A stretch of DNA of 64,000 bases from Chitinispirillales bacterium. Lineage in GTDB: Bacteria > Fibrobacterota > Chitinivibrionia > Chitinivibrionales > Chitinispirillaceae. The DNA lies in assembly GCA_031254105.1 (NCBI GenBank), contig JAIRVB010000021.1:62001-126000 (forward strand), read 5' to 3'. The notes beneath the pieces are model-generated. The model worked only from the letters and a program-made list of their open reading frames with translations, searched no databases and was not told the DNA's origin. A program made the position numbers and the translations under genes. Positions 1 through 64,000 of this stretch are shown here, piece by piece. Within the stretch, counting starts at the first letter, position 1. Each line of letters opens with the position of its first letter.

Positions 1-2
1 AG

Positions 3-95
3 CAGATTCCCGGGCTTCTGCGGAAAGTTTATAAAATTTCCGCTCGGCTTCGCGGCGAAGTCAGAAAATTTTTTGATGAAATTAATTTGAAATAG
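3..95 (+). CDS. C-terminal end of a gene cut by the window edge
   Basis: An open frame enters from the left edge and stops at TAG 93-95, giving about 30 residues ending in ...FFDEINLK. The tail is basic and amphipathic, as expected of a protein C-terminus, and has no stops. Too little is visible to name a product. About 230 bp without a recognisable gene follow before the next coding region. Confidence 0.45.
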   Translation, partial: QIPGLLRKVYKISARLRGEVRKFFDEINLK

Positions 96-131
96 TCAAT
101 CTTATTTGATTACTGAGATTATCTGAAAAAA

Positions 132-155
132 ATGGGGATTCCTAAGAATCCCCAT
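132..155 (-). terminator. Rho-independent terminator for the minus strand
   Basis: A perfect 10-bp stem (ATGGGGATTC / GAATCCCCAT, 4-nt loop). Read on the minus strand it is followed by six T residues (126-131). It lies about 170 bp past the stop of the peptidase at 329-1300 and probably ends that transcript. Confidence 0.75.
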
Positions 156-328
156 CCCCCTCAAGCGTTGCACTTGAAAGTCCCATCATCATCACACACA
201 TCTACCATTTGCATGGCATTACACCTAAGAAAAATATAAATAATATTCTCACAGCGCGCAACACGTTTTTTATATTTTTTTGCTCAGAAAGAGAGTGAGG
301 AAGTTCAAGGGCTGAACCGCTGTGCTTC

Positions 329-1300
329 TCACAACTCTTCCAGAATCTTTACAAGATAGTCATATACCCTGTTATATGAGGATAAACTCATTCTTTCATC
401 AGGAGTGTGGATGTTTTGAATTGTGGGGCCGATTGAAATCATGTCTGCTTCAGGCATTCTGGCGGCAAACGCCATACACTCAACTCCGGCGACTCTGTTA
501 TTGATACTTGCGATTACCGGCTCTTCTTTATAGAAATCTTTAAACACCTTCACCATTTTATCTCTCAGCGGCGAATCTTCCCTGTAAGGCCAGTCGGGAA
601 GGTTTGCTATTTTAGCCAGAGCTTTGGGAAGCATGGGTATAATTATTTCAGGATTATCATTCTGTTTACTGCCTGCAAGAAGAAATTTTTCTGTTATGTT
701 ATCCAGATTAATAAGCCGTTGGCCGCTTAATTTTGATACGTCAAAATATAACGCTCCAATAAGTCCGATCTCTTCCTGGACTGTCAGCAAAGCTTCGACT
801 GGAGGATGAGAGATGCAGTTTGAAGCAAGTATTGCCATGATCATGGAAACCCCGCTCCCATTATCCGCGCCGAGAGTCGTTCTATCTTGTGATCTTACCC
901 AATCTCCCTCAATAACGGGTATAATAGGGTCTGTCTCAAAATTATGGTTTACAGCTAAGTCTTTATTGCAAACCATATCAATATGCGCCTGTAAAATGAT
1001 GGGCGGCTCACTTTCCCGCCCTTTCGAACCTTGCTTTTTGATAAGCAGATTAAACATGGCGTCTTGAAATATTTCAAATCCCAGCTGCTCCGCAAACGAC
1101 TTCAGGTAATCGCTCGCGGCTTTTTCACTTCCGGTACAGCGAGGCAGTTTAGACAGGTCTACAAAATATTCATACGGAGTTTTTGCGGCAACATCTTCCG
1201 TGCAGCCGCATTGATTACTGTTTGTGCCTGTATCGCCGCAGTATGTTAACAGTACGCACAATACAAACGGTACAAAAAGAATGTGTTTGTGTTTTTTCAT
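329..1300 (-). CDS. PepD-like M20 peptidase lipoprotein lacking the lid domain
   Basis: Resembles the catalytic domain of aminoacyl-histidine dipeptidase PepD (family M20C). The dizinc ligands and catalytic acid can be followed: H106 in QAHIDMV, D146 in LGADNG, E176/E177 in VQEEIGL, D200 in INLD and H298 in NIHTPDE. PepD proteins have about 480 residues; this one has 323. The gap falls just after INLD, where the lid/dimerisation domain would be inserted, so both halves of the catalytic fold are kept and the lid is absent. The usual HAGLEC motif reads NRVAGVEC, so a substrate-side His is changed. The N-terminus is a lipoprotein signal with Cys21 (LLTYC), predicting an envelope location. It lies 24 bp behind the membrane regulator on the same strand, a probable operon. 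Substrate is unknown. Confidence 0.8.
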   Translation of the reverse strand: MKKHKHILFVPFVLCVLLTYCGDTGTNSNQCGCTEDVAAKTPYEYFVDLSKLPRCTGSEKAASDYLKSFAEQLGFEIFQDAMFNLLIKKQGSKGRESEPPIILQAHIDMVCNKDLAVNHNFETDPIIPVIEGDWVRSQDRTTLGADNGSGVSMIMAILASNCISHPPVEALLTVQEEIGLIGALYFDVSKLSGQRLINLDNITEKFLLAGSKQNDNPEIIIPMLPKALAKIANLPDWPYREDSPLRDKMVKVFKDFYKEEPVIASINNRVAGVECMAFAARMPEADMISIGPTIQNIHTPDERMSLSSYNRVYDYLVKILEEL

Positions 1301-1324
1301 AGGTACTCTCCAAAATGCGTTTTT

Positions 1325-2851
1325 TTATTCATCGTCATCCTCCGCTTCTTCCATAATCTGTTTAAGTGACGCTGCGCGGCAGGTTTCCGGATCAACGTTC
1401 ATACATATTTTATATTGTTCTATAAAAACAGAAGCGTTGCCAAAACCGCTCATAACCGCAATACTGTTTATATCAAGATCGGGATTTCTCATCAGACTTT
1501 GCGCACGTCTTAGGCGTCTGAAGGAGAGCAGCTGATCGAAATCGCAGTCAAGCTCTTGTCTGATAGCTGTAGTTACTTTTTCCTCCGTTTGGTTTACTAT
1601 TTTAAGCGCCTCTTCCAAACAAAAATTTTCACTCGAAAGATGTTCTTCAATGCAACCGGTAATCATTTCCAAAAGAGGTGAGAAACCTTGCGCTTCTGTT
1701 TTCTCATAATGAGCGCTCTTACGCTTTTGTAAAATAGTGTGTAAAGCGGTCAGAACAAGTATCAAAATAGTAACCGCCGCTAAGAAAACAAACACAGCCT
1801 TAAGAGCGAACCACGCCTGGCTCAGCCGCGCGGTTCCCCAGCTTTTGGGACTGTAACGGTTAAATTGTTCTGCGTCGGCCCACGAATAAAACTGCTGCTT
1901 TCCTGTTTCATCCGTTCTCATCAAAGAAACATCAAAACCGAATTTTGAAGGAGGGAATTCTTTATCGGACAGAACAAAAAACGGAATTATAGCTTCAATT
2001 ATATACCCGTTTGAATCAATAACTTTTTTCCACTCCATCTCTTTTGTGATTAGTATGCTGACGCTATCGGAAAGAATGCCGCCGCTGTCGTTGAGCTCCG
2101 CGACAAACGAGTTGCTTCTGCTGCGAGGGCTGAAGCGGATAGTTCTGTGATTAATACCCGCAAAGCTGGAGCGGTTTCGACGGAGATCTGCGTGCAGTTC
2201 TATAAAATCATTCGCCGTGACCGGATTACCTTTTACTTCAGCTATAAAAAAAAGTTTCGCGCTTGTCCATAGAAGCTTGAAGTTTGCGAAATCTCCAATT
2301 GATACGCTCTCCACATCTTTCCATTTAGACAAGTCACAATCAATAGTGAAATGATCCGGTTTAGTTGTTTCCATGATGCGGTAGCTTTGTTTGGAAGGAG
2401 GTTTTTTACCTCGGTCAAGAACCCAGCGGTGAGGCAGAGGCGGTGAATTTATAATAAGAGAATCGGAGTAAAAAAGGGTGTATCCGAACTGCAGATGTAT
2501 CTGATCCTGATCCGCAACGGAAGCGCAGTTCCATACGGCTCTATAGGGGGGGGAGGTAAATACGCCCAATGTATCAACCTCTCTTTGCGAATGATGAACA
2601 AACAGAATAACAGAATCGACCTTACGCAAAGGTTCTATTTCGTAAACAACAATATCCGATTTCAAAATAGAACGGACGGATGGCGAAACAATGCGGGCGC
2701 TGTCAGCGGTGATTATTGTTTTGACAGCGGGGATAATCTCAGCGCTGTCTGCGTGCCGCTTAAGTATAATAAGTTCAACCCCAAAAATGGAAAAATATGA
2801 ACATAAAATAAGCATCACGGTCAATAATAATTTGGGGTATGTTTTTTCCAT
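1325..2851 (-). CDS. Membrane one-component regulator: CBM9-like sensor, TM, AraC-type HTH
   Basis: This 508-residue protein has an N-terminal membrane anchor (about 8-27). A long exported segment follows, containing a CBM9-like beta-sandwich (about 150-335) with the typical FTIDCDLSKWKDVESV opening and a late YSWADAEQFN segment. A second hydrophobic helix (about 345-372) and a cytoplasmic C-terminal AraC/XylS-type HTH (about 400-495, ...LLSFRRLRRAQSLMRN...INSIAVMSGFGNASVFI) complete it. The architecture predicts direct coupling of a periplasmic carbohydrate signal to DNA binding without a kinase. Ligand and targets are inferred only. It is divergent from pyk and upstream of the PepD-like gene. 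The acidic tail (EEAEDDDE) is unusual for an AraC domain. Confidence 0.75.
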   Translation of the reverse strand: MEKTYPKLLLTVMLILCSYFSIFGVELIILKRHADSAEIIPAVKTIITADSARIVSPSVRSILKSDIVVYEIEPLRKVDSVILFVHHSQREVDTLGVFTSPPYRAVWNCASVADQDQIHLQFGYTLFYSDSLIINSPPLPHRWVLDRGKKPPSKQSYRIMETTKPDHFTIDCDLSKWKDVESVSIGDFANFKLLWTSAKLFFIAEVKGNPVTANDFIELHADLRRNRSSFAGINHRTIRFSPRSRSNSFVAELNDSGGILSDSVSILITKEMEWKKVIDSNGYIIEAIIPFFVLSDKEFPPSKFGFDVSLMRTDETGKQQFYSWADAEQFNRYSPKSWGTARLSQAWFALKAVFVFLAAVTILILVLTALHTILQKRKSAHYEKTEAQGFSPLLEMITGCIEEHLSSENFCLEEALKIVNQTEEKVTTAIRQELDCDFDQLLSFRRLRRAQSLMRNPDLDINSIAVMSGFGNASVFIEQYKICMNVDPETCRAASLKQIMEEAEDDDE

Positions 2852-2967
2852 ATAATGAAAAATATAGTTGCCGCGCCATTATCTATATTATATTTCGGTT
2901 GTTGTATATATACGCAAAAAGTGCGGATGTCTGATAATCACCCTTACAAAAGAGTATTTTACTATAT

Positions 2968-4404
2968 ATGACGCCACAACTTAAAAAAACCCGTATTGTC
3001 GCTACCCTTGGCCCTGCCAGCGGTTCTGCGGATATGATAAAAGCCCTTCTTCGCGAAGGGGTAAATGTGTTCCGGTTCAATTTTTCGCATGGTGATCATA
3101 AGAGCCACATTGCTAATTTGCGCGCCGTGTATGAGGTATCGCGTGAGCTTGATACCTATCCGGCGCTTCTTGCCGATCTTCAGGGGCCAAAGATTCGTAC
3201 CGGTAAAACTGAGGATAACGCTACGGTAACGCTTCAAACCGGTTGGCGCGTCATCATAACTTCAGAAGATGTTGTATGTACGGAAAGCATTATTTCTGTT
3301 GATCACCCAACTTTGGCTCAGGAGATCAAGGCGGGGCAGGAAATCGCCATAAACGATGGGCTCATACGGCTTAAGGTTGAACAGATTGACAGCGGCAACA
3401 AGATACACTGCATTGTTACCGACGGCGGTACATATTCTTCAAGAAAAGGGGTTAATCTTCCCAATATTCTGCTGAGTATACCCTCAGTAACGGAAAAAGA
3501 TAAAAAAGATCTTGAATTCATTCTCGCCAACCAGTTTCATTATGTCGCACTCTCTTTTGTAAGAACGGCGCGGGATCTCAGAGAACTCAAAACTATTATG
3601 GCCGGACGGCGCCCCGATTTAAAGATCATCGCAAAGATCGAAAAACCGGAAGCCGCGCAAAACATTGACTCTATTCTTGAAGAATGCGACGGGATCATGG
3701 TTGCGCGCGGAGATCTTGGGGTTGAAGCCTACCCTCAGCATGTACCGATTATACAAAAAGATCTCATCTATAAGGCTAACATGGCCGCAAAAGAGGTTAT
3801 CGTCGCAACGCAGATGCTTGAATCGATGATAGAAAATCCCGTACCGACCCGCGCGGAAGCCACCGATGTCGCTAACGCTATCTTTGACGGAACAGACGCG
3901 GTAATGCTTTCCGGAGAGACTGCTGTCGGCAAATACCCCAAAGCTGCAGTTCAAATGATGACTCAGATCGCCCAGGCTGCCGAAAGCAGCGGCTACTATC
4001 CAAAAGATATACACGATTTGTCAATATTAAACGGTTATCCGCCCTATGCCCTCTGTGAAGCTGCCGCTTATGCTTCAAAAGATCTGGGCCTGATTCCTAT
4101 TATTGTTATTACTATGTCCGGTGAAACCGCTCATTACCTTTCCAAGATTCGCTGCCAATCCCCTATATTTGCTTTTTCACCTCAGGAAAATATTGTACAC
4201 CAGCTCTCTCTGACGTGGAACGTACAGGCTCTGCAGCTTGATTTTGGGAAAGGAGATATTACCGACATTTTGCACAGAGCCGAACAAATGCTTATGGAAC
4301 GCAAGCTCGTGAATAATGAAGAGCTGGTTGCGGTGCTGGCCGGAAATACTCCGGTTAAGGGGGCAACGTCGTTTTTGAGGATAAAACTGGTTGGGGAAGT
4401 TTAA
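2968..4404 (+). CDS. pyk: Pyruvate kinase
   Basis: Catalyses PEP + ADP to pyruvate + ATP, the last step of glycolysis in the cytoplasm. The protein opens with KKTRIVATLGPAS, has the NFSHGD substrate segment, the catalytic lysine motif IIAKIEKPEA, MVARGDLGVE and the ATQMLESM helix. The 478-residue length is normal and includes the C-terminal allosteric domain. It is transcribed divergently from the AraC-type membrane regulator. The last codon abuts a convergent gene and the two stops share a TTAA. Confidence 0.97.
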   Translation: MTPQLKKTRIVATLGPASGSADMIKALLREGVNVFRFNFSHGDHKSHIANLRAVYEVSRELDTYPALLADLQGPKIRTGKTEDNATVTLQTGWRVIITSEDVVCTESIISVDHPTLAQEIKAGQEIAINDGLIRLKVEQIDSGNKIHCIVTDGGTYSSRKGVNLPNILLSIPSVTEKDKKDLEFILANQFHYVALSFVRTARDLRELKTIMAGRRPDLKIIAKIEKPEAAQNIDSILEECDGIMVARGDLGVEAYPQHVPIIQKDLIYKANMAAKEVIVATQMLESMIENPVPTRAEATDVANAIFDGTDAVMLSGETAVGKYPKAAVQMMTQIAQAAESSGYYPKDIHDLSILNGYPPYALCEAAAYASKDLGLIPIIVITMSGETAHYLSKIRCQSPIFAFSPQENIVHQLSLTWNVQALQLDFGKGDITDILHRAEQMLMERKLVNNEELVAVLAGNTPVKGATSFLRIKLVGEV

Positions 4405-4655
4405 CAATTAAAATTGTTCATTTTTGCGCTGATTAGTTTTTTTAAGTCATAAAGCTGATCAGCGTTTAACACCCGGTAATCCAGCCATCCTCCGCTGCTG
4501 CAGGGATACTTGTTATCCCAAAGAGATTTGGCATATTCGCTTAGATCATCATATATCGGTTTTACCGCGCTGTCAGAAATTTGAAGAAGCGCTGAAAAAG
4601 CGCCGCTCTCCGCAAAAACATCACAAATGTGTTTGATTTTTCGCACAGAATGCAT
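4401..4655 (-). CDS. Truncated DUF3788-like protein
   Basis: These 84 residues match, from memory of the family, only the C-terminal half of DUF3788 proteins: a GAFSALLQIS strand, an alpha-helical stretch, then SGGWLDYRVL followed by a DLKKLISAK end. DUF3788 proteins are about 140 residues. The frame stays open for about 23 codons upstream of the ATG and then meets TAA, with no better start, so the N-terminal half has been lost. It is convergent with pyk and its stop overlaps the pyk stop. It may be a remnant rather than a working gene. Confidence 0.5.
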   Translation of the reverse strand: MHSVRKIKHICDVFAESGAFSALLQISDSAVKPIYDDLSEYAKSLWDNKYPCSSGGWLDYRVLNADQLYDLKKLISAKMNNFNC

Positions 4656-4774
4656 TACCTTGCTAGGGGAAAATCTACCAGTCCCCAGGCAAATTTTGCC
4701 TAATAAAACCTTCTTATTGTCTATTTAATTTTAGAGCTCCTTAAAAATCAATATATTGTATAAAATATTAAACT

Positions 4775-4790
4775 TGGCGCAATTTGTGCT
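4775..4790 (+). promoter_or_regulatory. Sigma-54-type promoter
   Basis: The site reads TGGCGCAATTTGTGCT. It matches the -24/-12 consensus TGGCACGNNNNTTGCW at the invariant GG and GC with exact spacing (GG 4776-4777, GC 4788-4789). It lies about 95 bp upstream of the ATG at 4885, leaving a leader that contains a small GAGT/ACTC hairpin and a good GGGAGG ribosome site. No bacterial enhancer-binding protein gene is present in the window. Confidence 0.6.
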
Positions 4791-4884
4791 ATATATCTGT
4801 GCCATGAACACGTCCCCACCCGTGAATACGGAGGGACAAGGGAGTGCAGGGATGTACTCTTAACATCTAAACAGGGAGGTTGCT

Positions 4885-5898
4885 ATGCATGTCGGCGCTC
4901 ACGCCAGACCAGATGGTTATTGCGGTTCTTCTTCGCAAAAAACCGAAGTCAAAACAAACACACAGAGCTGCGGCACGAATTTTTCCAAGGTGCTGAATCA
5001 GTCAGTAGGAAGCTGTAAGAGTTCACCGGTAAAAACTAATGGAAATCACGGCAGTTCTCATGGGTCACACGGCTTGCACGGTTCTCATGGCCCGCGTTTA
5101 ATTCAGACTGCCGGACACTCGCATAGTCCGCATTTCAATCACAATAAACCTTCTCTTCATGGTACACCCTGTATGAACAGCACAGCGCAAAAGCCGTTGC
5201 AATTAACCATACAATCACAAACTTATGTGTCGGTAAGTTACAATTCGTATTCGTACACATCCGTAAACGCGGGCAGCGCAAATTTTAATCAACAAAGCTA
5301 TTACAGCAGTACGAAATCCGGTACAGCCGGAGCCAGCGCCGGATCAGTTCAAACCGGAGCCAATCCACTTTCAATGACCAGGACAGACCGCTTTTATTCA
5401 GGCGCCAACATGCTGCTGACAAAACACGGATATAAACCTTCCGATTTAACTGACAATAAAACCGGTAATCTTTGTCCTGATAAACTCAAAACCGCTTATC
5501 AAAAACACGGATATACAAATCTTAGTGATGGTTTACAAAAGGAATGGGAGTTAGAATATAAAGTCAGCATAACATATAAAACAGCCGCAACTTCCCTGAA
5601 AGATATTCTGGAAAAAAAAGGGCAGGTTGAAGATGATAAGTTTAAAATGCTGATGGATCTGGTATCAGGCGGTAAAGTAAGCGGAGGTAATGAGAAAGAG
5701 GGAAAGGAGATCGAAGATTTACTCAATAAAATCATAGAGGCGATTCAGACAGCGTTATCGACAAATTCAAATAAAACGCCTGACGACATAAAAAACATGT
5801 TAAAGGATGTTCTGCAAAAAGGGGAGAATAATAATCCTGAAATGGCAACACAAATTGTTGTGAAAAAAGAGGAGTTTTCTTTGACGAAAGCGGCTTAA
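4885..5898 (+). CDS. His/Gly/Ser-rich protein of unknown function
   Basis: I do not recognise a family. The 337 residues have no signal peptide. Residues about 50-100 are rich in His, Gly and Ser (HGSSHGSHGLHGSHG and similar), which could bind metal. A Tyr/Ser/Asn-rich low-complexity stretch follows to about 160. The last half is a more ordinary, helical, Lys/Glu-rich domain containing two KHGY motifs (LLTKHGYKPSDL and AYQKHGYTNL). GGGAGG lies 6 bp before the ATG. The gene stands alone with a sigma-54-type promoter in front and a strong terminator behind, so it is probably a separately controlled unit. Confidence 0.7.
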   Translation: MHVGAHARPDGYCGSSSQKTEVKTNTQSCGTNFSKVLNQSVGSCKSSPVKTNGNHGSSHGSHGLHGSHGPRLIQTAGHSHSPHFNHNKPSLHGTPCMNSTAQKPLQLTIQSQTYVSVSYNSYSYTSVNAGSANFNQQSYYSSTKSGTAGASAGSVQTGANPLSMTRTDRFYSGANMLLTKHGYKPSDLTDNKTGNLCPDKLKTAYQKHGYTNLSDGLQKEWELEYKVSITYKTAATSLKDILEKKGQVEDDKFKMLMDLVSGGKVSGGNEKEGKEIEDLLNKIIEAIQTALSTNSNKTPDDIKNMLKDVLQKGENNNPEMATQIVVKKEEFSLTKAA

Positions 5899-5910
5899 TC
5901 ACCAAAAAAC

Positions 5911-5931
5911 GGAACGACCGCTGGTCGTTCC
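5911..5931. repeat. REP-like palindrome, GGAACGACC type
   Basis: Arms GGAACGACC and GGTCGTTCC surround a GCT loop and are followed by CTAC. The same sequence, with the same flanks, recurs at 30835-30855. It is a member of the dispersed hairpin family described in the findings. Confidence 0.75.
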
Positions 5932-5944
5932 CTACGAAAGCGGG

Positions 5945-5983
5945 TATATGGGCGAATCTGTGTGTTCGCCCATATATCTTTTT
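5945..5983 (+). terminator. Rho-independent terminator
   Basis: A perfect 12-bp stem TATATGGGCGAA / TTCGCCCATATA with an 8-nt loop is followed by CTTTTT. It ends the gene at 4885-5898 and sits just before the convergent galE stop. Confidence 0.85.
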
Positions 5984-5988
5984 ACCTA

Positions 5989-6966
5989 TCAGCTGCTGAA
6001 CTGTTTTTGATAAATATTCCACGTACTTGCTATAAGCGTTCTCACATCGCTTGAGCGGGCTTTCCATCCAAGAATTTCTTTTGCCTTAGTTGAGGAAGCC
6101 ACTACCCGCGCAGGGTCTCCGGGCCGTCTGTCCACTACTACGGCCGGTACCGGGCGGCCTGTTACTTCACGAGCGGTTTCAAGCATAGATTTTACGCTGA
6201 TCCCATTCTCGCTTCCTAAATTTACAATGAAACTTTTGCTTTGTGATACAAGATGTTCAAGAGCGAGCGCGTGCGCTTCCGCCAAATCACTCACATGTAC
6301 ATAATCCCTTATACAGGTGCCGTCGGGAGTATCCCAGTCATCACCAAAAATTTCAAGCTTTTCTCTAACCCTTGCCGCCGTCTCCATAATTACCGGAAGC
6401 AGATTGTTCGGATTACGCTCAAGACCTGTAACTCTGCCCGCGGAGTCATAACCCGCGGCATTAAAATACCGCAAGGCTGCGTATCGAATCCCTTTGAGTT
6501 TGTCGTACCAATCAAGAAAACGTTCCATCTCAAGCTTTGTAAACCCGTAGTAATTTTCAGGGTTTACAGGATGCTCTTCATCCATAGGTAAATAGCGAGG
6601 TTCCCCATATACTGCCGCTGATGAGGAGAATACGACAGCGCCTATTTTTGCGGAAGCGGCGCAGTTAAGAATATTGAGCGTGCCGGTGATGTTATTTACA
6701 GAGTATTTTTCGGGATGCGTCATCGACTCACCTGCGGCTTTAAAAGCAGCTAAGTGGATGAGAGCGTCAAAGCCGCTGTTCATTGTATTAGACAACGCGG
6801 AAGTATCGAGAATGTCGCCATGTATGAATTCAGCTTCACTAAAAAGATTCTCTTTGCAGCCGCTTGACAAGTTGTCAAAAACAGCAACCTTACAGCCTCT
6901 ATCTAAAAGAGTGCGGCTTACGTGACTTCCTATATATCCGGCTCCGCCGATTACAAGCACTTTCAT
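5989..6966 (-). CDS. galE: UDP-glucose 4-epimerase
   Basis: A short-chain dehydrogenase/reductase of 325 residues, interconverting UDP-glucose and UDP-galactose for envelope polysaccharides. Visible features are the NAD-binding GGAGYIGSH at residues 7-15, the SSSAAVYGEP strand with the catalytic Ser/Thr region, the YYGFTK catalytic Tyr/Lys pair and the LRYFNAAGYD segment. Length is normal for GalE. It follows the S1-domain gene on the same strand but about 100 bp away with a palindrome between, so co-transcription is uncertain. Confidence 0.93.
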   Translation of the reverse strand: MKVLVIGGAGYIGSHVSRTLLDRGCKVAVFDNLSSGCKENLFSEAEFIHGDILDTSALSNTMNSGFDALIHLAAFKAAGESMTHPEKYSVNNITGTLNILNCAASAKIGAVVFSSSAAVYGEPRYLPMDEEHPVNPENYYGFTKLEMERFLDWYDKLKGIRYAALRYFNAAGYDSAGRVTGLERNPNNLLPVIMETAARVREKLEIFGDDWDTPDGTCIRDYVHVSDLAEAHALALEHLVSQSKSFIVNLGSENGISVKSMLETAREVTGRPVPAVVVDRRPGDPARVVASSTKAKEILGWKARSSDVRTLIASTWNIYQKQFSS

Positions 6967-7033
6967 TGCAGCTTTTTGCTCCCGCTAAAAGAATAAGGCG
7001 TATGAGATACGCTCTTCCAATACCCCCATGTAC

Positions 7034-7053
7034 GGGTGTTGCGTGCAACACCC
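7034..7053. repeat. REP-like palindrome, GGGTGTTGC type
   Basis: Arms GGGTGTTGC and GCAACACCC are separated by GT. It lies just past the stop of the S1-domain gene. Its left flank ATGTAC resembles the ATGTAAG frame of the dispersed hairpin family, and its arms pair like those of the copy at 18402-18421. Confidence 0.65.
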
Positions 7054-7068
7054 TCTCTCTCTACCTCT

Positions 7069-8559
7069 CTACTTTTTATTCTTCAAAGCAGCCTTGAGCG
7101 CGTCGCCGAATGCGGTTGAAGGACTTTCCGCGGTTTTCTTTTCCGCTTTAGCTTTCTGCTCTTTGAGATACTGCTTTGTTTCTTCACTCTCTTTTTTCAC
7201 CTCACTGACACCCATCGAAAGAGAGATGCGTCTGCTTTCGATATCAATTGATTCAACCTGAACCGTCACCTCATCGCCCGGTTTAAGAGAATCCTTTTTA
7301 TCAGCTGTCATGTTTGCAAATACAAGCAGACCGGTAATGCCTTGCGCCAAGTCAATAAAGTAACCGAACTTGGCCTTTTTTGCTACAGTACCTGCAACAT
7401 CCGCGCCAACAGCGAGTTTCTCCTCGATTCCGTTCCATGGATCATCGGCCACATCTTTAAGGGTAAGCGAAACTGATTTTTTATTTTCATCAATAGCAAG
7501 CACCGTCACTTTTACCATCTGTCCGGCCTTTACAACTTCAGATGGGTGATGCACCCGCCTGCCCCAGGCCATTTCCGACACATGAACAAGCCCCTCTACG
7601 CCGGGGATGACCTCAACGAAAGCTCCAAAATCCGCTAAACGCGTGACTTTGCCGTCAATTGACTGCCCGACACTCACATTCTGCGATACTTTTGTCCATG
7701 GATCGTCAAATACCTGTTTTATTGATAAAGAAATTTTTGAGCTGCGCAGCTGTTCCTTGCGCTCTACCTTTAGAACTACAAATTCCACTTCCTGTCCAAC
7801 GGTAAAAGAGTCGGAAAGATTATGAGCGCGCTCCCACGACACTTCCGATATGTGAACCAAACCTTCAAGATCGCCGCTTTGAACAAAGAGACCAAATTCC
7901 GCTATTTTTGAGATTTTTCCTTTAAGTACAGCATGCGTTTTTACAGCGTCCTCAAGTTTCTTAAGCTGCTCCTCCATCCCTGCCTCAAAAAGAGGGATGC
8001 GGCTCAGGACAATATTCTTTCCGCCTTCAGTTATGCGTGTTATCACAAAGTCAAGCGTCTTGTTCAGATATTCATTGACGTCTGCTGTAAACTTAACGTC
8101 AATCTGGCTAACCGGACAAAAAGCCCTGTGTCCCATAACTTTAACGTTGAGGCCGGCTTTACTTACTCCGGTAACTTTACCCTGAACAGGCATGCGGTTG
8201 TTAAGAGCGTCCAAAAGTGTTTGAATCCCTACGCTCTGCCCGCCAAGACTTTTGCTCACGATAGTCTCGCCCGCGGATTGCGAAACAATAAAGCCGCTCA
8301 CCTCATCATCCACTTTTACGCTCAAAGCGCCCTGAGCATCCACAAACTCAGACACTTTCATGAGCGCTTCATTCTTAGCGCCGGTATCAATGTATAGATA
8401 ATCAGAACCGATTCGCGTAATTTTGCCGCTTACCTTATCGCCCTTAGCATAGTTTTTTATCTTTTTATCATACCCATCAAGCATCTTCATCAGCTCATCG
8501 GATTTTTTGCCTTCTGAATTGTCTTCATCAAAAAAACTGTCGTGGTTTTTGTCAAGCAT
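7069..8559 (-). CDS. rpsA: S1-domain RNA-binding protein, ribosomal protein S1-like
   Basis: Five S1 (OB-fold) domains can be followed, starting near residues 42 (GDKVSGKITRIG), 122 (VQGKVTGVSKAGL), 212 (LKGKISKIAEFGLFV), 299 (IDGKVTRLADFGAFVEV) and 385 (VAGTVAKKAKFGYFI). Domains 3 and 4 carry the typical GLVHISE/GLVHVSE ends. The tail is lysine-rich. At 496 residues it is shorter than six-domain S1 of Escherichia coli (557) but in the range of S1 homologues of other phyla. Role: mRNA binding on the ribosome or general RNA binding. The symbol is by family; a paralogue elsewhere in the genome cannot be excluded. Confidence 0.85.
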   Translation of the reverse strand: MLDKNHDSFFDEDNSEGKKSDELMKMLDGYDKKIKNYAKGDKVSGKITRIGSDYLYIDTGAKNEALMKVSEFVDAQGALSVKVDDEVSGFIVSQSAGETIVSKSLGGQSVGIQTLLDALNNRMPVQGKVTGVSKAGLNVKVMGHRAFCPVSQIDVKFTADVNEYLNKTLDFVITRITEGGKNIVLSRIPLFEAGMEEQLKKLEDAVKTHAVLKGKISKIAEFGLFVQSGDLEGLVHISEVSWERAHNLSDSFTVGQEVEFVVLKVERKEQLRSSKISLSIKQVFDDPWTKVSQNVSVGQSIDGKVTRLADFGAFVEVIPGVEGLVHVSEMAWGRRVHHPSEVVKAGQMVKVTVLAIDENKKSVSLTLKDVADDPWNGIEEKLAVGADVAGTVAKKAKFGYFIDLAQGITGLLVFANMTADKKDSLKPGDEVTVQVESIDIESRRISLSMGVSEVKKESEETKQYLKEQKAKAEKKTAESPSTAFGDALKAALKNKK

Positions 8560-8707
8560 AGCAATATCTCTCCCAAAAGTTAGGTAGGCTTGTAATTATA
8601 GCAACCTTAAAAAATAGCATTTAGAGGGCTTAAATTACAAATATATTGATTATAATAGTTGCAAATTCCTTTTTTTGGCTTTAAAATATAGTAAAGGAGG
8701 GAATACT

Positions 8708-10489
8708 ATGAAGCTTAAAGCAAATATAGCCGTTTTCTGTGTAATGTTGATTCCCGTGCTTGCGGGCGCGGAAGTGCTTCTGAAAGCGGATTTTAATAAC
8801 CACTCTGAGGGTCAATATACAAGAGCCATGGCTACATCTGATTTTCCTTACCCCGGTTATACCTGGTTCAGTAACAATTTAGAGGCTGGGCGCGGGGAGA
8901 TCGTGACAGGAAAAGAGGGCGCCGGCAATGCTTTACGGCTGCTCTACCCGGCAGGTGAAATCGGTTCCGCCAGTACTGTGCAGATACGCGCCGCTCTCAG
9001 CAAGGCGGTTGATACCGCGTGGGCGAGCTATTGGGTGAAATTTGATGACCCGTTTGATTTTGTGAGGGGAGGCAAACTTCCCGGACTCTGCGGAGGTCAG
9101 TGCATCACCGGAGGAAACAACGCGGACGGCTACAACGGCTGGAGCGCGCGTGTCATGTGGAGGCCCGCGGGTGTGGCGGTACAGTATATGTATTATTTGA
9201 CAAACACTGGTTATGGGGAAGATTTGGTCTTTAATAAATCCGCTCCCAAAAAATTGTTTACACCGGGAAAGTGGCACCGGTTAAATACCCAGATAATTAT
9301 GAATACCCCGCAGGCTGCCGATGGAACTATACGCAGCTGGTTTGACGGAGAGCTTGCGATGGAACGTACAAATATTATTATCAGAAATATTGACACTCTC
9401 AAAACCAATCTATTTTACATATCCACATTCTTTGGAGGAAGCGATTTAACATGGGCTCCTCCTGAAAACACGTACATAACGTTTGATGATTTTTTAGTGA
9501 TATCAGAACCGGTTTCATCACCGTATCCTCAGACGCTTTACAATCTATCCGCGACAAGCGGCAGAGTACCGTTTACGGTTTCAACGGACGGTTCAGCCAG
9601 TCTCGGAACCAATCTTGAGCATACAATTAACTTTGGAAACGGTACCGTAACAGCGGGCCCAAAGGCCTCAGTGGTGTACAGTAAACCGGGAATTTACAAC
9701 TTTACCTACAGTGTCAACAATAATCGGGGCGAATCCATTGTGGGCAGAAACGTTTTTGCTCTTGACACTTTTGATCTTATGTGCGACAGCGCGTGGCAAA
9801 GTATGGCGCTCAGGGATACCATGAAATCAACAACTGATACGTTGCGCATGTATTTGACGATACTTGACACTACCGCAAGAATATTAGTTGGCCTGTCTAC
9901 AAACGCTGAGCCAACTCATGAGAGTCATTTTTATGGAATACTTAAATATGAAAACGGAGGCTTCAGCGCTATAGATGGTAACATTAACGGTAACTATGTC
10001 GATGCGGCGGAACCAATTGAGGCGGGAGCCGGTACTTACAGGATCACTTTTGTATGCGATTTCTCCCCGCCTTCCAATGATAGAACATACAGTGTATGGG
10101 TCAATGACGCAGTTGTAGGAGAGAATCTGCGCAGGCGCGGTTTTGCCTCCTCGGTAAGTACGTACGGAACGTGGGCGTCTAAAGATCAGGCTGCTATACT
10201 GCACATAGACGAATGGGAGCGGCATATTTCTATAAGTAAACCAAACCGTCAAACGCCGTCAACTGTAAAGAAACTGCCAAAAGTAGCGCCGCGCAAAAAT
10301 GGAATACTGTTCGGAGCTTCAGCGCAAGCATCGGAGATCGAAATGTATAACGCCAGAGGTATATTGATTAAACGTGTGACTGCCAACGCTAAAAAAGAAT
10401 CTTTTGTACCGGTAAAGTCTAAAGGGGTGTATTTGTACAGGATTAAGACTGGCGGGGAGGTTTATAGAGGGTCGGCGGTGGTAAAATAA
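8708..10489 (+). CDS. Secreted polysaccharide lyase family 14-like protein with C-terminal sorting domain
   Basis: The ATG at 8708 follows a strong AAAGGAGG site and starts a clean signal peptide (MKLKANIAVF...LAGA). Residues about 22-275 resemble the PL14 alginate-lyase fold: FDFVRGGKLPGLCGG, WSARVMWRPAG, the FTPGKWHRL strand and an ITFDDFLVIS end. A PKD-like beta domain follows (about 280-360), then a second beta-rich domain (about 370-520). The final 60 residues (IEMYNARGILIKRV ... GVYLYRIKTG) look like a type IX/Por-like sorting tail. Likely acts outside the cell on uronate-containing polysaccharide. Substrate is not provable from sequence. Confidence 0.75.
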   Translation: MKLKANIAVFCVMLIPVLAGAEVLLKADFNNHSEGQYTRAMATSDFPYPGYTWFSNNLEAGRGEIVTGKEGAGNALRLLYPAGEIGSASTVQIRAALSKAVDTAWASYWVKFDDPFDFVRGGKLPGLCGGQCITGGNNADGYNGWSARVMWRPAGVAVQYMYYLTNTGYGEDLVFNKSAPKKLFTPGKWHRLNTQIIMNTPQAADGTIRSWFDGELAMERTNIIIRNIDTLKTNLFYISTFFGGSDLTWAPPENTYITFDDFLVISEPVSSPYPQTLYNLSATSGRVPFTVSTDGSASLGTNLEHTINFGNGTVTAGPKASVVYSKPGIYNFTYSVNNNRGESIVGRNVFALDTFDLMCDSAWQSMALRDTMKSTTDTLRMYLTILDTTARILVGLSTNAEPTHESHFYGILKYENGGFSAIDGNINGNYVDAAEPIEAGAGTYRITFVCDFSPPSNDRTYSVWVNDAVVGENLRRRGFASSVSTYGTWASKDQAAILHIDEWERHISISKPNRQTPSTVKKLPKVAPRKNGILFGASAQASEIEMYNARGILIKRVTANAKKESFVPVKSKGVYLYRIKTGGEVYRGSAVVK

Positions 10490-10763
10490 TATTATAAACA
10501 ATTCCTTATTGAAGAATACGATCGTAATAAAAGAACCGACAAAATGTATAACTGTCCCGTACGTGATGTGACAACCGAGAGTTATTGGGATTTTATGAAT
10601 AAAGAGATCCCGGAGGAAAAAAACGTTTTTACACCAGAAATAATAAAAGCTATTAAAGGAGAGGATTAAATTGAGCATCCCATTGGAGGATTACGTTAAA
10701 TATGCTCCTCTAATTTCCAGTGATTTGAACATAATCGGTTTACCTTCTGCTTGTAAAATGTAA
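10490..10763 (+). pseudogene. Two short coding remnants with no intact start
   Basis: In the frame of the preceding gene, directly after its TAA, 59 codons stay open to TAA 10667-10669. They have protein-like composition (RDVTTESYWDFMNKEIPEEK is part of it). The only ATG is internal, at 10544. One base later, behind GGAGAGG, a TTG at 10671 opens 30 codons to TAA 10761-10763 (MSIPLEDYVKYAPLISSDLN...). The spacing looks like a translationally coupled gene pair whose bodies were lost. I recognise neither family. The rest of the gap up to 10886 shows nothing. Confidence 0.35.
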
Positions 10764-10885
10764 TTGATTAAAAAATCTACGCTTGTCCGGTTTTTCCATT
10801 CCGATTTACAAGAAATGTGCCAAAAGCACACCGTCCGCATCAATTCATTATATTATATTTATCAGTTACAGAAAGGTACGGCCGC

Positions 10886-11566
10886 ATGGACAACGATTTT
10901 GGCCTTGAATCCCGTTTGCAGCAGATGCGCGGTAAAATAGAGACTGCCTGCATTCGCGCGGGCCGCAGGGTGGAGTCTGTGCGCCTTATCGCTGTTACCA
11001 AAAATCATACGGCAGCCACAGTGCAAAAACTTATTGATCTTGGCGTAACCGATATTGGAGAGAACAGAGTTCAGGAAATCGAACAGAAGCAGCCGCAGCT
11101 TACAGGCAATTTCACGCTCCACATGATAGGGCATCTGCAGACTAACAAGGCGCAGAAAGTGTGGCCTCTTGTTGGGTGGATTCAGTCGGTTGACAGGGAA
11201 AAGCTTGTGCAAAGGCTTGAGTCGATTTATACCGGCGGCCCTAAAAAAAGTGTTCTTGTTGAAGTGAACACCTCTGGTGAGGAGTCTAAATCAGGATGTT
11301 CTCCTGAGGATTGCAAGCGGTTATGCGAACTTGTGGCTCAAAGTAAAGCGCTTGAGCTAAACGGACTCATGACCATAGGCCCCCTTGGGGGCGATGAGCG
11401 CAGCGTAAAGGGCGCGTTTGCGCTTTTACGGGATCTGTCGGAAAAAAGTTGTTACTGGATAAAACGGCCGGAACTCTCAATGGGGATGAGCGGCGATTTT
11501 GAATGGGCGATAGAACAGGGATCTACGATGGTGCGGATAGGTACTGCTCTTGTAGGTGAAAGATAA
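10886..11566 (+). CDS. yggS: YggS-family PLP-binding protein (PLP homeostasis)
   Basis: A cytoplasmic single-domain TIM-barrel protein of the alanine-racemase N-terminal fold that binds pyridoxal phosphate. The PLP lysine lies in LIAVTKNHT. Further motifs are IGENRVQE, HMIGHLQTNK, VEVNTSGEESKSG, GLMTIGP and LSMGMSGDFEWAIEQGST with the phosphate-binding VRIGTALVG end. The start at 10886 follows AAAGG and gives the family-typical length (226). It heads a run yggS-divIVA-yggU, a neighbourhood common near cell-division genes. Confidence 0.93.
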   Translation: MDNDFGLESRLQQMRGKIETACIRAGRRVESVRLIAVTKNHTAATVQKLIDLGVTDIGENRVQEIEQKQPQLTGNFTLHMIGHLQTNKAQKVWPLVGWIQSVDREKLVQRLESIYTGGPKKSVLVEVNTSGEESKSGCSPEDCKRLCELVAQSKALELNGLMTIGPLGGDERSVKGAFALLRDLSEKSCYWIKRPELSMGMSGDFEWAIEQGSTMVRIGTALVGER

Positions 11567-11605
11567 GGCAATGACAAATAAAACAAACACAAAAAGATAT
11601 CCGAT

Positions 11606-11758
11606 GTAAGGACGGCAACCTGCCGCCTGTCTTGGCAGCAAAGGTAATATAAGGATGGCCTATATCCACCCGCACACCGGCAAGCTGGAGCAGGCAATCT
11701 GCCGTCCGCCTGTGTTTTATGGCAAAGACAATGTAAGGGCGATCTAAAATCACCCGCA
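11606..11758. repeat. Cluster of REP-like palindrome units
   Basis: Between yggS and divIVA there are four partial hairpin units with the family frame. These are GTAAGGACGGCAACC..GCCGCC (11606-11628), ATAAGGATGGCC..ATCCACCCGC (11649-11673), GGCAATCTGCCGTCCGCC (11692-11710) and GTAAGGGCGAT..ATCACCCGC (11733-11758). The first and third overlap tails reading TGT(C)TT(GGCAGCAAAG) and TGTTTTATGGCAAAG, suggesting tandem duplication of a larger unit. Confidence 0.6.
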
Positions 11759-11780
11759 AACTAATAAACGAGGATAAAAA

Positions 11781-12398
11781 ATGCGTATTACGCCTCTTGA
11801 CATTAGAAAGCAGCCTTTCCCCAAAGTTTTTCGGGGATTTGATCCGGACGCGGTTAACAGCTTCCTTGAAATGGTGGCCGGAGAGTTTGAGGGTATTATA
11901 CGTCAAAACAGCGAATTTGCCACTCAGCTCAAAGTTATGGAGCAGCAGCTTGAAAGCTATACCAGAATTGAACGGGTGCTGAACGAGACGCTTATAACCG
12001 CTCAGAGAAGCAGTGACGAAGCGAAAGTAAACGCGCAGAAAGAGGCCGAACTTATCATAAAGGATGCGCAGATCCGCGCCGATCGTTATGAGAGCGATAC
12101 GCGCAAGCGGGTAGATATTCTTTCAAATGAGATTACCTCTATCCGCAATCAGCGCGACAGCTTTTTGGCAAGATTCAGGGCGATGCTCTCTACTCAGCTT
12201 AATTTACTTGAGGTGATAAGCGGCGAGCTGCGCAGCGGCGATGATCAGCTTGCACAGCCTCAGGAGCGTCCGGCTGAGCCTGAGCGGCAAACTCAGTATC
12301 AGCAGCTTAAAACAAGCGCGTCTATTATAAAAGATGATTACAGCGATGATGACGAGATAGTTGATGATGTACCGCCTCAGCCTGTTATTATTGGTTAA
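11781..12398 (+). CDS. divIVA: DivIVA-domain protein
   Basis: The N-terminus (MRITPLDIRKQPFPKVFRGF, DPDAVNSFLEMV) is the classical DivIVA membrane-curvature/lipid-binding segment. A coiled coil of about 100 residues follows (about 45-145), rich in Glu, Gln and Arg, then an acidic, disordered tail. Role: polar/septal scaffold recruiting partners in division or cell-wall synthesis. It follows yggS and precedes yggU, the gene order familiar from other phyla. Start has GAGGATAAAAA ahead of ATG. Confidence 0.9.
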   Translation: MRITPLDIRKQPFPKVFRGFDPDAVNSFLEMVAGEFEGIIRQNSEFATQLKVMEQQLESYTRIERVLNETLITAQRSSDEAKVNAQKEAELIIKDAQIRADRYESDTRKRVDILSNEITSIRNQRDSFLARFRAMLSTQLNLLEVISGELRSGDDQLAQPQERPAEPERQTQYQQLKTSASIIKDDYSDDDEIVDDVPPQPVIIG

Positions 12399-12400
12399 AT

Positions 12401-12880
12401 ATGGCTTCAGCGGCTCTTGAGGTAAGACTTAAACCTCGCGCAATCCGCTGTTTGGTCAAAGTTTGCGGTTCGTTTAGTCTGGAAATTTCGGTAACATCGC
12501 CTCCTGTTGACAATAAAGCAAATGAACAGCTTATAGGACTTTTAGCGGATGCCCTTGGGGTTAGCCGCGGAATGATCTCCATTATCAAAGGTAAACACAA
12601 CCGAAATAAGGTTGTACGGGTTGATGGGGTTACTTACGGAAGCGGAGTTGGAGATTGCGGTGGAGAAAATGAAGAGTGGGCAACGGCAGCGCTTTCGCAT
12701 TTATCATTTATCATTTTTTATTTCAGAAAATGTCCCGCTAAACCAATCAATGTTCCTAAAACTGCAGCCATTGTCAAAATAACCGGTACGGCTTTCCTGT
12801 CCTGCGCCGAAACTAAAACTACAACAGGTAAGGCAAATGCGACAGAGATCAAACCTCCCTGCAACCACCAAACAATATGA
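12401..12880 (+). CDS. yggU: YggU/DUF167 protein, probably frameshifted near its C-terminus
   Basis: Residues 1-76 are a typical DUF167 domain (LEVRLKPRA, SPPVDNKANEQLIGLLADALGV, ISIIKGKHNRNKVVRVDG). After the GGGG run at 12626-12629 the frame loses family character and runs 160 bp antisense through the convergent gene at 12718-13035. One base fewer in that run would read LLTEAELEIAVEKMKSGQ, a natural C-terminal helix. So either a +1 mutation/sequence error or a lost stop explains the abnormal 159-residue length. Function of the family is unknown. Confidence 0.7.
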   Translation: MASAALEVRLKPRAIRCLVKVCGSFSLEISVTSPPVDNKANEQLIGLLADALGVSRGMISIIKGKHNRNKVVRVDGVTYGSGVGDCGGENEEWATAALSHLSFIIFYFRKCPAKPINVPKTAAIVKITGTAFLSCAETKTTTGKANATEIKPPCNHQTI

Positions 12881-13035
12881 GGCAAGTCAATATTCACAAT
12901 GATAATTGATATAAAAAAATATTGCAGAAACGCGGAAATAGTTGCCCGTCTGTCCAATTTCTGAATTACCATAGGAATAATGTCAATAACTCCTGCTGCA
13001 ATTCCAATTATTGCGGATAATAATAATGTGTCCAT
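12718..13035 (-). CDS. Small inner-membrane protein of unknown function
   Basis: About 105 residues with three to four hydrophobic segments (about 4-25, 36-52, 56-78, 86-103) and a short basic loop QKLDRRAT after the first. The ATG at 13035 is preceded by GAGG at the correct distance; a GTG two codons earlier overlaps that site and is less likely. Not recognised. It is convergent with yggU and overlapped by its aberrant tail. Confidence 0.65.
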   Translation of the reverse strand: MDTLLLSAIIGIAAGVIDIIPMVIQKLDRRATISAFLQYFFISIIIVNIDLPHIVWWLQGGLISVAFALPVVVLVSAQDRKAVPVILTMAAVLGTLIGLAGHFLK

Positions 13036-13220
13036 ATTCACCTCGTTTTAATTTAACTTTGCCCGTTTCGTTTATAAAAAAATTCTGTTTCTATTCGAAC
13101 TGTCGTCCGCGCATTGCGCCAAGCCGTTTGTGCCTGTTGCGCAACTCGTTTTAAAGTTACTAAACTAATTTGCAAACATCCTTCATAGTTTTATTTTTTA
13201 TATATACAAGGAGAAAAGAT

Positions 13221-13376
13221 TTCACTCTCAAGATATTTTATACAGCCAGCATAGACGCTCTAGTGCCCCAAGATAATTTTTATCGCCATATTGACCGCAG
13301 CCTTAATCTTTATTTCCTATACAAATCTATCTTAAAATACTATGGCAACGAAGGTCACGCAAGCATCAATCCATAA
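13221..13376 (+). pseudogene. N-terminal remnant of an IS1182-type transposase
   Basis: About 50 residues (YTASIDALVPQDNFYRHID, then LYKSILKYYGNEGHASINP) match the start of IS1182-family transposases, which read LVP.DH..R.ID...DLSFLY......Y...GRPSIDP. The frame stops right after INP where PVVLFK would follow, and no DDE catalytic region remains. The reading frame opens at 13170 with unrelated residues. No inverted repeats were recognised. Confidence 0.55.
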
Positions 13377-13423
13377 TAAACAAAGGTATGAAATATTCCC
13401 ACGCGTCAACGCAAGAAAATAAA

Positions 13424-13637
13424 GGATTCAGAACTCAGAGCTTAGGATTAAGAATTGAGGCCCTGGATTACTTAGCCCGAATATGGATTATATTGAAAGC
13501 ATACAATAAGCCGCCGGATTTATGAGGTACAGTTTTTTATAATTCAAGCGATGCTATTTTTTCTGCTTTAACTAAGTTCTGAGTTCTGAGCTCTATTTTT
13601 TTTCCATATAAGGCTATGAATGTTTATATATTCATAG
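13424..13637. repeat. Micro-repeats (GAACTCAGAGCTTAG type) and a palindrome
   Basis: ATTCAGAACTCAGAGCTTAG near 13424 and AAGTTCTGAGTTCTGAGCTC near 13575 are inverted copies of one micro-repeat about 130 bp apart. A third piece, AGAGCTTAGAGTTCC, occurs near 37957. CTATGAAT/ATTCATAG at 13614-13637 forms an 8-bp hairpin behind a T-run. Apart from the transposase remnant, nothing else is seen between 13036 and 13693. Confidence 0.5.
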
Positions 13638-13693
13638 TATTGTAGGGTTAAGCCCTTAAAATAGTTCCTAAAGTAACTTAAAATGGGGGAGAT

Positions 13694-16357
13694 ATGCAAA
13701 AGCTGCCATCTTTGGCGTTGTCTGCGGTTCTGGCGCTTCAGTTGTGCGTTACAGCCACGGCTCAGCAGGAGTACAAATGGGGCAATGTGGTGATGGGCGG
13801 AGGCGGGTTTGTGTCCGCGATAATCACCTCAAAAACAGAAAAAAATATCATATACGCCCGTACAGATGTTGGCGGAGCGTACAAATGGATAGAGGCGGAT
13901 AAATCGTGGGTAAACATTACCGATTGGGCCGGCCCCCTAAATACCGGCGTCTTTGGCGTTGAGGCGCTGGCGCTCGACCCCTCAAATTCGGCGCGGGTTT
14001 ATATGCTTGTGGGAACTGAGTACTGGGATCAGGGGAAGACAATGATCTTGCGCTCAGATAACTACGGGCAGACCTTTGAAACAATAGATGTGACAAGCCA
14101 GTTCAAGACACACGGCAACGGATATGGCCGGCAGAACGGCGAACGGCTTGCAGTTGACCCTAACGACCCAAACATCCTCCTGTGCGGAACACGCAATAAT
14201 GGTTTGTGGAAGAGTAAGGACAGGGGCAGCACGTGGAGCAAGGTCGCAAGCGCGCCTGAGCTTGCGAACAATCTTGGCATATGCTTTGTGCTTTTTGATC
14301 CAAATAAAACTGCGAATAATATGACCTCCCGCATTTACATGGGATTATCAAGCCCTTCGAATAACCTCTACGTGAGCGATGACGTCGGCGTAACTTGGGA
14401 GCTTGCTGCTTTCCCGCCGCTGACAAGAAACTTGATGCCGCAGAGGGCTGTGCTCACACCCGGCGGACGGTTTCTGTATGTTGCGGCGGCGGACGGAGCC
14501 GGACCCGGTTTTGACACCGGAGTAAAGATTAGCCGCGGCGCGGTTTTGAGATATGATACGCAGGAAAAAACTTGGTTGAATATCTCTCCTGAGAACTGGG
14601 TTGACGATCCGCCGCATCCGCAGTTCCCCAACCAGACAGACCACGACGCGCACTTTGGCGGGTTCGGCGGGATAACAATGAATCCAAGCGACTCCAATCA
14701 TATCATAGTATCAAGCATAAACACATGGAAACCGCAGTTCTGGGATGGTACAGGCCGTATCGCGCACGGAGACAAAATATTTGCCACTACTAACGGCGGC
14801 GATAATTGGATCAGCGTCTTCGGCGATTTGAATGACGACCATACACCCACCGGTACCGAGCAGACGGCTGTACTGTACAAAAACGGCTACAACTGGATTG
14901 AGGGCGAAGAGGGCGGCAGAGGCGAGAGCATCCACTGGGCTGGGAGCATTGAGTTTGATCCGTTTAATTCTAAGAGAGTGTTCGTGACATCAGGAAACGG
15001 TATTTACATGGCGGATAATTTTTCGGCGGGTCAACGGTTTCGTTTTAACTTTACAGCTGCAGGGATTGAGGAAACAGTGCCAATGGATTTGGTGAGCATC
15101 CCCGGCGGCCCGCTTATTACTGTAATAATGGACTATGACGGTTTTGTACATCACGACATAAGCAAGCCTGTTTCAGGCAGCCGCCACAGTCCGCAGATGG
15201 GGTCAACCTGGAGCGTTGATTACGCCAAACTTCAGCCCAATATTGTTGTGCGCGGGGGCGGTAACAACAATACACCAGGCCATAATGATTACAGGTTCCC
15301 GTTGTACTATTCGGAAGATACCGGCAGTACATGGAAGGCGTTGGCAACCGATCCCTGTCCCGGCCAACACTATGAAGGCAGGGTTGCTGTCTCCTCCGAT
15401 GGCCGCGTTGTATTATGGGCTCCCAAAGAGAGGAATGTAATCTACCGCAGCGCCGATTGGGGCGCTAATTGGACTGCAAGTACCGGTATCTCTTCAAGCA
15501 TACCTTTCCAAAAGGCCGATCCTGTTGATCCTGCGGTGTTTTATGCGTTTTCCGGCGGAAGAGTTTTCGTAAGCGATGATACCGGAAAAACATTTACAGC
15601 AGGCAGCGCTCTTAACAACGTCTCGTGGACAAAGGATTTACAGGTGACTCCGGGAGTCAAGGGGCACGTTTGGGTAGTTGGAGTCGGCTGGGATGAGAAA
15701 ACACAGGAGAATCCTGTTACCGGCTCTCTCATGCGTTCTGTTGACGGGGGGCTTACATTCCACAGCGTTGATCCTGACACCGACCCTGCATATACGCAAA
15801 AAGTTCAGCACGCGGAAGCTGTTGGTTTTGGCAAGGCAGCGCCCGGCGCAGCGTATCCTGCAATTTATTTGTATGGGACAATTAATAATGTGAGAGGCGT
15901 CTGGCAATCAATAGACGAAGCAAAGAGCTGGACGCGCGTAGATGATGACATGCACCGTTACGGTTCTTTAGCAAACGGCAATTTCGTGCGCGGCGACATG
16001 AACACCTTTGGCGTAGTATACCGCTCTACAGCCGGACGCGGAATCGCGGCCCGCATGCCTGCTGAGTGGCTTAACAACCAAACTGCTTCCACCCGTTATA
16101 CAGTAAAGGCGCGCCGTTCGCCTAATGTTAAGCTAAACGGTCAGCTTCTGACGCTTCGTCCCTCAAACGGACCTCTTAACGTAAGGATATATAACCTTAA
16201 GGGAAGGCTCCTGTTTAACAGGACATACAACAGCGCCATCACCCTCAAAACCCGTGACTTAGTAAAATCTAAGGGAAGTTATATAATTTCGGTACGTAAC
16301 GGTTCAAAGGAGATGGTTTTTAATAGTAAATTGACATTAGTGTCAAATTACAAATAA
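13694..16357 (+). CDS. Secreted GH74-type xyloglucanase
   Basis: Signal peptide residues 1-23 (ends TATA-QQ). The rest up to about 800 is a twin seven-bladed propeller rich in Asp-box motifs (SKDRGSTWSKV, SDDTGKTF, SVDGGLTF, SEDTGSTW). The GH74 catalytic aspartates are in place: D58 in IIYARTDVGGAYKW and D422 in GSIEFDPFNS. Inferred activity is endo-hydrolysis of xyloglucan outside the cell. The last 75 residues (LNVRIYNLKGRLLF ... KSKGSYIISVRNG) form a sorting-type tail similar to that of the PL14-like protein. Length (887) suits a GH74 plus tail. GGGGGAG precedes the ATG. Confidence 0.88.
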   Translation: MQKLPSLALSAVLALQLCVTATAQQEYKWGNVVMGGGGFVSAIITSKTEKNIIYARTDVGGAYKWIEADKSWVNITDWAGPLNTGVFGVEALALDPSNSARVYMLVGTEYWDQGKTMILRSDNYGQTFETIDVTSQFKTHGNGYGRQNGERLAVDPNDPNILLCGTRNNGLWKSKDRGSTWSKVASAPELANNLGICFVLFDPNKTANNMTSRIYMGLSSPSNNLYVSDDVGVTWELAAFPPLTRNLMPQRAVLTPGGRFLYVAAADGAGPGFDTGVKISRGAVLRYDTQEKTWLNISPENWVDDPPHPQFPNQTDHDAHFGGFGGITMNPSDSNHIIVSSINTWKPQFWDGTGRIAHGDKIFATTNGGDNWISVFGDLNDDHTPTGTEQTAVLYKNGYNWIEGEEGGRGESIHWAGSIEFDPFNSKRVFVTSGNGIYMADNFSAGQRFRFNFTAAGIEETVPMDLVSIPGGPLITVIMDYDGFVHHDISKPVSGSRHSPQMGSTWSVDYAKLQPNIVVRGGGNNNTPGHNDYRFPLYYSEDTGSTWKALATDPCPGQHYEGRVAVSSDGRVVLWAPKERNVIYRSADWGANWTASTGISSSIPFQKADPVDPAVFYAFSGGRVFVSDDTGKTFTAGSALNNVSWTKDLQVTPGVKGHVWVVGVGWDEKTQENPVTGSLMRSVDGGLTFHSVDPDTDPAYTQKVQHAEAVGFGKAAPGAAYPAIYLYGTINNVRGVWQSIDEAKSWTRVDDDMHRYGSLANGNFVRGDMNTFGVVYRSTAGRGIAARMPAEWLNNQTASTRYTVKARRSPNVKLNGQLLTLRPSNGPLNVRIYNLKGRLLFNRTYNSAITLKTRDLVKSKGSYIISVRNGSKEMVFNSKLTLVSNYK

Positions 16358-16367
16358 TTTTTCGCAG

Positions 16368-16386
16368 GGGCGGCCATTGGCCGCCC
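16368..16386. repeat. REP-like palindrome, GGGCGGCC type
   Basis: GGGCGGCCATTGGCCGCCC with flanks GCAG and GCATTTTTACG. It lies 10 bp after the xyloglucanase stop. The following TTTTT would let it act as a terminator for that gene. Confidence 0.7.
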
Positions 16387-16415
16387 GCATTTTTACGCAG
16401 ATATATATTATGATC

Positions 16416-16574
16416 GTTGATAATATACGAATATGTGGATAACGGATGAAAACGTTCATTTTAATAAACATGGTGGGATTTGGTAATTTACTGGTACAGT
16501 GCAGCGGGCAAGATGCCCATTTGAATATTTGGTAATATACGGGTACGTGAGTAACGGGCGGTCAATGATCGCCC
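16416..16574. repeat. Three tandem units, each a conserved flank plus a different palindrome
   Basis: Units start near 16416, 16478 and 16528. Each has a flank of the form TTGGTAATATACGGGTACGTG, varying slightly, then a hairpin: GATGAAAACGTTCAT, GGGCAAGATGCCC, and GGGCGGTCAATGATCGCCC (16556-16574). The flank is conserved while the hairpin changes. They fill the gap between the xyloglucanase and the next gene. Confidence 0.6.
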
Positions 16575-16641
16575 CTGCGGCGGAAAATTTGGTGGGGTGG
16601 GTGGGATGTAAAATATGCACAATTATTTGTTAAGGAATATT

Positions 16642-18393
16642 ATGCGGAAAAATCCTCTCGTTGATAAATACCAAAACTGTCTCATATTGCTGATCATAAC
16701 GCTCGCTTCCTTCGGTCACGCCATGCAGCAGTTTGAAGACACGCTTCTTTTCACGATAAAGCTTACGGATGACTCCACAAGCCTTTATCACTGTGTTTGG
16801 GATGACCGTATCCGTGAAACTTTGGCCGGACCTGTACTTATGGCGGAGAACACATTTCTTTTTCATTCAAAAAATGGTTACGCTCTTTATAACGCTGATG
16901 GAAAGCTTCTTGACGAGCACTCTCTTGTTAAGGATAACATTAAAGCCGCGGCGGGCAAACAACCGCAAGTCTATTTTGCTTATCCCTTTGACAGCACCAC
17001 TCTTATTTATTATACGGAAGGAGACGGACCTCTTGAGGTTTTCCGCAAGAAGCTTTTTAAAAAGGGGCTTGTCAAAGTTGCGCCTGCTGAAATGGAAATG
17101 TTTAACGAGATAAGAAAATTTCATCCGCTTAACATTTACCGCAGCGGAGCAACCGAAGATATTGGCAGTAAAACTTATATAAGTAAACATCTGGCAGGCT
17201 TCACGGCTCTTGAGGGCGGCGCCAAGTGGTGGACTACGGATCTGTTTTTTTCGTTTACCTCTCCTTTAATTATGGAACAAGATGGGAAATTCGCCTCCTT
17301 TTTTCCGGGTCTTAAAGAGGGGGGCCGCCATTGCGACGCGCCTATTAAACTGATAGAACCTCTTGGCGTGTTCTCGCGCGAAGGACGCTGGTATTATCTG
17401 GGAATCTACAGCGTTACCGGCAGCAAGGACAATGAATATTTTCAAACCGTTGCGTTATGCGATCAGGCTGGAAATGTGCTGTACTGCAACCAGCTTTTAA
17501 AGCAGGAGATGACAGACGCGGTTTTGCAGGAGCGCAGAGACACCGTAACGTGGAAACTGACGCACTTTACAGTCCGTAAAGCGGGACGGCATGTGTTTGT
17601 TCCGGCTGTAAACGCTTTCGGAGATATATATTATGGGATGGTCAACTGGGAGTGGAAAAAAATTGATGTTTATAAAAGGCGTTTTATCAGGTTCCTTCCA
17701 AAATCCGGCCCACCCGCTTTTGCCGATAAATTTGCGAAGGAGGAACAGTTCTCTTTTATACCTGTCAAAATCGAATGTTCCAACGCCTCCCGCCGCGGAG
17801 TTTTGCCCGAAGTGCTGGCTCAAACAGAAAACGGCATGCTGCTGCTTGCCCAGGAAGATCTTGCAAAAGATAATTACTATGTAAAAATACACCGTCTTCC
17901 CAATGAAGAACTCCAAAAAAAGCTCTCACGGATTCACCACACCATGCCTAAGCACATAGCGGCTATGCAGGACTCTATCTCAAAGCTTCCCACAACCTGG
18001 TGTCCGTATGGAATCTCCCTCAACCATACAGCCATCGAAACTCTATCCAACCTTGATTATGGTTTTGGGGATATTGTCGTATGCGCACGGGTTCTGGGCG
18101 TGAGCGAATCAAAGAGCGTTTATGTACGTGTGGATCTTGAAAACTGGGCTGAAGTAGTTGTATTTACCCAGGAGGGACATTTTATTGAACGTTTTACGTT
18201 TAATAATCAGCACTTTAACGACCGTAAAGACGCGGTTACACTCTCGCCCAATGATGAAATTTATGAAAAAGATTACGAAGGCGGCATTGGCAGAAAAGGC
18301 GCTGCCGGACACCGTTTTGTCGCGTGGAAAAAAGATATGCGTCCGGTAAAAGAACCGGCGGCATCGTCTAAGCCGGCGAGGAAGAAGAGATAA
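16642..18393 (+). CDS. Exported protein of unknown function
   Basis: The ATG at 16642 follows AAGGA and gives an N-terminus MRKNPLVDKY then a hydrophobic LILLIITLASFGHA, a signal peptide. The 583 residues contain repeated short hydrophobic strand and charged loop patterns (YALYNADGKLLDE, VALCDQAGNVLY, VVVFTQEGHFIERF), suggestive of a beta-propeller. The tail is Lys/Arg/Pro-rich. I do not recognise a family. An upstream ATG at 16615 lacks a ribosome site. It is followed by a REP-like palindrome. Confidence 0.65.
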   Translation: MRKNPLVDKYQNCLILLIITLASFGHAMQQFEDTLLFTIKLTDDSTSLYHCVWDDRIRETLAGPVLMAENTFLFHSKNGYALYNADGKLLDEHSLVKDNIKAAAGKQPQVYFAYPFDSTTLIYYTEGDGPLEVFRKKLFKKGLVKVAPAEMEMFNEIRKFHPLNIYRSGATEDIGSKTYISKHLAGFTALEGGAKWWTTDLFFSFTSPLIMEQDGKFASFFPGLKEGGRHCDAPIKLIEPLGVFSREGRWYYLGIYSVTGSKDNEYFQTVALCDQAGNVLYCNQLLKQEMTDAVLQERRDTVTWKLTHFTVRKAGRHVFVPAVNAFGDIYYGMVNWEWKKIDVYKRRFIRFLPKSGPPAFADKFAKEEQFSFIPVKIECSNASRRGVLPEVLAQTENGMLLLAQEDLAKDNYYVKIHRLPNEELQKKLSRIHHTMPKHIAAMQDSISKLPTTWCPYGISLNHTAIETLSNLDYGFGDIVVCARVLGVSESKSVYVRVDLENWAEVVVFTQEGHFIERFTFNNQHFNDRKDAVTLSPNDEIYEKDYEGGIGRKGAAGHRFVAWKKDMRPVKEPAASSKPARKKR

Positions 18394-18401
18394 GAAGAGA
18401 A

Positions 18402-18421
18402 GGGCGTTGCACGCAACGCCC
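18402..18421. repeat. REP-like palindrome, GGGCGTTGC type
   Basis: Arms GGGCGTTGC and GCAACGCCC around AC, followed by TTACATC, the inverted family flank. It lies 8 bp past the preceding stop. Confidence 0.7.
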
Positions 18422-18460
18422 TTACATCATGCGTCTCTGCCATTTACTGATACATCCATG

Positions 18461-18485
18461 TAAGAGCGGCAGGTCTTGCCGCCCG
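18461..18485. repeat. REP-like palindrome, GCGGCA type
   Basis: TGTAAGAGCGGCAGGTCT then TGCCGCCCGT. Stem GCGGCA/TGCCGC with the family flanks. It sits immediately upstream of the helicase start, inside the likely leader. Confidence 0.6.
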
Positions 18486-18508
18486 TACAACAGACAGAAA
18501 GGTCTTTT

Positions 18509-19996
18509 GTGAGCGCCAACGCCGACCTGCTCTCCGGTCTCAACCCAGAGCAGTATGCGGCTGTTACTGCTCCTAATAGCGGCTCTACGCTTGTGCTTGC
18601 GGGAGCCGGGTGCGGCAAAACCGCTGTTCTTACGAGACGGATTGTTTTTCTAGTAAGATCAGGAATTACCCCTGCGCGAATCTGCGCGCTTACTTTTTCC
18701 AGAAAAGCGGCTCAGGAGATGGCTCACAGGCTTGTCAAATTAGACGATGCCTGCGGAGGAAATAACGCGCCTCTTGTCACCACGTTTCACGCTTTCTCTC
18801 TGCGGGCGCTTCAGGAAAAATTTGACGGGGTACGTAATTTTAACAGAATCGGATTTCGGGGAGAAGCGGTTCTGCTTGATCACAGGCAGAAGCTTGAGAT
18901 TCTTGCCTCCGTCAGTACCACAGCTGAGCGGAAAACTCTTCGCATGAGTATCACCGAACTTGACAGTACGCTCAATTTGTTTTTATCATTCCCTGAAAAG
19001 GTTTCTGAAAAATGGACTGAAACTGAGCGTGAGCTGCTTACAAAAATCGAACATGATTTTAGTAAGGTTCGTAAAGAGCGCGGATTGTGGGATTTTTCAG
19101 ATCTCATAAGCGGCTGTATCGAACTTTTCACCAATTACCCGGCGGTAGCCGCGGCCTACAGCAAACGCTGTGACGCTATGCTTGTTGACGAATTCCAGGA
19201 CACTAATCCGATGCAAATCGACCTTCTTGATATACTGCTCGCGAGCGGCGCAAGTCTCTACGCAGTAGGCGATGATGATCAGGCGATTTATGGATTCAGG
19301 GGCGCGGATATCAGGCCGATAAGAAACTTCACTACCCGTTTTAAAGACGCTAAAATCATAAAGCTGCAGATAAATTACCGTAGTATCCCCGCAATTCTCA
19401 ATTGCGCAAACCGTCTATGGCTTGACAAACCGATTGAGTACAGAAAAACGCTTGTAAGCGGTCTCTCCGTTATGCCCTCAGGATGCAAAAGACCGCTTAC
19501 CATGCGCTTTGGAACGCAGACGCAGATGCTTGAATGGGTTATAAACAAGGCGCGTTACATAGAGAACAGGGAAAAAATTCCGGTAAACTCAATGGCGATG
19601 CTCTTTCGTATCAACGATACGCTTCTGTCTGTCGCTGAACACTATCAAAACAACGGCCTTGCGGGTGAAGCGTTACCGCAAATGTTCACTGTTCACGCAA
19701 GTAAAGGGCTTGAGTATCCGGTAGTTTTTCTGTGCGATCTGGAAGAGGGGGTTTTTCCGCATTATAAACTACCAAAAAAAACTTATATAACTTCCTGGAG
19801 AGAATTGCTTGGTGAGTTGATAAAACCCAAAGCGAAAATTGAGATTGATTGCAGTTTTGATGAAGAGCTGCGTCTATTCTACGTAGGTGTAACCCGCGCT
19901 CAACGGTTTCTGTTTTTCGTTACGGTTGCAAGTAAACCGTTTTATGGACGAATGACGAATTTTGTGCCGTCGCGGTTTTTGAGGTTGGTTAAGTGA
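18509..19996 (+). CDS. UvrD/Rep-type helicase lacking the 2B subdomain
   Basis: Superfamily 1A motifs are all present. Motif I is LAGAGCGKTAVL, Ia LTFSRKAAQEM, II VDEFQDTNPMQ, III VGDDDQAIYGFRGAD, IV INYRS, V TVHASKGLEYPVVFL and VI LRLFYVGVTRAQ. The stretch between motifs IV and V is only about 100 residues, against about 250 in UvrD, PcrA or Rep. After the 2A segment LFRINDTLLSVAEHYQNNG the sequence goes almost directly to motif V, so the 2B insertion is missing. Start: GTG 18509 has AAAGG at good distance, whereas the TTG at 18476 lies in a palindrome. Length is 495 against about 720. A 3'-5' DNA translocase role is expected. Confidence 0.85.
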   Translation: MSANADLLSGLNPEQYAAVTAPNSGSTLVLAGAGCGKTAVLTRRIVFLVRSGITPARICALTFSRKAAQEMAHRLVKLDDACGGNNAPLVTTFHAFSLRALQEKFDGVRNFNRIGFRGEAVLLDHRQKLEILASVSTTAERKTLRMSITELDSTLNLFLSFPEKVSEKWTETERELLTKIEHDFSKVRKERGLWDFSDLISGCIELFTNYPAVAAAYSKRCDAMLVDEFQDTNPMQIDLLDILLASGASLYAVGDDDQAIYGFRGADIRPIRNFTTRFKDAKIIKLQINYRSIPAILNCANRLWLDKPIEYRKTLVSGLSVMPSGCKRPLTMRFGTQTQMLEWVINKARYIENREKIPVNSMAMLFRINDTLLSVAEHYQNNGLAGEALPQMFTVHASKGLEYPVVFLCDLEEGVFPHYKLPKKTYITSWRELLGELIKPKAKIEIDCSFDEELRLFYVGVTRAQRFLFFVTVASKPFYGRMTNFVPSRFLRLVK

Positions 19997-20351
19997 TGCA
20001 GACCATCGTATATAGGTTGGTAAAGATACAATTTGTCACGGAAAATAATTTTGTGAAAGCGCAGACTTTCATATATTGCCTCCTTTTTAAAAATAAAATA
20101 GTGCTTGTTGTATAACTACATAGATTACATCCATATCAATTACTAACACATTTTTTAACTGTAAATAAAGATAATATATTCAAATATAAAATACAATGGA
20201 AGATTCATAAAATATGTTTGAGAAAAAAATAGTTTTATTTGAATGCTTTTTAAGGCAGTTATATAGCATCTCTTCGCAAAAACGCGAATTTTTTTAATTA
20301 TACCGGCTTTTGTTGTCCCATTCTTCCTTTGCCTACTATTATTTTTGGAAG
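19997..20351. other. Gene-free AT-rich gap
   Basis: About 350 bp of AT-rich DNA between the helicase and smpB. I see no open frame, hairpin or repeat that I can support. smpB transcription probably starts here. Confidence 0.5.
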
Positions 20352-20804
20352 ATGAAAATAATAGCCAGAAACAATAAAGCTTTCCATGACTATGAGGTTA
20401 TCGACAAAGTCGAAGTTGGAATTATGCTGACCGGAGCTGAGGTTAAGTCTATCAGGGCGGGCCGTGTAAATCTTTTGGACAGTTACGCGTTTTGTTCGCG
20501 CGGGGAGATGTATATAAATCACCTGCACATTAGTTCCTATGAGCGAGGCGGCGCGTATACGCCTGAACCTTACAGGCGCCGTAAGCTGCTGCTTCACCGT
20601 AAACAGATCGAATACTACTGCGCGGAGGTGGAGCGAAAGCAGCTTACGCTTGTTCCGCTCTCAATTTATTTTAAGGAGCAGTGGGTAAAGATAGAGCTTG
20701 GGCTGTGCAAAGGACGCAAAAAGCACGACAAAAGACAAAAGATCGCTGAACAGGAATCTAAAAAACGGATTTCGCAGATTATGAATCTGAAAAGAAAGAG
20801 CTGA
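20352..20804 (+). CDS. smpB: SsrA-binding protein SmpB
   Basis: Binds tmRNA and brings it to stalled ribosomes for trans-translation. The sequence shows the family start MKIIARNNKAFHDYEV, GIMLTGAEVKSIRAGRVNL, the RKLLLHRKQI helix, GLCKGRKKHDKR and a basic C-terminal tail. Start at 20352 is set by homology and gives 150 residues; the ribosome site is weak. No tmRNA gene was seen within several hundred bases on either side. Confidence 0.95.
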   Translation: MKIIARNNKAFHDYEVIDKVEVGIMLTGAEVKSIRAGRVNLLDSYAFCSRGEMYINHLHISSYERGGAYTPEPYRRRKLLLHRKQIEYYCAEVERKQLTLVPLSIYFKEQWVKIELGLCKGRKKHDKRQKIAEQESKKRISQIMNLKRKS

Positions 20805-20939
20805 GAACGGTTTTATAAGTAATGCAGAAATAAGAGCTATCCTGAAAATTTCCTGTGAAAAAGTCGTAATTTCTTTTTATGGGCAGGGATGGTTTGTAAT
20901 AAGTTTTCATAAAATATGTTTTGAAATTGGATTTTACTT

Positions 20940-22457
20940 ATGAATCATGAGTCAAGAATAAATAATCGTATTACAAATTTCTGCATTCTGCATTCTGCAT
21001 TATTATTTATCATTATCTTAACCGCTTCGGTCAGCGCCGATATTATCATTCGCAAAATACCGGAAGGTAAAAGCGTTTCCGTCCGTTCTTTTGAGCGGGA
21101 GGGGACTGTTTATGTTTCGCTGACCGATTTTGCGGCTCAGACCGGTTTTGGGTGGAAGTGGGAGCGGCTTCCCAAAAGGCTTACGTTCTGGAACGACAGC
21201 GGTAAAATAGCGTTTGTTCAGGATAACTCTTTTTATACGGTTGATACTTCCGTGCAATCTCTTCAATCCCCGCCCATTCGTAAAGGCGGTACGCTTTATC
21301 TGCCCGCTCCTTTTCTGGTAAGCGCCTTCGGCTCTAAATATTCAGGGTCGCTTTCGTGGGATTCGCGGGCCTCATCCATTGTGATCAATACGCTCATCCA
21401 TTCGATTTTGTCTGTGAGGAGCGAGGTGAAGCAGAACGGAACCGTAGTGTCTATCGCTTTGGCGGACTCCCTTCCTTATGAGTGTACCTATGTTCATCCT
21501 AATCTTGTTTTAAATTTTGCGGGCGGCACGCTTGACCCCTCAAATGTGCGCCGCCGCGCTCAGCGGGTTGGAGTTGTGGATTCAGTGTTTACTTTACAAT
21601 ATGAAAAATCAGCGCAGGTTTCTCTAATGTTAAACAGGACGGTGGAGAAGCCGCATATAGATTACAACCGTTCAACGCGTACTCTTATGATCTCGCTTCG
21701 CCCTCAAATTGAGCAGAGAAAAACCGCCCCGCTGCCTGTAAAAGTTGACGTCCCTATCATCCGTACAGTGGTGATTGATCCCGGACATGGCGGAAGAGAT
21801 CCGGGAGCGATAGGGCCGGGCGGCGTTATGGAAAAAGATATTGTTCTTGGGATAGGGCTTGAGCTTAAAAAATCACTTGAAAAAGCCGGAATTAAGGTTT
21901 TTATGACTCGTGATAAAGATGTGTTCGTGCCTCTTCGCAACCGTACTAATTTTGCCAATGAGAAAAAAGCCGATATATTTGTGAGTATCCATACAAACGC
22001 GGTAGCGGGTTCAAAAACAAGGTTAGCCGCTACAAAAGGCTATAAGATATATTTTCTCTCTCAGGCGAAAAATGAGGATGACAAATTAGCGGCGATGCGG
22101 GAAAATGCCGTAATTGAACTTGAAGAAAAAACTCATAATTACGACGCGCTGCAAAACGTACTTATTAACATCGCTGGAAATGAGTACCTTAAGCAAAGTC
22201 AGGAGCTCTGTATAATTATGGAGCAAATCCTTGAGGCAAGTCAGAAAAGAATCCCCAAATTGCATCTGGGTGTTGGGCAGGCCAATTTCTGGGTGCTTAA
22301 TGGAGCTTATATGCCCTCTGTATTAGTTGAGTGCGGGTTTATATCAAATCCCGAAGAGGAGAAGCTTCTTACTGATAAAAGAGTTCAGGCGCAGCTTGCG
22401 GCTTCTCTTTCCGACGCTATCATAAAATTTAAAAAACAGTTTGAGACAGGATTATGA
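20940..22457 (+). CDS. N-acetylmuramoyl-L-alanine amidase (Amidase_3)
   Basis: A periplasmic zinc amidase that cleaves the amide between MurNAc and the stem peptide. The signal peptide (about 1-33, ending TASVSA) precedes a copper-amine-oxidase-N-like strand region (about 35-135), an AMIN-like domain (about 150-250) and the Amidase_3 domain (about 275-500). Zinc ligands and catalytic Glu are visible: VIDPGHGGRDPG, GGVMEKDI, FVSIHTNA and VLVECGFISN. It overlaps murI by 4 bp, so cell-wall genes are translationally coupled. The first 25 codons include a dispersed micro-repeat, so the true start could be disputed, but no later start preserves the signal peptide. Confidence 0.92.
   Translation: MNHESRINNRITNFCILHSALLFIIILTASVSADIIIRKIPEGKSVSVRSFEREGTVYVSLTDFAAQTGFGWKWERLPKRLTFWNDSGKIAFVQDNSFYTVDTSVQSLQSPPIRKGGTLYLPAPFLVSAFGSKYSGSLSWDSRASSIVINTLIHSILSVRSEVKQNGTVVSIALADSLPYECTYVHPNLVLNFAGGTLDPSNVRRRAQRVGVVDSVFTLQYEKSAQVSLMLNRTVEKPHIDYNRSTRTLMISLRPQIEQRKTAPLPVKVDVPIIRTVVIDPGHGGRDPGAIGPGGVMEKDIVLGIGLELKKSLEKAGIKVFMTRDKDVFVPLRNRTNFANEKKADIFVSIHTNAVAGSKTRLAATKGYKIYFLSQAKNEDDKLAAMRENAVIELEEKTHNYDALQNVLINIAGNEYLKQSQELCIIMEQILEASQKRIPKLHLGVGQANFWVLNGAYMPSVLVECGFISNPEEEKLLTDKRVQAQLAASLSDAIIKFKKQFETGL
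20978..21008. repeat. TTCTGCATT micro-repeat inside the amidase signal-peptide region
   Basis: Three consecutive copies of (A)TTCTGC followed by ATTATTATTT. The same motif in either orientation occurs in intergenic DNA near 20819, 34387, 40779, 41210, 41305, 47023 and 54936. Here it encodes residues about 14-23 of the amidase precursor. Confidence 0.7.
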
Positions 22458-23290
22458 ACGATTCAAGGCCAATAGGCGTTTTTGATTCAGGACTGGGCGG
22501 GTTGACGGTTGCAAGAGAGCTTTTCCGCCTTATGCCAAATGAGCGTATTATTTATTTGGGTGATACGGCGCGTGTGCCATACGGCGGCAGGTCTGAGGAG
22601 ACGATACGGCAGTATGGTCTTCAGGATGCCCGTGTACTTATGGGCATGGATATAAAACTGCTAATCGCGGCGTGTAACACTGTATCCTCTGTCGCGCTTG
22701 ACTATCTGACGCGGCATATTAAGGAAGCGCCGGTTATTGGGGTGGTGCAGCCGGGTGCAAAAGCCGCTGTTCTGAGAACCGCGGAAAGAAAAGTTGGAGT
22801 TGTGGGAACAAGAGCTACTATCGCTTCCTCCTCTTACGCTAAAGCGATTCAGGCAATTGACCCTGATATAAAAGTCTACGGGAAAGCCTGTCCGCTTTTT
22901 GTGCCGCTTGTAGAAGAGGGGTTTTTCAGACACGATATAACAAGGTTAACCGCTCAGCACTATCTTTACGAGTTAATGGATCTTGGTATTGACTGCCTTG
23001 TTTTAGGATGCACCCATTACCCGCTCCTCATGGGAGTGATCCAGGAAACAGTGGGAACCCGCATACAACTTCTCGACAGCGCTTTGTGGACCGCAAAAGA
23101 GGCTCAGGATATCCTTACCAGGTTTGAAGCTCTTGCCCCCGCCGGTGTTGATGGTTTACAGGAGAGCAAATTTTTAGTCACAGACCTTACTCCGCACTTT
23201 GAGACCCTCGCCAGAATGCTTTTGGGACAAAATTTACCTAAGATTGAAAAAATCAACCTGGAAGAATTAACTGAAGAGATACAGAAATAA
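22454..23290 (+). CDS. murI: Glutamate racemase
   Basis: Makes D-glutamate for peptidoglycan. The two catalytic cysteines are in IAACNTVSS (C74) and LGCTHYPLL. The substrate motif GVFDSGLGGLTV at residues 8-19 and GDTARVPYGGRS are also present. Length 278 is normal. It starts inside the amidase stop (ATGA overlap). Confidence 0.96.
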   Translation: MNDSRPIGVFDSGLGGLTVARELFRLMPNERIIYLGDTARVPYGGRSEETIRQYGLQDARVLMGMDIKLLIAACNTVSSVALDYLTRHIKEAPVIGVVQPGAKAAVLRTAERKVGVVGTRATIASSSYAKAIQAIDPDIKVYGKACPLFVPLVEEGFFRHDITRLTAQHYLYELMDLGIDCLVLGCTHYPLLMGVIQETVGTRIQLLDSALWTAKEAQDILTRFEALAPAGVDGLQESKFLVTDLTPHFETLARMLLGQNLPKIEKINLEELTEEIQK

Positions 23291-23814
23291 GAACAATAAT
23301 AGTGTTTATTCCGGATACTGAGGCGGACGGATTAACTTTAAAAACACTTTTATTGATGCGCCGCAATTATTTTTGTCCGCCCCTGATCAAAATCAACGCT
23401 GCCGTTAAGAAAGGTTGAGGATGTAAGTGCTTTTTTCCTTCCATATCTTTCAAACCGATACCTCTGTCCCAACCAGAGGAGAACAGCTGCTGGTATATCT
23501 GATTGAGGAAAGATTGCGATTGCGTTTTCAAATGCTGCTTATAACGATGTCTATGTTGGCGCCGGTATACACTGTCTGACCGGTCTGATAGCCGTTGATC
23601 CGGTTTGATCCGATTCCGCAGAAAGATTGTGAATTTTCCATTTAAACGTAGCCCGCCTGTCATGTTTTTTCCGATTTCAATGTTGCTTGCTTGTATTTAT
23701 ACCGCTCTTTTTGAAACTTATTTATAAAATATTAAAAAATATATTGTTTTTAGTGCAAAAATGTTTTATTTTATGATTTTAAACTACTTAAATAAAATAA
23801 TGATAAACACTACT
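23291..23814. other. Long gap without a supportable gene
   Basis: About 520 bp between murI and the leader of the GLUG gene. A fragment near 23511-23610 reads protein-like on the plus strand (AFSNAAYNDVYVGAGIHCL) but is only about 34 codons. A 98-codon minus-strand frame (23367-23663) has a weak ribosome site and no recognisable family. Most likely decayed sequence. Confidence 0.35.
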
Positions 23815-23891
23815 AAAAGGAGGTTTTATGTAAAAAAGCGGTTTACTGTTTCAAGTCAAACAAGTTATTGTTAATGTTTTTAATAAGGAGG
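23815..23891 (+). promoter_or_regulatory. Duplicated translation-start leader with an ATG-TAA minimal frame
   Basis: A perfect AAAAGGAGG site (23815-23823) is followed 4 bp later by ATG TAA (23828-23833), a start codon directly followed by a stop. Some 60 bp downstream a second AAGGAGG (23885-23891) has no ATG. The blocks starting GGTTTACTGTTT after each (23840 and 23929) are imperfect repeats. The real GLUG gene start at 23988, with GACGGAG, is the third in the series. Confidence 0.5.
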
Positions 23892-23987
23892 TATTAATAA
23901 AAATTTAGTGATTTTAATCGTTTAAATGGTTTACTGTTTTTAAATTTAAAAAATTATTACTAACACATCTTTTGACGGAGAATTATA

Positions 23988-25988
23988 ATGAATCGAATTT
24001 CCAAAGCTACTTTGTTTTCTGCGGTTCTTTGCTTTGCGTCCCTTACGGCGCAGGCGCAGCCAACGCCGAGTACAAGTTGGTACACCAACAATCCCTCAGC
24101 GGCAACATTCACAATCTCCACCGCGGACGATCTGGCGGGATTGGCGCGAATCGTCAACGGCACATGGGGTGGATCACCTGCAAGCTTCAACTTCAACGGC
24201 CGTACTATCAACCTTGCAAATGATATTAATCTGTCCGGTTACGGTTCGAGTTACAACAATGGCGTCGGCTGGATTCCGATTGGCGACAGCAGCAGCTACA
24301 GCAGAAACTTCAGCGGCACATTTGATGGCAACGGGAAAAACATTAGCGGACTTTATACTAACAGAAATAAAATCTTCACGGGACTATTCGGTTGCCTCAG
24401 CGGCGCCAATAGCGTAGTAAAAAATGTTAATATTGTAAACGCGGATGTAACCGGCACTAACAGAGTGGGCGTTATCGCGGGTACTGTTACTCAGGGCAGC
24501 GTGATAAATTGCAGCGTTGTCGGCAGTTCTGTTAGTATTTATGACAGCTCAACAGCTTATACCAGTATAGCCGGTATTGTTGGATATATTAATGACGGCA
24601 GTATAACAAACAGCAGCTTTATCGGTATTGTAACCGGCATTAATGCTGACGATGTAGGCGGTGTGGCGGGCTACATTGGAAATAACACCATTGTAACAAG
24701 CTGCTACTCTAACGGCTCTGTAAGTGGTAAAGACTATGTAGGCGGCATAATTGGCCGTTCATTCAGTTCCAGCATAACAAGCTGTTATTCTACAGCTTCT
24801 GTAAATGGTAATAGTTCTGTAGGCGGTTTGATTGGCCGTCTATTAACCGGCAGCGTGACAAACTGCTATTCTTTAGGCACTGTAACCAGCGCATCTGACT
24901 ATGTCGGCGGTGTGGTGGGTTATTCAACAGGCGATATAACGAAATGTTACTCCGCAAGTTCTGTAAAAGGTAAAAAATACGCGGGCAGTATAGCGGGTAC
25001 TATAAGCAACAACACCGCCAAAATTGAACACTGTGCGGCGCTGAGTATGAACATAAAGGTTGATTCCGGTCTGATCGGGCGTATAACCAGCTCATCATCA
25101 AACGGTATTCTCAGTTCCAATTTTGCGTATGACGGTATGGTTCTTGTTACCAAAACGCCAACCTCAAATCCTAACGGTTTAGACGGCAAAGATCTTTCGT
25201 CTTGTGATATTTATGCTGATGGATCCCTTGGCGGATTATTCATGAATAACGGCAGCCCATGGGTGACAGAAAACGGCAAACTTCCCGGTTTCGGCGCTCC
25301 GGTCAATATGCCTGGATATATATCTTCCTGGTCTTGTGTAGTAGATCTGGTAAGTCAGATTGAAAGCATGAGTTACTTTGAGATTCAGGCAAACGCGGAC
25401 AATATTACTCAGGCAAACGCAGCGGTTGAAACAATTATTGCCAATTCAGGTTTAAATCAGCAGTATAATTTTCCCGTGACTGTAAATGATATCTCATTCA
25501 AAGCGGCGATAGCCGGAACACCATGTGATTCACTCGGTAAGAACGGAAACTACAAGTTCACAGTTACTGTGGGCAGTATAACTACATCCGTATTAACCCT
25601 TTACATCACAGCTACTCCATACTCGGCGCTATTACCGATGGCAAAAGCCGCAATACCGGTACAAAATAACAGTATTACTCTTTCAGGTGAATTTACAGCG
25701 GGACCTAACCCCGTTGCCAAACATTCCGGCGCTGTGAATTTTTTCAAGCAGGGCGCGGGACTAAAAAATGGGGAATTGTCCATTTACGGCTCTTCAGGCA
25801 ACCTTGTAAAGGTTATCAGCATCAATGACAATAACATGGATAATCTCTCCAAACGTCAGGTTGCTTCATGGAATCTGACCGATTCCAAAGGCCGTCAAGT
25901 GTCTGCCGGAACGTATCTTGTAAAAGGAACGGTTACTAAGCAGGATGGCGGGAAAGAGAAGATTTCGTTAATTGTGGGTGTGCGGTAA
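23988..25988 (+). CDS. Exported GLUG-repeat protein with C-terminal sorting domain
   Basis: Signal peptide 1-23 (ASLTAQA). From about 130 to 330 the protein has repeated GLUG-type motifs: VGGVAGYIGNNTIVTSCYSNG, VGGIIGRSFSSSITSCYST, VGGLIGRLLTGSVTNCYSLG and VGGVVGYSTGDITKCYSAS. Each is about 30 residues, as in surface adhesin-like proteins with a right-handed beta structure. A beta domain follows (about 440-550). The end (LSIYGSSGNLVKVI ... VASWNLTDSKGRQVSAGTYL) is a FlgD/Por-like sorting tail. Likely surface attached; binding partner unknown. A strong hairpin terminator follows. Confidence 0.75.
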   Translation: MNRISKATLFSAVLCFASLTAQAQPTPSTSWYTNNPSAATFTISTADDLAGLARIVNGTWGGSPASFNFNGRTINLANDINLSGYGSSYNNGVGWIPIGDSSSYSRNFSGTFDGNGKNISGLYTNRNKIFTGLFGCLSGANSVVKNVNIVNADVTGTNRVGVIAGTVTQGSVINCSVVGSSVSIYDSSTAYTSIAGIVGYINDGSITNSSFIGIVTGINADDVGGVAGYIGNNTIVTSCYSNGSVSGKDYVGGIIGRSFSSSITSCYSTASVNGNSSVGGLIGRLLTGSVTNCYSLGTVTSASDYVGGVVGYSTGDITKCYSASSVKGKKYAGSIAGTISNNTAKIEHCAALSMNIKVDSGLIGRITSSSSNGILSSNFAYDGMVLVTKTPTSNPNGLDGKDLSSCDIYADGSLGGLFMNNGSPWVTENGKLPGFGAPVNMPGYISSWSCVVDLVSQIESMSYFEIQANADNITQANAAVETIIANSGLNQQYNFPVTVNDISFKAAIAGTPCDSLGKNGNYKFTVTVGSITTSVLTLYITATPYSALLPMAKAAIPVQNNSITLSGEFTAGPNPVAKHSGAVNFFKQGAGLKNGELSIYGSSGNLVKVISINDNNMDNLSKRQVASWNLTDSKGRQVSAGTYLVKGTVTKQDGGKEKISLIVGVR

Positions 25989-26019
25989 GATAGCGAATTT
26001 TACTAGGATACTGTAAAAA

Positions 26020-26056
26020 CCGCCTCCTTTTTATACAAAAGAGGGAGGCGGATTTT
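26020..26056 (+). terminator. Rho-independent terminator
   Basis: Stem CCGCCTCC (26020-26027) / GGAGGCGG (26044-26051) followed by ATTTTATTATT. It lies 31 bp after the GLUG gene stop, between it and the convergent rubrerythrin gene. Confidence 0.8.
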
Positions 26057-26128
26057 ATTATTCCCAATAATATCAACAATTGTTTAGTTTTAGATTTGGC
26101 ATTCACGAAAACAAGTGTAAATATCTCA

Positions 26129-26671
26129 TCAGTAGTTGACAGACCGCATTTCAAAATACGCCTGCGGATGCACGCATACAGGGCATTTTTGAGGAGCGTT
26201 TTCGCTTGTATGAATATGCCCGCAGTTGCGGCAGATCCAAAAAGTTTTTTCTTTTTTGGAAAACACAGCATTCTCTTCTATATTTTTGAGCAGTTTTACG
26301 TAGCGCTCCTCATGCTCTTTTTCGATTTTGCCAACCTCCTCAAAAAGAAACGCAATATGGTTAAAACCCTCTTCGCGTGCTTCGGCAGCCATTTTCTTGT
26401 ACATGTCTGTCCACTCGTGGTGTTCACCTGAAGCGGCCGCTTTAAGGTTGTCGATGGTTGAAGGGATCTCACCGCCGCAAAGCAGCTTAAACCAGATTTT
26501 AGCGTGTTCTTTTTCGTTTCCCGCGGTTTCCTCAAAAAAAGCCGCTATCTGCTCATAGCCCTCTTTTTTCGCTTTTCCGGCATAGTAGGTGTATTTATTG
26601 CGGGCCTGACTCTCGCCCGCAAACGCTTCCATTAAGTTTTTTTCGGTCTTTGTTCCTTTCAAATCCGCCAT
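26129..26671 (-). CDS. rbr: Rubrerythrin
   Basis: A non-haem diiron peroxidase protecting anaerobes from hydrogen peroxide. The four-helix ferritin-like domain carries the ligand motifs EAFAGESQARNKYTYYA, EETAGNEKEHAKIWF and FEEVGKIEKEHEERY. The C-terminal rubredoxin domain has C-x2-C (ICRNCG) and CPVC. Length 180 is slightly short but complete. Monocistronic. Its presence indicates an anaerobic or microaerobic life style. GGAGAGG lies upstream of the ATG. Confidence 0.96.
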   Translation of the reverse strand: MADLKGTKTEKNLMEAFAGESQARNKYTYYAGKAKKEGYEQIAAFFEETAGNEKEHAKIWFKLLCGGEIPSTIDNLKAAASGEHHEWTDMYKKMAAEAREEGFNHIAFLFEEVGKIEKEHEERYVKLLKNIEENAVFSKKEKTFWICRNCGHIHTSENAPQKCPVCVHPQAYFEMRSVNY

Positions 26672-26837
26672 TCAGCCTCTCCTTTGTGTTTATTGAGATT
26701 ATCGGGGTTTAATTATAAAATAATAGAAGGCTGTGTGAAGTGGTAGTTAGCGGCTGTAAAAATAAAAAGACGCCTGCTGTTCAAAGGTTAAAGTTGTGCA
26801 GACAAAGCATAGCGAAGCGCATCAATGTTTCCCCGCT

Positions 26838-26931
26838 CCGTCATCCCCGCGAAGGCGGGGAGCAGGTTCTTATTCTCTTTAATTAATCTAAAAACAGGAA
26901 CAACAGACTCCCGCCTTCGTGAGAGTAACGG
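26838..26931. mobile_element. MITE-like element, internally deleted copy
   Basis: The left end CCGTCATCCCCGCGAAGGCG and right end CCGCCTTCGTGAGAGTAACG are inverted repeats of each other and match the ends of the 133-bp elements at 49008 and 50796. The internal palindrome present in those copies is missing here, leaving 94 bp. Confidence 0.65.
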
Positions 26932-27050
26932 GAGATGCCGCGCGAATTTTTATTTTAAAAACAATGGTATTATTATATAATATATGGTATAATAGTATCA
27001 TTATATCTATGTATATGGTTGATCAACTTGAAAAAAGTACGCTTTCACTT

Positions 27051-27105
27051 TCTCCCGCACAGGCGGGGCCGTGTTTATTATTGAGCCAAAGGCAATCCAA
27101 TATTC
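27051..27105. mobile_element. MITE-like element, left-half fragment
   Basis: TCCCGCACAGGCGGGGCCGT followed by GTTTATTATTGAGCCAAAGG aligns with the left half of the 133-bp elements (CCCGCGAAGGCGGTACCGTG...). The right half is absent. The rest of 26672-27262 is AT-rich and shows no gene. Confidence 0.5.
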
Positions 27106-27262
27106 AGCTCTTTTATTAAGAATTAAGAGCAAAGGATTTCCCGCGGCGAATGAACAACGGATGTAAAGTTACGTTGCCGCAGATAGAGACTTTCAAGTTC
27201 AATTACTACATAATATTATGACAGGGATAAAGGCAGGTAGTTTTTCAGAAAATATGGTATAA

Positions 27263-28195
27263 ATGCGGAAATATACGTTGGATGTCCTAATTGCCGCGCC
27301 GAGTGATTCAAAGAGTGTGCGGTCGGTTAGAATCTCTAAATCTACTGCGGTATTGTGCGTTATAATTGCGCTTACAGGCTTGGCGGGTTTTGGGCGCGTT
27401 GTATATATGGTATCAGGTTATGGTCTTGCGGCTTTCAGCAGCGCGGAAGAACGCCGTAAAAATGAGAACCTCAAACAAAGGATCGGCAGTCTCGAAAAAT
27501 TCGTAAGCTCCGAAAAAGAGATTATGTCGCGGCTGATCAGATACGAAGACAACGCGCGTCTCAAGTACGGCATGACAGCGGTAGGAGGCGATGTGCGTCA
27601 AGCCGGAACCGGCGGCTTCCCTTCCCGCGAGGATATGCTGTACGCTTCGATGCCTGATCCGCTTATTATGAGGGCGGAGGCTTTACGTCGGGAAGCAGAA
27701 CATGTTTTGCGTCAAGCTCAGCTCCAGGAATCCACTTTTGTTCAGACTTCTCAAAAAGTAAAGAGTTTACACGACAGATGGACTAAACGTCCTTCGGTAT
27801 GGCCCGCTAACGGCCGTATTACATCCGGTTACGGTTACCGTTACCATCCGGTTTTAGGTTTACGGCTAATGCATGCAGGCATTGATATCGCAAATGAGGC
27901 ATGGACTCCTATATTCGCTACTGCCGATGGTCAGGTAAGCGGTGTGCATAACTGGCCGAATTTTGGCAACTTGGTAAAAATCAACCATCTTGGCGGGGAG
28001 TACATCACTTTTTACGCTCATCTGCATAAAGCTGCTGTCGTTTCCGGACAAGTGGTTAAAAGGGGCGAACTGTTAGGCTACATGGGTAACAGCGGCAGAA
28101 GCACCGGCACGCACCTGCACTACGAAGTCCACAAAAACGGCCGCCCCGTAAATCCGATGAGATTTATTCTTCCCACAGATCAGATAGTTGATTAA
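27263..28195 (+). CDS. M23 family metallopeptidase, membrane anchored
   Basis: A LytM-type peptidoglycan endopeptidase or divisome activator. A short cytoplasmic N-terminus precedes one transmembrane helix (about 28-52), a coiled coil (about 60-90 and 140-175) and the peptidase domain (about 185-305). The zinc motif HAGIDIA (HxxxD) and HLHYEVH (HxH) are intact, with GYGYRYHPVLG and AHLHKAAV, so an active enzyme is expected. After the membrane helix it has GFGRVVYMVSGYG, nearly matching the paralogue at 34428-35282. The ATG begins in ATAAATGCGGAAATA, which resembles the TGCAGAAATAA micro-repeat. Confidence 0.9.
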   Translation: MRKYTLDVLIAAPSDSKSVRSVRISKSTAVLCVIIALTGLAGFGRVVYMVSGYGLAAFSSAEERRKNENLKQRIGSLEKFVSSEKEIMSRLIRYEDNARLKYGMTAVGGDVRQAGTGGFPSREDMLYASMPDPLIMRAEALRREAEHVLRQAQLQESTFVQTSQKVKSLHDRWTKRPSVWPANGRITSGYGYRYHPVLGLRLMHAGIDIANEAWTPIFATADGQVSGVHNWPNFGNLVKINHLGGEYITFYAHLHKAAVVSGQVVKRGELLGYMGNSGRSTGTHLHYEVHKNGRPVNPMRFILPTDQIVD

Positions 28196-28217
28196 TAATA
28201 CTGACTGACTAATGAAG

Positions 28218-30413
28218 TTACTTCCTCAGATGTGGAGCGGATATTGTAAAGGTTTCTTCCCCGATTGACAGCCTGTACACATACTGACCCGCCGCCATTT
28301 TTCCGCTGTTGTTTACAAGTGAATTTATCTGAAGTTCGTGAATTCCCGCTGTTTGAACTTTGTCAAAAACGGGATTAACTCTTCGCCCTCTGAGATCGTG
28401 AACCGTGAGGCGTACACGCGCGGTTTGTGGCACGTTGTAGCGCAGCAATCCTTGAGAATGCGAGAGGATACCCGGTTTGGCTAAGTTTACCTGAGGCTTT
28501 TTTATCACCGAAGTACTGCCGGAGGATTGCGGATCAAGTTCGCCATATACTTCAAGCGCCCTTATCTGTACAGAATTTTTACTCTGGTCTCCTTTAACAG
28601 CAAGGCGCAGATAACGGGCGTCCGCGCTTGTCTCCGATTCATACCATCTGTTGCCGAAACACTCTTTATTGTTTACTACTTGAATCCACGGATCAGATTC
28701 GTTAGCTTTGACAAAAACACTGAACGTTTTGCTCACCCAGCTGCCGTCTGTGTCCCCAAAGAGGCGTATTCTCGAAAGGCGGTGTATATCTTTAAAATCA
28801 AACTCTATCCAAATGGAATCCGCGGCGCTTGAACCTGGCATTGAACTCTGCGGGTTTCCGCTTACATTTCCATCCCACAAAGAGGAGAGCGGATTTCCGG
28901 CGGCAAACCATCCGCACTCCCTGTACAGCGTTGACTCGTTAATCAAATTGACCTCATCGGGATTGATGATGGAGATTGACAACTCTTTTGTAGTCTGGCC
29001 GCCGTTCGCGTCGGTTACCTTAACTGTAAAATCCGCGCTCTGAGCTTTTACAGGTATTCCGCTGATCACCCCCGAACCGCTCATGCTCAAGCCGGATGGC
29101 AGAGTACCCGAAGTTACGCTCCAGTTATATGGCGCTGTTCCTCCGGAAGCGCTCAGCGTGTGTGAGTAATTCGTTGAGATTTGTCCTTCGGGAAGGTTAT
29201 CGTTTGTAATGGCGGGAGCCTGAGGTCCGGAGAGCGGATGCGGGTACGTGTAAGGTTTATATCCGGGCATCTCCTGGTGAAAATAGTCCCGCCCAAGGCG
29301 AAAGAAACTCTCATGCCCCCCGCGCACAGTCACTCCTACGATATTACCGTTACTCAGCTTGTTATTCCATACATAAAGGCTCCTGGTTTGATCGGGGGCA
29401 GGATACGATGTAGATGAGTGAGAGCCGTCCGTACGGTTGCAAAGGAGTATGGGGGCGCTGCTTGTTCCGCGCAGAAGGTTGTTGTTAAAAACAACTCCAT
29501 CGCCTCCGCGTATCATAATGCTGCACCAGGCATTGCGCACCGAATTATCAATTGTATTATTGTAAACCTCAAAACTCCTGGAACCTCTGGGGCTTCCGTA
29601 CTCTCTGCCATGAGCGTCAACCGACTGAAAATTCCCCGCGTTATCAACAACTGTATTATAACGGAAAACGTATTTGCTGCCGTCATTGGAAGCGACGGCG
29701 TGACGGTTATTACTGAAGTAACAATCTTCTATGTAAATAGCGTCCGCAGTACCTAATTGAAGCGGCCGTGACCACGAGCCATCTCTGTCCCCATAAATAA
29801 CCACTCCGTAGCCCAGATTATTGATTGCCTGACGAAAAATATTAAGGAAATCACATTTGCGCAAAACTCCGCGGGAATTTCCGGTTACGTAAACAGCCGA
29901 ATATCCGAAGTTTTTAAATGCAACATCGAAAACATGAAAATCCGTACAGCTGTTTAACCGTATGCCATTATCCTGCATGGTTGAGGAGGAGCCGGTAATA
30001 CCTGAAAGTGTCAGCTGACCGATTGTTACGCGGCGGCCGTTGTTTCCGTTAACTACAAACATCGCTGTTGTTGAAGAACCGGTTTTGTTGAGAACAGTAG
30101 AATTTTTTCCCGCGCCTAAAATAGTTATTCCCCCGTTCATGGAGACGCTTCCGCTGTAGTTAAAAGTACCTGCCGGAATTCTGACGGTATCGCCTGCCGC
30201 AGCCTGATAAACAGCCGCCTGTATTCCGGCGGTTGTTCCGTCCGCCGCGTTAATGACTTTGGCGTAGCCGGCCGAATGGTATAAAAAAAGTGTGACAGCC
30301 AGCAGTAAAGCTATCCTGTAAGGGCGGCAGCCTGCCGCCCGTATTGCCCGCGTCTCCGCCTGACTTGAACGCGGCATACGCCCGGCGTTCTTATGATCTC
30401 TGCTAAAACTCAT
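28218..30413 (-). CDS. Secreted parallel beta-helix protein with He_PIG, F5/8C and sorting domains
   Basis: The ATG at 30413 has AAGGAGG six bases upstream, so the n-region is long (about 36 residues) before the hydrophobic IALLLAVTLFLYHSAGYA. Residues about 55-390 are a right-handed beta-helix as in pectate-lyase-like proteins (AAGDTVRIPAGTFNYSGS, GITILGAGKNST, then Asn-rich turns). A putative-Ig He_PIG domain (about 405-490, PYNWSVTSGTLPSGLSMSG) and an F5/8-type C (CBM32-like) domain (about 500-635) follow. The sorting-like tail contains VHDLRGRRV...MAAGQYVYRL. Probably a polysaccharide-acting enzyme; no catalytic residues could be assigned. The n-region contains a REP-like palindrome in frame. 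Confidence 0.75.
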   Translation of the reverse strand: MSFSRDHKNAGRMPRSSQAETRAIRAAGCRPYRIALLLAVTLFLYHSAGYAKVINAADGTTAGIQAAVYQAAAGDTVRIPAGTFNYSGSVSMNGGITILGAGKNSTVLNKTGSSTTAMFVVNGNNGRRVTIGQLTLSGITGSSSTMQDNGIRLNSCTDFHVFDVAFKNFGYSAVYVTGNSRGVLRKCDFLNIFRQAINNLGYGVVIYGDRDGSWSRPLQLGTADAIYIEDCYFSNNRHAVASNDGSKYVFRYNTVVDNAGNFQSVDAHGREYGSPRGSRSFEVYNNTIDNSVRNAWCSIMIRGGDGVVFNNNLLRGTSSAPILLCNRTDGSHSSTSYPAPDQTRSLYVWNNKLSNGNIVGVTVRGGHESFFRLGRDYFHQEMPGYKPYTYPHPLSGPQAPAITNDNLPEGQISTNYSHTLSASGGTAPYNWSVTSGTLPSGLSMSGSGVISGIPVKAQSADFTVKVTDANGGQTTKELSISIINPDEVNLINESTLYRECGWFAAGNPLSSLWDGNVSGNPQSSMPGSSAADSIWIEFDFKDIHRLSRIRLFGDTDGSWVSKTFSVFVKANESDPWIQVVNNKECFGNRWYESETSADARYLRLAVKGDQSKNSVQIRALEVYGELDPQSSGSTSVIKKPQVNLAKPGILSHSQGLLRYNVPQTARVRLTVHDLRGRRVNPVFDKVQTAGIHELQINSLVNNSGKMAAGQYVYRLSIGEETFTISAPHLRK
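30322..30340. repeat. REP-like palindrome inside a coding region
   Basis: GGGCGGCAGCCTGCCGCCC preceded by GTAA. It encodes, on the minus strand, part of AAGCRPYR in the signal-peptide n-region of the beta-helix protein. The core is almost identical to the intergenic copies at 30742 and 32321. Confidence 0.8.
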
Positions 30414-30540
30414 TTCCAACCTCCTTGGATTAGGGTAACAAACTTCCTGCACAGCGGGACTTACCTTAAACTGCTTGTCGTTGTTTTGCAGACTGCCGGA
30501 AAACCGGGAAGGGTAATCAACTGCTTTTGGAGAATTTAAG

Positions 30541-30855
30541 CGGGCGGGATGTACAATCCGCCCGGAGATACTGCGTACAGGAAATTATACAACATTGAAA
30601 CAGAGGAATACAAATTCACACATCTGAGACGCTGTTTAATTTGATAATAAAATTTGCCCTGACGGAACGTAATAACGATTTTAAACGGGTAAGCAATTAA
30701 ATTTTTTGACAGGCGCTCATAACAGAGATAATCCTAAGTAAGGGCGGCAGTCTGCCGCCCGCGTGTCACGTGTGTAACTGCTCCGCACAGACAACGGCAT
30801 ACACTCCATACACCGCAATGATCATAATTAAAACGGAACGACCGCTGGTCGTTCC
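30541..30855. repeat. Three palindromes in the gap before the beta-helix gene
   Basis: CGGGCGGGAT/ATCCGCCCG at 30541-30564, GGGCGGCAGTCTGCCGCCC at 30742-30760 (left flank GTAA), and the GGAACGACC/GGTCGTTCC hairpin at 30835-30855 just past the pgk stop, same as at 5911. On the minus strand the last is followed by GTTTTAATT and could terminate gap-pgk. No gene is seen between 30414 and 30865. Confidence 0.7.
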
Positions 30856-30865
30856 CTACAAAAAA

Positions 30866-32146
30866 TTAATTGTCGTTGAGCGCCTTGACCCCCGGCAGCT
30901 CCTTGCCTTCCACAAGTTCAAGCGATGCTCCGCCGCCTGTGGAGATGTGGGACATTTTGTCGGCAACTCCGGCTTTCTTGACAGCAGATACGGAATCACC
31001 ACCGCCGATGACTGTTACCGCATCCTTAAGTTCAGCCAGAGTCGAGGCTATCGCCTGTGTTCCAACCGCGAACCTCGGGAACTCGAACACTCCCATCGGG
31101 CCATTCCAAAACACAGTTTTTGCGCTCTTGAGCACCTCTTTGAAATTCGCGATAGTTTTTTCGCCTATGTCCATACCCATCCAGCCATCTTCGATTTTGC
31201 CGGCTCCAACCTGCTTTGATTCCGCGTCTTCTTTAAATTCTTTAGTGACAATATTGTCAACAGGAAGATGAAGCTTTACGCCTTTCTCTTCAGCTTTTTT
31301 CATTATATTGAGCGCAGTGTCAATCATGTCTGTCTCTAAAAGAGAATCTCCAACTGAGAGTCCTTTTGCTTTCTGGAATGTGTAAGCCATACCGCCGCCA
31401 ATTATCATGTGATCTACTTTTGAGAGCAGGCTCTCAAGAACAGCAATTTTTGAAGACACTTTAGCTCCGCCGATAATTGCCACAAACGGCTTTGCCGGCG
31501 CGTCAACAATTTTTTCCTGGAGAAAAACAAGCTCTTTTTCCATAAGAAAACCAGCCACGGCAGGCAGAAAATGAGCGATTGTTTCTGTAGAAGCGTGTGC
31601 GCGGTGCGCGGTGCCAAACGCGTCATTAACATAAATCTCTCCAAGTTCGGAGAGTTCTTTTGCCATTTTTTCCCGATCCGCGGCTTCCTTGGAAGTCTCT
31701 TCTTTGTTAAAACGGGTGTTCTCAAGCATGAGCACAGCGCCGCCGTCAAGCTTTGCGGCCATCGCTTTAGTCTCGGAACCGGTGCAGTCGGAAGCGAGCG
31801 CTACATCTTTACCAATGAGCTTTGATAAGTGCGCTGCCAGAGGAGCCATTTTATATCTGCCGGCGTTATCAGCCATAAACTTATTACTGTCAAACTCTTT
31901 TCCCGCTTCTTCCGCCTTTTTCTTAGCTTTTTTCGTATCCTTTAACGGATCTCCCAAATGAGACATAAGAACAAGACTTTTTGCGCCCTGCTCAAGAACA
32001 TACTTTATAGTCGGCAAGGCTGCCTGTATGCGCGTGTCATCCTGAATAACGCCTTCGGCATTCATCGGAACGTTAAAGTCCACACGCATAATAACACGCT
32101 TGCCTTTAAAATCTACATCTTTTACAGTTTTCTTTTTCAAACCCAT
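30866..32146 (-). CDS. pgk: Phosphoglycerate kinase
   Basis: Transfers phosphate from 1,3-bisphosphoglycerate to ADP. Recognised by RVDFNVPMNAEG, NDAFGTAHRAHAST, FVAIIGGAKVSSK, the GGGMAYTF region, VFWNGPMGVFEF and the GGGDSVSAVKK nucleotide loop. At 426 residues it is about 25-30 longer than usual. The extra is a charged Lys/Glu/Asp insertion right after SHLG (about 66-95). The family HLGRP reads HLGDP, so a usually conserved substrate-side Arg is Asp. It is downstream of gap on the same strand with three palindromes between. Confidence 0.96.
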   Translation of the reverse strand: MGLKKKTVKDVDFKGKRVIMRVDFNVPMNAEGVIQDDTRIQAALPTIKYVLEQGAKSLVLMSHLGDPLKDTKKAKKKAEEAGKEFDSNKFMADNAGRYKMAPLAAHLSKLIGKDVALASDCTGSETKAMAAKLDGGAVLMLENTRFNKEETSKEAADREKMAKELSELGEIYVNDAFGTAHRAHASTETIAHFLPAVAGFLMEKELVFLQEKIVDAPAKPFVAIIGGAKVSSKIAVLESLLSKVDHMIIGGGMAYTFQKAKGLSVGDSLLETDMIDTALNIMKKAEEKGVKLHLPVDNIVTKEFKEDAESKQVGAGKIEDGWMGMDIGEKTIANFKEVLKSAKTVFWNGPMGVFEFPRFAVGTQAIASTLAELKDAVTVIGGGDSVSAVKKAGVADKMSHISTGGGASLELVEGKELPGVKALNDN

Positions 32147-32226
32147 TTTTTATCCCCTTTTTATCAGCTGCTTGATTTTTGTGCCGGCACTCCTTGCGGA
32201 TGCCTCTCTATGTATCCTAAAAAAAA

Positions 32227-32339
32227 GGGGCGACTTTGAAAGTCGGCCCCTGTGGTTGCGTTACCTCGCGCGCAAGATGGGCGACCACAGGTCGCCCTTA
32301 CATCGTCTTTGTTATCCGGCGGGCGGCAGGCTGCCGCCC
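32227..32339. repeat. Three REP-like palindromes between gap and pgk
   Basis: GGGGCGACTTT/AAAGTCGGCCCC at 32227-32250, GGGCGACCACAGGTCGCCC at 32279-32297 and GGGCGGCAGGCTGCCGCCC at 32321-32339. The last two carry the inverted family flank CTTA. Their position inside a probable gap-pgk transcript would put three hairpins in the mRNA. Confidence 0.8.
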
Positions 32340-32347
32340 TTATAAAA

Positions 32348-33538
<1,191 letters not shown>

Positions 33539-33540
33539 TC

Positions 33541-34353
33541 ATGACCCAGATAAGCCCCAAAGCACCGTTTCTCAGTCAAAAAGGCCTATTTTTTATAGCC
33601 GGCCCATGCGTCATTGAATCAAGAGACTTATGTTTCGCGATAGCCGAAAATATAGCGGAAATCTCATCACAACTAAAAATTGACATCATATTTAAAGCTT
33701 CCTATTATAAAGCAAACCGCACTTCGGCAAGCGGATTTCGCGGGCCGGGGAAACAGGAAGGGCTGAAGATACTTGAAAGTATCAGAGAAACTTTTAAACT
33801 GCCTGTGCTCACAGACGTTCACGAATCGGTAGATGTAAGCGAAGCTGCCCAAGCTGTCGATATCCTTCAAATCCCCGCGTTCTTATGCCGCCAAACCGGC
33901 CTGCTTGAAGCGGCGAAAGCGTCCGGCAAGTGGGTAAACGTAAAAAAAGGACAGTTCATGTCGCCGGGAGATATGAAATTCTCTCTTGAAAAAGCTGGCA
34001 AAAACTGCTGGCTGACCGAGCGGGGGACGTTTTTCGGATACAACAAACTTGTTGTGGACTTCACCTCAATTCCCATTATGAAACAGTTTGGGTGTGATGT
34101 GGTATTTGACGCCACACACAGCGTACAAAATCCCGGCGGCGGCCAGGGGTGCTCTTCAGGAAACAGAGAGATGATTATCCCGCTTGCGAGAGCGGCAATA
34201 GCGGCAGGCGCGGACGCGTTGTTTTTTGAGGTTCACCCATCACCGGATAAGGCGCTTTGTGATGGGCCGAACAGCTTGCGCTTGCAGGATTTTAAGGAGC
34301 AGGTTCCGAGGCTCTTGGAGCTTGCGGGGTTAATACAGAATGCGGCAAACTGA
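33541..34353 (+). CDS. kdsA: 3-deoxy-8-phosphooctulonate synthase, metal-dependent type
   Basis: Condenses PEP with arabinose-5-phosphate for the KDO of lipopolysaccharide. Motifs: FIAGPCVIESRD, KASYYKANRTSASGFRGPG, VLTDVHE, CRQTGLL, KGQFMSPGD and FDATHSVQ. Cys23 in AGPCVIES marks the metal-dependent class, as in Aquifex, rather than the Asn of Escherichia coli. The ATG 33541 has GGAGG seven bases upstream. It supports an LPS-bearing outer membrane. Confidence 0.96.
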   Translation: MTQISPKAPFLSQKGLFFIAGPCVIESRDLCFAIAENIAEISSQLKIDIIFKASYYKANRTSASGFRGPGKQEGLKILESIRETFKLPVLTDVHESVDVSEAAQAVDILQIPAFLCRQTGLLEAAKASGKWVNVKKGQFMSPGDMKFSLEKAGKNCWLTERGTFFGYNKLVVDFTSIPIMKQFGCDVVFDATHSVQNPGGGQGCSSGNREMIIPLARAAIAAGADALFFEVHPSPDKALCDGPNSLRLQDFKEQVPRLLELAGLIQNAAN

Positions 34354-34386
34354 TATTTAATCAACATAACATTTTCTTATATTGTT

Positions 34387-34420
34387 TTATTTCTGCATTT
34401 TGCATTATTATTTCTGCGTT
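34387..34420. repeat. TTCTGCATT micro-repeat
   Basis: ATTTCTGCATTTTGCATTAT then TATTTCTGCG, in the gap between convergent kdsA and the M23 gene. Member of the AT-rich micro-repeat family also seen at 20978 and 47023. Confidence 0.6.
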
Positions 34421-34427
34421 GTTTTGC

Positions 34428-35282
34428 CTACGGCATAACATCCGGATCAAACATAAACTCCAGAGGATCTACGGCCCGATTTTGGAAATGCACTTCGTAA
34501 TGAAGATGAGGGCCGGTAGATTTGCCGGTAGATCCGACTGATCCTACGCGCTGACCTCTTGTAACAGCATATCCTGTGCGTACGTTAATGGTTTGCAGGT
34601 GAGCATAAATTGTTTTATATCCGCTCTCCGGGTGGTCTACTTCAACCACATTTCCGAAATACCGTTTTTTGCCGGCAAACGTTACTTTTCCATCCGCGGT
34701 CGCCCATACGGGTTTACCCTGTAATTGCGCTATGTCAATTCCTCTGTGAAATGCGGTTCCCTCAAATACAGGATCTGTTCTGGATCCGAAATAAGATGAA
34801 ATCCACCCTTTTGAAGGAATACCCTGCGGAATAAACTGTGAGTTGGAATGTGCGTACTTTATAGAAAACGTATCCTGCGGCGCTTTAAAATATTTTTGCT
34901 TAGTTTGCGTGAGATCATTATCCGCTGATTTTTTGTAAACATCCACACTCTCAAAAAAATCATACCCCATGCTTAAAGATACAGGCGTAATCCCGGGATA
35001 AGAGTCAAAACCATCCGGTTCATCATCCTGAGACCCTGCTACAGATTGAACAAAGTCATTAAGAAATCCGGCCTCCTTCAAAAGGAGCTCATGCTTTTTT
35101 GCCTCAAAAGCCAACGCGCCGCGCGATATTACGTATCCACCTGCGTGGTAAAAGATCCGGCCATACCCCGCAACAACTAAAAAAGCGATCACCGCCATTA
35201 CTATTATATGTATGGAAGCAAGCCGTGAACGTTTGCACGATTTATTTTCAATTATGAGAAACGCGCCTGTCTCTTTTTGCAT
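34428..35282 (-). CDS. M23 family metallopeptidase, membrane anchored (paralogue)
   Basis: Same plan as the gene at 27263: cytoplasmic N-terminus, transmembrane helix (about 24-45), the juxtamembrane GYGRIFYHAGGY, a helical linker and a LytM domain (about 155-280) with HRGIDIA and HLHYEVH zinc motifs. An active peptidoglycan endopeptidase is expected. The linker is shorter than in the paralogue. A TTCTGCATT micro-repeat (34387-34420) fills the gap to the convergent kdsA. Confidence 0.88.
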   Translation of the reverse strand: MQKETGAFLIIENKSCKRSRLASIHIIVMAVIAFLVVAGYGRIFYHAGGYVISRGALAFEAKKHELLLKEAGFLNDFVQSVAGSQDDEPDGFDSYPGITPVSLSMGYDFFESVDVYKKSADNDLTQTKQKYFKAPQDTFSIKYAHSNSQFIPQGIPSKGWISSYFGSRTDPVFEGTAFHRGIDIAQLQGKPVWATADGKVTFAGKKRYFGNVVEVDHPESGYKTIYAHLQTINVRTGYAVTRGQRVGSVGSTGKSTGPHLHYEVHFQNRAVDPLEFMFDPDVMP

Positions 35283-35438
35283 TACCTTGGCCTGAAAGAG
35301 TTTTTCGCTAATAGACCTTATATTGAAACAATAACTATGCCAAAAATAACAAATATCAATGGTGGGATTAGGAATAAGTTACTCGTTTCCAGTTTTTATA
35401 GAAGAAGAAAAATATAATGTATTCTCTCATAATTTGCA

Positions 35439-35500
35439 ACTAAAAATTAAAAATTAGCAACTTGCAACCAAAAACTGGAAACTGACAACAGGAAACTAAA
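35439..35500. repeat. AACTGGAAACTG-type micro-repeat
   Basis: A run of related heptamers (AACTAAAAATTAAAAATTAG, CAACTTGCAACC, AACTGGAAACTGACAAC, AGGAAACTAAAC) ends exactly at the ATG of the HD-domain gene. It therefore supplies the whole ribosome-binding region (AGGAAACTAAAC-ATG). Confidence 0.55.
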
Positions 35501-35501
35501 C

Positions 35502-36257
35502 ATGCCCAACGACTTTGACTCAATAAAACAATGGTACGACCGCTACACCGGATCATTCAGCTCAGCAGATGAGGAGACCGAAGGCGCGCTGAGGTTAAAA
35601 GAGCAACACTGTAAAAGGGTTATGGGCGAAATCATCGATATAGCCCGCTCCCTTGACTTATCACACGACGAGAAAGACGCCGCCGCTATCGCCGGACTGC
35701 TGCATGACATCGGACGATTTGAGCAGTTTGTAAAATATCATACTTTTCTTGATGTAAGATCTGTAAATCATGCCGAACTTGCGGTATCTATAATTAAAAA
35801 AGAAAATGTACTTGACGGACTTTCAAAAAGCAAGGCTGACTCCATTTTACAAGCTGTAGGAGTTCATAATAAAGCGCGAATCCCGTCCGACAGCCCCATA
35901 CTCTGCAAGATGCTCAGGGATGCGGATAAGCTTGATATCTGGAACGTCGTACTGCTGCATTTTGAATCCGGCGGAAGCACTGCTACAAGATCCGTTGAAC
36001 TCGATTTTCCAGACATTGATACTGTATCCGGCAACGTGCTGTCTGCTATCTTAAGAAGCGTTCCCTGGGAGATAAAAGCAATGGCCAGTGTCAATGATTT
36101 CAAACTTCTTGTTATGTCTTGGGTATTTGATATAAATTTCGCTCACAGTTTCAATAGAATTATTGAGCGGAATTATCTGCCAAGACTCTTTGCCACTCTG
36201 CCCCAAACCGCGGAATGCAGACAGGCTTTTGAACATTGCGTACGGCGTTTGGAATAA
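35502..36257 (+). CDS. HD-domain phosphohydrolase
   Basis: An HD superfamily metal-dependent phosphohydrolase. Visible are a first His in LKEQHCKRVM, the diagnostic HD in AGLLHDIGRFEQF, a further His in VNHAEL and VGVHNK, and the final Asp in LRDADKLDIWN. The ligand set looks complete. 251 residues with a helical C-terminal extension. Substrate unknown; nucleotides are typical of the family. It stands alone. Confidence 0.85.
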   Translation: MPNDFDSIKQWYDRYTGSFSSADEETEGALRLKEQHCKRVMGEIIDIARSLDLSHDEKDAAAIAGLLHDIGRFEQFVKYHTFLDVRSVNHAELAVSIIKKENVLDGLSKSKADSILQAVGVHNKARIPSDSPILCKMLRDADKLDIWNVVLLHFESGGSTATRSVELDFPDIDTVSGNVLSAILRSVPWEIKAMASVNDFKLLVMSWVFDINFAHSFNRIIERNYLPRLFATLPQTAECRQAFEHCVRRLE

Positions 36258-36751
36258 AGCCTCCCAATCACAAAAAGAGCCTGTAAAATTTTTCCGCAAA
36301 CTCATCTTTCAATCAATCAAAAACAAGCAAAAATGCTAAAGCTCTCTTGATTATACGGAAAAAAGAATCAATCATATCTTAATTTTTTATTCTCCTCTGC
36401 ATTACGGCTCGATAAACAAGGTCTGCGTTATTTCTTTTCCGCGTTGGTCAGTAAAATTACAGAATACTATCCAATGCTCGGAAAAGTTGCTTATGCTCCA
36501 TAAAATATGTATATTTGTACGATATTATACATTTAATATGAATAAATTGGGTTATGGAGTTAAAAAATTTTTTGTTCATATCCGCGGTTGTTTTAGAACT
36601 TGGGGATCTGCCGGTATCCGCGCGTACAAATTGGAGTTCCGGTACAAGAAGCGGTTGGATAAATGTCTGGTTTTCTTTGATACCCCGTCAGCCCCGGTTA
36701 ACCTCCGGCACGCCGGTCAGAAATTGAACAACGTTTAAGAGGCGTCAAGAT
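36258..36751. other. Gap before wzz, possibly decayed coding DNA
   Basis: About 490 bp. On the minus strand about 36409-36502 reads protein-like (FSEHWIVFCNFTDQRGKEIT, ending TLFIEP-stop). The opposite strand is also open there, so the assignment is ambiguous. An 83-codon plus-strand frame (36487-36738) lacks a ribosome site and family. I support no gene here. Confidence 0.35.
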
Positions 36752-37813
36752 ATGAACAACGAAGCTCCGGCAGCAGAACAATTTACAGAAAACAATACCG
36801 CCTATCCCGCTATGCCGCAATTCGGAACAAATGACAACGCGGACGAAATCTCCCTAATTGAACTTATACTCCTCTTTTGGAGAGGCAAATTAATAATCGC
36901 AGCAACAACCTTGTTTTTCACCATATTGGGCGTTGTCTACGCGTTTGTTGCCCCTGAGAGCTTTTCATCCTTTTCACACTTTATACTAAAAACCGGTAAA
37001 AGCGGAACATCCGGTCAATTAGGACAGCTCGCCGCTCTCGCGGGCATGCCTATAGGGAGCAGCGGAGGCAGCATTGACCCATCCGATTATTTAGACAAAG
37101 TAATTTCAGACGGCGATTTTTTAGCAACATTGTTTGCACGTAAATGGTTATTTAAAGGCGATTCTCTGTTACTTGACGAAATCTTACAAATCGAACCGGA
37201 TACAACCATTGTCAATTGGGAATATATACATCATATGCGCAAATATGATCAAATTCGCAATGGTAAAATTATCTCAATTAAAAAAGACGCTAAAATAGGC
37301 ACGCTGACTCTTACGACAAACGCACCTTCGCCGCAGCTGGCGTATGATCTTAACAAACACACCCTTGATTACATAAGCGCCTACATTCGCGGATCCATCC
37401 AAAGCCAGGCCAAAGAGAAGCGCACCTTTATCGAAGAACGCCTGCGGGAAGTAACCCGCGATCTTGACAATTCCGAAGTATCTTTAGCGCGGCACAGGGA
37501 GCGTAACTTCGCAAGCATCTCCCCGCATGTATCGCTTGAGGCAGGCCGTCTTACACGGCAGGTCAGCATGAATCAGGAACTCTATCTGCAATTAATGAAA
37601 CAGTTTGAAGCGGTCAAAGTCGAAGAACTCGATGATATGACGCTAGTTCAAATTTTACGGTATCCGGAAATTCCGATTCTGCGAAGTAAACCAAAAAGAA
37701 AGAATATCGTCATAGGCGCCTTCGGGGCAGGGGCGCTTATTGGGTGCGGATTAGTGTTTGTTTGGCGGATGTTTCCGGAGATTGTCAGGTATAGCCGCAG
37801 GATGCAATCCTAA
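36752..37813 (+). CDS. wzz: Wzz-type polysaccharide chain-length determinant
   Basis: An inner-membrane protein controlling the length of O-antigen, capsule or exopolysaccharide chains. Residues 31-80 form the N-terminal Wzz domain (DEISLIELILLFWRGKLI, then a transmembrane helix about 46-68). The periplasmic part (about 70-315) ends in a coiled coil (EERLREVTRDLDNSEVSLA). A second transmembrane helix (about 325-345) follows a PxxP-like stretch YPEIPILRSKPKRKN. No tyrosine-kinase domain is fused. No glycosyltransferases flank it, so it is an orphan. Confidence 0.88.
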   Translation: MNNEAPAAEQFTENNTAYPAMPQFGTNDNADEISLIELILLFWRGKLIIAATTLFFTILGVVYAFVAPESFSSFSHFILKTGKSGTSGQLGQLAALAGMPIGSSGGSIDPSDYLDKVISDGDFLATLFARKWLFKGDSLLLDEILQIEPDTTIVNWEYIHHMRKYDQIRNGKIISIKKDAKIGTLTLTTNAPSPQLAYDLNKHTLDYISAYIRGSIQSQAKEKRTFIEERLREVTRDLDNSEVSLARHRERNFASISPHVSLEAGRLTRQVSMNQELYLQLMKQFEAVKVEELDDMTLVQILRYPEIPILRSKPKRKNIVIGAFGAGALIGCGLVFVWRMFPEIVRYSRRMQS

Positions 37814-37957
37814 ATTTTCTTAAGCTGTTTTTTTGTCGTTAAGATTATCCGGAATGGTTCGGTTTACGACCTTATCAACTCCGCCGGTAAAACTCTTTAT
37901 AATGCGAAAATAGCCGGCAAAAACAGAGAGTGTAAGTTTGAAATAGTAAGCGTATAG
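37814..37957 (+). pseudogene. Orphan C-terminal fragment of a secreted protein
   Basis: In frame with, and directly after, the wzz stop, 47 codons stay open to TAG 37955-37957. The final part (NGSVYDLINSAGKTLYNAKI ... FEIVSV) resembles the sorting-domain tails of the secreted enzymes in this window (compare VRIYNLKGRLLFN of the xyloglucanase). No start or signal peptide is left, so it is probably a remnant. Confidence 0.35.
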
Positions 37958-38069
37958 AGCTTAGAGTTCCAATTTCTAAATTTCCGCATTCCGCACTCCA
38001 GATTATATTATATTTATAAATTATTTAATATTTTATTGTAATGTAGCATGGAAAGGAGTACACTCACTT

Positions 38070-38285
38070 ATGAATATAACCCCCCAGCAGACTGAGAAAC
38101 TTTTGAAAGGAAACTATATTTTTTCTTTATGGAGTTTTTCAATGATGATTACCAAGCTTAAAAACATTTACGCAAAGGATCCTACGCCGACTACACTACA
38201 TAACAGCACCAAGGAACTTAACGCCTTTATTGAAAAGTTCAATAAAGTTATGGGTGCGGATTATTCTATTATATCAAAACTCTAA
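38070..38285 (+). CDS. Small protein of unknown function paired with the FIST-like gene
   Basis: 71 residues, mostly helical, no signal peptide (MNITPQQTEKLLKGNYIF ...). A GGAAAGGAG site precedes the ATG by 11 bases. It ends 26 bp before the next gene and shares its strand, so they are probably co-transcribed. Not recognised. Confidence 0.6.
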   Translation: MNITPQQTEKLLKGNYIFSLWSFSMMITKLKNIYAKDPTPTTLHNSTKELNAFIEKFNKVMGADYSIISKL

Positions 38286-38311
38286 CAGAGGCTTTAAGGA
38301 GGTACAAATAG

Positions 38312-39274
38312 ATGCTGATGACATTTGATGAGGTAACAAAAAAGATTGCTAATGGCGATCTGCTTCATATTGCCGGTACGGAAGGGCTTATCAAAAAATT
38401 GCCAAAAGGCAGCTGGATAGGCGGATCAACAGAGTATTTTATGGCTAGAGACGGTGGCAAGATTACAGACGATTTATTATCTGTAATAGAGCTTCCATAT
38501 AGGGAATTTAAGATCAAATCTTATGATGAGAAGACTATTCAGGATATAACTGTTGATGCTTTTGATAACGGATTCTCAATTGCGATTATCCCCTTTGACA
38601 GCACAGTTCATAAAGTGTATGCTGAAAAAGCCGCCGAATTTGACGGTATGTTCATTAAAAACATAACCGGCTGGATCTCCGGATTTAATTTGAGTAAATC
38701 GGGGCAGACGCCTATCGCCGTAAACGGTTTGACAGGTGAAACGTATTACGAAAAAGCCGCTGTTCTTCATGTTGCCGTACCTGATGACAAAACTGTCACA
38801 ATAGGCGTAATAAATATCTTCACTCAGGATGAAAACTCTCCTGTTATAGAGTTTATAGAAGAAGGCTTCAGCGTCAAAAATTGTTTAATTAACGGGAAAG
38901 AGACTGTATTTGCCGATTATATAGAGCAGAATAAACTTGATACCAAACTGCCGTTTGTCGGAGATTATTCAGGCAATGGGGTAAATATTTCATGTAAATC
39001 AATTGAAAATGGCGTTGTATATACTTACGCTCCGGTTTTCAGCGGTATTAAATACAGAATAGCAAAGCCAATCTCCGATTATGCCGGTGAATTCAACAGA
39101 CAGCTCGGTAAATTTGAAGATGCGGCAGCCGTGTTCTCATGCAACTGCATATTAAATTTTCTCTACGGCGAATTGGAAGGCAAAACGCTCAAAGCCTTTG
39201 CAGGACCGATTACCTTTGGAGAGATCGCGTATCAACTTGTTAATCAAACGCTGGTTTATGTGTCGGTAGTGTAA
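38312..39274 (+). CDS. FIST-like domain protein
   Basis: 320 cytoplasmic residues. The N-terminal GSWIGGSTEYFMARDGG recalls the GGST turn of FIST-N domains. The end (AAAVFSCNCILNFLYGELEG, then FAGPITFGEIAYQLVNQT) recalls the FSC...GELE...GFYTFGEI pattern of FIST-C. FIST proteins are putative small-ligand sensors in signalling. The similarity is by pattern, not proven. AAGGAGG lies nine bases before the ATG. No chemotaxis or sensor gene is adjacent. Two strong terminators follow. Confidence 0.6.
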   Translation: MLMTFDEVTKKIANGDLLHIAGTEGLIKKLPKGSWIGGSTEYFMARDGGKITDDLLSVIELPYREFKIKSYDEKTIQDITVDAFDNGFSIAIIPFDSTVHKVYAEKAAEFDGMFIKNITGWISGFNLSKSGQTPIAVNGLTGETYYEKAAVLHVAVPDDKTVTIGVINIFTQDENSPVIEFIEEGFSVKNCLINGKETVFADYIEQNKLDTKLPFVGDYSGNGVNISCKSIENGVVYTYAPVFSGIKYRIAKPISDYAGEFNRQLGKFEDAAAVFSCNCILNFLYGELEGKTLKAFAGPITFGEIAYQLVNQTLVYVSVV

Positions 39275-39291
39275 AAATAAGAGATTTAAGA

Positions 39292-39337
39292 GGAGGACTT
39301 CCCATATCCGTTAACTTAATACATATTGAAGTCCTCC
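39292..39337 (+). terminator. Hairpin after the FIST-like gene
   Basis: GGAGGACTTC (39292-39301) pairs with GAAGTCCTCC (39328-39337) around a 26-nt loop. The T-tract is poor; it may act with the next hairpin. Confidence 0.55.
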
Positions 39338-39348
39338 CCTTGGTTAGA

Positions 39349-39395
39349 ACAATTGTAAACATGCCAAAAAAACGCCATGCTTACAATTGTTTTTC
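39349..39395 (+). terminator. Rho-independent terminator
   Basis: ACAATTGTAA (39349-39358) pairs with TTACAATTGT (39381-39390). An inner CATG/CATG pairing leaves an A-rich loop, and TTTTT follows. The rest of the gap to 39660 shows no gene. Confidence 0.75.
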
Positions 39396-39660
39396 ACCAC
39401 TCTCTCTATCGTGACACTCCGCAATGCCCCGCCATATTATCTCCCCAACACAGGGGGCTCTGAAAAAAACATTAACGTCAAAACCAAAATAAAAGCAAAA
39501 ACGAAGTAGTGAGCAGCATAAAGTAATATCCGTGTACGGATAACCCTCGCGGGTGACCTCTCAATCCTAACCACTAACTACCGCCACCTAACCGTACTCT
39601 TACTGAAGGGACAAGGATAAACCTGCCCTATATGTTTTGTTTCTTAGCAGGAGGTACCTT

Positions 39661-40101
39661 ATGTATCCGGCACTTAGAAGAGGCGGCCCGTTGGCCAACT
39701 TCAGAACTATGCTTGATGATTTTTTTAATGAACCGTTTTTCAGCGCCAGTTCCAGTTCAGACGCTTCCAGAGCTTACTGGCCGCGTATAGACATTACAGA
39801 AGACAAGGAACGGTTTTTAGTACGCGCGGATCTGCCAGGGATCAATAAGGAGGATATAAACGTCTCGATAGAAGGCGATTTGCTTACAATATCCGGACAA
39901 AAGAAAGAGGACGCAAAGAAAATGGATGACGGTTACAGCCATATTGAACGCGCCTATGGTTCGTTCTTGCGTACTTTCTCTTTGCCGGTAAATGTCGACA
40001 GAGAGAAAATAGAAGCCAACTATAAAAACGGCGTTCTGGAGCTTTCACTTCTTAAAACTGGCGCAGAGCCGAAAAAAAGTAAATCTATTGAGATAAAATA
40101 G
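39661..40101 (+). CDS. Small heat-shock protein, Hsp20 family
   Basis: An ATP-independent chaperone. The alpha-crystallin domain spans about 42-135: WPRIDITEDKERFLVRADLPGI, then DLLTISGQKKED, the FLRTFSLPVNV strand and the GVLELSLLK motif. Short N-terminal arm and a basic tail with the C-terminal KSIEIK, the I-x-I/V anchoring motif. ATG 39661 has AGGAGG at a good distance. 146 residues is typical. Confidence 0.94.
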   Translation: MYPALRRGGPLANFRTMLDDFFNEPFFSASSSSDASRAYWPRIDITEDKERFLVRADLPGINKEDINVSIEGDLLTISGQKKEDAKKMDDGYSHIERAYGSFLRTFSLPVNVDREKIEANYKNGVLELSLLKTGAEPKKSKSIEIK

Positions 40102-40124
40102 AGATAACTTTTTGGGTAAAATAC

Positions 40125-40149
40125 GGGGCGGGTTTGCCGCCCCTTTTTT
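40125..40149 (+). terminator. Rho-independent terminator
   Basis: Stem GGGGCGG/CCGCCCC, loop GTTTG, followed by six T. It ends hsp20. Confidence 0.85.
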
Positions 40150-40221
40150 CAGTCTGGCAGGATATTATATCAGTGCAAACCCATGTCGCATGTTAGTGTT
40201 CGAAAGATTTTTAAAACGACT

Positions 40222-40653
40222 CTAATTTACAGAAAACGTTCCCACAAGTTCACTTGACTCCACCACATGACCTATCATTGCTGATTCCACAATTTGTCTT
40301 GAGGCTCCGCTTGGGAGATTCAGCTTTGTGTTAAGAGCGTATATCTTAAAATGGTAATGATGAGTGCCGCTTGGGGGGCAGGGGCCCATATAGCCAAGTT
40401 TTCCGGAACTGTTTATACCCTGTCTTCCTGAGGCTGCACCCGCTTCAAGGTTTTCGACAAGCTCCATATCATAACATACCCAATGAACAAAATCTCCTTT
40501 GGGTGCATCCGGATCATGCATGATAAGCACAAGGCTTTTAGCCTCCGGCGGGATACCGCTTATCTCAAGGGGCGGATTAATATTGCGTCCCTTGCATCCA
40601 TATTGAGGCGGTATGGGCCCATTTTTTAAAAAAGCGGGGCTTGTGATATCCAT
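40222..40653 (-). CDS. YbhB/YbcL-type PEBP family protein
   Basis: Phosphatidylethanolamine-binding-protein fold; bacterial members have unknown roles. The anion-binding motifs are visible: NINPPLEISGIPP, LIMHDPDAPKGDFVHWVCYD (the D-P-D-x-P and H-W pair), and CPPSGTHHYHFKIYAL. 143 residues, cytoplasmic, complete. Monocistronic. Confidence 0.92.
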   Translation of the reverse strand: MDITSPAFLKNGPIPPQYGCKGRNINPPLEISGIPPEAKSLVLIMHDPDAPKGDFVHWVCYDMELVENLEAGAASGRQGINSSGKLGYMGPCPPSGTHHYHFKIYALNTKLNLPSGASRQIVESAMIGHVVESSELVGTFSVN

Positions 40654-40796
40654 GAAAAGTTCTCCTGTCTAAATACTTTTTAGCACATGTAAATTTTTTC
40701 TGTAAACTTACCCTAAGGTAAACGCAGAAATATATCAAAGAACACCTTTTATAGTATGACTATCTCACATCATTAGTTTTATTTCTGCATTCTGAA

Positions 40797-41114
40797 TTAA
40801 CGGGAAGACAAAGGCGTGCGTTTAGGCGCCAATGTGTCAACTATACGCCAGATGGAAAACACCACTACCGCAAGTCCTATTGCTGCCATGTTTGTTGCTG
40901 TACGAAGTCCGGGGATTATCCCTGAAAAAATAAGCCACATTCCCAAAACACCGTTTAAAAGTCCCTGCCAGCTCCTCATTGGTCTCCAGAAACCAAACAC
41001 TGCCATTACTAAGCCGGTAACTATGAAGTTTACAGGGTGTATGAGTATGGCTGAAAATGAGGAAAGAAGCGCCCAAAGTCCTGAAATGAGATTTACCCAT
41101 GGTTGAATAATCAT
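40797..41114 (-). CDS. SPW-repeat-like small membrane protein
   Basis: 105 residues with four hydrophobic segments forming two related halves. Each begins with a Trp-containing helix (PWVNLISGLWALLSSF and SWQGLLNGVLGMWLIFSG) and ends in a VFGFWR or VFSIWR turn. This internal duplication is typical of SPW-repeat membrane proteins. Role unknown. Confidence 0.7.
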   Translation of the reverse strand: MIIQPWVNLISGLWALLSSFSAILIHPVNFIVTGLVMAVFGFWRPMRSWQGLLNGVLGMWLIFSGIIPGLRTATNMAAIGLAVVVFSIWRIVDTLAPKRTPLSSR

Positions 41115-41209
41115 AACAACTTGCCTCTCTTTTATAAATAGTTTATTAATGGCTTAAAACGTGTGTCCACATAAGCGTTTAAGAAGCAAATGATATGCCT
41201 TTTTTTGTC

Positions 41210-41319
41210 AATGCAGAAGTAATAATGCAGAATACAGAAATCAAAACCTAAAAAACGATGCGCAGTAAATAAATTCATCATCACTCTTTACATTTTCAAA
41301 AATTTTATTTCTGCATTTT
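41210..41319. repeat. TTCTGCATT micro-repeats upstream of htrA
   Basis: CAATGCAGAAGTAATAATGC then AGAATACAGAAATC (41210-41243), and ATTTCTGCATTTTTT (41305-41320). Both are members of the AT-rich micro-repeat family in opposite orientation. The remaining part of the gap 41115-41424 shows no gene. Confidence 0.55.
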
Positions 41320-41336
41320 TTGGTATAAAGATTGCG
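41320..41336 (+). promoter_or_regulatory. Possible sigma-54-type promoter of htrA
   Basis: TTGGTATAAAGATTGCG has the -24 GG (41322-41323) and -12 GC (41334-41335) at the exact spacing, with a good TTGC. The CAC after GG is not conserved. It lies about 90 bp before the htrA ATG. Confidence 0.35.
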
Positions 41337-41424
41337 CGTTCTAAACAACTAAGATCGGCGTATCCGCTTAAACCGGTATGCTTTTATATATCTAACCGCT
41401 TATCTTCACAGGAGAAAACCATAT

Positions 41425-42891
41425 ATGCGTTTCCATCTTGTCACACTGTTTACTTTGGCTCTAATTGCGCTTAATACATCTTTATACTCACAGGATCAGC
41501 CTAAACACCCCCCAAGAGGCAGCGTTACCTTTGGCGCCGCAGCTCCTCCCATTGATAAAAGTAAAAACGATCCTGATAATATGCGAAATGTATTTGTCAA
41601 AATAAGCGAAGAAGTGGCGCCGGCAGTGGTTGCGGTCATGCCTGTAGGGCGTCAGAGCAACGACGCTTCATTACCTTTACAGGTACAGGGACTTGGATCA
41701 GGGATAATCATCTCCAAGCAGGGACATATTCTTACCAATTATCATGTAATTTCAACCGCTGATACAGCGCAAATAAAACTTGCCGATCAAACGCTGCTCA
41801 CGGCTGTTAAGATAGGCGGTGATTCTCTTAGTGATCTTGCTGTGCTGCAAATTATCGTTCCCATACCGGATAAATTACCGGTGGCGTTTTTAGGCAACTC
41901 CGATAATTTACAGCCCGGAGACTGGGTAGCCGCTATCGGCAGTCCGTTCAATCTATCCTCTACCATTACGGCAGGCATAGTATCGGCTCTTGGAAGAACT
42001 GTGGAACTTGATCTGCCATATCAATACTTCATCCAGACAGACGCTGCTATCAACCCTGGTAACTCGGGCGGCGCTTTAGTTGATTTAAACGGCGCAATTG
42101 TGGGTGTAAACTCTCTGATTCTCTCGCCTTCGGGAGGGTTTATAGGCATAGGGTTCGCCATACCGATAAATCTGGCGCGCAGAGTGGCAGAGGAGTTGGT
42201 TTACGAGGGAAAAGTTGCGCGTGGATACTTGGGAATTTCAGTGCAGGATCTTACCCCCATGTTAGCGAAGGCTCTTGGCGGCGGCGTTAAGTCCGGAGCG
42301 GTTGTAACCGCTGTAGTTGATAAAGGGCCTTCCGCAAAATTGGGGCTTGAAGCTGGGGATGTTATCGTATCATTAGGCAGACACCTGATAACAAGCGCAA
42401 ATGAGCTTGTCAATTTGGCAGCGGCGCATAGACCCGGAACCAAAGTGAAGTTAACATTCTTTAAAGGCGGTAAAAAAGAAGAAGCTGAGCTGACTTTGGG
42501 ACAGCATGATAAAAAGACGCAAATGCAGCAGGCTAAACCCGCGGAAGGAGCGCCCGCAAAGCGCTCAAATACCGGAAACAAATGCGGCGTGGCTGTCGCT
42601 GACATAAACGAAAAGACGCGTCAAAAATATGGAGTTCCCAAGGAGACGAGCGGCGTAGCGGTTACCGCGGTAACACCCGGTATACTCGATGAACGTGCGA
42701 TGCTTCAGACAGGAGATATAATCACGCGGATCAAAAGCAGCAATGGTGACTGGAATACTATTAATTCCCGCAAGTCATACCTGAGTTATGCAAATTCCCT
42801 TAACGAAAAAGATGTGGTTGTTATGCAGGTGTTAAGGGGCGGGCAAACACAGTTTATATCTTTTGAGATTGAGAAAGCGCGTAAGATGTAA
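41425..42891 (+). CDS. HtrA/DegP-family periplasmic serine protease
   Basis: Signal peptide 1-22. The trypsin-like domain has the triad H107 (LTNYHVIS), D137 (LSDLAVL) and S214 (NPGNSGGALVD). Two PDZ domains follow, about 265-355 (YLGISVQDLTP...AGDVIVSLG) and about 385-485 (CGVAVADINEK...TGDIITRI), joined by a Gln/Lys/Pro-rich linker. It handles misfolded envelope proteins. 488 residues, full length. A 14-bp stem terminator lies 30 bp downstream. Confidence 0.94.
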   Translation: MRFHLVTLFTLALIALNTSLYSQDQPKHPPRGSVTFGAAAPPIDKSKNDPDNMRNVFVKISEEVAPAVVAVMPVGRQSNDASLPLQVQGLGSGIIISKQGHILTNYHVISTADTAQIKLADQTLLTAVKIGGDSLSDLAVLQIIVPIPDKLPVAFLGNSDNLQPGDWVAAIGSPFNLSSTITAGIVSALGRTVELDLPYQYFIQTDAAINPGNSGGALVDLNGAIVGVNSLILSPSGGFIGIGFAIPINLARRVAEELVYEGKVARGYLGISVQDLTPMLAKALGGGVKSGAVVTAVVDKGPSAKLGLEAGDVIVSLGRHLITSANELVNLAAAHRPGTKVKLTFFKGGKKEEAELTLGQHDKKTQMQQAKPAEGAPAKRSNTGNKCGVAVADINEKTRQKYGVPKETSGVAVTAVTPGILDERAMLQTGDIITRIKSSNGDWNTINSRKSYLSYANSLNEKDVVVMQVLRGGQTQFISFEIEKARKM

Positions 42892-42922
42892 TTTAGTCTT
42901 TGCCGCAGGATGCGCTTTAAAG

Positions 42923-42970
42923 GTCTTATACGCAGGACAAATAGTTCTAAATTTGCCCTGCGTATAAGAC
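42923..42970 (+). terminator. Long-stem terminator after htrA
   Basis: GTCTTATACGCAGG (42923-42936) pairs perfectly with CCTGCGTATAAGAC (42957-42970). The stem continues partly in the loop (AAAT/ATTT). TTATCCTGTTTTTATC follows. Confidence 0.8.
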
Positions 42971-43100
42971 AAATTATCCTGTTTTTATCTTATCTAAAAA
43001 ATAAATCTAATATTACCTCATTTTGTATTCCTCGTTCTTCGTTGTATTTTATATTTTATCCTATAATTGTTACCTATACTTTTGACTATAAATATCAATC

Positions 43101-43898
43101 ATGATAGACCCAATGAGCCAGCCATCCAAAAGAAGAATAGCGTCCCGATTCGGCAGGGCAGCGCATTCTTATGATTCAGACGCAACCGTACAACGTGAGA
43201 TAACAGAGCTTTTGGCTAAGCTCATAAAAAACGATATTGGTATGGAACAGTTATGGTGTGATATCGGAAGCGCTACAGGGACACTTCTCTCTTACCTTAC
43301 GCCGCTGCCTGACAAAACGCGGTTTGTGTGTCTTGATCTGGCTTTTTCTCCGCTGCGCCGCGCGCGTGAACAAAACCGCTGTGGCCTCGCAATCAACGGC
43401 GATATCGATTTTCCCCCTGTCCGTCCGCTAATTTTTGACGGCGCTGTAGCGGCATCCATGCTCCAATGGATTGTTTCACCGGAACTTGCTCTTCGCAAAA
43501 TGGCTGAACTTTTAAAAACAAACGGTTCCTTATATTTTTCTGTTTTTGCTAAGGGCTCATTTAACGAACTCAACGCGGTAAGAGCAAACAGGGGACTTAA
43601 TCCGGCGGTTTGGCTGCCATCTGAAGATGACCTGTTTTCCATATTTGAGAACGCCGGTTTTGATATTTTAAAGGAGAGTGTTCAACAATTCAACCGCGTA
43701 CTGTATTTTACCGATGCAACATCAGCTCTAAAGAATCTAAGCAACATCGGGGCTACCGCGACAAACGGCAAGCTTCTTAATAAAAGAGAGCTTGATGAAC
43801 TTTGCCGGGATTATACGTCAATGTTTTCTTATGCGGGAGCGGTTTCAATGACCTACCATGCTATTATCGGTATAGCGCGGAAGGGATCGTGTAGATGA
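43101..43898 (+). CDS. bioC: Malonyl-ACP O-methyltransferase BioC
   Basis: SAM-dependent methyltransferase that starts pimelate synthesis by methylating malonyl-ACP. It opens with the BioC signature RRIASRFGRAAHSYDSDATVQ, motif I is LWCDIGSATGTLLSYL and motif III AAVAASMLQWIVSPE. The class is identified with help of context: first gene of a biotin run, overlapping bioD by 4 bp. Start could be MID (43101) or MSQ (43113). Confidence 0.9.
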   Translation: MIDPMSQPSKRRIASRFGRAAHSYDSDATVQREITELLAKLIKNDIGMEQLWCDIGSATGTLLSYLTPLPDKTRFVCLDLAFSPLRRAREQNRCGLAINGDIDFPPVRPLIFDGAVAASMLQWIVSPELALRKMAELLKTNGSLYFSVFAKGSFNELNAVRANRGLNPAVWLPSEDDLFSIFENAGFDILKESVQQFNRVLYFTDATSALKNLSNIGATATNGKLLNKRELDELCRDYTSMFSYAGAVSMTYHAIIGIARKGSCR

Positions 43899-44590
43899 CA
43901 AAAGGTATTTTTATAGCCGGCAGCGGAACAGGTGTAGGTAAAACATTTACAAGTGCGCTTCTATTGGAAGGGTTTTCAAAACTTGGCCGCAGCGCAACTT
44001 ATATGAAACCTGTGGAAACAGGGTGCAATTATTCCGCGGATGGAAAAACGCTTCTTGGTTACGATACACTCTACGCGCTCAAGTTTACATCATACAAAAC
44101 AGAAACAGCTTTACATTCCCCTTTCTGTTTTGAACCGGCCTGCTCTCCGCATCTGGCCGCGCGGCTCAGCGGATGCGATATAAAAATCTGTGATATCATT
44201 GCCGCATACAAAACTCTCAATGATAAAACCCAAACGGATATTACGATTGTAGAGGGGGCCGGCGGGGTACTGGTTCCAATTAACGGCAAAGAGTTTATGA
44301 TTGACATAATAAAAACTTTGAAAATCCCGGTTGTTCTGGTTACAGATCCGGGATTAGGGACTCTCAATCACACATTTTTGTCATTGAATATTTTGAAACA
44401 GTACGGTATTCCGGTAGCCGGCGTAGTTATTAATAATTCCCGAAATGTAAAGCGGGATTTTATTTATGAAGATAACATAAATTTAATTCGCAGGCACGCT
44501 GTTTCCGCCATATGTGTAGATATTGATTACAACGGAATTTGCAACGGGCGTTTAATGGAGTTTTGTAATGAAATCGAATATGTGGCTTGA
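43895..44590 (+). CDS. bioD: Dethiobiotin synthetase
   Basis: ATP- and CO2-dependent ring closure of diaminopelargonate. P-loop GSGTGVGKT at residues 9-17, YMKPVETGC, VEGAGGVLVPING and the LGTLNHTFLSL region are diagnostic. 231 residues. It overlaps bioC by 4 bp and bioA by 23 bp, implying translational coupling. Confidence 0.96.
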   Translation: MTKGIFIAGSGTGVGKTFTSALLLEGFSKLGRSATYMKPVETGCNYSADGKTLLGYDTLYALKFTSYKTETALHSPFCFEPACSPHLAARLSGCDIKICDIIAAYKTLNDKTQTDITIVEGAGGVLVPINGKEFMIDIIKTLKIPVVLVTDPGLGTLNHTFLSLNILKQYGIPVAGVVINNSRNVKRDFIYEDNINLIRRHAVSAICVDIDYNGICNGRLMEFCNEIEYVA

Positions 44591-45914
44591 CCGTTTGTGG
44601 ATGCCGTTTACCTCCCATAACGAACAACTTGAACATCCGCCGCTTGTGATTGAGCGGGGATCCGGTATCTATTTGTATGATACAAACGGCAAACAATATA
44701 TTGACGCAATTGGCTCATGGTGGGTAAGCGCGTTCGGACACTGCAATCCCCAAATAAGCGAAGCGGTAAAAAATCAGCTTGGCAAACTTGAACACGTTCT
44801 TATGGCTGGATTCATCTCTGAGGCGACTACAGAACTGACCTCTATTTTAGGGGATGTTTTACCCAGGCAGCTTAACAGAATTTTTTATTCGGATAACGGC
44901 TCAACATCTGTAGAGGTAGCTCTCAAAATCGCTTTGCAGTACCACACTCTGCGAGGCAGTAATCGCAATGAGTTTGCCGCGTTTGGCGGCGGGTATCATG
45001 GTGATACTCTTGGCTCAATATCTGTGGGAGGGATTCCATCTTTTCATGGTCTCTTTCATGAAAAGTTTAAAAAGCAACACTTTACAGATTCACCATATTG
45101 TTTTCGCTGCCCTGCGGGAAAGGAGCCGCAAAGCTGTCACGCTCAATGTATGGATGGGTTAGAACGCATTTTGGAAGAGCATGGTAAGCGGATTGCGGCC
45201 TGTGTTTTTGAGCCTATGGTTCAGGGCGCTTCCGGAATGAGAGTGTATCCGCCCAAAGTTCTGCATCGGGTTTTTGACCTGTGTAAATCGCACGGGGTAA
45301 TCACCATAGCCGATGAAGTCGCTACGGGACTTGGACGTACAGGCAAAATGTTCGCCTGTGATCATGCCGAAGTTGTTCCCGATATCATGTGTCTTGCAAA
45401 AGGGCTTACAGGCGGGTATCTGCCTCTTGCGGTAACTGCTGTGCGTGAAGAGATATACGATGAATTTAAAGGCGGCCCGTTCTCAAACCGCACTCTTAAC
45501 CACGGTCACACTTTTACCGGAAACCCGCTTGCTTCCGCGGCAGCCGTCGCGGCTCTTAAGCTTCTTATACAAAATCAATTTCCTGAATCAGCGCAGTTTG
45601 TTATGCAATATTTTTCAAAAGGATTAGAATCGCTTTATGAGCATAACAATGTTTCCGGAATCAGGCATTTAGGGTTTATCGGAGCTTTTGAAATTGTGCG
45701 GGATAAAAAAACAAACGAACCTTTTCCTCAAGAGTTACGCGTTCCGTTCCGGTTCTCACAAATTGCGTTACAAAAAGGACTCATCTTACGTCCGCTTGGA
45801 AACACGGTATATTACATGCCGCCATTTAACGTTAAAACAGAAGAACTTGATAAAATTTTTGCCTTAACAAAAGAAGCTATTGAAGAGATAAGTGATGAGT
45901 ATACCGCTTCTTGA
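44568..45914 (+). CDS. bioA: Adenosylmethionine-8-amino-7-oxononanoate aminotransferase
   Basis: PLP class III aminotransferase making DAPA from KAPA. Motifs: LWMPFTSHNEQLEHPP, GSWWVSAFGH, YSDNGSTSVEVALKIALQY, FGGGYHGDTLGSISVGG, DEVATGLGRTGKMFACDH and the PLP lysine in CLAKGLTGGYLPLA. 448 residues. An alternative start at 44580 (MWLDRLW) would reduce the overlap with bioD. Member of the bio operon. Confidence 0.96.
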   Translation: MKSNMWLDRLWMPFTSHNEQLEHPPLVIERGSGIYLYDTNGKQYIDAIGSWWVSAFGHCNPQISEAVKNQLGKLEHVLMAGFISEATTELTSILGDVLPRQLNRIFYSDNGSTSVEVALKIALQYHTLRGSNRNEFAAFGGGYHGDTLGSISVGGIPSFHGLFHEKFKKQHFTDSPYCFRCPAGKEPQSCHAQCMDGLERILEEHGKRIAACVFEPMVQGASGMRVYPPKVLHRVFDLCKSHGVITIADEVATGLGRTGKMFACDHAEVVPDIMCLAKGLTGGYLPLAVTAVREEIYDEFKGGPFSNRTLNHGHTFTGNPLASAAAVAALKLLIQNQFPESAQFVMQYFSKGLESLYEHNNVSGIRHLGFIGAFEIVRDKKTNEPFPQELRVPFRFSQIALQKGLILRPLGNTVYYMPPFNVKTEELDKIFALTKEAIEEISDEYTAS

Positions 45915-47037
45915 CGCATTATATGAAGATAAACTGCGGCGGCAATCCGAATCGCTTTTGCGCAAATTGCCTCCGCATAGGAATGAACCGGGTATTGATT
46001 TTTCGGGCAACAGTTACCTTTCTCTTCAAAATTGCACATTAGTTACAGAAGAAGCGGCGCGCCTTGCCGAAGATAAACTATCCGGCAATATGGCCTCGCG
46101 TCTCATTTCGCAAGCATCTCCGCTCTATGAGGAGCTTGAAAAAGAGACCGCTGATTGGAAAGGGTGCGAAAGCGCATTAGTGTTTAATTCCGGATATGCC
46201 GCGAACACCGGTATTATTCAGGCGGTCTGTAACCGCGGTACTGATATTTTTTGTGACAAGCTCAATCACGCGTCAATTATAGACGGATGCATACTTTCGG
46301 GCGGACATTTTTTTCGTTACCGCCATGGTGATATGAAGCACCTGAAAACCCTTTTGAGCGCTTCCGCGGCACGCCGTAAACTTATCGTTACAGACACAGT
46401 TTTCAGTATGGACGGAGACCGCGCTCCGCTTGAAGATATTTGCGAACTCGGCAGACGTTTTAAATGCGCGGTAATGGTTGACGAAGCGCATGCCGCCGGA
46501 ATATTAGGCAAAAACGCAAGCGGTCTTGTTGAAGAAACAGGTACCGAAGATGGCGTACACATCCGTATCGGTACTTTAAGTAAAGCAGCGGCTGGATTGG
46601 GAGGTTTTTTTGCCGGAAGTAAGCTGATAAAAGATTTTCTTGTAAATAACGCAAGACCGCTCATTTACTCAACCGGACTTCCTCACTCTGTATTGGCTTA
46701 CAATTTAGCCGCTGTGCGGTATATCAGAAACAATCCTACTGTTGGAAAAACTTTACTTGAAAAAGCGGATAGGTTTCGTAAAGCGCTTGAAGCTTCCGGA
46801 TGGGATTGTATGGACAGCTCGACACAGATAATACCTGTTTTGGCGGGCAGCGCGGAGAACGCGTTAAGGCTGTCTGCTTTCCTGAAACAAAACGGTGTAA
46901 ACGCTCCCGCGATTCGTCCTCCCACTGTGCCTAAAGGTAAAGAAAGAATACGGTTTTCGGTTCATTTGGGAATTGACGATAAAGATATTGAACAAGTATT
47001 TCGGCTTATGAATCAGTATAGGTTAATGCAGAAATAA
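45895..47037 (+). CDS. bioF: 8-amino-7-oxononanoate synthase
   Basis: PLP alpha-oxoamine synthase condensing pimeloyl-ACP with alanine. Motifs: IDFSGNSYLSL, GNMASRLISQASPLYEELE, FNSGYAANTGII, DKLNHASIIDG, VDEAHAAGILG and the PLP lysine in RIGTLSKAAAGLGGF. Start ATG 45895 is preceded by GAAGAG; a GTG lies one codon earlier. The last codons and stop (LMQK-stop) are formed by a dispersed micro-repeat that also supplies the start of the next gene. Confidence 0.95.
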   Translation: MSIPLLDALYEDKLRRQSESLLRKLPPHRNEPGIDFSGNSYLSLQNCTLVTEEAARLAEDKLSGNMASRLISQASPLYEELEKETADWKGCESALVFNSGYAANTGIIQAVCNRGTDIFCDKLNHASIIDGCILSGGHFFRYRHGDMKHLKTLLSASAARRKLIVTDTVFSMDGDRAPLEDICELGRRFKCAVMVDEAHAAGILGKNASGLVEETGTEDGVHIRIGTLSKAAAGLGGFFAGSKLIKDFLVNNARPLIYSTGLPHSVLAYNLAAVRYIRNNPTVGKTLLEKADRFRKALEASGWDCMDSSTQIIPVLAGSAENALRLSAFLKQNGVNAPAIRPPTVPKGKERIRFSVHLGIDDKDIEQVFRLMNQYRLMQK

Positions 47038-47063
47038 TAATGCGGAATGCAGAAATAATAATT
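47023..47063. repeat. Micro-repeat forming the bioF-bioG/H junction
   Basis: TTAATGCAGAAATAATAATG followed by CGGAATGCAGAAATAATAAT is a tandem duplication of the family unit AATGCAGAAATAATAAT. It encodes the last four residues and stop of bioF and the first eight residues of the downstream esterase gene. Confidence 0.75.
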
Positions 47064-47717
47064 AACGGAATCTTTGTATTTGGTGGATGGGGCATAAATC
47101 CTGAAATACTGAAACCAGTATTTGGAGAGGACGCTCAATATATTGATATAAACCGCATAATGCCAAAACTGTTTGATTCATCTCAATTAAAAGCGAATTG
47201 GGCGCAAATCGTAATTTCTGAGTGTCAATTGCTAAATAAAAAACCTCAAATTATCGCGGGATGGTCTACCGGAGCAATGTTGGCGTACGCGGTTTCCCAT
47301 ATACTGTTTCCGCAGAAATTGATACTGCTTTCCGCAACACCCTGTTTCTGCCGAAAAAACGGATACCGTTTTGGCGTACGTCAATCTGTTCTTGATCAGA
47401 TGATAAGCACGCTTGAGCAAGATCAAACTAGAGTTTTGCGTTCTTTTTACGAACAGTGCGGATTGCAATATGATCAGTCAACAGCGCCGGATTATACGTT
47501 TGAGCAGCTTTCATGCGGGCTTCTTTTTCTCAAGCAGGCAGACCTGCGGCCGCTTGCGCCCACTAATATCAAACCGTTATTCTTTCATGGCAGGGATGAC
47601 CAAATTATTCCTGAAACCGCGTCTATTTATTTCTGTTCACAAACAGAGGGGATACATAACAGTTTTTCAGGACAGCATGCTTTTTTTACTGAACGAAACA
47701 GGTTATGCTTAGAATAG
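47040..47717 (+). CDS. Pimeloyl-ACP methyl ester esterase, BioG/BioH-type
   Basis: An alpha/beta hydrolase of 225 residues in the bio operon, so it probably demethylates pimeloyl-ACP methyl ester. The nucleophile elbow is AGWSTGAM (S76), the acid is in FFHGRDDQIIPE and the His in FSGQHAFF. Whether it belongs to the BioG, BioH or BioV family needs a profile search; the short length and GWSTGA elbow favour a BioG-like group. The start is formed by a micro-repeat, two bases after bioF. Confidence 0.8.
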   Translation: MRNAEIIINGIFVFGGWGINPEILKPVFGEDAQYIDINRIMPKLFDSSQLKANWAQIVISECQLLNKKPQIIAGWSTGAMLAYAVSHILFPQKLILLSATPCFCRKNGYRFGVRQSVLDQMISTLEQDQTRVLRSFYEQCGLQYDQSTAPDYTFEQLSCGLLFLKQADLRPLAPTNIKPLFFHGRDDQIIPETASIYFCSQTEGIHNSFSGQHAFFTERNRLCLE

Positions 47718-47981
47718 ATTCTTTCGGTTTGTCATTATTTAACGCAAATGTTTAGCTATAAAAATAATAAATGGTTAGAAGAAAGTCAATAGGCATTAAT
47801 TGATTGATGTAAAAATCAAATTACGAATGATGATATTTATTTGTGCAGGCAAACTTTGAAATGAAATTCTTTTATTTTTTCATAACTCCTTTATGAATGT
47901 TTTATTTTATCTCAAGCTCTAAGTTGAGGGGCAGCTCAAACGATGAACCAAACATAGATATACAGGAAAATTAAATTATAT

Positions 47982-48980
47982 ATGAAATATTTTAAAGAAG
48001 CTCAAAAACTCTTTGAAAAAGCTGTTGGAAGCGGTATAGATGAGGAAGAGATGCGAATCGTGGCCAAATGGCCTCTTGATAAGGTATCGCTGCTATTTTC
48101 CGCGGCTGACCAGGTTCGCCGTCTTTTTTTTAAAAACAAAGTAGACCCTTGCACCCTTATGAACATCAAATCTGGAGGGTGCGGCGAGGATTGCGCTTTC
48201 TGCTCTCAATCTAATCATAACAGTGCGAATATTAATGTACAGAGTTTATCCAATCCAAAAGAGATTGGACGCAGATGTAAAGAAGCGTGGTCAAAAGGAT
48301 ATCCTTTTTGTGTGGTGTCAAGCGGCAAAAAACTTGAAGCGGCTGAATTTGAAACGGTTTGCAAGGCGCTTTCCGAATGTAAGGGCAGCGGCGAAAAGCA
48401 CGCGTCTTTAGGGATACTCAGTGATGATGAACTTAAAGCGCTCTTTAAGGCTGGTGTAAGTTTTTATAATCACAACCTTGAAACAAGCCGTTCATATTTC
48501 AATAATATTGTTACAACACATACCTATGACGACAGGTTTGATACTGTAATGCGCGTTAAGATGTCGGGTATGAGGGTGTGCAGCGGCGGAATTTTTGGAA
48601 TGGGAGAAAGCTGGGAACATCGAATTGAATTGTGCGTTGACCTGCGCAACCTTGGGGTCAATATCGTCCCAATAAATTTTTTAAACGCGATTCTAGGAAC
48701 ACGGGTAGAACCTCTTAAGGAATCTCCCCTTGAGCTGTTAAAAATTGTCGCCATGTTCCGGCTTGCCATGCCCAATGTAACCATTAAAGTAAGCGGCGGC
48801 CGCGAAGCGAATCTGGGCTCTTTGCAAAATCTAATTTTTTACGCTGGCGCAAACGGGTATGTTACAGGTGGATATCTCACTACTCCTGGCGCCGGTTTTG
48901 AGGCGGATGAACAGATGATCGCTGCGCTGGGGTTAAAGAACCGCAGCCGCGGCTCACGTAGTGAATCTCAAGCGGTTTAA
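47982..48980 (+). CDS. bioB: Biotin synthase
   Basis: Radical-SAM sulfur insertion into dethiobiotin. The 4Fe-4S motif is C67-x3-C71-x2-C74 (GGCGEDCAFCSQS). Also YNHNLETS, MRVCSGGIFGMGES, FLNAILGTR and KVSGGREANLG. 332 residues. It is separated from bioG/H by 264 bp that hold only AT-rich DNA, so it likely has its own promoter. Confidence 0.97.
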   Translation: MKYFKEAQKLFEKAVGSGIDEEEMRIVAKWPLDKVSLLFSAADQVRRLFFKNKVDPCTLMNIKSGGCGEDCAFCSQSNHNSANINVQSLSNPKEIGRRCKEAWSKGYPFCVVSSGKKLEAAEFETVCKALSECKGSGEKHASLGILSDDELKALFKAGVSFYNHNLETSRSYFNNIVTTHTYDDRFDTVMRVKMSGMRVCSGGIFGMGESWEHRIELCVDLRNLGVNIVPINFLNAILGTRVEPLKESPLELLKIVAMFRLAMPNVTIKVSGGREANLGSLQNLIFYAGANGYVTGGYLTTPGAGFEADEQMIAALGLKNRSRGSRSESQAV

Positions 48981-49007
48981 CCATTCCAATTGAAAATAAC
49001 CTAATTT

Positions 49008-49141
49008 CCGTCCTCCCGGGAAGGCGGGACCGTATTTATTAAGCTGTGAAGCGAGCCGTTATTCCTGTTGCGGGGAGCGATCTGTGACCGTTCTGGCATA
49101 TCAGTTAATAACAGTAGACCCTCGTCTTCGTGGGAGTGACG
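49008..49141. mobile_element. MITE-like element, full copy downstream of prfC
   Basis: Left end CCGTCCTCCCGGGAAGGCGG, right end CCTCGTCTTCGTGGGAGTGA. It aligns end to end with the reverse complement of the element at 50796-50928, with perhaps three quarters of positions equal, including the internal AACGATCTGTGATCGTTC-type palindrome and CATATCAGTTAA. It encodes nothing, so it would need a transposase in trans. Confidence 0.7.
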
Positions 49142-49177
49142 TAAGGGTAGAACTTTTCAAGTAGATTAAATATATCA

Positions 49178-50758
49178 CTAACTTGACACGTTTAATACAA
49201 TGTCTTTATTGTGTTCAGTAAAAAACTGTAAATGCCAGTCACTTGGGAAAAGCAGAACCCTGCGTTCATCTTTGTCAAGAGCAAGCTTAACGCCCATGGG
49301 GATATGCAATTTATTTTCATCTATTAATACACTGCTTTTAATCCACCTTACCATTGTCCAGGGGGTTTGTTCTATACGTGACGCCGCCCCATACTCTGTT
49401 TCAAGCCTGTATTGAACCAGATCAAACTGCAGCGGTCCCACTGCCCCAAGGAGAGGTAGTTTCTGATGACCGGATGGAATCTCAAAGAGATGAATAAGCC
49501 CCTCCTGAACGAGCTGCATAAGTCCTTCACGAAAACGTTTGTAGTTTGACGGATAAGGATTATGCAGGTAGGCAAAACATTCCGGCGGAAAACGCGGTAT
49601 CTCATTATAAGCTAATCCGGCGTCTTCGCTCAGCGTATCGCCTATGCAGAGAAGATCCGTACCCACAACACCAATCACATCACCCGCGTAAGCCTCATCG
49701 ACAGATGTGCGTTCACGGCCAAAAACATTGCTTGAGTTGGATAAGCGCAAGCTCTTTCCCGTACGCACATGAATGACCGGCATATTGCGTGTAAATTCAC
49801 CGGATACAATTCTGACAAACGCCATGCGGTCACGGTGTCTGGGATCCATATTTGCCTGAATCTTAAAAACGAAACCGGAAAATTTTTCATGGTCAGGTTT
49901 AACGGCTGTTTCTCCGCTGTATCTGGGAAGCGGCGGCGGTGAGAACTCTAAAAATCCGTCAAGCAGAAGCTGCACCCCGAAATTATTTGCCGCGCTGCCG
50001 AAAAAAACGGGCGTTGTTTTGCCTGCAAGCACATCTTCATGACTAAAAGCCGCGCCAGCGTGCTCAACCATTTCTATCTCTTCACAAAGAGTATTGTAGA
50101 CGGAATCACTCAATCCGTTTTTGACCACAGGATCAGAGATACCATGAGTTGCGACTGGAGCGCGGTAAACGCCGCCCGGAGTGCGTTCATAAAAGTAAGC
50201 TTGTCCGGTTCTGCGGTCAAGCACCCCTCTGAAGTCCACTCCTGAACCAAGAGGCAAATTCATGGGATACGCGTTTATTTTTAACACTTGCTCTATTTCG
50301 TCAAGTATAGCCAGCGTATCAAGAGCAGGGCGGTCAAGCTTATTTACAAAAGTGAATACGGGAGTATTTCGTTTCCTGCAAACTTCAAATAGTTTACGGG
50401 TTTGATTTTCGATACCTTTTCCCGCGTCAATTACCATAATAACGGAATCAACCGCCGTAAGCACCCTGTAAGTATCTTCAGAGAAATCCTTATGGCCGGG
50501 AGTATCAAGCAGATTAACCCGGTAACCATTGTAATCAAAGTTAAGCACCGTTGAGCTTACGGATATCCCGCGCTTGCGTTCCAGCTCCATCCAGTCTGAG
50601 ACAGTGGCGCGCTCTTTCTTTCTGGCGGTAACTGAACCAGCTTCATGTACCGCTCCTCCATAGAGCAGAAGCTTTTCGGTTATCGTGGTTTTTCCGGCGT
50701 CAGGGTGAGAAACTATTGCAAAGGTTCTGCGGCGGGAAGATTCTTGTGAAATTGACAT
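49178..50758 (-). CDS. prfC: Peptide chain release factor 3
   Basis: GTPase that recycles RF1/RF2 from the ribosome. G1 is SHPDAGKTTITEKLL, the switch RKKERATVSDWMELERKRGISVSS follows, G3 is LLDTPGHKDFSEDTYR and G4 is FVNKLDRPALD. Domain II follows, and the PLLGAVGPLQFDLVQYRLE motif is RF3-specific. 526 residues, full length. It is monocistronic and bracketed by two inverted copies of a 133-bp MITE-like element. Confidence 0.97.
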   Translation of the reverse strand: MSISQESSRRRTFAIVSHPDAGKTTITEKLLLYGGAVHEAGSVTARKKERATVSDWMELERKRGISVSSTVLNFDYNGYRVNLLDTPGHKDFSEDTYRVLTAVDSVIMVIDAGKGIENQTRKLFEVCRKRNTPVFTFVNKLDRPALDTLAILDEIEQVLKINAYPMNLPLGSGVDFRGVLDRRTGQAYFYERTPGGVYRAPVATHGISDPVVKNGLSDSVYNTLCEEIEMVEHAGAAFSHEDVLAGKTTPVFFGSAANNFGVQLLLDGFLEFSPPPLPRYSGETAVKPDHEKFSGFVFKIQANMDPRHRDRMAFVRIVSGEFTRNMPVIHVRTGKSLRLSNSSNVFGRERTSVDEAYAGDVIGVVGTDLLCIGDTLSEDAGLAYNEIPRFPPECFAYLHNPYPSNYKRFREGLMQLVQEGLIHLFEIPSGHQKLPLLGAVGPLQFDLVQYRLETEYGAASRIEQTPWTMVRWIKSSVLIDENKLHIPMGVKLALDKDERRVLLFPSDWHLQFFTEHNKDIVLNVSS

Positions 50759-50795
50759 TTATAGATGCTCCAAAATAAAAAACGAACAATTTTTA

Positions 50796-50928
50796 CATCC
50801 TCTCGCGAAGGCGGGGGTCTGCTGTTCTTAACTGATATGGCGGAACGATCACAGATCGTTTCCTACATTAGGACAACGGATCGCCTTACGGTTTCAATAA
50901 ACACGGTACCGCCTTCGCGGGAATGATG
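50796..50928. mobile_element. MITE-like element, full copy upstream of prfC
   Basis: 133 bp with terminal inverted repeats CATCCTCTCGCGAAGGCGG (50796-50814) and CCGCCTTCGCGGGAATGATG (50909-50928). It carries an internal hairpin of the GGAACGATC type at 50842-50863. Orientation is opposite to the copy at 49008. Confidence 0.75.
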
Positions 50929-50959
50929 TTCACACATACTTTTGTGGTGGAAGTAAAGC

Positions 50960-50978
50960 GGGCGGCCACTGACCGCCC
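50960..50978. repeat. REP-like palindrome, GGGCGG type
   Basis: GGGCGGCCACTGACCGCCC with CCTTACG on the right, the inverted family flank. It lies 66 bp beyond the stop of the carboxyltransferase-BCCP gene. Confidence 0.7.
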
Positions 50979-51043
50979 CCTTACGATGGAATATTACGGT
51001 AATGGATTTTTTTTATTTATACATTGTACATTATACATTGCCT

Positions 51044-53035
51044 TTAAACCTCTTCTATCCCAATTAACGGTTGATCTTTATCAACAGCGCTTCCGTCCGT
51101 AACAAGAACTTTGATAACTTTGCACCGCACTGGAGCGGAAATTTCATTAAAGAGCTTCATCGCTTCTACAATGCAAACTTTAGCTCCGGCTTCTATTACA
51201 TCGCCCTCTTTTACGAATGCCGGCTTGCCCGGGCCGGGAGCGCTGTAAAACGTACCAACAAGCGGCGCGTTTATAGTTTTGCTGAACTCCTCTTTTTTAA
51301 CCTGCGCCGGTTTTGTTGAAGCTGCCGGTGCGGGAGCGGCAGTCGCGGCTGCGGAGGTGGTTACTGTCATGTCAAGCGCCGGAAGAGCGGCTGCCGCTGA
51401 GTACTGCCCCGCGGGTTTGACTAAAATATTATAATCACCTTTACGGAACACAATCTCCTCAACAGCAAGCCCATCTATCTTCTGAAGAAGTTCACCCGCA
51501 ACTCCTTCAATGTGCAGCTGTTGCGCGGCGATGGCTTTAGCTGCCGGTGAAGCATCATCTTCAATCTCATCTTTCTTTACAGGCTCATCAGCTTCCTTTT
51601 CCCATTTCATAACTTTTTTCATCTCTATATCAGCAGGGATTTCAGGACGTTTATCAGCGGGAAGAGCTCTCCATTTAAAATATTCGAGCGCCGGTTCCGG
51701 AAGAAGCACGTACGAAATAATATCCTCTTCACCATGGATAAAAGAGGGATCGACTCCATCGGTAGCTTTTGGAAGCATAGGGCTTAACCTGTCGGCAGGT
51801 CTGTAGTCAATAGGAGCTTCATCACCCAGAATTCTTTTTGTTATGGCAGGATCAATCGGCGCGGGTGACCGTCCGTAAAGTCCTTTTACATAATCTTTTA
51901 CCTCATTCGGCACGATCTTGTAACGCTCGCCGGAGATGACATTCATCACCGCCTGAGTGCCGACTATCTGACTTGTGGGGGTGACAAGCGGGGGAAAGCC
52001 CAAATCCTCGCGCACCCGGCTGACTTCGTTCAGCACCTCAGGAAGTTTGTCAAGCGCTTTCTGCATTTGCAGCTGCGAGCGGAAGTTTGAAATCATTCCG
52101 CCAGGTATCTGGTGAATAAGAATCCCGGGATCAATAAATGATACTGGTGAGGGAGCCGCGCTGCGTTTTAAAGCAAGTTCCGCGAAGTATTTTGCTATTT
52201 TCTCCAATGCTTCCATGTCAAGCGAAGCGGCATAGTTTGTTTCGGAAAAAATGGCGACCATGGTTTCCACAGGAGGCTGAGAGGAGAAGCCTGACATCGG
52301 AGAGATAGCGCAATCAATAGCTCCTGCTCCGGCGCGTACACCCTCAACATACGACGCGACACCCATACCGCTTGCCGAATGGCAATGCAGCTGAATAGGA
52401 ATATCAAGCTCCTTAATCAGAGCGGAAACCAAATGCTCCGCAGCTATGGGAGAGAGAATTCCCGCCATATCTTTTATACATAACGAATCGATCCCGAGAG
52501 CGACCTGTTCTTTTGCGTATTGAACATACTTTTCTACAGTGTGCACAGGAGAAGTCGTGTAAGCAAGCGTACCCTGAGCGTGACCGCCATGCTTTTTAAC
52601 AGCTTTAATGGCAGCCTCGAGATTGCGTGTATCGTTAAGAGCGTCAAACACCCGGAAAATATCAATTCCGTTTTCGCACGAAAGCGCTACAAACCTGTCA
52701 ACCACATCATCGGCATAGTTGCGGTAGCCTACAAGATTCTGTCCCCTGAGAAGCATCTGTAAAGGAGTATTCTTTGCTTTAGTCTTGATAAGCCGCAGCC
52801 GCTCCCAAGGGTTCTCACGTAAAAAACGGAGACAGACGTCAAAAGTCGCTCCTCCCCACATCTCTAACGAATAATATCCGACATTATCAATAACATCTAT
52901 AATGTTAAGCATATCTTCTGTTTTCATGCGCGTGGCCCATAATGACTGGTGAGCGTCGCGCAGAGTCGTGTCGGTAATCCTCAGAGGAATTTTATGCAGC
53001 AGATCTTCTGTTTTGTTTTTTGCAGTTTTTGTCAT
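51044..53035 (-). CDS. Oxaloacetate decarboxylase/pyruvate carboxylase-type carboxyltransferase fused to an AccB-type biotin carrier
   Basis: 663 residues. Residues about 15-290 are the HMGL-like TIM barrel (DTTLRDAHQSLWATRM, HCHSASGMGVASY, the KDMAGIL metal-site region). About 300-500 is the conserved PYC_OADA domain. About 515-545 resembles the N-terminal part of AccB (ELLQKIDGLAVEEIVFRKGD). After an Ala/Pro linker the biotinyl domain (about 585-660) reads PLVGTFYSAPGPGKPAFVKEGD and CIVEAMKLFNEI with biotinyl Lys627. The GTFY and EAMKLFNEI motifs are AccB-like rather than the shorter OadA-like carrier. It is the third gene, 24 bp after accA, in accD-accA-this. It could serve pyruvate/oxaloacetate carboxyl transfer, acetyl-CoA carboxylase, or both. 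Confidence 0.88.
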   Translation of the reverse strand: MTKTAKNKTEDLLHKIPLRITDTTLRDAHQSLWATRMKTEDMLNIIDVIDNVGYYSLEMWGGATFDVCLRFLRENPWERLRLIKTKAKNTPLQMLLRGQNLVGYRNYADDVVDRFVALSCENGIDIFRVFDALNDTRNLEAAIKAVKKHGGHAQGTLAYTTSPVHTVEKYVQYAKEQVALGIDSLCIKDMAGILSPIAAEHLVSALIKELDIPIQLHCHSASGMGVASYVEGVRAGAGAIDCAISPMSGFSSQPPVETMVAIFSETNYAASLDMEALEKIAKYFAELALKRSAAPSPVSFIDPGILIHQIPGGMISNFRSQLQMQKALDKLPEVLNEVSRVREDLGFPPLVTPTSQIVGTQAVMNVISGERYKIVPNEVKDYVKGLYGRSPAPIDPAITKRILGDEAPIDYRPADRLSPMLPKATDGVDPSFIHGEEDIISYVLLPEPALEYFKWRALPADKRPEIPADIEMKKVMKWEKEADEPVKKDEIEDDASPAAKAIAAQQLHIEGVAGELLQKIDGLAVEEIVFRKGDYNILVKPAGQYSAAAALPALDMTVTTSAAATAAPAPAASTKPAQVKKEEFSKTINAPLVGTFYSAPGPGKPAFVKEGDVIEAGAKVCIVEAMKLFNEISAPVRCKVIKVLVTDGSAVDKDQPLIGIEEV

Positions 53036-53059
53036 AGGGGAAACCCTTTTAGCGTTAGG

Positions 53060-54013
53060 TTATTTGGTGAACTTTCCCATGGACGAGAATTTTTCAAATC
53101 TTCTGGCAGTCAATTTTTGACCTGAAAGAGTTGTTAACTTTTTAAGATGTTTAAGTATCGCGGCCTTAACAGCTTCTGCTGCGGCAGCCGGATTGTTGTG
53201 AGCGCCTCCGGCGGGCTCTTTTATTATTTCATCGATTACTCCAAGAGAAAGCAGCGATTTTGCCGTAATCTTTAAGCTTTCAGCGGCGTTGGACGCATAA
53301 GCCGCGTCGCGCCATAAAATAGAGGCGCACCCTTCAGGCGATATAACGGAATACACCGCGTTAGAGAGCATCAAAACAACATCCGCCACACCTATCCCCA
53401 GAGCGCCGCCGCTTCCGCCCTCACCTGTCACAATGGCTACGACAGGGATCTCAAGTTTCGCCATCTCAGTGAGGTTACGCGCTATAGCTTCAGCCTGACC
53501 GCGTTCCTCCGCGTCAAGACCGGGAAAAGCTCCGGCAGTATCTATAAATGTTACGACAGGCAAATTAAACTTTTCAGCCAACCGCATGAGCCTTATAGCT
53601 TTTCGATAACCTTCGGGCCGCGCCATGCCGAAATTTCGCTTTACATTTTCATCTACATTTTTACCTTTGCTGTGTCCGATAAGCATAACCTTCTGAGTAC
53701 CCAGCGTCGCAAATCCCCCTACCATAGCGTGATCATCGCCATAGCAGCGGTCGCCGTGCAGCTCAACAAAACTGGTAAATATCATAGATATATAATCGTA
53801 AAGCACAGGACGGCGTGGATGACGCGCTACCTGAACCGTCTGCCAGGGCGTGAGCGTATCATATATCTCCTCCTTCCGCTCCTCGCACTTTCTTTCAAGT
53901 TCCGCAATCTGATTGAAAAAATCACCCTTATTGTCAACCGCAAGGGCTTTAAGCTTTTCTATCGCTTTTTCCATCTCAGCGATAGGCTTTTCAAATTCAA
54001 GCTCACGTTCCAT
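53060..54013 (-). CDS. accA: Acetyl-CoA carboxylase carboxyltransferase subunit alpha
   Basis: With AccD transfers the carboxyl group from biotin to acetyl-CoA. The coiled N-terminus (LEFEKPIAEMEKAIEKLKAL) precedes QTVQVARHPRRPVLYDYI, LHGDRCYGDD, FIDTAGAFPGLDAEERGQAEAIA, the oxyanion GEGGSGGALGIG and SPEGCASILW. 317 residues, complete. It starts 9 bp after accD and is followed by the fused biotin carrier, so accB is effectively supplied by the third gene. accC is not in the window. Confidence 0.96.
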   Translation of the reverse strand: MERELEFEKPIAEMEKAIEKLKALAVDNKGDFFNQIAELERKCEERKEEIYDTLTPWQTVQVARHPRRPVLYDYISMIFTSFVELHGDRCYGDDHAMVGGFATLGTQKVMLIGHSKGKNVDENVKRNFGMARPEGYRKAIRLMRLAEKFNLPVVTFIDTAGAFPGLDAEERGQAEAIARNLTEMAKLEIPVVAIVTGEGGSGGALGIGVADVVLMLSNAVYSVISPEGCASILWRDAAYASNAAESLKITAKSLLSLGVIDEIIKEPAGGAHNNPAAAAEAVKAAILKHLKKLTTLSGQKLTARRFEKFSSMGKFTK

Positions 54014-54022
54014 GGATGTTCC

Positions 54023-54859
54023 TTACCGGTTGTAATATGAAAGAATGGTGAAAAGAGTCTCTTTCAAATCTTTTCTGTGAACGATTTTGTCAACAAAACC
54101 ATGCTCCTTAACAAATTCGGCGGTCTGAAAATCTTCAGGCAGCTTCTGTTTTATGGTTTGTTCTATCACGCGCCGTCCGGCAAATCCTATAAGCGCGCCA
54201 GGTTCAGCCAGATTTACATCCCCAACCATTGCGTAAGAGGCTGAAACGCCACCGGTTGTCGGATCTGTCAGAACTGATATAAACGGAATTTTTCTCTCGT
54301 CAAGACGCGCTACGCCTGCGCATGTTTTAGCCATTTGCATAAGCGATAATATCCCCTCATGCATTCTGGCTCCGCCGGAAGCGCTGAAGATAATGCATGG
54401 CACGCGGTTGTCATAAGCATAGTTTGCCGCTTGTAAAATTTTTTCTCCTGTGCCGGATCCAAGACTTCCGCCCAGGAACCGAAAATCCATAACTCCCATA
54501 ACAACGTTAAGTCCGTTAATTTTGCCGCTGCCCGTAACTATTGATTCATTAAGTTTTGTTTTAGCTCTGGCAGTTTCCACCTTTTCGCTGTATGGACCTT
54601 TGCCATCTACAAATTGCAGCGGATCGCACGGCCGAATCGTTTCAAACATCTCTTTAAATGTACCGCTGTCAAGTATCATGCCGATCCGTTCGTAAGCGGT
54701 CAACTTTCCGTGCCAGTCGCACTTCGGACAAACATTAAGGTTGTTGGTGAAATCCTGGCGAAACACATGAGCGCCGCAGGACTGGCACTGAATCCAGATA
54801 TCGTCCTTTAGCTTCTTTTTAGCCTCGCGCTCCGATTTGGTTTTGATAAACCAAGGCAT
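54023..54859 (-). CDS. accD: Acetyl-CoA carboxylase carboxyltransferase subunit beta
   Basis: N-terminal zinc ribbon (CQSCG ... CPKCDWHGKL, about 23-47) followed by the crotonase-like domain with ARTKLNESIVTG, FRFLGGSLGSGTGEKI, FSASGGARMHEG and TDPTTGGVSASYAM. The ATG at 54859 has GGGGGA upstream; an earlier start adds only six residues. 278 residues. First gene of the accD-accA-carrier operon. Confidence 0.96.
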   Translation of the reverse strand: MPWFIKTKSEREAKKKLKDDIWIQCQSCGAHVFRQDFTNNLNVCPKCDWHGKLTAYERIGMILDSGTFKEMFETIRPCDPLQFVDGKGPYSEKVETARAKTKLNESIVTGSGKINGLNVVMGVMDFRFLGGSLGSGTGEKILQAANYAYDNRVPCIIFSASGGARMHEGILSLMQMAKTCAGVARLDERKIPFISVLTDPTTGGVSASYAMVGDVNLAEPGALIGFAGRRVIEQTIKQKLPEDFQTAEFVKEHGFVDKIVHRKDLKETLFTILSYYNR

Positions 54860-55051
54860 ACTCAATCCCCCTGTCACGGGTTATTATTCGACACTCGCGT
54901 CAAAAAGCCCAAATATAATGTAACAAAGTAATATAAATAATGCAGATGTAATAGTGCGGAACTTGTTTGTCCGGAGCGTCAATCTGTTAGAAAAGTCTAT
55001 GTTTCTGTATGTTACATTCGAGATAATATTCGGTATATAACAAGATGGAAT

Positions 55052-56089
55052 TTAATTAAAAGTTTTGTTTGACACACTATTTTTCCATCCCTGCGATATA
55101 TGCGTCTTCCCTTCGGAATCTATCACAATACACTCAATGCCATCCCTTGCTTGTACAAATTCCAGTATCTCCTTCGCGCTGAGGCAGAACAGTCCGGTAC
55201 TGTAGATGTCGCTTTTTACAGGGTCTGTTGTCCAGATTGTAAGGCTTTGGTTTGTGACGCAGCTATAGCCTGCTGATGGATCAAAAATGTGGTGATACCG
55301 CTTTCCGTTAACGATTCTGAATCGTTCATAATCGCCGCTTGTGACAATGGCGCCGTTTTGCAGTGGGAGGGTGGCAAGTAACGCATTCCGGTCTCTTGGA
55401 TGTTGAACCCCGATCACCCAGGGTGCACCATCCTGTTTCTCTCCGCTTACAACAATATCACCTCCGGCGACGACAAGGAAGTTGTTGATGCCTTTGCTTT
55501 TAAGAAGATCATAAAGTTGACTGAGAATGTATCCTTTAGCAATTCCTCCGACATCTATTTTTGTTAGCGGCGATTCAAAAAATATGCTGTCTTTCGCTTC
55601 ATTCACACTTACCTTTTTGTAATCAACAGCCTTGACCGCTTCCCTCACCTGAGCGGAATCGGGCAAAGTTTCATCATCACCTCTCTTTTCGCCAAATCCC
55701 CAAAGCTCTTTTAATGGAAGGACAGTTATATCAAACGCTCCGTTAAGAGTATCACCATAAGCAAGCCCTGAATAGAGAATCTCACCAAGCTCCCGTGATA
55801 CAGGGAGAGCGGCTGTCCCGTTACGTTCGTTGAGAACTCTAACTTCGGAATCGATACCTGTTACTGAAAACCGCTTTTCACTCTGCGACAGTAGGGAATC
55901 AACCGCTCCCCAAATCGGCTTTGTATCAAAGCCGTGTGGTACGGAGAGAGTAATCTCCGTTATTGTATCCATTCGGAAGAAGATTCGTTTACGGTGAATA
56001 TTTCCTGAACATGAGATAAGAATTATCGAGGATATACAAAAGAGAACAATCAATAAAAACAGTTTTATGGATTTTTTGACTTGTGCCAT
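55052..56089 (-). CDS. apbE: ApbE-type FAD:protein FMN transferase, lipoprotein
   Basis: Attaches FMN to Thr of flavoproteins such as RnfG/NqrC in the periplasm. Lipoprotein signal with Cys27 (LISCSG). Motifs: MDTITEITL, KIDVGGIAKGYIL, FLVVAGGDIVVSG, HHIFDPSAGYSCV and the metal-site SDIYSTGLF. 345 residues. It overlaps the hisA-like gene by 25 bp, an odd partnership. Target flavoproteins are not in the window. Confidence 0.93.
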   Translation of the reverse strand: MAQVKKSIKLFLLIVLFCISSIILISCSGNIHRKRIFFRMDTITEITLSVPHGFDTKPIWGAVDSLLSQSEKRFSVTGIDSEVRVLNERNGTAALPVSRELGEILYSGLAYGDTLNGAFDITVLPLKELWGFGEKRGDDETLPDSAQVREAVKAVDYKKVSVNEAKDSIFFESPLTKIDVGGIAKGYILSQLYDLLKSKGINNFLVVAGGDIVVSGEKQDGAPWVIGVQHPRDRNALLATLPLQNGAIVTSGDYERFRIVNGKRYHHIFDPSAGYSCVTNQSLTIWTTDPVKSDIYSTGLFCLSAKEILEFVQARDGIECIVIDSEGKTHISQGWKNSVSNKTFN

Positions 56090-56832
56090 TTTACTACATC
56101 TGAAAAAGATAATTTACCTCCGAATATATCAAGGCTGCTGCCTATAGTCACATCAACGCGGGCCATTCCAAGTTTCTCAACAAGATCAAGATCGCCCAGA
56201 CCGCGTACCCCGCCCGCGTAAACAACCGGAAGCGGGCAGCATTCCGCTAAAAGCGAAATAAGCCGCGGATCAATACCGGCTTTTAATCCTTCCACATCAG
56301 CGGCATGGATTAAAAACTCATCACAGCTGTCTGAAAGACGTTCAAACAGGCTTGATGATAATTTTTCTTTTGTTAAGCACTGCCATCTATCGGTAACAAT
56401 AATATAGTCATTCCCCGACCTGCGGCAGCTCAAATCCAAAACAAGTTTCTTTTTTGGAACAGCCTTAAGCAACTCCTCAAGCCGTTCCCATTTTATTACC
56501 CCGTCACTGAATACGTATGAGGTAACAATAACGTGTGATGCGCCTGCATCAATAAAAAATTGGGCGTTCTCAGGCCGTATCCCTCCGCCAACCTGTAAAC
56601 CTCCGGGAAAAGCGGTGAGCGCACTGAGCGCCGCCTCCTCATTACCGGGGCCGAGCATTATCACATGTCCGCCGATGAGCTCCTCTTTTTTATACATCAG
56701 CGCGTAGTGGGCGGGAGAAAGGTCCGTCTCAAAATTAGTGATAAGCTCTGCGCTGCTATTATCAGAGAGAGTTCCTCCGACAATCTGTTTTACTTTACCG
56801 TTGTGCAGATCGATGCATGGTCTGAAACGCAT
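56065..56832 (-). CDS. hisA: Phosphoribosylformimino-5-aminoimidazole carboxamide ribotide isomerase, eukaryotic (HIS6) type
   Basis: Fourth step of histidine synthesis. The sequence follows yeast HIS6 rather than bacterial HisA: PCIDLHNGKVKQIVGGTL, HVIMLGPGNEEAA, LQVGGGIRPENA, VIVTSYVFSDG, LVLDLSCRR, FLIHAADVEGLKAGID and TIGSSLDIFGG. Typical bacterial HisA starts IPAIDL.dG and lacks the HIKLGPGN segment. 255 residues, complete. No other his gene is nearby. It is translationally coupled to apbE. Confidence 0.9.
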   Translation of the reverse strand: MRFRPCIDLHNGKVKQIVGGTLSDNSSAELITNFETDLSPAHYALMYKKEELIGGHVIMLGPGNEEAALSALTAFPGGLQVGGGIRPENAQFFIDAGASHVIVTSYVFSDGVIKWERLEELLKAVPKKKLVLDLSCRRSGNDYIIVTDRWQCLTKEKLSSSLFERLSDSCDEFLIHAADVEGLKAGIDPRLISLLAECCPLPVVYAGGVRGLGDLDLVEKLGMARVDVTIGSSLDIFGGKLSFSDVVKWHKSKNP

Positions 56833-56836
56833 AGTT

Positions 56837-56942
56837 AAAACTGGTTTCCAGTTACCGGTTTCCTGCTGCCGGTTTCCAGAAAAAAAGAGAGAAATGAGGT
56901 TTTTCTTTTAACTGGAGACTGGTAACTGAAAACTGGTAACTT
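56837..56942. repeat. Inverted AACTGG micro-repeat block
   Basis: The left half carries TTTCCAGTTACCGGTTTCC and the right half AACTGGAGACTGGTAACTG, AAAACTGGTAACTT, so the block is a degenerate inverted repeat of about 100 bp in the hisA leader. Same family at 35439 and 60130. Confidence 0.6.
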
Positions 56943-57099
56943 ACTATGAAATTGCTGGTAACTTATATTATCTTAATATAGTATTTGGAGAGTTCAGTTT
57001 TTAACTCGCTAAAGTATTCGTTCAATGTATTGTCTAATAACGACTGACCATTGGCCAACAGTCACTAAATTATTTATACATTATACAAGAGGGGGTTTC

Positions 57100-57858
57100 A
57101 TGCACTTGAGATCAATTGTTGCGGTTTGCGGTGTTCTTGCTATTATGGTTGGCTGCGGCGGAGGCGGAGGCGGCAAGATTACTGAGGTGGTTGAAGAGAC
57201 CCATGAGAACGGGGCTAAGAAAAAGGTTGTCGCTTTTGCGGGTCAGCGGACTAACATAGTACGCACTACATTCTTTTCCCCTGATGGCAATATGTTATCG
57301 GACCAGTTCTTCAAGAAGGGCGAACCCGACAGCCTCAAAACAATATACTTTCCTAATGGCAGCATTAACCAGCAGACAAATTTCTCGGCAGGCAAAAAAC
57401 ATGGCGCGGAGAAGTCCTGGTATCAAAGCGGACAGCTCAGAAGCGAAGCTGAATTTGTAGAAGGCGCGCCGGTTGGAAAGTACTTCAACTATTTTGAGGA
57501 TGGCAAAGTTTCGCTTGAGGTCAACTTTCAAGATGGGAAGAAACATGGTGAAGAGATAGAATATTACGCTAACGGAAACAAGAAACGTATTAGAACCTAT
57601 GCTAACGGCGATATGGATGGAGTAGAACAGGAGTTCTTCGATGATGGTAAGATGAAGGCGGAGCACACATACTCTAAGGGCACACTCAACGGCCAATTCA
57701 CATTTTATGACGCGAAGACCGGAAGAAAGATAGAAGATGGTTTATACCAGAATGGTCAATACCACGGCAAGAGAGCGATGTACGACGCGGCATCTGGCAG
57801 AAAAAGATCAGAAGCGACCTATGAAAATGGGGTCAGAACTTTTGGTGAATTCTTTTAA
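57100..57858 (+). CDS. MORN-variant repeat lipoprotein
   Basis: Lipobox ending in Cys19 (AIMVGC), then GGGGGG. From about 30 to the end there are eight or so MORN_2-type repeats of about 23 residues with the NG..h.e..Y.NG pattern (GKKHGAEKSWYQSGQLRSEA, GKKHGEEIEYYANGNKKRIR and so on). Envelope-attached, role unknown, possibly an antitoxin-like or structural repeat protein as in Fusobacteria and Bacteroidetes. ATG 57100 is preceded by GAGGGGG. A possible -35/-10 (TTGCTG, 16 bp, TAATAT) lies at 56952-56979. A hairpin terminator follows. Confidence 0.8.
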   Translation: MHLRSIVAVCGVLAIMVGCGGGGGGKITEVVEETHENGAKKKVVAFAGQRTNIVRTTFFSPDGNMLSDQFFKKGEPDSLKTIYFPNGSINQQTNFSAGKKHGAEKSWYQSGQLRSEAEFVEGAPVGKYFNYFEDGKVSLEVNFQDGKKHGEEIEYYANGNKKRIRTYANGDMDGVEQEFFDDGKMKAEHTYSKGTLNGQFTFYDAKTGRKIEDGLYQNGQYHGKRAMYDAASGRKRSEATYENGVRTFGEFF

Positions 57859-57919
57859 CAATGATTATATGGGCGCGGGATAAGGCAGCTACGCAGGTTT
57901 GCCCGCACACCCTTCTTAG

Positions 57920-57945
57920 GGAACGATCAACGATCGTTCCTTTTT
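57920..57945 (+). terminator. REP-like palindrome serving as terminator
   Basis: Arms GGAACGATC and GATCGTTCC around AAC, then TTTTT. Left flank TTAG. Same core as the hairpin inside the MITE-like element at 50842, here ending the MORN gene. Confidence 0.7.
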
Positions 57946-57957
57946 CAATAATAATCA

Positions 57958-59448
57958 TCACCTGAAATTCCACACCCCCGGCTGTTTATTCGCAATCAAC
58001 TCCAAAATTTCCTCCTGCATTATCCAGTTGTCAAACTGACCGGTACCTGCGTCATTAAGTATGATTGTAAACGCGTAAGTTTTATCATCCAAAAAAAGAT
58101 ATCCGGCAAGTGTGCTTACTTTTAAGGAATTGAGCGTTCCGGTTTTAGCTCTAACTCTGCCTTTGAGTTTTGAGCGGTTAAACCTTGTTTTAAGCGTTCC
58201 GTCAATTCCGGCGGCGGGCAGTGCCGCGATAAAATCGGGGTAATAGTTTTTTTGTTTTGATACGTAAGCAAGAAGCTCCGTTACTTGGGCGGCGCTGATA
58301 CGGTTTACGTCTCCCATGCCGGACCCGTTAGCCATCTCAAGTTTTGCGGGAAGCCCACGTTTCTCCCACCAGTTTGAAACAGCGGATACCCCCTTGGGCC
58401 ATGTTCCGGGCTCTCCGCGCTCTTTTGCGCCCATTGTTTTGAAGAGCATCTCGGAAACGAAGTTGCTTGACCATTTAAACATGTGGCCTATAAACACCGG
58501 CATAGGTTCGCTGTCGAATATATAAAACGGCCCCTTCGCGATAAGGGAATCAGGCACTTTCGCCCGTACGGTTTTCCCTGCGATACGTAAATCACTTTCT
58601 GTACACTGTGCTCTAAGCGCCCCGCCGAATGTTTCCCAAGTCTGCCATACCCGGCGGTAAGTGTACCTCGGTTTCTCATTGATAGCCATGTTTCCTCTGA
58701 CAAGTATCTGCGTAGCGCCGGAAGAGAGTGATGTAGATACATCAAGACGGCCCCTTGATCCATCGACGGTTTTTGCCGAAGAGCTTATCCTGACCCCTTC
58801 GATTTTTGGAAACATATCTACATGCACAGGTGATCCTGCATCCTGACCCGGTCTGTGGTGGATCCCTACAGCGCTGAAGCTGACAGGAAGCGCGCTTATA
58901 AGAGACTGGTAGGCGCGGCTGCCATCTTCCTCTGAAAAGCCCGGTCCTACGCTAACGGAGTCAAAGAAAAAATCATCGAGCACAAGATTTCCGCGCACAG
59001 CTTTAATACCCCTGTGGCGCAGATGCTGCACAAAAAGCCACAACCTTTCCGCGCTGAATCCAGGATCGCCAAAACCTTTAATATACAGGTTTCCATTGAT
59101 CACGCCTGAATCGCTGTTGAATTTTCCATCAATGTAAACACGGGTCAGATGCAGGAAATCAAGCCCAAGTAATTCAAGGGCTGCTGTACCCGTTACAAGC
59201 TTAGCTACTGATGCGGGGTTAAGAAGCGTGTCGGGGTTTATTGAGACAACAACCGAATCATTTCCCAAGTCCTTAATAACAATGCCGATCCCTCCGCCGG
59301 TATATTTACGTAACTTGAGAAGTTCGGCGACGCTCTGTTGCATAGAAGCGAAACATGCGCCGCAGCATACAATGAGAGAAAGTATTACGATTGAATGAAC
59401 AGAGGTTTTGAAATTCATTTTTCCCTTTTTGCTCTTTTTTGTTTCCAT
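57958..59448 (-). CDS. dacB: D-alanyl-D-alanine carboxypeptidase/endopeptidase, PBP4 family
   Basis: Peptidase family S13. The SxxK motif is NPASVAKL (S80, K83), SxN is in KWSSNFVSE and KTG is in RAKTGTLNSL. A signal segment (about 13-35) exports it. The domain insert between SxxK and SxN is present, so 496 residues is full length. ATG 59448 has GGAAG five bases upstream; the TTG four codons earlier has none. Confidence 0.93.
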   Translation of the reverse strand: METKKSKKGKMNFKTSVHSIVILSLIVCCGACFASMQQSVAELLKLRKYTGGGIGIVIKDLGNDSVVVSINPDTLLNPASVAKLVTGTAALELLGLDFLHLTRVYIDGKFNSDSGVINGNLYIKGFGDPGFSAERLWLFVQHLRHRGIKAVRGNLVLDDFFFDSVSVGPGFSEEDGSRAYQSLISALPVSFSAVGIHHRPGQDAGSPVHVDMFPKIEGVRISSSAKTVDGSRGRLDVSTSLSSGATQILVRGNMAINEKPRYTYRRVWQTWETFGGALRAQCTESDLRIAGKTVRAKVPDSLIAKGPFYIFDSEPMPVFIGHMFKWSSNFVSEMLFKTMGAKERGEPGTWPKGVSAVSNWWEKRGLPAKLEMANGSGMGDVNRISAAQVTELLAYVSKQKNYYPDFIAALPAAGIDGTLKTRFNRSKLKGRVRAKTGTLNSLKVSTLAGYLFLDDKTYAFTIILNDAGTGQFDNWIMQEEILELIANKQPGVWNFR

Positions 59449-59534
59449 TACCACTTCCAAATTTTATTTTAGAAGGGCAATATAAAAGGCCATAGTAACT
59501 TTAATATATTTTAACAACCCGGGAGCTACTGAAA

Positions 59535-59753
59535 ATGTCAAAATACGCTATTGCATTCATCACACCAACAAAAAAAATACAACTTCGCCACAAGATTGTC
59601 GAAGGTGAAAACAAAGATAGTGCGCTAAGACGCTTTTTTAATGAAAACGCCAGCGAATTTTACTCTAACGATGAACATGGGTACATATACTTTAAAGAAG
59701 ATTTCTACGATGAAACTACAGGTTCGGGAAGCATAATCGAACTTGGCGAGTAG
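59535..59753 (+). CDS. Small acidic protein of unknown function
   Basis: 72 residues (MSKYAIAFITPTKKIQLRHK ...), with a beta-strand-rich start and an acidic Asp/Glu/Tyr end. GGGAG lies nine bases before the ATG. No signal peptide, no family recognised. Divergent from dacB. Composition and ribosome site argue for a real gene. Confidence 0.6.
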   Translation: MSKYAIAFITPTKKIQLRHKIVEGENKDSALRRFFNENASEFYSNDEHGYIYFKEDFYDETTGSGSIIELGE

Positions 59754-59815
59754 CAGCGCAGCTGGGGTGTCCGCACATATCACGTAACCATGTACACCTT
59801 ATGTATTCGATATAA

Positions 59816-59892
59816 GGGCGGTAACCTGCCGCCCGCATATCTTGCGTTTCTGTCATGTGCGGTATACAAAAACGGGCGGCCAACAGCCGCCC
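59816..59892. repeat. Two inverted REP-like palindromes
   Basis: GGGCGGTAACCTGCCGCCC at 59816-59834 with left flank TATAA, and GGGCGGCCAACAGCCGCCC at 59874-59892 with right flank TTACATG. They face each other in opposite orientation 39 bp apart, between the small gene and ferredoxin. Confidence 0.75.
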
Positions 59893-59921
59893 TTACATGT
59901 ACTTATCCTCCGCCAACGCTT

Positions 59922-60089
59922 TTATGCCTGGCCGATAGCCTCAGCGGGGCAGCTATCGACGCAGGCGCCGCAGTCTGAACACGCGGATGAATCAATAGTG
60001 TATGGGCTGCTTTCTTTAATGGCGTCGCAGGGACACTCGGGCAGGCAGCTCCCGCAACAAAGACACGCGTCTGAAATTTTGTGGGCCAT
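59922..60089 (-). CDS. 2[4Fe-4S] ferredoxin
   Basis: 55 residues starting MAHKISDACLCCGSC. Two C-x2-C-x2-C-x3-C-type clusters are visible: residues 9-21 (CLCCGSCLPECPC, with one extra Cys) and 37-47 (CSDCGACVDSCPAEAI). It is a clostridial-type low-potential electron carrier. GGAGG lies eight bases upstream of ATG 60089. It is short enough to be missed by length cut-offs. Confidence 0.92.
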   Translation of the reverse strand: MAHKISDACLCCGSCLPECPCDAIKESSPYTIDSSACSDCGACVDSCPAEAIGQA

Positions 60090-60129
60090 TCTGTTTACCT
60101 CCTTGAAATTTAGTGAATAAGTTAATCAA

Positions 60130-60172
60130 GTTATAAGTTTTCAGTTACCAGTTACGGAAAAAGACTGAAAAC
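60130..60172. repeat. AACTGG micro-repeat
   Basis: AGTTTTCAGTTACCAGTTAC then GGAAAAAGACTGAAAACT, upstream of the ferredoxin gene. Same family as 35439 and 56837. Confidence 0.55.
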
Positions 60173-60286
60173 TATCTAATTATACTTTTTGCGGAGGGAG
60201 AATTCCAATATTTAGAGCGCGGTTTACCGTTTTTACGGGGTTGTATCAACATTTAATAATGTATTGATTGCAAATTTAAAGTTTGC

Positions 60287-60597
60287 TTACAATGCCCATA
60301 AAATAAATTCCGCATTTTCACAACAACTCATCGCTTTGATAACTTCCCCATAATTTAACGGTAAAACTGTGGATAACGAATCATAAAATTGCTGATACGA
60401 AAAATGTTCGGATGGTAAAATTAAAACCTCATCATTAAAAACAGCACCAATGCGACATCATCAAGAGAAGGCCCTTCATCTGTTGTCAAGATTGAAACCT
60501 ACTGTAATATTTTAAGCGGATATTTTTGTCCGTTATGAGTTACTGTATTATCATGTATTGTTAATAATTCATTCTGCTCAACCACAACCGTTTTCAT
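60287..60597 (-). pseudogene. Small gene broken by an amber codon and a -1 frameshift
   Basis: From ATG 60597 the frame reads MKTVVVEQNELLTIHDNTVT ... KILQ, meets TAG at 60501-60499 and continues in the same frame as TTDEGPSLDDVALVLF. There a run of five T on the minus strand (60437-60441) needs one more T to continue as NDEVLILPSEHFSYQQFYDS ... AEFILWAL-TAA. The restored product would be about 103 residues, no family recognised. It lies between rpoD and the ferredoxin gene, and nothing else is seen in that gap. Confidence 0.55.
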
Positions 60598-60602
60598 TTG
60601 TT

Positions 60603-62144
60603 TTATTCCTCAAACGTATCATCCGTCAAAGTCTCCGACCTCTCCTCCCGCCAGGCAAGCAACCTGCGCACTCTGCTGGGATGTTTAAGTTTTCCAAGCG
60701 CCTTAGTTTCAATCTGCCGCACCCGCTCGCGGCTTATGTTGAACACTTCACCGATCTCTTTAAGCGTTTTTATCCTTCCGTCATCAAGCCCAAACCGCAT
60801 CATAACTATCTCTTTCTCTTTTGTAGCCAGAGATTCGAGCACCTGTTTTATCTGTTCGCGCAGGTGAAGCAAAGAGATTTTTTGTGTTGGATCGATAACG
60901 TTTGAGTCCTCTATGTACTCTCCTACAGTTGTTCCGTTTTCCCCTCCTACTTCCATGTCAAGGGAGATCGGTTCTATCGAATACTCAAGCGCCATCTGTA
61001 CTTTTGCGACTGAGCAGCCAAGCTCATCTGCAAGTTCCTGGTGAGTAGGTTCGCAGCCATATTCCATAACCCAGTTGCGGCAAAGACGCACGGTTTTATT
61101 GACAAGTTCCATGGTGTTAGCCGGAATGCGTATCGCTTTTGACTTATCGTTTATAGCGCGTGAGATCGCCTGACGGATCCACCATGTCGCGTAGGTTGAA
61201 AACTTGTAGCCTTTGCGGTAATCGAAATTTTCAACCGCTTTAATAAGGCCGCGGTTTCCCTCCTGTATGAGGTCAATAATTTCCATTCCGCGCAAGATAT
61301 ACTTTTTGGCGATACTCACCACAAGGCGTACGTTGGCTTCGATAATCGCACACTTGGCCTGGTTTCGCATCTCTTCCCAGTGAGAGAACGCTTCTAGTTC
61401 CGTTTCGCGGCTGTCGGAGAGAAGAGACACCTTGTATTTGTCAAGAATATTTTCAACTTGTTTACAATTAAGCTTGAGGTTTCTGCACAAAACAACAGCC
61501 TCATCCATAAGAGCATTGATTTTTTCCTGCTCTTCAGGGACATTGGCGTTTCGCATCTCCGCAGCAGCTTTGTTTTTCCTTCTAACCATAGAGAGTGTGC
61601 GCAGGAAATCTTTGCGCAGAATTTCGAGATCCTCAATCTCTTTGGCGGATTCTTCGTCAAGCTGCAGTACGTCCGCGCACTCCACTTCACCGTTTTTAAA
61701 CTCTTCTCCTAATATGTAAAGACTCTCAAGCGCCCGCGGAGAGCGAAAAGCCATGTCAAAGAGTTTGCTTTGAGCATACTCCATCTGCATAGCATACTCA
61801 ATCTCCTGACCCTTTGAGAGAAGAGGAACTCTGCCAACGCTGTTAAGGTAGACCCAGGTGGGGTCAGTGTAGCGTGGTGGTTTGCTGGCGGAGAGCATAC
61901 GCCTTGCGCTGCGTTCGTAAAGAGGAACCGGCTTTTCCTTTACAAAGGAATTAATAGTGATCTCTTCCCGTTCAAGTATCTCTCTTACCCGCTCAAGCTC
62001 TGTAGCGGATGTAGCCACATCTTCAATCTGCGCCTCGGTAACAAACCCCTGCAGGGTCGCTAGTTTACGCAGCCGCAACGTGACTTTGTCAGAAGTCTGA
62101 TTTTTTGTTTCTACTTTGGACACGGGTTCTTTTTTTCTGATCAT
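60603..62144 (-). CDS. rpoD: Primary RNA polymerase sigma factor (sigma-70)
   Basis: Region 1.2 is [20 protein letters not shown], followed by a shortened non-conserved region. Region 2 is [38 protein letters not shown] and [18 protein letters not shown]. Region 3 and region 4.2 ([29 protein letters not shown]) follow. No long acidic region 1.1 is seen; the N-terminus has a short Lys-rich domain. The ATG at 62144, five bases after the dnaG stop, gives 513 residues. Co-transcribed with dnaG, as in many bacteria. Confidence 0.95.
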
Positions 62145-62149
62145 ATTTC

Positions 62150-63928
62150 CTACTCGTCCAGCTCTTTGAGTTGTGCCGTACACTCTCTGTGGCGTTGCAG
62201 TAACTGTAATTTTTCCGCTTCGCCGCTTTCTGCGTCAAGTTTTTCCCGAAGCTGCCGCAGCTCAGCCATTAAAGACTTGCGGCGCAGCAGTATTATCTTC
62301 TGTTCAAGCTCTGCGTTGATGTTTTCCTTAAGCGCTGGCTTGACTGTTAACATGGAAATTATGCGCTTAATTTCCGAATTGTCAGGCAACGCTCCGGACA
62401 ATCCATCAAGATTGCCTGATGCGTCAAAAGTCTCTACTATAATTGAATATATATTCGCGGACAAGCTGTCCGTAAGTGTTTGAGGAGAAACATAACGTTT
62501 TGCTAATGAAATCAGTTCAGGAGAGGTTAAAAGAATTCGCAAAAAACTCTCCTCAAGCTTTCCGAGTTTTTCTTTTATGTTCAGGTTGAGCTGCTGTATG
62601 TTGATTGGCTGCGCGTTCCTGCTGCAGCTGTTTTCGTTAGAAAAGCGGTTAAACACATGGCGTGAGTCAACGCGCAGTTTGGAAGCGAGTTTTATGAGAA
62701 AATCATCACGCACTATCGGATCTTTAATAGACTGAACGTAAGGAGCAAGCTCTTCAATAATGTTGCGTTTTGCCTGAGGCGAATCGCCCTGTTCGGAGAT
62801 AAGCTTATCAATTAAAAAAACGGTTGAGTTTTTTGCGGATTTAATCATTTCTAAAAAAATTTCCGCGCCCTCCCTTTTTACAAAGGAGTCCGGATCATCC
62901 TCTCCCGGAAGTACCAGAACGGAAACCTGCAGATTAAAAGGCGCAAGAACAAAGACCGCTTTTTGAGCGGCCGCAAGCCCTGCGCGGTCTCCGTCAAAAA
63001 CCAGTGTGACTTTTGGGGCCAAACGCTGTATCAGGGAGGCGTGTTCTGATGTAAACGCAGTTCCTGAAGTTGCGGCAACGTTACGAATTCCCGCCTGGTA
63101 AAGCGTCAGGTGATCCATGTAGCCTTCCACAATAAGCAGCAGCCCCTGATCGCGGATGCTCTGACGCGATTTATGTATTCCGTAAAGCAAGCCGCTTTTT
63201 TGATACAGGGCGGTTTCAGGAGAGTTGAGATATTTTGGCTGTGTTTCTTTATTTAATCCACGTCCCGCGAAAGCTATGATACGGCCGCTTTGGTTATATA
63301 GAGGAAACATCACCCTGTTTCTGAAGCGGTCATATAACCCGCCGCTCTCTTTTTTAATAACAAGCCCGCATTCGGCAAGTTTGTCTGCGCCGATGTTCTT
63401 GCTTTGCATATAATCGATTAAAGCGGACCATCCGGACGGAGCATATCCAAGGCAGAACTCTTTTACGGTCTCCGCTTTCAGCCCTCTTGACTTAAAATAC
63501 TGCACTGCGTCAGGGGTATTTTTTACAAGATTATAGTAAAATTGAGCGGCTATAGCGTGTATCTCAATAAGCTCTGTTTTGGAGGTATTTTTAAATGTGA
63601 TTAACGAAGGGGTATTTTGTTGTCTGCGGGGAGGTTCAAGAGCTACTCCGGTTTCATCAGCGAGCATTCTAAGCGCTTCAGGAAAATCGACTTTTTCTAT
63701 CTCCTGCAAGAAACTAAATACATCTCCACCCTTATTGCAGCCATAACAGTAATAAAAGCCTCTGTCCGCGTTTATGTGAAAAGAAGGAGTTTTCTCTTTA
63801 TGAAAGGGACACAGTCCTTTGAGCGTCTGTCCCGAACCTTTAAGATTGACATAGCGGCCTACAACCGAAGCAATATCTGCTCTCATGCGAATCTGTTCTT
63901 TTACACTGTCATCAAACCGCTCATTCAT
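62150..63928 (-). CDS. dnaG: DNA primase
   Basis: Synthesises RNA primers at the replication fork. The zinc domain has C40-x2-H43 and C61-x2-C64 ([19 protein letters not shown]). The catalytic core has the TOPRIM motifs [11 protein letters not shown] and [14 protein letters not shown]. The C-terminal helicase-interacting region is about 430-592. 592 residues, normal. Followed directly by rpoD, the classical macromolecular-synthesis operon minus rpsU. Confidence 0.96.
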
Positions 63929-64000
63929 GTGAATACCGTGAGATAGAAAGTTTGTTCCAAAATAAAATCACTACTCTTCAAAAATATGACAGTATCATGC

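Follow-up and report, generated by a model that had tools for sequence, protein, structure and literature searches.

A HIS6/HISN3-type HisA of a Chitinispirillales bacterium belongs to a bacterial subfamily that is usual in Fibrobacterota

We analysed a stretch of 64,000 nucleotides from the draft genome of a Chitinispirillales bacterium (hereafter the window), and we consider it very probable that its hisA gene is the sole functional hisA of the cell, that the gene product works by the chemistry of yeast His6 and plant HISN3, that this HIS6 type is a bacterial subfamily which replaces canonical HisA and has undergone some horizontal exchange, that eukaryotes are its likely recipients, and that the overlap with an apbE-like gene is an arrangement at the level of the bacterial family. 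The predicted enzyme would catalyse the fourth step of histidine synthesis, the isomerisation of ProFAR to PrFAR, and its acid/base pair would consist of Asp8 in strand 1 and Asp133 in strand 5. The HIS6 type is a patchy but widespread form of bacterial HisA and the usual one in Fibrobacterota. The features of the window and of related loci are collected in Table 1.

Table 1. Coordinates of the features discussed in the text
Feature	Position	Strand	Remarks
hisA, HIS6/HISN3 type (TIGR02129)	56065..56832	(-)	255 aa, ATG start; ProFAR isomerase, predicted
Asp8 codon	56809..56811	(-)	first catalytic Asp, equivalent to Medicago Asp57, shared with canonical HisA
Asp133 codon	56434..56436	(-)	type-specific second Asp
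Ser135 codon	56428..56430	(-)	where canonical HisA has its second catalytic Asp
ApbE-like FAD:protein FMN transferase	55052..56089	(-)	N-terminus lipoprotein-like by reading; gene immediately downstream of hisA
hisA end/apbE start overlap	56065..56089	(-)	25 bp
HisHF fusions in four carriers	L151:350-1942, L152:716-2446, L153:667-2316, L154:278-1912		frames of 530-576 aa, HisH + HisF domains

A preliminary description of the window had claimed that the gene encodes an enzyme of the HIS6 type and not the common bacterial HisA. Both parts of this claim held: the open reading frame and its strand were given correctly, the quoted motifs HVIMLGPGN, HAADVEGL and SSLDIFGG are present, and the protein aligns with yeast His6 over its full length. 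The results of hmmscan with NCBIfam showed that the protein is a member of TIGR02129 (hisA_euk, an equivalog model; 353.8 bits, cut-off 229.3), while it stayed far below the cut-off of TIGR00007, the common bacterial HisA (53.9 bits, cut-off 228.95), and below that of TIGR00735, HisF (22.2 bits, cut-off 294.55). When PDB sequences were searched with phmmer, the best match was Medicago HISN3 (9fcf, 296 bits) and the second was yeast His6 (2agk, 211.7 bits, residues 2-252); the third, a HisA (4gj1), scored just 40.6 bits. Pairwise identity was 56% between the window HisA and plant HISN3, 48% between the window HisA and yeast His6, and 46% between the plant and yeast enzymes.

The structure of the window HisA was predicted from a 32-row alignment as a TIM barrel (mean pLDDT 93.2, pTM 0.90). 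The solved chains closest to the model were 9fcg (Z 39.9), 9fcf (Z 38.9) and 2agk (Z 33.5), and the next chains after HISN3 and His6 were HisF and canonical HisA at a Z of about 26. Plant HISN3 resembles the model with rmsd 1.6 (9fcg) and 1.5 (9fcf) over 254 and 252 residues and shows the same Asp/Asp/Ser pattern, except for an engineered D57N; it differs in a numbering that runs 49 residues ahead (Asp57 against Asp8), which reflects an N-terminal extension that we take to be for plastid targeting, and in small insertions near residues 24 and 62 of the aligned part. Yeast His6 (2agk) resembles the model with rmsd 1.3 over 226 residues and has the same layout of catalytic residues. Canonical HisA shares the barrel fold (Salmonella HisA 5abt, Z 26.0) and presumably the reaction, but it carries Asp instead of Ser at the second catalytic column, and a very long branch separates the two types.

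The preliminary description presented the gene as a eukaryotic oddity in a bacterium, a framing that the distribution of the HIS6 type does not bear out. TIGR02129 was matched above its cut-off in 152 of 167 genomes of Fibrobacterota, the phylum to which NCBI assigns the Chitinispirillaceae, and in none of 14 control genomes. No match above the cut-off was obtained in the other 15 Fibrobacterota genomes, among them G001, which is 88% complete and the sole other representative of the window's genus. Among 389 relatives that are at least 90% complete, 100 exceeded the cut-off, 94 within the phylum and 6 outside it; outside Fibrobacterota the type therefore occurs in 6 of 290 sampled genomes, where the denominator was derived by subtracting the 99 same-phylum genomes listed from 389. 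We also scanned genome_contigs by pattern, which gave at least 594 matching stretches, at least 577 of them encoding a relative by tblastn. The titled loci kept are the best 80 of these at least 577; the ranking was by likeness to the plant sequence, so the sample leans plant-ward. At E <= 1e-40, all 80 matched TIGR02129 and nothing else in NCBIfam. According to their titles, these best 80 loci represent Fibrobacterota and 12 other bacterial phylum labels: Thermodesulfobacteriota, Bacillota (many Lachnospiraceae, Cohnella, Paenibacillus), Pseudomonadota (Endozoicomonas), Verrucomicrobiota, Kiritimatiellota, Lentisphaerota, Latescibacterota and Myxococcota, together with one metagenome-assembled genome (MAG) each of Armatimonadota, Gemmatimonadota, Nitrospirota and Planctomycetota, although MAG labels may be wrong and the Gemmatimonadota MAG pairs closely with a Latescibacteria one. 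None of the open-access literature matches listed dealt with how the HIS6 type is distributed among bacteria. The window gene is an unexceptional member of an established family, and what is out of place is the "eukaryotic" label and not the gene; the window HisA lies inside TIGR02129 by the curated cut-off, and the "euk" in the name of that model does not match the observed distribution. The description of TIGR02129 reportedly explains the Fibrobacter gene by a transfer that took place in the rumen with plants as donors, and the distribution argues against such a plant-to-Fibrobacter transfer.

Three further occurrences were recorded. The relative GUT77 (Fibrobacteria bacterium; G023/G477) has two full-length HIS6-type copies, on contigs C134 and C185. 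Two HIS6-type hisA genes lie on contigs classed as viral. One of them (L147:2995-3771, IMGVR_UViG_3300037512_002016) falls with sequences of family f8, the largest Fibrobacterota family sampled and probably the Fibrobacteraceae; it is surrounded by short ORFs of about 100 aa, none of the seven tested having a Pfam match. The other (L148:2992-3741, IMGVR_UViG_3300028805_000101) is on a 72-kb contig directly after groEL, with an HSP20 gene nearby and then a lytic transglycosylase-like gene, and it pairs with the family-f8 sequence L021 (99/94). Both placements come from the second tree described below.

The preliminary description had left two alternatives for the phylogeny, namely that the eukaryotic type derives from such bacteria or that the gene moved the other way. 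The first fits better, as both eukaryotic sequences lie inside bacterial diversity, with the reservation that the root is uncertain and that only two eukaryotes were included. In the main tree (85 rows with 9 canonical outgroups; yeast and Medicago as the two eukaryotic sequences), the eukaryotes were found among bacteria at separate attachment points. Yeast grouped with Fibrobacterota of families f8 and f10 and two Verrucomicrobiae (99/88; the f8/f10/yeast set 99/92), and the plant stood beside a group of Armatimonad, Latescibacterota and Desulfobacter sequences (80/87). A second tree, which had no outgroup, contained two added viral-contig sequences and had a bootstrap that had not settled, likewise put both eukaryotes among bacteria. 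Forcing plant and yeast to be monophyletic cost 31.6 log units in the main tree (p-AU 0.085, not rejected) and 27.8 in the second (p 0.0086, rejected). The window HisA paired with a Fibrobacterota sequence (L084, 70% identity, support 100/98), and no eukaryote was among its five nearest rows.

The type has not simply been inherited vertically through Fibrobacterota, a scenario that we considered and rejected. Fibrobacterota as one clade was rejected (p 0.0024; with yeast added, p 0.0056), and four family-f7 sequences (L033, L036, L041, L047) grouped with Endozoicomonas and Parendozoicomonas (100/96, 100/97), which suggests transfer between phyla. The branch joining the HIS6 type to canonical HisA has a total length of about 10 changes per column. 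Because the root is weak, the direction of transfer to eukaryotes rests mainly on nesting and breadth; since the two eukaryotic sequences lie inside bacterial diversity, transfer from bacteria to eukaryotes is favoured, and we infer that eukaryotes most likely received the HIS6 type from bacteria. An ancient transfer from an early eukaryote to bacteria, followed by spread among phyla and making eukaryotes the source of the whole type, would agree with the fact that both eukaryotic enzymes are of this type, with its patchiness outside the phylum, with a root that is not firmly placed, and with the plant-to-bacterium precedent proposed for HisHF in PMC1963479. We nevertheless judge it improbable, as plant and yeast, at 46% identity, are less similar to each other than to some bacteria (up to 62% for the plant and 54% for yeast), and they attach separately inside bacteria, their monophyly being rejected in one of the two tests above.

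The yeast sequence has a long branch, and f8/f10 rows were nearest to it in every tree that contained it; in quick trees they were still nearest after the plant or f10 had been removed, and in these quick trees no starred set holds yeast. Yeast His6 differs from the window HisA by the signatures TSW.F, N.WQT and YAGGA, which it shares with family f8 (15/16, 15/16 and 16/16 sequences) and family f10 (2/2 each). The plant signatures TSY.F, D.WQK and YAGGV were found in family f1, which includes the window genome together with G002 and GUT77, in 9/11, 5/11 and 5/11 sequences, and this pattern is not specific, since among the 76 other bacterial rows it is also the one seen most often (Y in 62, D.WQK in 48, V in 46); all signatures were matched by simple patterns, with mis-hits in some rows. 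The neighbours of the plant changed between the main, second and quick trees, and therefore no plant donor is named. A tentative reading, which we hold to be possible but rather doubtful, is that eukaryotes acquired the bacterial HIS6 type more than once, the fungal enzyme from an f8/f10-like donor (probably Fibrobacteraceae-like), the plant enzyme from a different bacterial lineage, and neither of them from the ancestor of mitochondria or of plastids. On this reading, given the bacterial counterparts of HisHF, more than one eukaryotic his step may come from such a bacterial source.

HisHF fusions (HIS7 type) were found in 4 of 32 HIS6-type carriers, Desulfobacter latus (G457), Desulfobulbus (G460), Desulfosudis (G467) and G299. 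For two of these fusions, comparison with PDB sequences gave yeast His7 (1jvn) as the best match, with 568.6 and 576 bits, the next matches having 181.5 and 172.5 bits. Some bacteria thus hold both predicted enzymes of eukaryotic type, HIS6 and HIS7. An association between the two was not seen: full-length fusions occurred in 3 of 389 genomes, that is, 1 of 100 carriers and 2 of 289 non-carriers. A 537-aa ORF beside hisA on the viral contig L148, considered as a HisHF, turned out to be GroEL. Fani et al. 2007 (PMC1963479) describe HisHF in two delta-proteobacteria as grouping with plants and propose transfer from plants to bacteria.

To examine the catalytic residues, we aligned 113 members of the type (the window HisA, plant, yeast and 110 bacterial sequences) with 9 canonical HisA. 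The Asp8 column holds D in all 9 canonical HisA and, with one exception, throughout the type (112 of 113); the exception is the plant chain, engineered as D57N according to its PDB title. The Asp133 column, two residues before the canonical strand-5 Asp column, holds D in 113/113 type members versus 0/9 canonical HisA, and the Ser135 column, where all 9 canonical HisA have D, holds S in 113/113. The window HisA has the full D8/D133/S135 pattern, and the Trp150 column is common to it and canonical HisA. The conservation of the motifs HxGKVKQI and GSALDIFGG is partly due to the search patterns used for the loci, and the Asp133 and Ser135 columns lie outside those patterns. The yeast His6 structure paper (in Protein Sci, 2006) reportedly named Asp9 and Asp134 as the catalytic pair and remarked on the shifted position; from the numbering we take Asp134 of yeast to be Asp133 of the window HisA.

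Canonical hisA (TIGR00007 above cut-off) was present in 0 of 32 carriers of the HIS6 type (0/10 and 0/22). The 27 genomes searched with TIGR00007 comprised 10 carriers without canonical hisA, 9 other genomes with it, and 8 with neither type above cut-off. Three Fibrobacterota (G041, G165, G166) have canonical hisA and lack the HIS6 type, and in three others (G061, G160, G162; 92, 95 and 98% complete) neither type exceeded its cut-off while a match in the hisF range was present; a third form, an assembly gap or a loss is possible there. The TIGR00007 cut-off, reached in 11 of 14 controls, is not fully sensitive; among the 32 carriers, TIGR00007 matches of at least 85 bits always coincided with a hisF match, so that no divergent canonical hisA is found among them. 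In Cohnella luojiensis (L091) the HIS6-type gene stands in the cluster hisG-hisD-hisB-hisH-hisA-hisF-hisIE, and hisF directly follows HIS6-type hisA in 5 of the best 80 loci (L074, L075, L091, L105, L115). Because no canonical hisA exceeds the cut-off in carriers and the gene takes the his-cluster slot in Cohnella and adjoins hisF, context points to the same function, and these findings support the conclusion that the HIS6 type replaces canonical hisA in its carriers.

The genome of the window itself is a draft of 56 contigs. The preliminary description had suggested looking for a second, bacterial-type hisA, and none was found: besides the window gene on contig C5, a PF00977 profile search returned just hisF on contig C53 and three weak barrel matches, TIGR02129 had one match, and TIGR00007 had none above cut-off. 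The hisF of this genome (L001:1456-2253) encodes HisF of the separate kind, with no HisHF fusion, and scored slightly below the curated HisF cut-off (284.7 versus 294.55), as did hisF of GUT77 (279.6 bits). With hisD on contig C52 and hisB on contig C54, the four his genes looked for (hisA, hisF, hisD, hisB) lie on four separate contigs, so a hisA outside a his operon is normal here; the earlier remark to that effect was correct but unremarkable. No other his gene was recognised beside hisA when ORFs of at least 90 aa in 50000-62000 were read, four of them being covered by the HMM scan and the remaining ones judged by reading. The window gene thus appears, from these searches, to be the only HisA in a genome in which hisF, hisD and hisB are present.

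These data also bear on whether the gene might be a drifted paralogue, a TIM-barrel protein with a changed substrate that is not the HisA of the cell. The replacement of the canonical second catalytic Asp by Ser135 could be read in this way, as could the Butyrivibrio sp. INlla21 locus (L114:2288-4774), in which the order is dapA, dapB, HIS6-type hisA and the gene adjoins no his genes. However, the same Ser and the equivalent of Asp133 occur in yeast His6 and plant HISN3, substrate and product complexes of HISN3 have been deposited (PDB titles), the searches of the genome found hisF, hisD and hisB but no second HisA, and in the Cohnella cluster the type occupies the place of hisA; we consider such drift very unlikely. 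A recent eukaryotic source (plant matter or fungi) of the gene in this bacterium or its closest relatives, which the 56% identity to plant HISN3 and the full-length likeness to yeast His6 might call to mind, is hardly credible in view of the 152 of 167 Fibrobacterota genomes that carry the type, the 12 further phylum labels among the best 80 of at least 577 loci, and the Fibrobacterota sequence nearest to the window HisA, and a single recent plant-to-bacterium transfer is rejected on the distribution.

Finally, we assessed the neighbouring gene. The preliminary description had reported an overlap of hisA with a flavin-transferase gene and proposed that the two are translationally coupled. The 25-bp overlap is there, and the assignment needs qualification: since the ORF scored 140.5 bits with the NF007774 equivalog, whose cut-off is 498, we call it ApbE-like rather than assign it to that exact equivalog. 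With the window ApbE as tblastn query (E <= 1e-4), an apbE homologue was found after hisA in 8 of 10 relatives of the same family (L023, L024, L025, L028, L032, L034, L035, L116); it was absent beside hisA in L026 and L084, and none turned up in the flanks, of up to 4 kb, of the loci from the other 100 relatives. The length of the hisA-apbE junction is not conserved (-25, -8, +2, +2 and +66 in five relatives; the start is ambiguous in three). The apbE adjacency is an arrangement at the family level and not a feature of the HIS6 enzyme type. It is plausible that hisA and apbE share one transcript, and no functional or biochemical link between HisA and ApbE is evident. A gene for a MORN_2-repeat protein also lies near hisA both in the window (57025-57858) and in the closest relative (L084:6492-7268), on opposite sides.

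Taken with the distribution, the hisA_euk annotation label conceals that this subfamily is broadly bacterial and takes the place of canonical HisA. The two types would form a natural pair of enzymes for one reaction, in which the second acid/base Asp is shifted within strand 5. With many bacterial sequences to compare, the origin of step 4 of histidine synthesis in fungi and plants becomes a testable question.
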